Source: Bacillota bacterium (lineage in GTDB: Bacteria > Bacillota > Clostridia > CAKSNL01 > HGM11501). Taken from it: 37,821 nt of DNA. Every line of letters begins with the position of its first letter. Position 1 is the stretch's first letter. The notes below the pieces were generated by a model. The model saw only the letters and a list, made by a program, of their open reading frames with translations. It was not told where the DNA came from and made no database searches. The stretch spans positions 1 to 37,821 of the forward strand of contig JAUZPY010000008.1 of NCBI GenBank assembly GCA_030705805.1, read 5' to 3'. Below are positions 1-37,821 of the stretch, one piece after another. Both the position numbers and the translations under genes were made by a program.

Positions 1-35
1 ATCTAAAGTAATTCTTTCTACTTTTGTTTACCCTA

Positions 36-1430
36 TTAATATTCAGCGTTTCCGACTGTTCTTGGATATGGTATTACGTCACGAATATTTGAAACTCCTG
101 TAAGGTACATAATAATACGCTCAAAACCAAGTCCGTAGCCGGCATGTTTAGTACCGCCAAACCTTCTTAAGTTTATATACCACCAGTAGTCATTTTCATT
201 AAGACCAAGCTCTTCCATTCTCTTAGTTAAAACATCAAGACGTTCTTCCCTCTGGCTTCCTCCTATTATCTCTCCTACTCCGGGAACAAGAAGGTCCATA
301 GCTGCAACAGTCTTATTATCATCATTCATTCTCATATAAAAAGACTTAATCTCTTTGGGGTAATCAATTACAAATACGGGCTTTTTAAATATCTGCTCTG
401 TCAAATAGCGCTCATGCTCGGTCTGTAGATCGCAGCCCCAGTCAACCGGATACTTAAATTCAGCTCCGCTCTCCTGAAGCAGTTTTACAGCCTCAGTATA
501 TGATACCTTTTGATAATCGCTTTGTGCAAGGGCCGTAAGTCTTTCGAGGAGTGTCTTATCAACAAAGCTGTTAAAGAACTCAAGCTCCTGTGTGCATTTT
601 GTAAGAACATGATTGATAATATGCTTTATCATGTCCCATGCAAGCTCCATATTGTCGTTTAAGTCGGCAAAAGCTATTTCAGGCTCTATCATCCAAAACT
701 CTGCCGCATGGCGTGCAGTGTTGGAATTTTCTGCACGGAAGGTCGGTCCGAAAGTGTAAATCTTGCCGAAAGCCATTGCATAGGTTTCGCCTTCCAGCTG
801 ACCTGAAACCGTAAGATTTGTACTCTTTCCGAAAAAATCTTGGGTCCAATCAATTGTGCCGTCCTCATTTTTAGGAGGGTTGTTAACATTAAGAGCAGTA
901 ACTCTAAACATTTCTCCTGCGCCTTCACAGTCAGAGCCGGTAATTAAAGGCGTATGTACGTAGACAAAGCCACGCTCGTTGAAGAAGGTATGAATTGCAT
1001 AAGCAACCTCACTTCTTACCCTGAATACCGCAGAAAACAGGTTCGTTCTGGGACGAAGATATGCCTGCTCACGCAAATATTCAACCGTATGTCTCTTTTT
1101 CTGCAAGGGATAATCGGGAGTAGAAGCACCCTCAACAGCGATTTCATTTGCTTTCAATTCAAATGGCTGCTGCATTCCGGGAGTAAGCTCCACCGTTCCT
1201 TTTACTATTATAGCGGAGCCTATATTCAGCTTTGCTATATCGTCATAATTTTTAATCTTTTCACGTTCAAATACTACCTGGACACCTTTAAAGCAGCTTC
1301 CGTCATTTAAATCAATAAATCCAAATGCTTTACTGTCACGGATAGACCTTATCCACCCGCCAAGGGTAATTTCCTTGCCTCCAAAGTTTTCCATGTTAGA
1401 ATAAATGTTTTTTATGTACTCTCTTTTCAT
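36..1430 (-). CDS. asnS: Asparaginyl-tRNA synthetase
   Basis: This enzyme charges tRNA-Asn with asparagine in the cytoplasm. The 464-residue product has the usual length of bacterial AsnRS. It has an N-terminal OB-fold anticodon-binding domain (about residues 18-105), class II motif 2 with FRAENS at 231-236 and [11 protein letters not shown] at 241-251, and motif 3 with GLGFER at 433-438. The C-terminal VIPYPRT stretch is typical of AsnRS and argues against AspRS. The start follows an AGGGG ribosome binding site. The gene lies 12 bp downstream of livF and is probably the last gene of the liv transcript. Only 35 bp of sequence lie beyond its stop, too little to show a terminator. Function is well supported by the motifs; operon membership is inferred from spacing. 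Confidence 0.97.
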
Positions 1431-1442
1431 GTAGACACCCCT

Positions 1443-2159
1443 TTATTTTCTGGTCTTGCCAAGGTATGCTTCTTTGATTCTTTCGTCTGATAAAAGCTCC
1501 CGGCCAATTCCGGTCATACTAACCGTACCTGTTTCAAGTACATAGGCAGTATTAGCAACCTGAAGGGCCATATTAGCATTCTGCTCAACTAAAAGAACCG
1601 TTATACCTTGAGAATTTATAGTTTTTATAATGTCAAATATACTTTTTACAACCAAAGGAGCAAGACCTAAAGAAGGCTCGTCCATCATTATAAGATTTGG
1701 TCTGCTCATAAGAGCACGGCCAACTGCAAGCATTTGCTGCTCGCCTCCGGATAATGTACCTGCAAGCTGCCATTCACGCTCTTTTAAGCGGGGGAACAAT
1801 TCAAAAACAAATTCAAAGTCCTTATCCAAGCTGTCTTTTCTTAAATAAGCTCCCACACGAAGGTTTTCTTTAACCGTTAGGTTGGCAAAAACTCTTCTTC
1901 CTTCAGGTACTAATGTTATTCCGGAACTTACTATAGCATCCGGAGATTTACCTAATATTTCATGTCCCTTATAAATAATCGACGCTGTCTTAGGCTTTAC
2001 AATGCCTGCTATGGTTTTTAATGTTGTACTTTTTCCTGCACCGTTAGCACCTATAAGAGTAACAATTTCCCCTTCGGGAACGTCAATTGAAATACCCTTT
2101 ACAGCCTCAATTCCTCCGTAGGAGACAACCAGGTTTTTTATTTCAAGTATATTACTCAT
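1443..2159 (-). CDS. livF: Branched-chain amino-acid ABC transporter ATPase LivF
   Basis: This is the second ATP-binding subunit of a LivFGHMK-type importer for leucine, isoleucine and valine (some family members take other amino acids). It acts on the inner face of the membrane. The 238-residue protein has the Walker A motif GANGAGKST at 37-45, the signature LSGGEQ at 136-141 and Walker B LIMMDE at 156-161, with the short C-terminus typical of LivF. Its start lies inside the end of livG (8-base overlap), which suggests translational coupling. Substrate specificity cannot be read from this subunit. Confidence 0.95.
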   Translation of the reverse strand: MSNILEIKNLVVSYGGIEAVKGISIDVPEGEIVTLIGANGAGKSTTLKTIAGIVKPKTASIIYKGHEILGKSPDAIVSSGITLVPEGRRVFANLTVKENLRVGAYLRKDSLDKDFEFVFELFPRLKEREWQLAGTLSGGEQQMLAVGRALMSRPNLIMMDEPSLGLAPLVVKSIFDIIKTINSQGITVLLVEQNANMALQVANTAYVLETGTVSMTGIGRELLSDERIKEAYLGKTRK

Positions 2160-2994
2160 CTTCAGTTACCCCCAGATATGCATCAATAACTTTCTGGTTT
2201 GCTTGAATTTCATCGGGAGTTCCCGAAGCTATAAGCTTTCCGAAATCAATAGCATAAATTCTGTCTGATATATCCATAACCAAATTCATATGATGCTCAA
2301 TTAAAAGAATCGTAAGCTTAAACTTATCACGAATATCGTGAATAAATGCTGTAAGATCATCTGTTTCCTGAGGGTTCATACCTGCTGCCGGCTCATCCAA
2401 AAGAAGCAAGTCGGGTTCAGTCGCCAATGCTCTGGCTATTTCCAAACGGCGCTGTTTGCCGTATGGCAGGCTGGTTGCCGCTTCGTCTTTTACATCTTCT
2501 AATCCTACAATACGCAGCAGTTCCAAAGTTTCGCTGCGCATCTTAGCTTCTTCTTTATAATTCAGCTTAAAGGTTGCAGTAAATAAATTGCTTGTACGGC
2601 GCAGATGCCTTGCAACGAGAACGTTTTCAAAAACAGTCTGACTTTTAAACAGACGAATATTCTGAAAGGTTCTGGCTACCCCAAGCTTTGTAATCTGGTC
2701 GGGAGTTTTAACAACCGTTTTTGTGTATAATCCTTTATTTTCACCGGCATATAATTTTTTCATCTTACCCTTTGGATAATTAGACAGAAGGGTCTGCCCA
2801 TTTAACTCAATAGAACCGTTAGTGGCTTCATAAACGCCGGTAATCACGTTAAATACTGTTGTTTTACCTGCACCGTTGGGGCCTATAAGGGATACTATTT
2901 CACCCTCGTTAACTTCTAAAGATAAGTTGTTTACTGCTACAACACCACCAAACTGCATTGTAACATTGCTTAGAGTAAGTACATTTTTACTCAT
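2152..2994 (-). CDS. livG: Branched-chain amino-acid ABC transporter ATPase LivG
   Basis: This is the first ATPase subunit of the Liv importer. Its Walker A motif is GPNGAGKTT at 38-46. The family-typical degenerate signature LPYGKQ is at 176-181 and Walker B LLLLDE at 196-201, with GMNPQET following. At 280 residues it is about 25 longer than the common LivG length. The extra length is a charged stretch around residues 72-98, between Walker A and the TFQNIRLF Q-loop region. It follows livM after 2 bases and overlaps livF by 8 bases, so the three genes are certainly co-transcribed. Confidence 0.95.
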
Positions 2995-2996
2995 TC

Positions 2997-4160
2997 TTAT
3001 GCCTCCTTACTCTTTTTGGGTGCGGACTTTATAAAAGTCTTTTTGAACCAATTCCAGACTCCGGCAGGAGTTAGTTCCCTGGTACCCATTATTCCCTGAC
3101 GATAGAACAGCACTATTGCCATTATAATTATAGAGAAAACAACTTTACGGAACCCCGACCGAAGAAATGGAACTTTCACTCCGCCAACATATTTTTCCGC
3201 ATCAAGGAAACGAAGCCACCATTCACTTGCGGCAATAAAGAGAAATGAACTGATACAGCTACCTGTTATAGATCCTATTCCGCCGATAACTACAACCAGC
3301 AAAATTTCATAGGTCATTGCGGATTTAAATGCAGATGCCTGAATGGTTGTCTGATACATTGCCAAAAGCGCCCCCGATATACCTGCAAAGAAGGAGCTAA
3401 TGCAGAATGCAATTTGTTTATGTTTAGCTAAATTAATACCCATCGCTTCAGCGGCAATTTCATCATCACGAATTGCCTTGAAAGCTCGTCCATATGTTGA
3501 ATTTATAAGCAGTACAATTATGGCAATACAAATACCGGAGGCAATAAAAGCGTATATAGTCGCCCCTGTTACATTTCCTGTTTTGCCAAAAATATCGCAC
3601 GTTATTTTCTGAATCCACTTTGAAAATCCTGTAGAATCAAGACTCGGGAATTTTCTTAAAAGATTAGAGCCATTAGTAATAGGGCCAAGCGCGTTCCATT
3701 GAAATATCGCTCTTATTATTTCCGCAAAGCCTAATGTTGCTATTGCAAGATAGTCACTTTTAAGTCTTAATACCGGCAGACCTATCAAAAATGCAAATAC
3801 AGCCGCCATAACACCGGCAAGTATTATAGAAATGGTAACCGGCAGATTAAATTTAATTAATCCTCCGCCAAAGTACTGATATACAGCAGTCCTCGCCTCG
3901 TTAGGTATTGTAAATATTGCATATGTATAGGCACCTATAAGCATAAAGCCTGCTTGTCCAAGGGAAAACAAACCTGTAAATCCGTTTAAGAGGTTCATTG
4001 ATACCGCAACCAGAGCGTAAATAACACCTTTTTGTAATACAATAAAAATCATGTTTGATGGGCTTAAAAAAAGCTCCATTAAATAAAGTCCAAAAAGCAG
4101 TAATATAATTAAAATAGTAGATACTGTTAAATTGATTTTTTTCTTACTTTTTTCTAACAT
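2997..4160 (-). CDS. livM: Branched-chain amino-acid ABC transporter permease LivM
   Basis: This integral membrane subunit forms half of the Liv translocation channel. The 387-residue protein has many hydrophobic segments and the family stretch [20 protein letters not shown] near residue 58. It also has [18 protein letters not shown] in the middle and [20 protein letters not shown], the cytoplasmic EAA-like loop that contacts the ATPases. The charged C-terminal tail (KKSKEA) and the N-terminal lysine run fit a cytoplasmic orientation of both ends. It starts after a GGAGGG ribosome binding site, 15 bp downstream of livH. Confidence 0.94.
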
Positions 4161-4175
4161 AATTTCTGCCCTCCC

Positions 4176-5060
4176 TCAGACTTTATCTGTTGACTTTTCT
4201 CCGAAAAGTCCAGTGGGCTTAAATACCAAAATTATAATTAAGAGGGCAAAAGTAAAAGCATCAGAGAAGGTTGTCCAACCAACGCCTTTAATTATATTTT
4301 CACATATGCCTATTATAAAAGCACCTACAACAGCACCTGGTATGGACCCTATGCCACCAAACACAGCAGCTACAAAAGCCTTAAGACCAGGCATAGCACC
4401 TGCTGTCGGGGTTACACCTGTATAATTTGTAAAATAAAGAAAGCTTCCTACCGCTGCAAGAAATGAGCCTATTAAAAAGGTCATGCTTATAACAGAATTT
4501 ATCCTTATCCCCATCAGCTGTGAAGTTTCAAAATCCTTTGATACCGCACGCATTGCTATACCGATTTTGGTATATTTTATTAAAAGCACCAACATAGTTA
4601 CAAGAAGTATGGTAAGCACAGGTGTAACAAGTGTTACAACCTTCGTGGTAGTACCAAGGAAAGTAACAGTTTTGCTTATAGCCGGAATGGTGGGATACCT
4701 CTGAGAAAGTCCGCCGGTTATATAAAGTGCAAGATTTTGCAAAAGATAGCTTACCCCGATTGCAGAAATCATTATAGACATACGCGGTGCGCTTCTTAAA
4801 GGCTTATATGCCACTTTCTCAATCATAACACCAATCACAACTGTTGTTAATATAACAAGCGGTATTGAAACGTACATGGGCATAGTAGCTGAAGCATATA
4901 CCATGATTACGCCTGCTACCATAAAAATATCGCCATGAGCAAAGTTAATCAGCCTCAGTATTCCGTATACCATTGTATAGCCAATCGCTATAAGAGCGTA
5001 CTGACCTCCAACAGATATACCGGCAAATATGTAAGGTAGGTTTTGTGTAATCCAATTCAT
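4176..5060 (-). CDS. livH: Branched-chain amino-acid ABC transporter permease LivH
   Basis: This is the second membrane permease subunit of the Liv importer. The 294-residue protein opens with the LivH hallmark GGQYALIAIGYTMVYGILRL, followed by INFAHGDIFM, and ends with a hydrophobic helix and the short tail KPTGLFGEKSTDKV. AMRAVSKDFETSQLMGI is the EAA-type loop. A strong AGGAGG site precedes the start. The gene is separated from the binding-protein gene livK by a 467-bp spacer, much longer than the other spacings in this unit. It may therefore have its own promoter or be expressed by partial read-through from livK. Confidence 0.95.
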   Translation of the reverse strand: MNWITQNLPYIFAGISVGGQYALIAIGYTMVYGILRLINFAHGDIFMVAGVIMVYASATMPMYVSIPLVILTTVVIGVMIEKVAYKPLRSAPRMSIMISAIGVSYLLQNLALYITGGLSQRYPTIPAISKTVTFLGTTTKVVTLVTPVLTILLVTMLVLLIKYTKIGIAMRAVSKDFETSQLMGIRINSVISMTFLIGSFLAAVGSFLYFTNYTGVTPTAGAMPGLKAFVAAVFGGIGSIPGAVVGAFIIGICENIIKGVGWTTFSDAFTFALLIIILVFKPTGLFGEKSTDKV

Positions 5061-5527
5061 AGAAAAACCTCCTAAAAATAAAGTTTAGGCAATACGATAT
5101 GTCATTTAAGCTAACCAACGTGCATTAATTAAATACGGTTTTGAATGCTTTTTCCTGCTTAGACATAAGGAGTAAAGCTCTATATGCCCTGTCCTTGTTA
5201 AATTTCCGTCCTTCTTATCTTACGGATTTTGCATGGCGACAAGTGCTGCGATTCTTACGCACGAAAAGACAAAAATTTTCCTAAGAGCGCACGTCGTAGG
5301 GTTTTACGCCCTTATACCTAAGCTTATATACAGAAATTTCAGCCTTACTGCAAATTTAATATAAGGTATGAAATTACATATAGCTTTAGGAAAACTTAAA
5401 GATTAGCTAATAAAAAATGTGTTCTTAAATTGAAACCTAATATCTAATATTGGCGGGGGTAAAAATTACCCCCGCCTATAAATCGTTATACAAGAGAATT
5501 TCTACATCAAGCTTCTATCTCGAAAGC
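5061..5527. other. 467-bp spacer between livK and livH
   Basis: No credible gene lies here; the short frames on either strand lack ribosome binding sites and family resemblance. The part next to livK holds the strong hairpin at 5452-5476 (listed separately). The middle (about 5230-5330) is richer in G and C than its flanks and contains short imperfect inverted stretches, but I could not fold it into a known riboswitch. The region next to livH has only a weak promoter-like pair (TTGGTT and TATCGT, minus strand, about 5105-5125). I see no T-box or attenuator motif. Confidence 0.5.
5452..5476 (-). terminator. Perfect GC-rich hairpin after livK
   Basis: An 11-bp perfect stem (5452-5462 with 5466-5476) closes a 3-base loop, 52 bases after the livK stop. 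The stem is very GC-rich (GGCGGGGG arm). No uridine run follows on the minus strand, so it may be a transcript-stabilising or processing hairpin rather than a full terminator. That would fit high binding-protein output with some read-through into livH. Confidence 0.7.
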
Positions 5528-6718
5528 TTATTTGTTTGCACTTTTTACGCCTTGTACTGCTACAAAGTCCCATGCGCCTTTTTGGGTATTAGCGCACTTT
5601 ACATATGCAACGTCACGCTTAGCATCGCCATTATCATCAAATGCGATATCTCCTGAAACGCCTGTGTACTTAACTCCCTTAAGTGCCTGCTTTATAGCCT
5701 GGGGATCTTTAGATCCTGCAGCCTTAATAGCTTCAAGTGCTACAAAATATGCATCATAACCCATTGCTGTTACTGCTGCAACGGTATCATCTCCGCCGTT
5801 ATTTGTAAGACGTGTGGGGTCTGCACTTATCCATTCCTTAACGCCTTTATCAAATTCAGGTGCGCCGCCTTCCTGATAGAAGGTTGTTACATATATCTTA
5901 ACATCCTTGCCTTTAGATGCGTTAAGTATAACATTGGAATCCCAAGTGTCTCCTGCCATAATCGGCATTTTAAGACCTTGTGAAGCAGCCTGTTCGATAA
6001 GTAATGCTGCAGCTTCTGTAGATACAGGAGCAAAGAATACATCTGCGCCGGAATTCTTAGCACTTGTTATATAAGATACAAAGTCGCTGTTGCCTTCCTG
6101 GAAGGTTTCAGAAACTACTGTTCCGCCAAGAGCTTCAAAAGCTTGTGTAAAGTAATGTCCTAAACCGCCTGAATAGTCGTCTCCAAGCTTTGTAAGACAG
6201 TAAGCTTTTTTAGCTTTGAATTTATCGTTTGCAAAGTTAGCAAGTACTGTGCCCTGGAAAGGATCAAGGAAGCAAATACGGAAATAGTGATCATTTCCTT
6301 CTGTTACCTGTGGGTTTGTACAAGTTATGCCTATTACAGGAATACCTGCTTTACCAAATACATCAGATGCTGCAATAGAAACACCGGAACCATAAGAACC
6401 AAGTGCTACAGAAACACCTTTGCTTACTAATGATGATGCAGCAGAAGGACCCTTATCATTTGAAGATTCATTGTCTACAACTTCAAGCTTTACATCATAT
6501 TTCTTGCCGTTGATGTCAACTGTGTTAACCTTGCTGTTTGCATACTGAACGCCAAGTGTTTCCTGTTTTCCGCCTGCCCCGTTGTCACCGGAAGCCGGTT
6601 CATAAACACCTATGTAAATAACGTTGTCATTTGCTGCTTCTTTTGTTCCGCCACCACAAGCAGTAAATGTTGCCATGGGCATAACTAATGCCAAGGTAAT
6701 AGCAAGTATTTTTTTCAT
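5528..6718 (-). CDS. livK: Branched-chain amino-acid binding lipoprotein LivK
   Basis: This is the substrate-binding protein of the Liv importer, anchored outside the membrane by a lipid. The start chosen is the second in-frame ATG, because GGGAGGAG lies 7-8 bases before it; an upstream ATG at 6757 would add 13 residues ahead of the signal peptide. The 396-residue protein has a lysine-rich N-terminus, a hydrophobic core and a lipobox-like FTAC ending at Cys21, followed by a Gly-rich linker. The rest is a type I periplasmic binding fold; GVYEPASGDNGAGGKQ starts the mature domain. It is first in the liv unit and has its own promoter. Confidence 0.94.
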   Translation of the reverse strand: MKKILAITLALVMPMATFTACGGGTKEAANDNVIYIGVYEPASGDNGAGGKQETLGVQYANSKVNTVDINGKKYDVKLEVVDNESSNDKGPSAASSLVSKGVSVALGSYGSGVSIAASDVFGKAGIPVIGITCTNPQVTEGNDHYFRICFLDPFQGTVLANFANDKFKAKKAYCLTKLGDDYSGGLGHYFTQAFEALGGTVVSETFQEGNSDFVSYITSAKNSGADVFFAPVSTEAAALLIEQAASQGLKMPIMAGDTWDSNVILNASKGKDVKIYVTTFYQEGGAPEFDKGVKEWISADPTRLTNNGGDDTVAAVTAMGYDAYFVALEAIKAAGSKDPQAIKQALKGVKYTGVSGDIAFDDNGDAKRDVAYVKCANTQKGAWDFVAVQGVKSANK

Positions 6719-6781
6719 ATTCGAACTCCTCCCAATATAAGTATGTTTCTTCTGCATTATTAATATTAATAACGCTCTTAA

Positions 6782-6810
6782 ATTTTAACATATTTAATAT
6801 AGGATGTCAA
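6782..6810 (-). promoter_or_regulatory. livK promoter
   Basis: On the minus strand TTGACA (6805-6810) is followed after exactly 17 bases by TAAAAT (6782-6787), a near-consensus sigma-A promoter. Transcription should start near 6775 and give a leader of about 57 bases before the livK start at 6718. No attenuator is apparent in that leader. Confidence 0.8.
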
Positions 6811-6973
6811 TATTTATTATTGCTCTAAAACAGTACTTAGTTGTGACTATTTCCCAATTTTTTAGAATTTTAGCCCTAAAATTATGCATTTTTTGACAAT
6901 TTTTTAGCATTCGATAACAATTTTGACCAATGGCTTCTTGTCGGTTTTTTTACATTGCTTTTTTACAGTTACA

Positions 6974-8164
6974 TTATGCAAAGTTACTCAAACATTTTTT
7001 AAGTCTTTGCATTGCTTCTTTTGTTTTTTCCGCACTAGAAAAAGCTGTCAGGCGAAAAAAGCCCTCTCCTTCTTTGCCGAATCCTTCACCGGGAGTTCCT
7101 ACAACCCATGCTTTATCCAAAAGAAAATCAAAAAACTCCCAGGAGCCCATGTTCTTAGGACATTTAAGCCATATGTACGGTGAATTCTTTCCGCCTACGT
7201 ACCATATCTTAAGGCCATCTAAAGTATCTGTTATTATTTTTGCATTTTGACGATAGTAATTAAGATTTTCCGCTATTTGCTTTTGCCCTTCTTCTGTAAA
7301 TACAGCCGCAGCTCCTCTTTGTACTATATAGGACACCCCGTTAAACTTTGTAGTCTGACGGCGTAGCCACAGTTTATTAACTTTGGTTTTGTTTACTATT
7401 AAGTCAAAAGGTACTACCGTATACCCGCATCTGGTACCTGTAAAACCTGCCGTTTTAGAAAAAGAACAAAATTCGATAGCGCAGGTTTTAGCTCCGTCAA
7501 TTTCATAGATGCTGCGGGGCAGTTTATCTACTACAAAAGCTTCATAGGCTGAATCGAACAGCAGAATGCTGTTATGTTTATTTGCAAAATCCACCCATGC
7601 TTTCAGCTGTTCATAATCATATACCGCTCCGGTGGGATTATTGGGAGAACAAAGATAAATAATATCTGCTGCTAAGCTTTCATCCGGCATCGGAAGAAAC
7701 CCGTTGTCAGATGATGCATCAGCATAAAGAATTTTTCTGCCGGCCATAACGTTTGTATCAACATAAACAGGGTAAACCGGGTCTGTTACAAGAACCGTAT
7801 TATCGCTTCCTAAAATATCAAGGATATTACCCAGGTCACTTTTAGCTCCATCGGAAATAAAAATTTCATCGGGATCTAACTTTATGCCTTTTTTCAGATA
7901 GTAATCACCTATTGCATTTTTTAAAAAATCATATCCCTGTTCAGGGCCATAGCCATGAAATGTCTCTGCCTTCCCCATTTCATCCACTGCTTTATGCATA
8001 GCTTCAACCACTGCTTCCGGAAGAGGACGGGTAACATCGCCGATTCCCATGCGAATAACATCCGCATCGGAATGTTCTTTTGTATATTTATTAACACGGT
8101 TTGCTATTTCTGAAAATAAATAGCTTTCAGAAAGCTTTAAGTAATTTTCATTTATCGTTGCCAT
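6974..8164 (-). CDS. dapL: LL-diaminopimelate aminotransferase
   Basis: This PLP enzyme converts tetrahydrodipicolinate straight to LL-diaminopimelate using glutamate as amino donor. It bypasses the succinylase/acetylase branch of lysine and peptidoglycan-precursor synthesis. The 396 residues match the DapL family length. Family signs are [14 protein letters not shown] at 37-50, GYGPEQGY at 71-78, SPNNPTG at 173-179 and the PLP lysine in [12 protein letters not shown] at K237. Its ATG overlaps the stop of the upstream fusion gene by one base (TAATG), and GGTGAGG lies before it, so translation is probably coupled to DapF, the enzyme that uses its product. No clear terminator follows before the livK promoter. 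Confidence 0.94.
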
Positions 8165-11100
8165 TAAATATACACCTCACCGTCAAATACTTTTATGCAG
8201 GGACCGGTTAGGTATACCGTATCTTCGGTATACTTAACAGTAAGTTCCCCTCCCACAAGAATTACTTTAATGTTTTCATTTATAGGACAATATCCGTTGA
8301 GTACCGAAGCCACTACCGAAGCGCAGGCGCCTGTACCACACGCAAAGGTTTCTCCGCTTCCTCTTTCCCAAACACGCATTTTTATAGTATGGGAATCAAT
8401 GATTTTAACAAATTCTGTGTTGACTCTTTCCGGGAACAAGTCATCATTTTCAAATTTCGGACCAATCTTTTCAAGATCCAATGAATCCACATTGTCGCAA
8501 AATACGATACAATGAGGATTACCCATAGAAACACAAGTAATTTCATAAGGAATTTCGTTTATGGAAACCTTACGGCTTACAACCATATTGCCGTCAAGCT
8601 TAACAGGAATTTTTGAGGGTTCAAGCTCAGCTTTTCCCATATCAACCTGTACTGTGTATACCTTGTCATCTTTAGTTGTAAGTTCCAGATACTTAATACC
8701 GCTCTTGGTTTCGATGCTGAGCTCTTTCTTGCCAATTTTCCTTACATCATATAAATATTTTCCCACGCATCTAATGGCATTGCCGCACATATTGCCTTCG
8801 CTGCCGTCAAGATTAAACATACGCATTTTTGCATCGGCAACATCCGATGGACAGATGAGGACAATACCGTCACCGCCAACTCCAAAATGCCGATCTGAAA
8901 GATAAACTGATAAAGATTCGGGGGAGTCAATTTTTTGTTCAAAGCAGTCAATGTAGATATAATCATTTCCGCATCCTTGCATTTTTGTAAACTTAAGCTT
9001 CATTTTTTCTTCCCTCATATTATTTATATCTATTATTTCCGTATTAATTTCACTGTAGCGGCTCATAATGCTGTCGGCAAGTGCGTTTGCCGTATCAATG
9101 CTGGTTACGCATGGAATGCCCAGCATACAAGCACGGCGACGAATTTTCACGCTGTCTCTTTGGGGAATACGTCCTTTTGTCGAAGTGGAAATAATGTATT
9201 TAATTTTGCCGCTCTCTATCAGCGTCATGCTGTTGAAATCGCTGTTTTCATAAATCTTAGGTACAGAAGTAACGGTAAAACCTGCATCGGTTAACACTTT
9301 AGCGTTACCTTCGGTAGCATAAAGCGAAAAGCCTAAGGTTACAAACTTTTTAGCTAAATCGGGGATTTCAAACCTGTCACCTTTTCTGACAGAAAAGAAT
9401 ACGCCGCCCTCTTTGTACATTTTATATCCTGCAGCGATAAGTCCTTTGTACAGCGCCTCTTTCAAATCTCTGCCTATACCCAAAACTTCACCTGTTGATT
9501 TCATTTCGGGGCCAAGCTGGGTATCTACATCTATAAGCTTTTCAAAGGAGAACACCGGAACCTTTACAGCAGTGTATGCAGATGTTTTATAGACACCGCT
9601 GCCATATCCAAGCTCAAAAAGCTTCTTCCCAAGGCTTACTTTAACTGCTAGGTCTACCATAGGAACACCCGTTACCTTAGATAAATACGGTACTGTACGG
9701 GATGCACGGGGGTTAACTTCTATTACGTAGATTTCATTTTTTGCTATAATATACTGTATGTTAACAATACCGATTGCGTTAAGCCCTTCGCATAATTTTT
9801 TTGTTGCAATAATAATTCGGTCTTTCATGTTATCATCTATATGCGTTGCAGGATAAACCGCAATGGAGTCACCGGAGTGTATGCCTGACCGCTCAATATG
9901 TTCCATAATACCCGGAATCAAAACATCTTCACCATCATAAATGGCATCTACTTCGATTTCCTTACCTTGCAGGTATTTATCAATCAACACAGGGTTTTCA
10001 ATTCCCCTATAGAGGATGATCTTCATATACTCAACAATGTCTTCATCGCTAAAGGCAATAATCATATTCTGACCGCCAAGTACATAGGAAGGACGCATAA
10101 GTACAGGATATCCGAGATCATTCGCTGCTTTTAAAGCTGACTCTTCATCCATAACAGTCGTCCCTTTCGGACGAGCTATGTTAAGGTCTTCCAGCAATCT
10201 ATCAAAGCGATCACGATCCTCTGCCATATCAATGCTGTCAGCAGAAGTTCCGACAATATTGTAGCCTGCTTTATCTAAAAACTTTGTTAATTTAATGGCC
10301 GTTTGTCCTCCAAATGCAACCACAACGCCGCACGGCTTTTCAACTTCTAAAATACTTCTTACATCCTCTTTTGTTAAGGGTTCAAAATAAAGTCTGTCCG
10401 CAGTATCAAAATCGGTGGAAACAGTTTCGGGATTGTTGTTTACGATTACAACCTCATAGCCCAGACTTTTCAGTACAAGCACACAATGAACCGAAGCATA
10501 GTCAAATTCAATTCCCTGTCCGATACGAATAGGTCCTGAACCGAAAACAACTACTGTTTTTTCAGGATTTTTTATAAATGGAGTTACTTCGTTCTCGCCG
10601 CCGCTTTCAGCTGAATTATATGTTGCATAAAAGTACGGGGTTGTAGCTTCAAATTCTCCTGCACAGGTATCTACCATTTTAAAAGTAGGTGCTAATCTAA
10701 AATCAAACTTGCTGCCGCTGATTTTTTCAAGAGAATTATCCAAAAAGCCTAATTTTTTACCTTCATAATAGGTTTCGAAATCAATAGGGCATCCCGTAAT
10801 TTTTTTCTCGTAATTTACAATGTTCTTAAGTTTACATAAGAACCAACGGTCAATTTTTGTTATGTCAAATATATAATCTTCTGATACTCCACGCTTTAAA
10901 GCTTCATAGACAACAAACAAGCGGGTATCGTTCTGCTCATATAATTTTTTATCCAGCTCTTCATCGGTAAGCTTACTTACCCATGCAAGATTTAACGTAT
11001 CGGCAGAAATCTCCGCACCTCTGACTGCTTTCATAATAGCAGATTCAAAGCTGTCGGAAATACTCATAACCTCGCCGGTTGCTTTCATTTGTGTGCCAAG

Positions 11101-12222
11101 ACTTTTCTTAGCATAAACAAATTTATCAAAAGGCCATTTGGGGAATTTAACCGCAACGTAGTCAAGAGCCGGCTCAAAAGCCGCATAGGTTGTTCCTGTT
11201 ACTGCATTTTGAATTTCATCTAATGTGTACCCGATTGCTATTTTGGTTGCTACCTTAGCAATGGGATAGCCGGTAGCTTTAGAAGCTAATGCAGAGGAAC
11301 GGGATACTCTGGGATTTACCTCTATTACAGCATATTCAAAAGAATCCGGCTTTAATGCAAACTGACAGTTACATCCACCGCAAACCTTTAGTGCTTCAAT
11401 TATTTTAAGTGCTGCACTTCGCAGCATCTGATATTCTTTATCTGCAAGAGTTACCGCAGGGGCAATAACAATACTGTCTCCGGTATGTATACCTACAGGA
11501 TCAAAGTTTTCCATGGAGCAGACTGTAACAGCATTACCTTTTGCGTCACGGATTACCTCAAACTCAATTTCCTTCCAGCCTGCAATACAACGTTCAACCA
11601 GAATTTGAGAAATGGGAGAAAGCGCAATACCATTATGTGCAATCTCTTTAAGCTCTGCTTCATCCTCTGCAATACCTCCGCCGGTTCCGCCCAAAGTAAA
11701 CGCAGGACGAACAATTACCGGATAGCCGATTTCTTCGGCAAAAGAAAGAGCGTCCGGAACGGTTGTTACAACTTTTGACGGTACGCAAGGCTGCCCTATG
11801 GATTCCATTGTGTCCTTAAAAAGCTGACGGTCTTCTGCCTTGTCAATAGCTTCCGGAGAAGAGCCGAGAAGTGTTATGCCGTTCTTTTCCAAAAAGCCTT
11901 CATGTGCCAGCTGCATACAAAGGGTAAGGCCGGTCTGACCGCCAAGGCCTGATAAAATACTGTCAGGCTTTTCTTTTTCAATAATTCTTTTTACCATAGT
12001 TAATGTAAGCGGTTCAATATATATTCTATCTGCCATGATATGGTCGGTCATAATCGTGGCAGGGTTGGAATTCACAAGAACTATTTCAATCCCATATTCT
12101 TTAAGGGCACGGCAAGCTTGTGTTCCCGCGTAGTCAAATTCAGCTGCCTGACCAATAACAATAGGCCCGGAACCAATAACCAGGACTTTTTTAATATTGG
12201 GGTTTAATGGCATATAAGACAC
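8164..12222 (-). CDS. carB-dapF: CarB-DapF fusion: carbamoyl-phosphate synthase large chain fused to diaminopimelate epimerase
   Basis: One open frame of 1352 codons joins two complete enzymes. Residues 1-1073 are CarB, which makes carbamoyl phosphate for arginine and pyrimidines from CarA-supplied ammonia. It has two ATP-grasp halves ([12 protein letters not shown] and [10 protein letters not shown] phosphate loops) and a C-terminal MGS-like domain ending near the [13 protein letters not shown] stretch. Residues 1074-1352 are a full 279-residue DapF, which epimerises LL- to meso-diaminopimelate. Both catalytic cysteines are present: GNMCGN (fusion residue 1146) and ETFACGTGA (1295). The joint is only a short linker, [10 protein letters not shown]. 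An SD-like GAGGG sits 9 bases before the DapF ATG at 9003, so free DapF may also be made. The gene follows carA after 284 bp and overlaps dapL by 1 base. Each domain assignment is firm. Whether the fusion is genuine or a one-base sequence error is open. Confidence 0.92.
9001..9016 (-). promoter_or_regulatory. Possible internal ribosome binding site for free DapF
   Basis: On the minus strand GAGGGAAG (9009-9016) precedes an in-frame ATG (9001-9003) exactly where unfused DapF proteins begin. An out-of-frame TGA (9015-9017) overlaps the GAGGG, the usual stop-SD-start layout of tightly packed separate genes. This suggests that carB and dapF were recently separate, or still produce separate DapF. 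Confidence 0.5.
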
Positions 12223-12506
12223 CTCTTTCTATTGTTCATATCCCTTACTTAGGAAAAAGTTATTTTATTAAATACACATTTTACTACCTTAAAAACTATG
12301 TAATTATCTTATTTAATAAAATGCATAATGTCTGTCCTCTTTTGAATCAAGCTAAATTGTCTTGATATGGGGCTAATTCAATAAACGCATTTATGCTTTT
12401 ATTGAATAAAACAGTATGCGGCTGCTTTATTCAATAAAATGCGTGTACACCACGCATTTTATTAATCGTTTATTCAAACTTTTTAAATATTACTCTCATG
12501 CACTGA
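12223..12506 (-). repeat. Array of inverted repeats between carA and carB
   Basis: This 284-bp spacer holds no gene but is packed with AT-rich inverted repeats. (a) 12262-12274 pairs with 12310-12322 (13 bp perfect). (b) 12376-12385 pairs with 12398-12407 (10 bp), with GCAT/ATGC pairing inside the loop. (c) The same 12401-12410 segment pairs perfectly with 12426-12435, so b and c exclude one another. (d) 12433-12445 pairs with 12451-12463 (13 bp perfect, 5-base loop). The word AATAAAATGC recurs at two sites. No uridine-tailed terminator is seen on the minus strand. It could be a switching leader, an mRNA-processing site or a small non-autonomous element. Confidence 0.75.
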
Positions 12507-13574
12507 TTATCTGCTATGCCCCATCAAATTAATGAAGTCATCAAATAGAAAATTGGTGTCCTTTGGACCCGGGCAAGCTTCCGGATGAAATTGTACAGAA
12601 AAAGCGAGGTTATTCTTATACGAAAGGCCTTCGTTAGTCCTGTCATTAATATTTATAAAAAGCTCATCAGCAATTTTTTCATCTATGCTTTCAGAAACAA
12701 CTGCATAGCCGTGATTTTGAGAAGATATGTATACATTCCCTGTTTTTAAGTTCTTTACCGGCTGATTTGCTCCGCGATGCCCATACTTTAATTTGGAAGT
12801 GGAAAATCCATGAGCAAGAGCAAGGAGTTGATGTCCTAAGCAAATTCCCATGGTGGGAATCTTTTCATCTGATAGTTTTTTAAGGTTTTCAATAACTTCT
12901 TTATTATCAGATGGATCGCCGGGGCCGTTTGTAAGGAATATTCCGTCAGGTTTGTACTTCATCACTATCTCAGGACTTGTATTATAAGGCAGTACCCAAA
13001 CGTCGCAGTCTCTTTTTAGCAGAGATTTGAGAATATTATCTTTCTTACCAAAGTCAAGCATAGCAACCGTATAGCGGCTTTTTTCACTTTTTACCAGAAA
13101 AGCTTCCTTTGTGGAAACTTCTGCTACAGGCTCGCAGATACGGTAGCTTTTAATTTTATCCAGGTCTACCTTAGGATTATCTGTTATTATACCGTTCATA
13201 GTGCCGTGCTCTCTAAGAATTTTTGTAAGGGCTCGTGTGTCAATGCCATAAAGACCGGTAATATCATTTTCTTTTAAATATGCATCCAGAGTCTTTTCAC
13301 AGCGAAAATTGGAAGGAAATTCACACCATTCCCGAACAACATAAGCAGAAACCCTTGGCTTTTCACTTTCAGTGTCTTCAGAAATCACGCCATAGTTTCC
13401 GATTAAAGGAAAGGTTTGCACCACAGCCTGACCGGTATAGCTTTTATCTGTCAGTGTTTCAATATATCCTGTCATAGCAGTAGTAAAAACAATTTCTGCA
13501 ATTACTTCTTTATCTGCGCCAAAAGCTTTACCTTTAAAAATGCTGCCGTTTTCTAAAATCAAATATCGATTCAT
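12507..13574 (-). CDS. carA: Carbamoyl-phosphate synthase small chain (glutaminase)
   Basis: CarA hydrolyses glutamine and channels ammonia to CarB. The 355-residue protein has the N-terminal CarA domain (YLILENGSIFKGKAFG at the start, FTTAMTGY at 30-37). A class I glutamine amidotransferase domain follows, with nucleophile Cys245 in GICLGHQ and the His330-Pro-Glu332 partners in QFHPEA. NGPGDP at 216-221 is the oxyanion-region motif. Its ATG overlaps the purF stop (ATGA), so the two glutamine-using enzymes are translationally coupled. Carbamoyl phosphate could feed both arginine and pyrimidine synthesis; no pyrimidine attenuator is visible here. Confidence 0.97.
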   Translation of the reverse strand: MNRYLILENGSIFKGKAFGADKEVIAEIVFTTAMTGYIETLTDKSYTGQAVVQTFPLIGNYGVISEDTESEKPRVSAYVVREWCEFPSNFRCEKTLDAYLKENDITGLYGIDTRALTKILREHGTMNGIITDNPKVDLDKIKSYRICEPVAEVSTKEAFLVKSEKSRYTVAMLDFGKKDNILKSLLKRDCDVWVLPYNTSPEIVMKYKPDGIFLTNGPGDPSDNKEVIENLKKLSDEKIPTMGICLGHQLLALAHGFSTSKLKYGHRGANQPVKNLKTGNVYISSQNHGYAVVSESIDEKIADELFININDRTNEGLSYKNNLAFSVQFHPEACPGPKDTNFLFDDFINLMGHSR

Positions 13575-15016
13575 AGCAAATTTTTCTCCCTTTCCGATAG
13601 TTTACATTCAAAGCGGTTTTTTCCCATATGGCTTGGAATAGAAGTCGGATATTCTCCGCTAAAGCAAGCTTTACAGTAACCATGAACCGCATCATCATCA
13701 AAGCCAAGCCTTGTAACATCAGAAAGAGGCAGATAACCTAAGCTGTCCACACCTATATTTTTTGCGATTTCTTCTATGGATTGATTGCAAGCAATCAGTT
13801 TTTCCTTAGAATCAATATCGGTACCATAAAAACATGGGTTTAAAAAAGGAGGCGCGGACACACGCATATGCACTTCTTTTGCACCTGCTTGTCTAAGCAA
13901 ATTTACAATTTGTCCGCTTGTGGTTCCTCTGACAATAGAATCATCTACCATAATGACCCGCTTATCTTTTACCGTTTCTGCAATAGTACTTAGCTTTATT
14001 TTTACTTTATCCACTCTGTCATCCTGACCGGGTGAAATAAAGGTTCTGCCAATATATTTATTCTTAATAAATCCTATTCCGTAAGGAATTCCAGATTCGA
14101 TTGAATATCCTAAAGCGGCATCCAACCCTGAATCCGGCACTCCCACAACCACATCGGCATCTACAGGATGGGCTTTGGCAAGAAATGACCCCGCCCGAAG
14201 CCGCGCCTTGTGAATAGATATGCCGTCGATTACAGAATCGGGACGGGCAAAATATATAGTTTCAAATACACAAAGCGTATGATCACATGTTCCACAATGC
14301 TTAGTTATGGAACGAATATTATTTTTTTCAAATATAAGGATTTCGCCCGGAGCAATATCTCTTATAAAGGTAGCCCCAACTGCGCTCAAAGCACAGCTTT
14401 CTGATGCTATTATATAGCTGCCGTCTTTGCAGCGGCCATAGCACAGCGGACGAAAACCATGAGGATCACGGACTGCAATCAGCTTTGAGGGCGACATAAT
14501 TACCAAAGAATATGCGCCTTCTAACTTATTCATAGCCAGGCTTACTGCATCTTCAATTGAAGGAGCATTAATTCGTTCTTTTGTAATTATATAGGCAATT
14601 GTTTCAGTATCGCTTGTGGTGTGAAAAATAGCGCCTGACATTTCAAGCCCGCAGCGAAGTTCATACGAATTTGTAAGGTTACCATTATGAGCTAGTGCAA
14701 TATGACCTTTCAAATGATTTACTTCAATAGGCTGACAATTGTTTCGATTAGTGCCTCCGGTTGTTCCATAGCGCACATGACCTACAGCCATGGCACCTTG
14801 AGGTAACTTAGATAAAACATCACCGGAAAAAACATCATTAACCAGTCCCATATCCTTATGGGAAGCGAAAACTCCGTCATCATTTACCACGATGCCGCAG
14901 CTTTCCTGACCGCGATGCTGCAATGCAAATAGTCCATAATATACTATCTTGGCAACATTTTTAAATTCTGGGCTAAAAACGCCAAAAACGCCGCATTCCT
15001 CTCTTAATTCACTCAT
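13571..15016 (-). CDS. purF: Amidophosphoribosyltransferase
   Basis: This enzyme makes phosphoribosylamine from PRPP and glutamine, the first committed step of purine synthesis. The 481-residue protein is the iron-sulfur type with a short propeptide: the nucleophile is Cys8 in EECGVFG, exposed after cleavage. The N-terminal Ntn-type glutaminase carries HRGQESCG and HVRYGTTG. The PRPP-binding loop VIMVDDSIVRGTTS is in the C-terminal half. CVFETIYFARPDS and the CKAC pair near the C-terminus are the expected 4Fe-4S ligands. It starts 2 bases after purC and overlaps carA by 4 bases. Confidence 0.97.
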   Translation of the reverse strand: MSELREECGVFGVFSPEFKNVAKIVYYGLFALQHRGQESCGIVVNDDGVFASHKDMGLVNDVFSGDVLSKLPQGAMAVGHVRYGTTGGTNRNNCQPIEVNHLKGHIALAHNGNLTNSYELRCGLEMSGAIFHTTSDTETIAYIITKERINAPSIEDAVSLAMNKLEGAYSLVIMSPSKLIAVRDPHGFRPLCYGRCKDGSYIIASESCALSAVGATFIRDIAPGEILIFEKNNIRSITKHCGTCDHTLCVFETIYFARPDSVIDGISIHKARLRAGSFLAKAHPVDADVVVGVPDSGLDAALGYSIESGIPYGIGFIKNKYIGRTFISPGQDDRVDKVKIKLSTIAETVKDKRVIMVDDSIVRGTTSGQIVNLLRQAGAKEVHMRVSAPPFLNPCFYGTDIDSKEKLIACNQSIEEIAKNIGVDSLGYLPLSDVTRLGFDDDAVHGYCKACFSGEYPTSIPSHMGKNRFECKLSEREKNLL

Positions 15017-15018
15017 GC

Positions 15019-15729
15019 TTAACCCTGAAACACCCTTTTCATCATCTCGGCATACGCACCTTCTACATTTCCCATATCACGGCGGAAACGGTCTTTGTCC
15101 AGCTTTTCATGAGTTTTAGCATCCCAGAAGCGACAGGTATCAGGTGAAATTTCATCAGCAAGTATAATAGTTCCATCTGCTGTTTTGCCAAACTCCAACT
15201 TAAAGTCAATAAGGTCTACACCTATATTTTTAAAGAAGTCAATAAGCAGATCATCAATGCGGAACGCATAGTCGGTGATTGTCTCCACTTCTTGCTTTGT
15301 TGCATATCCTGCGGCAAGTATATGATAATCGTTAACCATAGGATCGCCTAACTCATCATCTTTATAGCTGAATTCTAAGACCTTACATTTTAACGGCGTT
15401 CCTTCTTCAATGCCAAGACGCTTCGAGAAAGAGCCTGCGGCTACATTTCTTATTATTACTTCAAGAGGAACAATGTGAACCTTTTTTACCAAGGTTTCTC
15501 TATCGCTAAGTTCTTGAGCAAAATGAGTGGGGATACCGCTTCTTTCTAACATTTGCATGAGATAATTAGACATTTTGTTGTTTACAATGCCTTTACCTTC
15601 AATAGTCCCTTTTTTCAAGCCATTAAAAGCAGTAGCATCATCTTTATAAGAAACAATACAAAGATTTGGATCATCTGTTGCAAATACTTTCTTGGCCTTT
15701 CCTTCATATAATTGTTCTGCTTTTTTCAT
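15019..15729 (-). CDS. purC: Phosphoribosylaminoimidazole-succinocarboxamide synthase
   Basis: PurC condenses CAIR with aspartate using ATP (SAICAR synthesis) in purine synthesis. The 236-residue length is the standard bacterial size. Family signs are the N-terminal YEGKAKKVF, FNGLKKGTI, the RNVAAGSF segment near residue 95, and EISPDTCRFWD with LDKDRFRRD near the C-terminus. The gene sits 11 bp after purA and 2 bp before purF, with no room for separate promoters. Confidence 0.97.
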   Translation of the reverse strand: MKKAEQLYEGKAKKVFATDDPNLCIVSYKDDATAFNGLKKGTIEGKGIVNNKMSNYLMQMLERSGIPTHFAQELSDRETLVKKVHIVPLEVIIRNVAAGSFSKRLGIEEGTPLKCKVLEFSYKDDELGDPMVNDYHILAAGYATKQEVETITDYAFRIDDLLIDFFKNIGVDLIDFKLEFGKTADGTIILADEISPDTCRFWDAKTHEKLDKDRFRRDMGNVEGAYAEMMKRVFQG

Positions 15730-15740
15730 ATCGGCACTCC

Positions 15741-17015
15741 TTACTGTATTTCAAAATATTTATCTCTTTCTGCTCCAACAGAAACATACTGTATCTGACA
15801 TTTTACCTTACTTTGAATAAAGGTAATATAATTTTTTGCCTGTATGGGCAAGCTATCAAAACTCTTACATCCGGAAATATCGCATTTCCATCCGTCCAAA
15901 TACTCGTAAACCGGTTTTGCATTATCCAGTTCTTTTCCAGCGGGGAATTTTTCGGTCTTTACACCGTTAACCTCGTATGCAACGCATACGGGAATTTTAT
16001 CATAGCAGGAGAGCACGTCCATTTTTGTAAGAGCCAGAGAAGTTGCGCCCTGAAGCATAACACCATATTTTGAAGCAGCTACATCAAAACCACCAACTCT
16101 TCTGGGTCTGCCTGTTGCTGCACCATATTCTCCGCCTGCTTCCCTCAGAACTTCTGCTTCCTCCCCAAACATTTCACATGTAAAGGGACCTTCTCCAACA
16201 CAGCTGGAATATGCCTTCATAATACCAATTACGTTATCTAATTTCATTCCGGGAACTCCGGCACCTATCGGCCCATATGATGCAATGGTCGAAGAGGATG
16301 AAGTATAAGGATAAATACCAAAGTCAATATCCCTTAATGCGCCAAGCTGAGCTTCAAACATTATGTCTTTTCCCTGCTCATTTGCCTCAGTAAGCAATTC
16401 GCCTGTATCACAGATATAGTCAACAAACGGCAAGCCGTAGTCTTCAAGCCACTTAATCATTTCTTCGGCAGAAATAGCTTCATGGCCGTATCCGTTTTTA
16501 ACCGTCAGGTTTTTCCATTCCATAATAGAGGGCATTTTCTTCTTTACTTCATCAAAATGGAGCAGGTCTCCCATACGAAATGCTTTTTTCATATATTTAT
16601 CCGCATACACAGGAGCAATTCCACGACGAGTAGAGCCAAATTTAGCATCTCCAAGCCTGTCCTCTTCCAATTCGTCAAGTAGCTTATGATATGGCATACA
16701 AATAGTTGCCCTATCACTGATTTTTAAGTTTTGGGGCGTTACTTTAATGCCGCCTTCTCTGAGCTTAGCTATTTCCTTGGTCAGATGCTCCAAATCGATT
16801 ACCATGCCGTTTCCCATAACATTTATGGTATTTTCACGTAAAATGCCGGAGGGGAGCAGATTTAAAACAAATTTACCTTTATCGTTAATTACTGTATGTC
16901 CTGCATTATTGCCGCCCTGATAACGGGCAACCACACCATATTTTTCAGAAAGCAAATCTACCATACGGCCTTTACCTTCATCGCCCCAGTTAATGCCTAC
17001 AATTGATGTTAACAT
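15741..17015 (-). CDS. purA: Adenylosuccinate synthetase
   Basis: PurA joins IMP and aspartate with GTP to make adenylosuccinate, the first step from IMP to AMP. The 424 residues match the family. The N-terminal GINWGDEGKGRMVDLL is the GTP/IMP loop. NNAGHTVI, GSTRRGIAPVY and TGRPRRVGGFD mark the IMP- and aspartate-binding loops. It lies 15 bp after purB and 11 bp before purC, so the aspartate-dependent purine steps are contiguous. Confidence 0.97.
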   Translation of the reverse strand: MLTSIVGINWGDEGKGRMVDLLSEKYGVVARYQGGNNAGHTVINDKGKFVLNLLPSGILRENTINVMGNGMVIDLEHLTKEIAKLREGGIKVTPQNLKISDRATICMPYHKLLDELEEDRLGDAKFGSTRRGIAPVYADKYMKKAFRMGDLLHFDEVKKKMPSIMEWKNLTVKNGYGHEAISAEEMIKWLEDYGLPFVDYICDTGELLTEANEQGKDIMFEAQLGALRDIDFGIYPYTSSSSTIASYGPIGAGVPGMKLDNVIGIMKAYSSCVGEGPFTCEMFGEEAEVLREAGGEYGAATGRPRRVGGFDVAASKYGVMLQGATSLALTKMDVLSCYDKIPVCVAYEVNGVKTEKFPAGKELDNAKPVYEYLDGWKCDISGCKSFDSLPIQAKNYITFIQSKVKCQIQYVSVGAERDKYFEIQ

Positions 17016-17030
17016 TACAAAAGTCCTCCC

Positions 17031-18461
17031 TTAAACATTGATTTCTATATTAATTCCAAGTAAATCCCTATATTTATCTAAAACAGGATTTACATACTCA
17101 GATAGAAACTCTTCTGTCTGTTCCTTTGCCATACCTGTAAATTTTTTATAGTCCAAAAGTGATTCCATTTCATCTTTAGTAATATTAAAGGTTTTATCTG
17201 AGAGAATTTGTTCAATCAAATTATTTTCTCCCCCATTAAGCTTAATATTCTTAGCACAGGCAACGGAATGTTGTCTGATGGCTTCGTGAAGAGCTTGGCG
17301 GTCGCCGCCTTTTTTAACACAATGCATCATAATATTTTCTGTTGCCATAAACGGAAGCTCTTCTTTTAAATGCTTTTCCATAACCTTTGGATAAACACTT
17401 CCGCCTTCAATAATATTTATGTAAAGAGACAAAATCGCATCTGCAGCCAAAAATGCTTCAGGTATGGAAATTCGGCGGTTTGCCGAATCGTCCAACGTAC
17501 GCTCGAACCATTGTGCTGAAGCTGTTATCGCAGGGTTCAAAGAATCAATCATGATATACCTGGAAAGTGAAGCAATTCTTTCACTTCTCATAGGATTTCT
17601 CTTATATGCCATAGCGGAAGAACCTATTTGCTTGTCCGCAAAGGGTTCATCAAATTCTTTAAGATGAGAAAGAAGCCTGATATCATTTGAAAACTTTGCC
17701 CCACTTTGTGCAATGCCCGAAAGTACAGAAATTATATTATAATCCACTTTTCTTGTATAGGTTTGTCCGGAAACCGGCATAACCTTTGAAAAGTTCATTT
17801 TTTCAGCTATCTTCTTTTCTAATGCCTTAACCTTTTCGGTATCACCTTCAAAAAGCTCTAAAAAGCTTGCTCCGGTTCCGGTGGTTCCTTTACATCCTAA
17901 TAGTTTCAAATTCTGAAGCTGAAATGAAAGCTGTTCCAAATCTATAAGTAAATCCTGAAGCCACAATGTTGCTCTTTTACCCATTGTAGTAGGCTGTGCA
18001 GCCTGAAAATGAGTATATGCAAGAGTTGGCAAGGATTTATATTCTTCTGCAAATTTGCCTACAGAAGCTATACAGTTCACAAGCTTTTTCTGTATCAGCT
18101 TCATTGCCACACTCATCTGGATAACATCGGTGTTGTCACCAACATAGCATGAGGTCGCTCCCAAATGAATAATGGGCTTAGCTTTAGGGCAAAGATCGGA
18201 GAAAGCATAAATATGTGACATAACATCGTGCCTAAGCTCTTTTTCATATTCTTTTACGGCATCATAGTTGATATCATAAATGTGCTCCTTCATTTCATCA
18301 ATCTGCTCATCAGTGATAGGCAAGCCAAGTTCTTTTTCACTTTCAGCTAAAGCAATCCATAGCTTACGCCAAGTGGAAAATTTAAAATCATCGGAAAAAA
18401 CAGTTTTCATTTCTTCGCTTGCATATCTGACACAAAGAGGGTTTTCATAACAGTTTCTCAT
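17031..18461 (-). CDS. purB: Adenylosuccinate lyase
   Basis: PurB releases fumarate from adenylosuccinate and from SAICAR, acting twice in purine synthesis. The fumarase-superfamily signature GSSAMAYKRNPMRSE is clear in the middle of the protein, and HLGATSCYVGDN and AYTHFQAAQPTT are family loops. The start is set at the second in-frame ATG (18461) because TTGGAGG lies just before it and overlaps the codons of an 18-base longer reading. This gives 476 residues beginning MRNCYENPL, as in other Firmicutes. It is 151 bp after pyrG, the second longest gap in this operon. Confidence 0.96.
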   Translation of the reverse strand: MRNCYENPLCVRYASEEMKTVFSDDFKFSTWRKLWIALAESEKELGLPITDEQIDEMKEHIYDINYDAVKEYEKELRHDVMSHIYAFSDLCPKAKPIIHLGATSCYVGDNTDVIQMSVAMKLIQKKLVNCIASVGKFAEEYKSLPTLAYTHFQAAQPTTMGKRATLWLQDLLIDLEQLSFQLQNLKLLGCKGTTGTGASFLELFEGDTEKVKALEKKIAEKMNFSKVMPVSGQTYTRKVDYNIISVLSGIAQSGAKFSNDIRLLSHLKEFDEPFADKQIGSSAMAYKRNPMRSERIASLSRYIMIDSLNPAITASAQWFERTLDDSANRRISIPEAFLAADAILSLYINIIEGGSVYPKVMEKHLKEELPFMATENIMMHCVKKGGDRQALHEAIRQHSVACAKNIKLNGGENNLIEQILSDKTFNITKDEMESLLDYKKFTGMAKEQTEEFLSEYVNPVLDKYRDLLGINIEINV

Positions 18462-18612
18462 TTGTACCTCCAATTTCATTTGTTCTTATTTATAGGCATT
18501 TATCTTAACTTTGCCTTAGCAATATTTTATCTATTCCTGTGAATAAAAAGGAATCAATATCAGCATAGGAAATCCCCATTTTTGCCACGGCCTAAGTTTT
18601 CTTATTTTACTT
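18462..18612 (-). other. Spacer between pyrG and purB
   Basis: This 151-bp stretch has no gene. It contains a 6-bp inverted repeat (ATTCCT and AGGAAT arms near 18530-18555) without a uridine run. It also contains a GGCA/TGCC pair near 18494-18515. I see no consensus promoter and no hexaloop ANTAR motif, so purB is most simply read from the glnA promoter. Confidence 0.45.
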
Positions 18613-20842
<2,230 letters not shown>

Positions 20843-20876
20843 TTATCACCTCTCCTTTCTGCATAATAAACAGCAG

Positions 20877-22085
20877 TTATTTATTGCTATATGCTTCTAA
20901 ATAGGCTGCCGGAAGAATATTCTTTACAAATGCACTTTGCATGGCCTTTGTAATGGCATCTTCTAATGTAACCGGAAGTGATTCAAGCTTATCTGTAATA
21001 CTTTTATCTGCTTTGTATAAATTAATATTCAGTGCTTCCGGTATATGAAGCTTTCTTTCAATACCATCAAGCCCAGCATAAATCAAGAGTGCAAACGCCA
21101 GATAAGGGTTTGCGGTAGGATCCGGGGAACGTAGCTCAATTCGTTTATCCCCGTTCTTGACAGCCGGAATACGAATCAATTGCGAACGATTTTCATGTGA
21201 CCAGGTAACATATTTCGGAGCTTTTTTCTCACCAAGTCTCTTATAAGACTGTTCTGTAGGATTTAAAAATAAAGTTATTTCTTTAATGTGCTCCATAATG
21301 CCGGCCATGAACGGCTGGGTACAATCCTTGCCTTTTTCACAATCCAAAGACATATTAATATGCATTCCGCTACCTGATTGATCTTTAAGGGGTTTTGGTG
21401 AAAAGTCTGCATTTAATCCGTTTCGCATAGCAACTGTTTTCACAACCCATTTAAAGGTGGCCGTATTATCCGCGGCAGACAAAGCGTCACTATAGTGAAA
21501 ATCAATTTCATTCTGCCCCGGCCCCTCTTCATGATGTGAAGCTTCCGGTTGAATTCCCATATCAATCAAAGTAAAACATATTTCACGACGCACATTTTCG
21601 CCGCTGTCTTCCGGCGCTATGTCCATATATCCTGCGTTGTCAAAAGGCAGCGTTGTTGCATTGCCGCTTTCATCGGTTTTAAACAAATAAAATTCCATTT
21701 CAGGTCCAAAATTTACGGAAACTCCCTTTTCTTTTGCAGCCTTAATGGCATTTTTCAAAATTAAGCGGCTGTCCTTCTCAAAAAGTGAACCGTCAGGATA
21801 CCTGATATCACAATACATTCTCACCACTCTGCCATGTATAGGCCTCCAAGGCAGAATTGAAAGCGTGGATGGATCAGGATGCAAAAACAAATCACTCTTA
21901 ACCTCGTCTCCAAAGCCTGCCACAGCCGAAGCATCAAAGGAAATACCATCTATAAATGCACGCTTAAGTTCATCCGGCATGATAGAAATGTTTTTTTGCT
22001 TTCCGAATACGTCGAAAAATGCAAGCCGTATAAACTTCACGTCTTCTTGTTCTACAAAAGTTAGCACCTCGTCATATGAATACAT
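20877..22085 (-). CDS. glnA: Type I glutamine synthetase, short divergent form
   Basis: This protein belongs to the glutamine synthetase family (ATP, glutamate and ammonia to glutamine). Metal and substrate residues are in place: GPEMEFYLF, EASHHEEGPGQNEIDF, SGSGMHINMS, SYKRL, ENRSQLIRIP and RIELRSPDP. At 402 residues it is about 40 shorter than the usual 440-445. The C-terminus stops after ILPAAYLEAYSNK and lacks the family's last ~30 residues (the RTxVHPWE tail). The flap, normally VPGYEAP, reads GEKKAP, so the usual flap glutamate appears replaced by lysine. The arginine linked to feedback inhibition in Bacillus (FVRIEESD) is aspartate here (FGDEVKSD). I cannot say from sequence whether it is a true, feedback-insensitive synthetase or has another ligase or regulatory role. 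It heads the large minus-strand operon. Confidence 0.9.
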   Translation of the reverse strand: MYSYDEVLTFVEQEDVKFIRLAFFDVFGKQKNISIMPDELKRAFIDGISFDASAVAGFGDEVKSDLFLHPDPSTLSILPWRPIHGRVVRMYCDIRYPDGSLFEKDSRLILKNAIKAAKEKGVSVNFGPEMEFYLFKTDESGNATTLPFDNAGYMDIAPEDSGENVRREICFTLIDMGIQPEASHHEEGPGQNEIDFHYSDALSAADNTATFKWVVKTVAMRNGLNADFSPKPLKDQSGSGMHINMSLDCEKGKDCTQPFMAGIMEHIKEITLFLNPTEQSYKRLGEKKAPKYVTWSHENRSQLIRIPAVKNGDKRIELRSPDPTANPYLAFALLIYAGLDGIERKLHIPEALNINLYKADKSITDKLESLPVTLEDAITKAMQSAFVKNILPAAYLEAYSNK

Positions 22086-22135
22086 AGGCTAAACCTCCTG
22101 TAATCCTGTATTTTTTTGTTAAATTGCATATACTC

Positions 22136-22194
22136 AAAAACGAAAGCGTTCATCCGAAGGATAACTTTCCCCTTTAAGATGAACGCCATTGCCC
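22136..22194 (-). promoter_or_regulatory. ANTAR-type attenuator in the glnA leader
   Basis: On the minus strand the leader first forms P1, GGGC[AATGGC]GTTC (22181-22194), a hexaloop with A1 and G4. Six bases later comes P2, AAGGGG[AAAGTT]ATCCTT (22157-22174), whose innermost closing pair is G-A. A competing terminator pairs 22178-22186 with 22146-22154 (9 bp perfect) and is followed by TTTCGTTTTT (22136-22145). The 5' arm of the terminator overlaps the 3' arm of P1, so holding P1-P2 would block termination. Binding by the ANTAR protein is inferred. Confidence 0.78.
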
Positions 22195-22222
22195 TAATAA
22201 ATTACCAATATTAACAACTAAT

Positions 22223-22251
22223 ACTATACAAGAAAATCAATTATTTGTCAA
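22223..22251 (-). promoter_or_regulatory. glnA operon promoter
   Basis: On the minus strand TTGACA (22246-22251) and TATAGT (22223-22228) are separated by 17 bases. Transcription should start near 22216 and run into the ANTAR-type attenuator, then to the AGGAGG site (22094-22099) and the glnA start at 22085. Confidence 0.85.
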
Positions 22252-22266
22252 GCTGCTTTAGAAACA

Positions 22267-22285
22267 TTTTGGAAAATATCCAAAA
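22267..22285. promoter_or_regulatory. Palindrome between the divergent glnA and glnN promoters
   Basis: TTTTGGA and TCCAAAA arms are separated by 5 bases, forming a 19-bp dyad in the 40-bp gap between the two -35 boxes. It is centred where one dimeric regulator could reach both promoters. It does not match the GlnR/TnrA consensus (TGTnA-N7-TnACA). AT-rich DNA gives such dyads by chance fairly often, so this is only a candidate operator. Confidence 0.4.
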
Positions 22286-22291
22286 AAAGTG

Positions 22292-22320
22292 TTGACAAGA
22301 CAAGATTCATGAAATATAAT
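22292..22320 (+). promoter_or_regulatory. glnN promoter
   Basis: TTGACA (22292-22297) and TATAAT (22315-22320) are both full consensus hexamers with a 17-base spacer. Transcription should start near 22327, only a few bases before the first ANTAR-type hairpin, so the attenuator forms the extreme 5' end of the RNA. Confidence 0.92.
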
Positions 22321-22331
22321 GGCTATATAAA

Positions 22332-22375
22332 TGGCAATGGTGTCGCAGGTAAAGGTATCTGTGGTACCGTTTTTT
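22332..22375 (+). promoter_or_regulatory. First ANTAR-type attenuator in the glnN leader
   Basis: P1 is TGGC[AATGGT]GTCG (22332-22345). P2 follows directly as CAGGT[AAAGGT]ATCTG (22346-22361). Both hexaloops have A at position 1 and G at position 4, the ANTAR recognition pattern. A competing terminator pairs 22338-22349 with 22358-22369 (12 positions, several G-U pairs) and ends in TTTTTT (22370-22375). The terminator uses bases of both hairpins, so the two states exclude each other. Confidence 0.85.
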
Positions 22376-22386
22376 GTTAAACATGC

Positions 22387-22470
22387 ATTAGGAACTGCAT
22401 TCCTAATATCCCTAAAAAAATGCAACGGCAAAGGCGTCGTGAATTGTTTACGATACCCTTGTCGTTTTTT
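22387..22470 (+). promoter_or_regulatory. Second ANTAR-type attenuator in the glnN leader
   Basis: The upstream hairpin is an 8-bp perfect stem (22387-22394 with 22400-22407), whose loop region can present ACTGCA with A1 and G4. The second hairpin is ACGGC[AAAGGC]GTCGT (22425-22440), again A1/G4. A terminator of 15 paired positions with two mismatches (22426-22440 with 22450-22464) overlaps the second hairpin and ends in TTTTTT (22465-22470), then ATTTT. The second hairpin closely resembles P1 of the other two elements (GGC-AAnGGy-GTy), so this looks like a diverged duplicate in series. Confidence 0.78.
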
Positions 22471-22497
22471 ATTTTAAAGCAAAAAGGAGATAGAACA

Positions 22498-24591
22498 ATG
22501 AATACATTTTCAGAGTTGTTTGGCTCATGCGTTTTTGATGAATCAACTATGAAAGAGCGTCTGCCTAAGGAGACCTTTAAACAGCTGCAGCGTACTATAC
22601 AAAACGGAAGAAGTTTAGATAGCAACATTGCTAACGTAGTAGCTAATGCTATGAAGGATTGGGCCATTGAAAAAGGTGCAACTCATTACACCCACTGGTT
22701 CCAGCCTATGACAGGTATTACCGCTGAAAAACACGATAGTTTTATTTCACCTACAGCTGACGGTAAAGTAATTGCAGAGTTCTCCGGCAAAGAATTGATA
22801 CAAGGAGAACCTGACGCTTCATCTTTCACATCAGGCGGACTTCGTGCAACATTTGAAGCACGTGGCTATACAGCATGGGATCCTACATCTTATGCCTTTT
22901 TAAAGAATGGCGTTCTTTGCATTCCTACTGCTTTTTGTTCTTACGGCGGTCACGCTCTTGATAAAAAGACCCCGTTGCTTCGCAGCATGGAAGCAATAAA
23001 CAGGCAAGCAATGCGTATTTTGAAACTCTTTGGCAATGATGACGTTACATCGGTTAAAACAACCGTAGGTCCGGAACAAGAGTATTTTCTTATCGATAAA
23101 AAATATTACGAACAAAGAAAAGACCTTATTTATACAGGCAGAACCTTATTTGGTGCTAAAGCTCCTAAGGGTCAAGAGCTTGAAGATCATTATTTTGGTA
23201 CTATCAAATCCCGTGTTCAGGCTTACATGAATGAGCTGAACGAAGAGCTTTGGAAGCTGGGAATTCTTGCAAAAACCGAACATAATGAAGTTGCTCCCGC
23301 ACAGCATGAGCTGGCACCGATTTTTACCACAACCAATATCTCTACAGATCATAACCAACTGACAATGGAGTTAATGCAGAGAATTGCAAAGAAGCATGGT
23401 CTTGTATGCCTTCTTCATGAAAAGCCCTTTGCCGGTGTTAACGGCAGCGGCAAGCACAATAACTGGTCAATTTCCACCAATACCGGTGTAAACCTTTTGG
23501 AACCCGGTGAAACACCTTATGAAAATGCACAATTTCTTCTGTTCCTTTGTGCGGTAATTAAGGCAGTTGATGAATATCAGGATTTACTTCGTATTTCCGC
23601 CTCATCAGCAGGAAACGACCACCGTCTTGGCGCTAACGAAGCACCTCCGGCTGTAGTTTCTATTTTCCTCGGCACTCAGCTTACCGAAATATTAGAAGCT
23701 TTAGAAAGCGATGCTTCTTACGATGCAAAAGAAAAAGAACTCATGAGGATCGGTGTTCATGTACTTCCGAAATTCCCCAAGGATGCTACAGACCGTAACC
23801 GTACTTCGCCTTTTGCATTTACCGGTAATAAGTTTGAATTCCGTATGCTTGGCTCTTCTGCTTCAATTTCAGGTCCTAATATTGTTTTAAATACTGCAGT
23901 AGCAGAGGAACTTAAACAATTTGCTGACATTTTGGAATCTGCAAAGGATTTTGAATTGTCTTTGCATGATATTATTCAAGATACAATTAAAAAGCATAAG
24001 AGAATTATATTCAACGGCAATGGTTATGACGATGCTTGGATTTGCGAGGCTGAAAAGAGAGGTCTTCTCAATTTGAAGACCACACCTGATGCTCTCACAT
24101 ATTACCTCAATAAGAAAAACATAGATTTATTTACTTCTCATAAGGTTCTCAGCGAAGATGAAATGTGCTCTCGTTATGAGATTTTAATGGATAACTATAT
24201 AAAAGTTATAAATATAGAAGCACTTACTATGGTGGATATGGTTAGAAAAGATATTCTTCCCGCTGCAAGCAGATATACAAAAGAGCTTACAGATACAGCT
24301 CTTGCAAAGAAAGCTTTAGGCGATGATATTAATGCTTCTTATGAATTAGAGTCTGCAAAGCAAGTATCACACTTAACCAGTTCTATCTTTGAGCACGTAA
24401 AAGCACTGGAAAAAGCATTAATGAATGCAAAAGAAGTTACAGACCTTGAAAAATTAGCTTTCTATTATAAGGATTATATCTTTACAGCAATGATATCTCT
24501 TCGTGCTGTTACAGACGAACTGGAAGGTATTACAGCAGAGGATGTATGGCCTTATCCTTCCTATGGTGAATTGTTATTTGGTATCCTTTAA
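22498..24591 (+). CDS. glnN: Type III glutamine synthetase
   Basis: GlnN makes glutamine from glutamate and ammonia as a large-subunit dodecamer. The start at 22498 follows AAAGGAG with proper spacing; an in-frame ATG at 22420 lies inside the attenuator and is rejected. The 697-residue product is in the GSIII size range. Family signs are [16 protein letters not shown] near residue 66, [50 protein letters not shown], the [20 protein letters not shown] flap region, and [17 protein letters not shown]. Expression is set by the two ANTAR-type attenuators. No terminator separates it from the T-box leader 10 bases downstream, so it may be co-transcribed with asnB-gltB-gltD. Confidence 0.97.
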
Positions 24592-24601
24592 TATAAAATA
24601 G

Positions 24602-24846
24602 CGTTGATAAAGAGAAGTAGCACAGAAGTTCTGTTTTTAAGCGAGTATGGGATGGTGGGAGCCATATACAAGTATCTGTGTGAATAACACTTTGGAGCTG
24701 CAATCTGAAAAGCATTACTGCTTAGTAGGTGAGCCGTGAGCCGAGCGAAAATCGGCAGCTTTTTTAAAAAGCAAAAGTAAAATAAGTAGGTGGCACCGTG
24801 AGTCACAGCACTCACCCTATCATAGAGCTGAAACATTTGGAGGTAT
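24602..24846 (+). ncRNA. T-box leader with an asparagine specifier
   Basis: The leader shows T-box landmarks in order. These are an AGAGAAGTAGC segment near 24611, a GGGATGGTGGGAGC (GNTG-type) segment at 24649-24662, and a specifier loop reading GAATAACAC with AAC at 24686-24688, followed by ACTTTGGAGCTGC. The antiterminator is at 24787-24819: TAGG pairs with CCTA, the bulge is TGGCACC (24791-24797), and GTGAGT pairs with ACTCAC. TGGC is complementary to a GCCA acceptor end, as expected for tRNA-Asn with a G discriminator. The AAC codon agrees with the next gene, asnB. I find no clear competing terminator after the antiterminator, nor an obvious SD sequestrator. A GCCGA/TCGGC hairpin followed by TTTTTT lies before it (24739-24766). 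The switching mechanism is therefore unresolved. Confidence 0.9.
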
Positions 24847-24850
24847 TCTT

Positions 24851-26431
24851 ATGTGTTCTATTATGGGTTACTGTGTAAACGGTGCCGCCTTTGACGTTTT
24901 TAAACAGGCTCTCAGTCGTACATCTTCCCGCGGTCCAGATGATACGAAAACTGTAGATACCGGTAATGGATTTCTTGGGTTTAACCGGCTTTCTATTATG
25001 GGGCTTACCGAGGAAGGTATGCAGCCTTTTTCATTAGATGGTGATTATGCCGTATGCAACGGCGAAATATATGGTTTCAGACCACTTAAAGAAGATTTAA
25101 TAAAAAAGGGATATAAATTTAAAAGTGACAGCGACTGCGAAATTTTATTGCCGATGTACCGTGAATATGGTGTGTCTATGTTCAATATGTTGGATGCGGA
25201 ATATGCACTTATAATTTATGACAGCAAAACCAAATCATATATAGCTGCAAGAGATCCCATTGGTATCCGTCCCCTGTTCTACGGCTATGACGAGAATGGT
25301 GCAATCATATTTGCCAGCGAAGCAAAAAATCTTTTAGGTTTAACAGGTAAAATTATGCCCTTTCCTCCCGGCTATTATTATAAAGACGGGGAATTTATTT
25401 GCTATCGTGATATGACTAAAGTAAAAGCAGTCTGCCATGATGATATCGAAGTAATATGTAAAAACATTCACGATAAGCTGGTAAAAGGCGTTGAAAAAAG
25501 ACTTGATGCTGATGCACCGGTAGGCTTTTTGCTTAGCGGAGGATTAGATTCCTCTCTTGTATGCGCCATTTCTGCAAAATTATTAAATAAGCCTATATGC
25601 ACCTTTGCCATTGGTATGAGCGAGGATGCAATAGACCTTAAATATGCTAAGGAAGTTGCTGATTATATAGGCAGCGACCACCAGGAAATCATTATAACAA
25701 AAGAAGACGTACTTGGGGCTCTTGATACTGTCATTGAGCTTCTTGCAACTTATGATATTACAACAATTCGTGCCTCTATTGGTATGTATTTAATATGCAA
25801 AGCCATTCATGAGCAAACAAATGTAAGGGTGCTTCTGACAGGTGAAATATCCGATGAGCTCTTCGGATATAAATACACCGACTATGCTCCCTCTGCCAAA
25901 GAATTTCAGGATGAGTCAGCTAAACGCATACGTGAACTTTATATGTATGATGTTCTTCGTGCCGATCGTTGCATCAGCACAAACTCTTTGGAAGCTCGGG
26001 TACCCTTCGGAGATATTGATTTTGTGGAATATGTGATGAGTATGGACCCTTCTATAAAAATGAACACATATGGCAAAGGAAAATACTTGCTTCGCCATGC
26101 TTTTGAAGGTGATTACTTACCCCATTCAATATTAATGCGTGAGAAAGCTGCTTTTTCCGATGCGGTAGGACATTCCATGGTAGATTACCTAAAAGAATAT
26201 GCAGAAGCTAAATACAGTGATGAAGACTTTTTAAAGGAATGCAAGAAATATACATACGCAGCTCCTTTTACAAAAGAATCACTCCTGTATCGTGAAATAT
26301 TTGAAAAGCATTATAAAAGCCAATCACATATGATTGTAGATTTTTGGATGCCGAATAAATCATGGGAAGGCTGCAATGTAAATGATCCTTCTGCAAGAGT
26401 TCTTGCAAATTATGGTGACAGCGGCAAATAA
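24851..26431 (+). CDS. asnB: Asparagine synthetase, glutamine-hydrolysing
   Basis: AsnB makes asparagine from aspartate, ATP and glutamine nitrogen. The 526-residue protein begins MCSIMG, with Cys2 as the Ntn nucleophile after methionine removal. RLSIMG (46-51) and CNGEIYG (69-75) complete the glutaminase site. The synthetase half has the pyrophosphate loop SGGLDSS at 229-235 and later TGEISDELFGYKY and LRADRCISTNSLEARVPF. TTTGGAGG at 24836-24843 sets the start. It is the first gene after an Asn-specific T-box and lies 18 bp before gltB. Confidence 0.97.
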   Translation: MCSIMGYCVNGAAFDVFKQALSRTSSRGPDDTKTVDTGNGFLGFNRLSIMGLTEEGMQPFSLDGDYAVCNGEIYGFRPLKEDLIKKGYKFKSDSDCEILLPMYREYGVSMFNMLDAEYALIIYDSKTKSYIAARDPIGIRPLFYGYDENGAIIFASEAKNLLGLTGKIMPFPPGYYYKDGEFICYRDMTKVKAVCHDDIEVICKNIHDKLVKGVEKRLDADAPVGFLLSGGLDSSLVCAISAKLLNKPICTFAIGMSEDAIDLKYAKEVADYIGSDHQEIIITKEDVLGALDTVIELLATYDITTIRASIGMYLICKAIHEQTNVRVLLTGEISDELFGYKYTDYAPSAKEFQDESAKRIRELYMYDVLRADRCISTNSLEARVPFGDIDFVEYVMSMDPSIKMNTYGKGKYLLRHAFEGDYLPHSILMREKAAFSDAVGHSMVDYLKEYAEAKYSDEDFLKECKKYTYAAPFTKESLLYREIFEKHYKSQSHMIVDFWMPNKSWEGCNVNDPSARVLANYGDSGK

Positions 26432-26449
26432 ACCAGAAAGGACAAAACT

Positions 26450-29400
26450 ATGACACAGAAAAATCAAACCCTTTATGATCCCAGTTTTGAGCATGATGCC
26501 TGCGGAATTGGTGCGGTTGTAAATATAGACGGCCATCAAAGTTACAAGGTTGTCGACAGCGCACTTCATATTGTTGAAAAATTGGAGCACCGTGCCGGTA
26601 AGGATGCAACCGGTGAAGTCGGCGACGGTGTAGGTATCTTATTGCAAATTTCACACAAATTTTTCAGCAAGATTACTAAGGCACAAGGCTTTTCTATTGG
26701 GGCTGAAAGAGATTACGGTGTCGGTATGTTTTTCTTACCACAAGACACATTAAAAAGGAATCAAGCAATAAAAACATTTGAGTTTATTGTGAAAAAGAAT
26801 GACCTAAAGCTGCTTGGTTGGCGTAAGGTCCCTGTTTCCAGTGAGATTCTCGGAAAGCGTGCAAAGGATTGTATGCCTTGTATAATGCAGTGTTTTATTG
26901 CAAGACCGGATAATTGTGAAAAAGGTCTGGATTTCGACCGTAAGCTTTATATTCTCAGACGTGAGTTTGAAAAAAGCTGTGATAACACCTATGTGGTATC
27001 TCTTTCCTCCAGAACTATTGTATATAAAGGAATGTTCCTCGTAGGGCAGCTTCGTGCTTTTTATCTTGATCTGCAAGATGAGGATTATGTGAGTGCCATA
27101 GCTTTAGTGCATTCTCGTTTTTCTACTAATACAAACCCCAGTTGGGAAAGAGCGCATCCCAACCGTTATATTCTTCATAACGGAGAAATAAATACAATTC
27201 GCGGTAATATCGGAAGAATGCTTGCCCGTGAAGAAACCATGCACTCTGCATGTCTTAATGAAGATATGGAAAAGGTTCTTCCAGTTGTCAATGTCGAGGG
27301 CAGTGACTCTGCCATGCTGGATAATACCTTAGAATTTCTTTACATGAACGGGATGAGTTTGCCTCTTGCCGTTATGATAACTATTCCTGAACCATGGAAG
27401 CATAATAGGTATATGTCCCGTGAAAAGAAAGATTTTTACCATTACTATGCAACTATGATGGAACCCTGGGATGGTCCGGCAGCAATTCTTTTTTCAGACG
27501 GCGATACTGTAGGTGCTGTTCTTGACCGTAATGGTCTCAGACCATCTCGTTATTATGTTACTGATGACGGAACCTTGATCCTTTCCTCGGAAGTTGGAGT
27601 TTTGGATGTTCCCTCAGAGCATATCGTAAAAAAATCCCGTTTACAACCCGGCAAGATTTTACTTGTCGACACAACAAAGAAAAAGATAATTTCCGATGAG
27701 GAATGTAAGGGATATTATTCCACCAAAAGACCTTACGGTGAATGGCTTGACCGTAATCTTGTAAGGCTTAAAGATGTTTTTATTCCAAATAAGAAAGTCG
27801 AAACCTTCAATCAAGAAGATAGAGATAAAATGTATAAGGTATTCGGATATACTTACGAGGATGTAAAAAGCAGCATTTTGCCAATGGCTAAAAATGGAGT
27901 TGAAGCAACTGCTTCTATGGGCACGGATATTCCACTGGCAGTTCTTTCTGAAAAGCATCAGTCATTGTTCCATTATTTTAAACAGCTGTTTGCTCAAGTA
28001 ACCAATCCTCCCATTGACTCACTGAGGGAAGAAATAGTAACTGATACTACTGTTTATATTGGTTCGGACGGTAATCTTTTGGATGAAAAAAGCGAAAACT
28101 GTTCCGTTTTGGAAGTAGAGAACCCTATTTTAACGGGTGTTGATTTAATTAAAATAAAAGCCCTAAACAAGCCCGGCTTTAGAAGCACTACAGTTTCACT
28201 GCTTTACTATAAAAACAGCTCACTTGAAAAAGCTCTGGAGCAATTGTTTTTAAACTGTGATAAAGCTTATGAAAAAGGTTCTAATATTATCATCTTGTCA
28301 GACAGAGGAGTAGATGAAACTCATGTGGCAATTCCTTCTCTCCTTGCTGTATCTGCTATAGAACAACATTTAATTCGTGCTAAGAAGCGTACTGCGGTAT
28401 CCATTATTTTGGAAAGCGCCGAGCCCAGAGATGTACATCAATTTGCTACTATCCTCGGCTATGGTGCCAGAGCTATTAATCCTTACCTTGCTCACGAGTG
28501 TATTGGTGAGCTAATTGATAAAAAAATGCTTGATAAGGATTTTAACACCGCAATTATCGATTATAATGAAGCTATACTTCATGGAATAGTAAAGATAGCA
28601 GCCAAAATGGGAATTTCAACTCTGCAATCCTATCAGTCATCACAAATATTTGAGGCTGTGGGTATTTGCAAAGATGTTATTGACAAATACTTTACAAATA
28701 CAGTAAGCCGTGTTGGCGGTATAGGTCTTGATGAAATTGCACAGGGTGTAGCTTTCCGTCATGATCATGCCTTTGATCCTCTTGGTCTTGGCGTTGACAC
28801 CACACTTGACAGTACAGGATTCCATGCACTGAGACGAGGCGAAGATAAAGAAGACCATCTTTATAATCCCGATATAATAATTTCGCTTCAACAGGCAACG
28901 CAAAATGGGGACTATAATAGATTTAAGGAATACTCCGCCATAGTAGATGATGTAAGAAAACCTCATACTCTGCGTGGTCTTTTAAGCTTTAAGTTTTCGG
29001 ATGATGGTGGTATTCCAATTGAAGAAGTTGAAAGTGTAAATGAAATAGTAAAGCGCTTTAAAACAGGAGCTATGTCTTATGGCTCGATTTCCGAGGAAGC
29101 ACATGAATGTATGGCTATTGCCATGAATAGGCTTGGAGGAAAGTCTAATTCAGGCGAAGGCGGTGAAAAGCCTGAAAGGTTGGGTACTGAAAAGAACAGT
29201 GCCATAAAGCAGGTTGCATCAGGGCGTTTCGGTGTTACCAGTGAATATTTATTAAGTGCAAAGGAAATTCAAATTAAAATGGCACAGGGTGCAAAACCCG
29301 GAGAAGGTGGTCACCTTCCCGGTAAAAAGGTTTATCCTTGGATTGCAAAAACACGTTACTCCACACCCGGTGTTGCTTTGATTTCACCTCCTCCCCACCA

Positions 29401-30976
29401 TGACATTTATTCTATCGAGGATTTGGCGCAGCTTATTTACGACCTTAAAAATGCTAACCGCAAGGCTAACATTTCAGTAAAATTAGTATCTGAAGCAGGT
29501 GTTGGAACAATTGCTGCCGGTGTAGCAAAAGCAGGTGCTCAGGTTGTACTGATCTCAGGTTACGACGGAGGTACAGGTGCTGCTCCTCAGAGTTCTATCC
29601 ACCATGCAGGGCTTCCTTGGGAACTTGGTCTTGCGGAAGCACATCAGACACTGATACAAAATGGACTTCGCAGCCGCGTTAGACTTGAAACCGACGGTAA
29701 ACTGATGAGTGGCCGTGATGTTGCCATTGCTGCATTACTCGGCGCAGAAGAGTTTGGGTTTGCTACTGCTCCATTAGTATCTATGGGATGCATGATGATG
29801 CGTGTATGTAACCTTGATACCTGTCCGGTAGGTATTGCCACACAAAGTCAGTGTTTGCGCGGCCGCTTTAAAGGAAAGCCCGAATCTGTAATGAATTTCA
29901 TGACTTTCATTGCAGAGGAACTTCGTGAAATTATGGCTAAGCTTGGTTTTCATACCGTTGAAGAAATGGTAGGAAGAACTGATTATCTTTGCTTAAAGGA
30001 AAAGCAAGTAACTAAGCGTGCCGAAACAGTAGATATGAGTCAAATTATAAACCCTGTATATTGTAAAGCAGAAAACATTCATTTTAATCCGGCTGATGCC
30101 TTTGATTTTGAGCTTGAAAAAACTATGGATGAGGCTGTTTTATTAAAGAAATTTGCACAAGCCCTTAAAACCGGTGCAAAGCACAGTGAGGCCATTGAAG
30201 TTTCCAGCACAAACCGTACTCTTGGTACTATTCTCGGCTCCGAAGTAACCAAAAAATTTGGCAGTTCTCTTGCTGATGACACTTTTACGGTAAAATGTAT
30301 CGGCGGTGGCGGTCAATCCTTTGGTGCATTTATTCCCAAAGGGCTTACCCTTTCCCTTGAAGGTGATGCCAACGATTACTTTGGTAAGGGTCTTTCAGGC
30401 GGCAAGCTTGTTGTATATCCTCCAAAGAACAGATCCTTTGTAGCCGAAGAAAACATTATTATAGGTAATGTTGCTCTCTATGGTGCTACTTCCGGAGAGG
30501 TATATGTAAATGGTATTGCCGGAGAACGTTTCTGCGTTCGTAATTCAGGAGCCATTGCTGTTGTGGAAGGCTGTGGTGACCACGGTCTGGAATACATGAC
30601 AGGCGGTCGTGCGGTCATACTTGGCAAAACAGGTAAAAACCTTGCTGCCGGCATGAGCGGAGGAATTGCTTATGTTTTGGATACAGAACATAATTTGTAT
30701 CGGAGATTAAATAAAGAACTTGTTTCAATGGAAGATCTGACAGAGAAGCAGGATATTGATGAATTGAAATGCATTATACAAAAGCATAGTGAAGCTACCG
30801 GCTCTGCCGTTGGTAAAAATATTTTAGAACATTTTGATGAATATTTGTCTTCATTCAAAAAGATTGTACCAAAGGATTATTATCGTATGCTTTGTAAGAT
30901 AAGAAAGTTTGAAGAAAAGGGATTGTCCCACGACGATGCTGCACTTGAAGCATTTTATGCTGTTCAAAAAGGATAG
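26450..30976 (+). CDS. gltB: Glutamate synthase large subunit (GOGAT alpha)
   Basis: GltB turns glutamine plus 2-oxoglutarate into two glutamates, receiving electrons through GltD. The 1508-residue protein has the nucleophile Cys18 in EHDACGIG after a 17-residue propeptide. An Ntn glutaminase domain follows (NTNPSWERAHPNRYILHNGEINT near 225), then a central domain, the FMN-binding synthase domain (GAMSYGSISEEAHE near 873, KPGEGGHLPGKKV near 950) and the 3Fe-4S ligands CMMMRVCNLDTC. It ends with a GXGXG beta-helix (NVALYGATSGEVYVNGIAGE). It lies 18 bp after asnB and 12 bp before gltD, so the T-box probably governs all three genes. Confidence 0.98.
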   Translation: MTQKNQTLYDPSFEHDACGIGAVVNIDGHQSYKVVDSALHIVEKLEHRAGKDATGEVGDGVGILLQISHKFFSKITKAQGFSIGAERDYGVGMFFLPQDTLKRNQAIKTFEFIVKKNDLKLLGWRKVPVSSEILGKRAKDCMPCIMQCFIARPDNCEKGLDFDRKLYILRREFEKSCDNTYVVSLSSRTIVYKGMFLVGQLRAFYLDLQDEDYVSAIALVHSRFSTNTNPSWERAHPNRYILHNGEINTIRGNIGRMLAREETMHSACLNEDMEKVLPVVNVEGSDSAMLDNTLEFLYMNGMSLPLAVMITIPEPWKHNRYMSREKKDFYHYYATMMEPWDGPAAILFSDGDTVGAVLDRNGLRPSRYYVTDDGTLILSSEVGVLDVPSEHIVKKSRLQPGKILLVDTTKKKIISDEECKGYYSTKRPYGEWLDRNLVRLKDVFIPNKKVETFNQEDRDKMYKVFGYTYEDVKSSILPMAKNGVEATASMGTDIPLAVLSEKHQSLFHYFKQLFAQVTNPPIDSLREEIVTDTTVYIGSDGNLLDEKSENCSVLEVENPILTGVDLIKIKALNKPGFRSTTVSLLYYKNSSLEKALEQLFLNCDKAYEKGSNIIILSDRGVDETHVAIPSLLAVSAIEQHLIRAKKRTAVSIILESAEPRDVHQFATILGYGARAINPYLAHECIGELIDKKMLDKDFNTAIIDYNEAILHGIVKIAAKMGISTLQSYQSSQIFEAVGICKDVIDKYFTNTVSRVGGIGLDEIAQGVAFRHDHAFDPLGLGVDTTLDSTGFHALRRGEDKEDHLYNPDIIISLQQATQNGDYNRFKEYSAIVDDVRKPHTLRGLLSFKFSDDGGIPIEEVESVNEIVKRFKTGAMSYGSISEEAHECMAIAMNRLGGKSNSGEGGEKPERLGTEKNSAIKQVASGRFGVTSEYLLSAKEIQIKMAQGAKPGEGGHLPGKKVYPWIAKTRYSTPGVALISPPPHHDIYSIEDLAQLIYDLKNANRKANISVKLVSEAGVGTIAAGVAKAGAQVVLISGYDGGTGAAPQSSIHHAGLPWELGLAEAHQTLIQNGLRSRVRLETDGKLMSGRDVAIAALLGAEEFGFATAPLVSMGCMMMRVCNLDTCPVGIATQSQCLRGRFKGKPESVMNFMTFIAEELREIMAKLGFHTVEEMVGRTDYLCLKEKQVTKRAETVDMSQIINPVYCKAENIHFNPADAFDFELEKTMDEAVLLKKFAQALKTGAKHSEAIEVSSTNRTLGTILGSEVTKKFGSSLADDTFTVKCIGGGGQSFGAFIPKGLTLSLEGDANDYFGKGLSGGKLVVYPPKNRSFVAEENIIIGNVALYGATSGEVYVNGIAGERFCVRNSGAIAVVEGCGDHGLEYMTGGRAVILGKTGKNLAAGMSGGIAYVLDTEHNLYRRLNKELVSMEDLTEKQDIDELKCIIQKHSEATGSAVGKNILEHFDEYLSSFKKIVPKDYYRMLCKIRKFEEKGLSHDDAALEAFYAVQKG

Positions 30977-30988
30977 GAGGATGAGATA

Positions 30989-32455
30989 ATGGGAAAAATA
31001 ACCGGATTTTTAGAATATGATAGAAATAATAACGAGTCTTATTCTCCAAAGTTACGTATTAAAAACTTTAATGAATTTCATACACCTCTTTCTGTTAGTG
31101 AAAGGCAAGAACAGGGTGCCAGATGCATGAATTGTGGTGTTCCCTTATGTCAATCTGCCATTAAATTAAAAGGTATGGTAACCGGTTGCCCACTCCATAA
31201 TCTCATTCCTGAATGGAATGATTGTATTTATACCGGTAACTATACACATGCATTGTCAAGATTACTAAAAACAAGCAGTTTCCCCGAATTTACCGGCAGA
31301 GTTTGCCCAGCACTTTGTGAAAAAGCTTGTATCTGTGGTCTAAATGGGGATCCGGTAACTGTTAGAGAAAATGAATTATTTATTATTGAAACGGCTTTTG
31401 CAGAGGGAGATATGACACCCAGACCTCCCTATGTGCGTACTGATAAGCAAATCGCTGTCATAGGCAGCGGCCCTTCAGGTCTTGCAGTTGCAGATAAGCT
31501 CAACAAACGTGGACATAATGTAACTGTGTTTGAAAAATCTGACCGTATCGGCGGCTTGCTTATGTACGGAATTCCTAATATGAAGCTTGAAAAGCACATT
31601 ATTGACCGCCGTGTAGAGCTAATGAAAGCAGAGGGCGTTATCTTTATTACAAGTGCGGACATCGGTAATACCATTCCCGCTGAAGAAATTCTTGATAAAT
31701 TTGATGCTGTTGCTCTTTGCTGCGGTGCAAAACAGCCAAGAGATTTAAAGGTTATAAACAGAGAGGCTTCCGGAGTATACTTTGCAGTTGACTTCTTAAC
31801 TTCCACAACTAAAAGTCTTTTAGATAATGAGCTGAAAGAAGGTTCCTATATTTCAGCAAAAGATAAGAATGTCATTATTGTTGGCGGCGGCGACACAGGA
31901 AATGACTGTGTAGGTACCTGTATACGCCACGGCTGTAAGTCAGTAACACAAATTGAAATGCTGCCAAAGGCTCCTGATACCAGAAGTTCTGACAATCCCT
32001 GGCCGGAATGGCCAAAAATTTGTAAAACGGATTATGGTCAGGAAGAATATATTGCAAATTATGGTTCCGACCCCCGTATTTATGAAACAACAGTAAAAGA
32101 ACTGATTTCCGAAGACGGAAAGTTGTCAGCGGTAAAAACAGTAGAAGTAGCTTTTAAGGATGGTAAACTTTCAGAGGTAGAAGGTTCTGAAAAACTATTA
32201 AAAGCAGATATGCTTCTTATTGCCGCAGGATTTATCGGATGCGAAAATTATGTTACAAACGCCTTTGGTGTTGAGTTAACAGCAAGAAATGTTGTATCAA
32301 GTCCGGAAGGAACATATAAAACCAATGTAGATAAAGTATTTACAGCGGGAGATATGCACCGCGGTCAATCCCTTGTTGTTTGGGCAATTGCAGAAGGCAG
32401 AGCTTGCGCAAAGGAAATTGACGAATACCTTATGGGCTATACGAATATGGAATAA
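30989..32455 (+). CDS. gltD: Glutamate synthase small subunit (GOGAT beta)
   Basis: GltD oxidises NADPH and passes electrons to GltB. The 488-residue protein has N-terminal cysteine clusters for two 4Fe-4S centres (CMNCGVPLC and GCPLHN near 46-70; CPALCEKACICG near 106-117). It then has an FAD-binding Rossmann loop, AVIGSGPSGLAVADKL, near 155, and a second nucleotide loop, IIVGGGDTGNDCVGT, near 295 for NADPH. The C-terminal GDMHRGQSLVVWAIAEGR is the flavin-contact stretch. AGGAGG precedes the start. It is the last gene before a strong terminator. Confidence 0.97.
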   Translation: MGKITGFLEYDRNNNESYSPKLRIKNFNEFHTPLSVSERQEQGARCMNCGVPLCQSAIKLKGMVTGCPLHNLIPEWNDCIYTGNYTHALSRLLKTSSFPEFTGRVCPALCEKACICGLNGDPVTVRENELFIIETAFAEGDMTPRPPYVRTDKQIAVIGSGPSGLAVADKLNKRGHNVTVFEKSDRIGGLLMYGIPNMKLEKHIIDRRVELMKAEGVIFITSADIGNTIPAEEILDKFDAVALCCGAKQPRDLKVINREASGVYFAVDFLTSTTKSLLDNELKEGSYISAKDKNVIIVGGGDTGNDCVGTCIRHGCKSVTQIEMLPKAPDTRSSDNPWPEWPKICKTDYGQEEYIANYGSDPRIYETTVKELISEDGKLSAVKTVEVAFKDGKLSEVEGSEKLLKADMLLIAAGFIGCENYVTNAFGVELTARNVVSSPEGTYKTNVDKVFTAGDMHRGQSLVVWAIAEGRACAKEIDEYLMGYTNME

Positions 32456-32458
32456 TAA

Positions 32459-32498
32459 AAACAGCACTGCTTAAATCGGGTTTAAGCAGTGCTGTTTT
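32459..32498 (+). terminator. Strong intrinsic terminator after gltD
   Basis: A 17-bp perfect stem (32459-32475 with 32481-32497) closes a 5-base loop (TCGGG), starting 4 bases after the gltD stop. The 3' arm ends in TTTT. It should end the glnN/asnB-gltB-gltD transcript. Confidence 0.93.
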
Positions 32499-33054
32499 AC
32501 TTGTAAGGCTTTCATGCCTGCAATTTAAGAAAACGCCCTTAAAATGCCCTTGTAATTCTAATTTTAAACAACTTGTATAACTACTATTAGACCTGTCCGC
32601 TAATCCAGTCGCGAGCGGATTATTGAGGATTTTTTCTGTCGGTTGGTGTAGATGTGTTCTGCCAACACTTCGTGCATTGGCGGGGTCCTAAACGGGCGAC
32701 GCGTTGGAAAAAGACAAATTCTCGCAGATTTCTCGCAGATTTTTGTCTTGCGCTGCAAGATAAAAAATCTTGCTTACATCTCGCTTTGCGAGACAGAAAA
32801 TCTTGCTTATGCTGCCATGAATAGGTTAGCAGGCAATCTAACTATGATAAGATTAAACTATATAAAAGTTATAAAATTGTATTGATATACATGTGGACTA
32901 AAAAATAGAAAACCAAAATTCAATGTGATATAATAACTTTACCGTGAGCGAAGCGAAGCGGAAAGTTATTTCCTATGTTAAAAAGTAAATTACGGAGTAA
33001 TTTATGATATAAAACTATACACAAAAAGGAATTTAATTTTCTATGAATATACCA
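32499..33054. repeat. Non-coding, repeat-rich stretch between gltD and the tRNA genes
   Basis: No gene is convincing here. The stretch has many short repeats. A TCCGCT/AGCGGA hairpin (32596-32619) competes with TAATCC/GGATTA (32601-32622). A GCCAACAC/GTG..TTGGC hairpin lies near 32660-32683. TTCTCGCAGAT occurs twice in tandem (32719-32740), framed by 8-bp inverted arms AAGACAAA and TTTGTCTT (32711-32718, 32742-32749). Further hairpins are TCTTGC/GCAAGA and CTCGC/GCGAG (32746-32793). AAATCTTGCTTA recurs about 33 bases apart. A TAACTTT/AAAGTTA hairpin with GCGAA repeats lies at 32935-32969. It may be the debris of a small mobile element. Confidence 0.6.
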
Positions 33055-33083
33055 TTGACAAATTGAGCTAAAAATGCTATAAT
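33055..33083 (+). promoter_or_regulatory. Promoter of the tRNA-Ser genes
   Basis: TTGACA (33055-33060) and TATAAT (33078-33083) with a 17-base spacer form a full consensus promoter about 20 bases before the first tRNA. One transcript probably covers both tRNA genes up to the terminator at 33357-33387. Confidence 0.92.
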
Positions 33084-33102
33084 ACATTTCGTGACTTAAT
33101 AC

Positions 33103-33189
33103 GGAGAGGTGTCCGAGTGGTTTAAGGAGCTAGTCTTGAAAACTAGTGATCCGAAAGGACCGTGGGTTCGAATCCCACCTTCTCCGCCA
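33103..33189 (+). tRNA. tRNA-Ser (UGA anticodon)
   Basis: The acceptor arm GGAGAGG pairs with CTTCTCC, and the discriminator is G with CCA encoded (33187-33189). The anticodon stem CTAGT/ACTAG closes the loop CTTGAAA, giving anticodon TGA. A long variable arm (GATCCGAAAGGACC type) marks class II tRNA-Ser, and the T loop is GGTTCGAATCC. It reads UCA-family codons. Confidence 0.97.
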
Positions 33190-33240
33190 TACGACTACTC
33201 TTAAATTTAATATAGATTTTCATTGCTACGCAATGCTTGT

Positions 33241-33332
33241 GGAGAAGTACTCAAGTAGGTCGAAGAGGCGCCCCTGCTAAGGGTGTAGGTCGGGAAACCG
33301 GCGCGAGAGTTCGAATCTCTCCTTCTCCGCCA
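33241..33332 (+). tRNA. tRNA-Ser (GCU anticodon)
   Basis: The acceptor arm GGAGAAG pairs perfectly with CTTCTCC, followed by G and an encoded CCA. The anticodon loop CTGCTAA inside a CGCCC/GGGTG stem gives anticodon GCT, reading AGC and AGU. The long variable arm (TAGGTCGGGAAACCGGC type) is as expected for serine. It lies 51 bp after the first tRNA-Ser with no promoter between. Confidence 0.97.
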
Positions 33333-33356
33333 CCCATATGCACAATTGCATATGAG

Positions 33357-33387
33357 AAAAACCACGGCTATTAAGCCGTGGTTTTTT
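33357..33387 (+). terminator. Terminator of the tRNA-Ser unit
   Basis: A 13-bp perfect stem (33357-33369 with 33374-33386) with a 4-base loop ends in TTTTTT. An 8-bp perfect inverted repeat just before it (33335-33342 with 33347-33354) may act as a tRNA 3'-processing hairpin. Confidence 0.93.
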
Positions 33388-33422
33388 GTTGCAAAAAAAT
33401 AAAAGTCATTGCCGCCTGCAAC

Positions 33423-33656
33423 ATGAATGCGAGGTGCGAAAATATGCAAAGAAAAATCGTTTATGATATTACACCGCCCAAAATAGCAACCGCTGACCAA
33501 TGGGCAAAATAACCAATAGAAAGTTCGTGTGATAAATTGTTGAGGCATTTGTTTAAAATGATATCATTAGATCTCATTAAGCTCAAAGTTTGTCAACTGA
33601 GAGGAAATGATACAAGGGAAATGATTTTGCAGATTATTGCGGCAAATGTAAAATAA
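33423..33656 (+). pseudogene. Possible decayed small reading frame
   Basis: A single frame runs 78 codons from ATG at 33423 to TAA at 33654-33656 and is broken only by one TAA at 33511-33513. The first part ends ...TADQWAK and the second ends ...ILQIIAANVK. There is no clear ribosome binding site. I do not recognise the protein. The frame could be a gene remnant left by an insertion next to the tRNA genes, or chance. Confidence 0.25.
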
Positions 33657-33686
33657 TTTGTTAAAGGCAGTTGCATATACAGATTT

Positions 33687-33715
33687 TTGCACACCTCTAT
33701 ATGTTACAATAATAG
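33687..33715 (+). promoter_or_regulatory. Likely promoter of the ankyrin lipoprotein gene
   Basis: TTGCAC (33687-33692) is followed after 17 bases by TAATAG (33710-33715). The match is moderate. The ATTTTTGCACACCT stretch around it resembles sequences in the next two intergenic regions of this block. Confidence 0.5.
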
Positions 33716-33740
33716 AAAATTATTTTAGGAGATGTGTGGA

Positions 33741-34784
33741 ATGAAAAAAATGTTCATGGTTTTATGTGTAGCAATGGCGCTTTTAACGGCGTGTTCGGTG
33801 CAAAATGATTTGATTTCCGCTATAAAAAACGGTGACGAAAAAGCCGTAGTCACAGCAATTGAAAAGAACGCTGATGTGAATTTGGCTGATACAGATGGCA
33901 ATGTGCCAATTATTATTGCGGTAGAAAAAGGAAATGTTGAGCTTGTTAAGTTGCTTTTGAAAAATGGTGCAAACCCAAATGTTCTTAGTGCAAACGGGCG
34001 AGAGTTGATTGGAATTTGCTTTGATAAATTTTCTACCAATGACATATTTGAACTCATTAAATTAGGTATCAAAAAGGACGAAGCAGAGCTTGTAAAGCTT
34101 GCGGAACAATCGAAAAGATATGACTTTTTAACAAAATACTATGCTGATGCAAATAATTTTGAAAATATAATCAAATATGCTGATTTGGCTTTAGAACAAA
34201 ATAAAGATGATTATTTATCTCTTTGCTTATCCGCAGATGCTTATGTTGTGCGTGCTAAGAACACAGAGGATTTACAGCAAAAAATAAATTATTCTAAAAA
34301 GGCACTTGATATTTACAACTCGGCTATTGCAATTAACGAAAACGCTCCAATTTCATCAAAAGAGGTCGCACAAGTTATTTTGACGAGTTCGCAAAAGGAA
34401 ATTGAAAATATCAGATTAGCGGAAGAAGCAAAAAAAGCCGAAGAAATAAGAAAAACGGCTGAAACTAAGCAACCTCAGGTAGCAAGCACTCAGCCAAATA
34501 AAGTAACTCCCCCACCAAAGGCATCACAACCTACAATAACGCAAACAGAACCTAAAGTAGAGAAAACTTGGACATACACTCGTTGGGCAGAGCAGGGAGC
34601 GGTTATTACAAAAAATGACCCTAAATCTGCTGTGTTTAGTTATAAAAAGAAGTGCGACGCGTGTGGCAATGTAGAAAACGGGTCAACAACTACTGGCTCA
34701 TCAGGTGTTAATTCGAGCTTTACTTGTACGAAATGCAAAAACAAGCAGAAAATCGTTATTAAAAGCAAGGTTACATCAGACTGA
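33741..34784 (+). CDS. Ankyrin-repeat lipoprotein with C-terminal zinc ribbon
   Basis: This predicted surface lipoprotein has 347 residues. The start at 33741 is preferred over an ATG at 33732 because AGGAG directly abuts the earlier one. A signal peptide (MKKMFMVL...) ends in a lipobox LTAC with Cys18. About residues 21-95 form two to three ankyrin repeats (ADVNLADTDGNVPIIIAVEKG, then VELVKLLLKNGANPN). The middle is helical and TPR-like, followed by a charged helix and a Pro/Thr/Gln-rich linker (about 240-285). A zinc ribbon with Cys305, Cys308, Cys329 and Cys332 (CDAC and CTKC) lies near the C-terminus. The architecture suggests an extracellular binding protein; no enzyme motif is seen. A zinc ribbon on an exported protein is uncommon. 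Confidence 0.85.
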   Translation: MKKMFMVLCVAMALLTACSVQNDLISAIKNGDEKAVVTAIEKNADVNLADTDGNVPIIIAVEKGNVELVKLLLKNGANPNVLSANGRELIGICFDKFSTNDIFELIKLGIKKDEAELVKLAEQSKRYDFLTKYYADANNFENIIKYADLALEQNKDDYLSLCLSADAYVVRAKNTEDLQQKINYSKKALDIYNSAIAINENAPISSKEVAQVILTSSQKEIENIRLAEEAKKAEEIRKTAETKQPQVASTQPNKVTPPPKASQPTITQTEPKVEKTWTYTRWAEQGAVITKNDPKSAVFSYKKKCDACGNVENGSTTTGSSGVNSSFTCTKCKNKQKIVIKSKVTSD

Positions 34785-34827
34785 TACAAATTTTTGCTCA
34801 CCTATACATATTTTCGTATAGGTCATA

Positions 34828-34856
34828 TTTACAAGTTTTGTATAAGGGTGTATAAT
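34828..34856 (+). promoter_or_regulatory. Promoter before the membrane zinc-ribbon gene
   Basis: TTTACA (34828-34833), a 17-base spacer and TATAAT (34851-34856). The spacer resembles that of the promoter at 35771-35799 base for base over much of its length (AGTyTTGT...GGTG). An 8-bp inverted repeat (ACCTATAC/GTATAGGT, 34800-34823) lies just upstream and may end the previous transcript weakly. Confidence 0.75.
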
Positions 34857-34882
34857 AAAATAAAAAATGTGGGGGTGCTATA

Positions 34883-35275
34883 ATGGATTATCTGCCTTGG
34901 ATTATAGGATTTGTTTTATTTATTATCGTAATATCGTTTCTTTCATCACATTTCAACAGAATAAAATGCCCTAACTGCAAAAAAAGAAACTGTCTTGAAA
35001 TAAAAAGAGAGGAAATATCACGCCAACAAGTTATGTTTGAGGAAGAAGAGATTATTAAACATGTAGAAAGAAAGGACGGATTGTATGGCGGTGCACAAGA
35101 AGCATACGCAAAATTGAAATCACAGGTTGGTGCACAAGACAGCACAACCATACGAAAATACAAAGTACCAGGCGAACGGATATATTACAAGGTAACATAC
35201 AAATGTAACAATTGTAGTGATACCTTTACAGGAAATGTTTATGTGGATAATAGACCTCCTACAGTCAGAGGTTGA
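34883..35275 (+). CDS. Small membrane-anchored zinc-ribbon protein, function unknown
   Basis: This 130-residue protein has one N-terminal membrane helix (about 7-22). The soluble part has two cysteine pairs, Cys29-Cys32 (CPNC, with Cys37 nearby) and Cys108-Cys111 (CNNC), which could form a split zinc ribbon. Between them lies a charged stretch (REEISRQQVMFEEEE) and a beta-rich segment (ERIYYKVTYKC). By the positive-inside rule (HFNRIK after the helix) the ribbon domain should face the cytoplasm. GGGGGTG lies before the start. I do not recognise a named family. Its neighbours also carry CxxC ribbons. Confidence 0.75.
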   Translation: MDYLPWIIGFVLFIIVISFLSSHFNRIKCPNCKKRNCLEIKREEISRQQVMFEEEEIIKHVERKDGLYGGAQEAYAKLKSQVGAQDSTTIRKYKVPGERIYYKVTYKCNNCSDTFTGNVYVDNRPPTVRG

Positions 35276-35353
35276 TTTATCTTACGATATATTCTATGGG
35301 GGTTGGATTAGTTATAATAAAGAATATTCAAATAAAAAATAGGAGGTTGCGAA

Positions 35354-35671
35354 ATGGGTAAAGTTTATAGTGGTTCTTCGGGTTGCAATTGTGTGGGGCG
35401 GGTAGAAGGCACAAAGATTTATAGCGGTTCTTCAGGTTACAATTGTGTTGGTAGGATAGACGGTGGAAAAGTTTATAGCGGTTCTTCAGGTTACAATTGC
35501 GTAGGCAGGGTAGAAAACGGTAAAATATATCGTGGTTCATCTGGCTACACCTGTATAGGCAGGGTAGAAAACGGGAAAGTTTATAGCGGCTCGTCAGGGT
35601 ATACCTGCGTAGGCAGAGTGGAAGATGGACTGACCAGCGGAGGCGCAGCAGCGTTATTGTTATTATTGTAA
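35354..35671 (+). CDS. Protein of five 18-residue repeats, possibly beta-flower-like
   Basis: This 105-residue protein consists of MG, five near-identical 18-residue units (residues 3-92) and a short tail, LTSGGAAALLLLL. The unit is roughly K-[VI]-Y-S-G-S-S-G-Y-[NT]-C-[VI]-G-R-[VI]-E-N-G, with one cysteine per repeat (two in the first). The pattern of short strand, turn and strand ending in IGRV is like the repeat of bacterial four- or five-fold beta-flower proteins, which close into a small radial fold. That link is from memory and not proven here. AGGAGG precedes the start. At DNA level the 54-bp units (35360-35629) differ mostly at silent sites, so the repeat protein has been kept under selection. 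Confidence 0.75.
   Translation: MGKVYSGSSGCNCVGRVEGTKIYSGSSGYNCVGRIDGGKVYSGSSGYNCVGRVENGKIYRGSSGYTCIGRVENGKVYSGSSGYTCVGRVEDGLTSGGAAALLLLL
35360..35629 (+). repeat. Five coding tandem repeats of 54 bp
   Basis: Five contiguous 54-bp units encode the 18-residue repeats of the surrounding gene. Units are similar but not identical, with many third-position changes. They have no spacers and are therefore not a CRISPR array. Confidence 0.93.
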
Positions 35672-35719
35672 TAATGGGATTTCTACATATGCCAAGTATG
35701 TGTCCCAAAAAACCTTGAC

Positions 35720-35747
35720 AAAAATCTGCACACCTGTGCAGATTTTT
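35720..35747. terminator. Palindromic terminator after the repeat-protein gene
   Basis: A 13-position perfect dyad (35720-35732 with 35735-35747) gives a tight hairpin whose 3' arm ends in TTTTT. Its ATTTTTG edge resembles the sequence before the lipoprotein gene. It could work on both strands. Confidence 0.75.
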
Positions 35748-35770
35748 GTATATGTAGATATGATATTATA

Positions 35771-35799
35771 TTTGCAAGTCTTGTTATATGGTGTATGAT
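35771..35799 (+). promoter_or_regulatory. Promoter of the CxxC / UDG-like genes
   Basis: TTTGCA (35771-35776), a 17-base spacer and TATGAT (35794-35799). Transcription should begin near 35806. This argues that the next gene starts at the ATG at 35835 (after AAAGGAG) and not at 35808, which would leave almost no leader. Confidence 0.75.
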
Positions 35800-35834
35800 T
35801 TCAAGAAATGATACGCAAAGGAGTGCTGGCTCTC

Positions 35835-36176
35835 ATGCTAACGATAGGTCCGTTTTTCTATATTGATGGAAAATTTTTAACTCATAAAATTTCTGTGGAA
35901 CAAGGCGATGTTCGTGGCGACAGGATTGATAATCCTTATTCCCACGAAAAACTATATGATGATAATTATAGTAGCGGTGATTATATCAATGTGCCACGAG
36001 GACGAGTAATTTGGGATAGTGAAAATAACAGGACAATAATTTATATTGATACTTGCATCGAAAAAGTCGATGGAGCAGTTAAGGAAATTGCCAAGGCTTT
36101 TGGTTTGACAGATTATTTGGTAGAACACGATGAACACTATGTTTGCCCAAATTGTATGAGAAACATTTGGGAATAA
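35835..36176 (+). CDS. Small conserved-looking protein of unknown function with C-terminal CxxC
   Basis: This 113-residue protein begins MLTIGPFFYIDGK if the start is placed at 35835, where AAAGGAG (35817-35823) lies at workable spacing. A longer reading from 35808 would begin at the predicted transcription start. The protein has an N-terminal strand region, a Tyr/Asp-rich middle (SHEKLYDDNYSSGDYINVPRG), then RGRVIWDSENNRTIIYIDTC and a helix (VKEIAKAFGL), and ends in CPNC. The end resembles half a zinc site. I recognise no enzyme. It is followed after 23 bp by the first UDG-like gene and is probably co-transcribed with it. Confidence 0.65.
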   Translation: MLTIGPFFYIDGKFLTHKISVEQGDVRGDRIDNPYSHEKLYDDNYSSGDYINVPRGRVIWDSENNRTIIYIDTCIEKVDGAVKEIAKAFGLTDYLVEHDEHYVCPNCMRNIWE

Positions 36177-36199
36177 AATAAAAACATGGAGGTAATGAA

Positions 36200-36958
36200 A
36201 TGAATATCAGCAACATAAATAATTTGAATGAGCTTTTTATTGCTTGGAAAGAATTTCAAACGAACGATGGTCTATATAATGTATTAAATAAATATTGCCA
36301 AAATATCGCACCAAACGCATTTGCAAGCGATGGTATAGTTGATGATGTTGTGTATAGCAATTGTGGTTTCCATGTTCTTTATGTTATGAGCGAAAGTAAT
36401 GCAGATGAGTCTGTTAAAGGAGTTGAAAACCAATCTGAATGGGATTTAAATAATGAATTTATAAGTTTTTCAGATGGAGGAAAAGATTGGCCACAGAGGC
36501 TTAAAACAAAAATTTGTGAAATGCAAAGAATTATACTCAAAACCGAAACAGGTATAGACGTTGGTATTCGTGAGGCTGCTAAAACTATTGCTGTTATGAA
36601 TTTGAATAAGCGTGGTGGCGGAAAGCAAATTTCTCGTTCATACTTTGAAGAGTATTTCAAACCATATGTTGAAAAACACACTGATTTTATAAAAAGAGAG
36701 GTTGAAATAATAAATCCTGATTTAATTATTTGGTGTGGCACAAATACTTATTCGTTAAAAGGATATGTAGTGCCGGATATATATACAAGAAAAACTTTTC
36801 TTATGTGGCATCCATCATATACACGGATTTCAAAAAATCATCCACAATCTAAAAACTGCATCAGCGAAGATGCCACACACAATGCCATAATAAGGAAATA
36901 TATAGCAGAGTTTGAAATGAGGTATCATAAATACATTAATCGGTACATCAATGTTTAA
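36200..36958 (+). CDS. Uracil-DNA-glycosylase-like fold protein (first of two)
   Basis: This 252-residue protein has features of the UDG superfamily fold. A hydrophobic strand ends in a short active-site-like loop (FHVLYVMSES at 57-66), followed by a strand with an Asn (TIAVMNLNKRGG at 129-140). Then come NPDLIIWCG at 172-180 and a late HPSY at 204-207, where UDGs carry the HPSP-type motif. The residues at the first motif differ from catalytic family consensus (GEAPG or GQDPYH), so base excision is not assured. GGAGG precedes the start. The next gene has the same motif order, so the two may be distant paralogues working together. Confidence 0.6.
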   Translation: MNISNINNLNELFIAWKEFQTNDGLYNVLNKYCQNIAPNAFASDGIVDDVVYSNCGFHVLYVMSESNADESVKGVENQSEWDLNNEFISFSDGGKDWPQRLKTKICEMQRIILKTETGIDVGIREAAKTIAVMNLNKRGGGKQISRSYFEEYFKPYVEKHTDFIKREVEIINPDLIIWCGTNTYSLKGYVVPDIYTRKTFLMWHPSYTRISKNHPQSKNCISEDATHNAIIRKYIAEFEMRYHKYINRYINV

Positions 36959-36967
36959 TATAATCGA

Positions 36968-36996
36968 TTGGACAAAGTCGTTGATTTTAGTATAGT
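36968..36996 (+). promoter_or_regulatory. Possible promoter before the second UDG-like gene
   Basis: TTGGAC (36968-36973), a 17-base spacer and TATAGT (36991-36996), with GGAGG at 37010-37014 before the start at 37024. The -35 match is partial. Confidence 0.5.
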
Positions 36997-37023
36997 ATCA
37001 TTATAAAATGGAGGAATCAATAA

Positions 37024-37623
37024 ATGTATCGGTATTCTGATAATGTGAAGTTTATGCCATACGTCGGAGCTTATTATACCACATCAAATGTAAAAGTGAT
37101 GTTGCTTGGCGAATCCCACTATGCACATTCAATGGAAGCATATAATAACTTTACGATTGATGTGGTAGAACGTTACATCAAGATGGGCGATAATCCGAAA
37201 TTTTTCAACGGAATTTTAAGAACATTGTACGGAGAAATAAGTGACCGCGAAGCTCAATTTCAGAATATATGTTTCTATAATTATATTCAAGAGTTTGTAG
37301 GAGAACATCACAACGATAAAAAAACTAATAAAATGTGGATTGATGCACAGCCTGCATTTTTAAGTGTTCTTGAAGAATTACAGCCTGATGCGGTTATTTG
37401 TTTCGGTAAAACTATGTATAATGAATTGCCCCCTGGTGGAAAAGCGGGAGCAACATATACTGCTGAAGAAACAACTATTCGTTCATGGATATACACAGCA
37501 AAAAAAGAAATTCCTATCTTTTGCGTAACCCACCCATCATACATAGGCGGTTTTAATGCAGAGAAGTTTCATAATGTAATTAAAGAAATTCCTGTTTTTC
37601 AAAATTTTTTATATGGTGAATAA
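37024..37623 (+). CDS. Uracil-DNA-glycosylase-like fold protein (second of two)
   Basis: This 199-residue protein also follows the UDG-like motif order. VKVMLLGESHY at 23-33 sits at the first active-site loop, NICFYNYIQEF at 81-91 includes the expected Asn, LQPDAVICFG at 119-128 is the core strand, and THPSY at 169-173 matches the late His-Pro-Ser motif. GESHY recalls family 4/5-type GExPG loops but is not identical, so the substrate is uncertain. It follows the first UDG-like gene by 65 bp and precedes the WYL-type regulator by 2 bp, which suggests co-transcription with the regulator. Confidence 0.65.
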   Translation: MYRYSDNVKFMPYVGAYYTTSNVKVMLLGESHYAHSMEAYNNFTIDVVERYIKMGDNPKFFNGILRTLYGEISDREAQFQNICFYNYIQEFVGEHHNDKKTNKMWIDAQPAFLSVLEELQPDAVICFGKTMYNELPPGGKAGATYTAEETTIRSWIYTAKKEIPIFCVTHPSYIGGFNAEKFHNVIKEIPVFQNFLYGE

Positions 37624-37625
37624 AT

Positions 37626-37821
37626 ATGCTAACTAATAAATCAAACATAATATGCATACTGCAAATATTAAAGGAATATTCGGATGAGGAACATATCTTG
37701 CAGATGAAAGACATTATTTCAAAAATGAATAATATTTACGGAATGAGTGTTGACCGAAGAACGGTTTATGGTGCGGTTGAGGCATTGAATTTTTTGGGGT
37801 ATGATATATCGACATTTGAGG
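37626..37821 (+). CDS. WYL-type transcriptional regulator, N-terminal part only
   Basis: The gene is cut by the window end; 65 codons are visible. The sequence has an N-terminal winged-helix layout (SNIICILQILKEYSDEEH, then MKDIISKMNNIYGMSVDRRT, then VYGAVEALNFLGYDISTFE), the usual opening of Firmicute WYL-domain regulators. The WYL domain itself lies beyond the window. It starts 2 bases after the stop of the second UDG-like gene, so translation is probably coupled. WYL regulators are common in phage-defence loci, but this one could equally be an ordinary regulator. Confidence 0.75.
   Translation, partial: MLTNKSNIICILQILKEYSDEEHILQMKDIISKMNNIYGMSVDRRTVYGAVEALNFLGYDISTFE

Follow-up and report, generated by a model that had tools for sequence, protein, structure and literature searches.

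Candidate single-hexaloop ANTAR attenuators on two divergent glutamine synthetase transcripts, with two elements in series in front of glnN

Our analysis indicates that the divergent glutamine synthetase genes glnA and glnN of the window (the whole analysed stretch of DNA, 37,821 nucleotides) are likely to be controlled by three ANTAR attenuators with a single hexaloop each, which would be read by a NitR-type protein and two of which stand in series in the glnN leader. The conservation of the elements, their folding, the distribution of ANTAR proteins and the rival explanations are considered below.

Locus and anatomy of the attenuators

Contig C131, which makes up the window, comes from a genome of 2.0 Mb that is 94% complete and is class-level kin to Clostridia. 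The gene order is glnA, the ANTAR protein gene and pyrG on the minus strand, and glnN, a T-box, asnB and gltB on the plus strand (Table 1). The glnA and glnN promoters are strong, near-perfect sigma-70 promoters, divergent and placed back-to-back. All three elements share a common anatomy: the strong promoter is followed by the hairpin P1 with its C-G-closed hexaloop C-AANGRN-G, and P1 is followed by an intrinsic terminator. The first-pass annotation had proposed three first hairpins of the form GGC-AAnGGy-GTy with A1 and G4 in the loop, each overlapped by a terminator with a U run, and an ANTAR protein encoded second in the glnA operon. The hairpins are present at the proposed places, the terminators were recovered by folding near 22375, 22470 and 22136, and the ANTAR gene was confirmed at 20255-20842 on the minus strand. 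Exact matches to the GGC-AAnGGy-GTy pattern number seven in the 2.0-Mb genome, including 22333-22344 (+), 22427-22438 (+) and 22193-22182 (-); two of the four remaining matches were inspected and there is no such attenuator there.

Table 1. Positions of genes, promoters and RNA elements in the window
Feature	Position	Strand	Support
NitR-like ANTAR protein (pseudo-receiver + ANTAR), presumed reader	20255..20842	-	PF03861, 65.5 bits
glnA, type I glutamine synthetase	20877..22085	-	
glnA terminator (base stem of 11 bp, 22187-22177/22155-22145; U run up to 22136), cannot coexist with P1	22136..22187	-	
glnA element P1, GGGC-AAUGGC-GUUC, loop 22190-22185	22181..22194	-	sequence; near-identical P1 in L134 and L150
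glnA promoter, TTGACA-17-TATAGT	22223..22251	-	
glnN promoter, TTGACA-17-TATAAT (12/12)	22292..22320	+	
glnN element 1 P1, TGGC-AAUGGU-GUCG, loop 22336-22341	22332..22345	+	covariance model, E 4.4e-6
glnN element 1 terminator (stem of 16 bp, 22336-22371; U run at 22370-22375), cannot coexist with P1	22336..22375	+	
Second A..G hexaloop hairpin in element 1 terminator apex, CAGGU-AAAGGU-AUCUG, loop 22351-22356	22346..22361	+	
glnN element 2 terminator, with its stem at 22424-22466 and its U run at 22465-22470, takes in all of P1	22424..22470	+	
glnN element 2 P1, ACGGC-AAAGGC-GUCGU, loop 22430-22435	22425..22440	+	covariance model, E 5.6e-8
glnN, type III glutamine synthetase (GSIII, 697 aa)	22498..24591	+	GSIII_N
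T-box leader RF00230, between glnN and asnB	24595-24822	+	93.4 bits

The loop and the 3' arm of P1 are at the same time the 5' arm of the terminator, and P1 and the terminator are therefore mutually exclusive. The terminator geometry differs between the two glnN elements: in element 2 the terminator includes the whole P1, in element 1 only the P1 loop and 3' arm. The terminator energies of element 1, element 2 and the glnA element are about -18, -19 and -23 kcal/mol, with z values of -4.8, -3.6 and -3.6, respectively. When growing prefixes of the glnN leader were folded, P1 of element 1 formed first (-2.3 kcal/mol) and was then overtaken by the terminator (-17.5 kcal/mol), so the default state should be off. 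The covariance-model score of the glnA element is weak (E 1.5).

No Rfam family reaches its gathering score for the glnA and glnN leaders, and there are weak matches only, narK among them. The narK match (RF03032) covers window 22363-22440 (+), and the 3' end of that motif (CGACAAAGACGUCGC) is similar to the hexaloop hairpin P1; the narK motif may be an ANTAR target itself.

Several further observations concern the surroundings of the elements. A perfect 8-bp inverted repeat, ATTAGGAA-CTGCA-TTCCTAAT, lies between glnN elements 1 and 2 at 22387-22407 (+); it is absent from the leader of G001, a genome of the window's family. The longest glnN frame (22420-24591, +) opens at ATG 22420, slightly 5' of element 2 P1, and automatic annotation may thus take the attenuator into the coding sequence; the likely start is 22498, which has a good ribosome site in front. 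As the T-box separates asnB from glnN, asnB-gltB has its own tRNA-read attenuator 3' of the ANTAR-controlled glnN. Finally, the ANTAR gene and glnA form a colinear series with purF-, purC-, purA-, purB- and pyrG-like genes (window 13571-22085, -), and the glnA attenuator may therefore reach glutamine-using nucleotide genes.

Conservation of the elements

The conservation was assessed in 110 glnN leaders, taken from relatives and from named genomes. The detector demanded a hexaloop A[ACT]NG[GA]N, and with it the loop bases A1 and G4, on a stem of at least 4 bp, an exclusive terminator and a U run. It was positive in 58 of the 110 leaders versus 8 of 550 shuffled leaders, and it found at least two elements in 15 of the 110, the eight shuffled matches all being single. 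The core CAANGRNG occurs 114 times on the sense strand of the glnN leaders, versus 21 +/- 5 times in shuffles. All 106 elements collected from several genes have A at loop position 2 and close the loop with C-G, two features that were not demanded. In an alignment of 53 sequences 91% of the P1 cells are paired, a percentage that is biased upward because the elements were selected for having P1 and a terminator; the range of pair types suffers less from this bias, and double changes are found in four of the five P1 pairs (the fifth is the invariant C-G) and in nine of the 13 terminator pairs.

The nitR-glnA/glnN cluster shows synteny in L134, L150, L153 and other loci and has elements on both its sides there; asnB and gltB mostly follow it, and in L153 (Candidatus Heritagella) the three-element layout is identical to that of the window. 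Upstream of glnA in relatives the element is often absent, and several of these glnA genes have another gene close upstream. Conservation in related genomes thus extends to the loop bases, to the closing pair and to both of the mutually exclusive structures. We regard it as practically certain that the three elements are real attenuators.

One hexaloop per terminator

The elements had also been described as paired hexaloops, and this description is mostly wrong. A second hexaloop hairpin is absent from the glnA element and from glnN element 2. Only element 1 has a second A..G.. loop, in the terminator apex, and this loop is probably there by chance, since its closing pair is U-A and not C-G, its distance from the first loop is 15 nt, and relatives lack it. 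Among the 106 elements, a second A..G.. hexaloop on a stem of at least 3 bp was found in 12, compared with 19 for the control loop A..T.. and 14 for A..A.., so that second loops with A1/G4 are no more frequent than the controls; shuffles of the stretch 3' of P1 gave about 4.5. A second hexaloop closed by C-G is present in only 2 of the 106. The positive control was provided by three eutA loci of the same class (L291, L293 and L294), which have textbook pairs, C-G-closed and 21-23 nt apart. A strict dual-hexaloop scan of the window's intergenic region found element 1 alone and missed the other two elements, which means that P2 is not the conserved part. The terminator overlaps P1 itself and not a P2 hairpin. 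Having no second hairpin, the elements fall outside the dual-hexaloop definition and correspond to the single-hexaloop minimal motif of PMC8934654. They probably work with one hexaloop each. We found no description of single-hexaloop attenuators in the literature consulted, where they are raised as a possibility, and earlier work on Clostridium NitR may exist.

The reader protein

One ANTAR protein was found in the window's genome, the one behind glnA. Its solved structural relatives are 1s8n and 6wsh. In the comparison with 1s8n (Rv1626) it has Asn59 at the position of the phosphoacceptor Asp, and the close NitR clade has mostly Asn there, otherwise Ser, His or Val. The window protein therefore does not have the receiver aspartate of phospho-activated, EutV-type proteins, and the input signal of NitR is probably not phosphorylation. 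Of the EutV residues with contact roles, Lys143, Lys147, Tyr164 and Met172 (PMC8934654), the counterparts would be Arg147, Arg151, His168 and Met176.

Elements and ANTAR proteins strongly co-occur. Of 391 class-level genomes 131 have both, 38 the element only, 62 an ANTAR protein only and 160 neither (Fisher p about 5e-23, a value that overstates independence because the genomes share ancestry). In a separate set of genomes based on glnN leaders, where ancestry is shared too, the same four classes hold 52, 4, 8 and 16 genomes. No ANTAR protein was detected in 38 of the 169 genomes with a model match, or in 5 of the 55 with a strong one (E <1e-5), G001 included. Intact elements accompany this absence in Treponema ruminis (a complete genome), G001, G041, G263 and others, and the elements are tandem in Treponema ruminis (L176/L280) and G001 (L098). 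A looser search of the element-bearing ANTAR-less genomes returned ordinary receiver domains only and no ANTAR domain. Congeners of G041 and G263 do have the gene, which makes assembly gaps or recent loss likely there; the absence from Treponema ruminis is harder to dismiss. For the ANTAR-less tandem genomes, Treponema ruminis and G001, another reader, recent loss or masked sequence is possible. Some ANTAR-less genomes have no element or a degenerate one (L133, L154). Taken together, the proposal of ANTAR-type antitermination on both glutamine synthetase transcripts is strongly supported by the conserved loops and structures and by the co-occurrence, and on this comparative evidence the attenuators are very probably read by ANTAR proteins.

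Tandem elements and the regulon

At least two P1 cores are present in 19 of the 62 core-bearing glnN leaders, or in 18 after L109 was set aside because its extra core sits in a palindrome without a terminator. In these 18 tandem leaders the elements are 47-133 nt apart, and the -10 box of the best promoter match ends 13-21 nt before the first loop in every one. The carriers include G001, Mordavella massiliensis, Claveliimonas monacensis, Candidatus Heritagella and several Treponema. No tandem elements turned up among the other genes at the same loci as glnN. A further tandem leader is present in the window's genome (G000), at about 7.9-8.0 kb of contig C111 (L263 1924 and 2035, -); behind it come the gene of a membrane protein of 108 aa and a probable amtB, by sequence an ammonium transporter. 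The series arrangement proposed for glnN is thus supported and conserved (18/62 leaders). Transcription units with several ANTAR elements were already implied by the 13 elements in six units of Desulfotomaculum acetoxidans (PMC3369931).

The genes behind the elements include glnN, glnA, glutamate synthase-like genes and asnB, all identified by sequence match. Assignment by eye from the protein sequences of relatives adds amtB, asnA, gdhA, carA, a PII protein gene, pyrG and purC. The elements in front of pyrG-, purC- and carA-like genes (L277 2030, L264 2035 and L189 2746, all on the minus strand) suggest that glutamine-consuming nucleotide synthesis may belong to the regulon of some relatives. 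Control by ANTAR proteins had already been reported for genes of glutamine synthetase, glutamate synthase, PII and ammonium transporters (PMC3369931).

Alternative explanations

It could be argued that these are canonical dual-hexaloop elements as in eut, where P1 recruits the protein, which then passes as a dimer from P1 to a P2 that overlaps the terminator. The ANTAR domain of the reader is standard, and element 1 does offer a second A..G hexaloop, on a 5-bp stem and 15 nt downstream. However, this apex is not conserved, the terminator overlaps P1 instead of P2, second loops are rarely C-G-closed and no commoner than controls, and the eut leaders of the same class show the very pairs, at 21-23 nt, that are missing here. 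We therefore consider the dual-hexaloop explanation very unlikely. Just as improbable, in our estimate, is that a different RNA-binding factor reads the attenuators and that the association with ANTAR reflects shared ancestry or nitrogen physiology. Such a factor would account for the element-bearing genomes without ANTAR, the complete Treponema genome among them, but the loop bases and the closing pair match the ANTAR consensus from SELEX and crystal structures (PMC7496416, PMC8934654), the co-occurrence is strong, the ANTAR gene stands in synteny behind a regulated glnA, and in the ANTAR-less L133 and L154 the element is lacking or degenerate.

The first-pass annotation had further suggested graded or AND-type control. 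An AND gate of two ANTAR signals is unlikely: a single ANTAR protein was found in the window's genome, and the 16 tandem-bearing genomes searched have exactly one (14 genomes) or none (2), so two ANTAR signals are not combined. An AND gate of NitR and another factor, translation or RNA folding, would agree with the different terminator geometry of elements 1 and 2; however, the loop type and the closing pair are alike in both, and with at most one ANTAR protein per genome we give this explanation marginally less credit than the other two. The glnN anatomy allows a reading in which read-through occurs in series, with a lower basal level and a steeper response.

Proposed mechanism

We propose that in the nascent leader the weak P1 with its C-AANGRN-G loop would form shortly after the predicted start site. 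Sequence, folding and covariation suggest that an unheld P1 would give way as its loop and 3' arm pair downstream, and the resulting strong intrinsic terminator would keep the gene off by default. A NitR-type ANTAR protein would bind the hexaloop, hold P1 and block the base of the terminator, and the polymerase would pass. P1 itself would thus be the antiterminator, which makes a second hexaloop unnecessary. As the reader is encoded behind glnA, it would form a positive loop on its own operon. The cue to NitR is presumably a nitrogen-state signal that comes from a protein or a metabolite and does not depend on phosphorylation. On glnN the two gates would be passed in series, the same protein probably reading both; read-through would then be roughly the product of two events, and shut-off should be tighter and the response steeper than for the one-gate glnA.

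Comparison with known systems

The circuit drawn here is a candidate nitrogen circuit of gut Clostridia and Treponema, which would act on glutamine synthetases, on ammonium transport and on further genes linked to glutamine. Tandem riboswitches and T-boxes likewise gate a single leader in series and are read by ligand or tRNA. Unlike these, the series gates of glnN are presumably read by a protein.

The elements resemble the targets in EutV/eut, NasR/nasF and AmiR/amiE (PMC3369931): an A1/G4 hexaloop, a C-G closing pair and, very probably, an ANTAR reader. They also share with these systems a leader attenuator with an intrinsic terminator and the control of nitrogen genes. The SELEX consensus of NasR has the terminal C:G together with A1/G4 (PMC7496416), and changes of the closing pair in eutP abolish induction (PMC3369931). 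In contrast to eut, nasF and amiE, there is one hexaloop per terminator here, the terminator overlaps P1, and P1 lies close behind the start site. For EutV and NasR both hairpins were found to be needed for antitermination or full affinity (PMC3369931, PMC8934654, PMC7496416), which counts against the one-hexaloop explanation. The regulon of Desulfotomaculum acetoxidans comprises the same kinds of genes, including glutamine and glutamate synthase leaders, but its elements are listed under the two-hairpin model, and an in-leader series arrangement is not analysed in the available part of that paper (PMC3369931).

A further point of comparison is the structural work that reduced the minimal ANTAR motif to a single hexaloop, while holding that the dimer must contact both hexaloops to stop termination; the role of single sites was left open there and bioinformatics was called for (PMC8934654). 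One hexaloop is the binding unit in that definition and here, yet the sites described here are single ones within terminators, found across Clostridia and Treponema. It is more likely than not that they represent a widespread class in these bacteria: a single terminator-embedded hexaloop, read independently of phosphorylation by an ANTAR protein with a pseudo-receiver, serving a nitrogen regulon and often doubled on glnN. If true, this class contradicts the view that antitermination requires two hexaloops. The locus and its relatives form a conserved natural set of single-hexaloop attenuators, with one or two per leader, for direct testing, and the eutA loci of the same class with their dual hexaloops make a useful contrast set.
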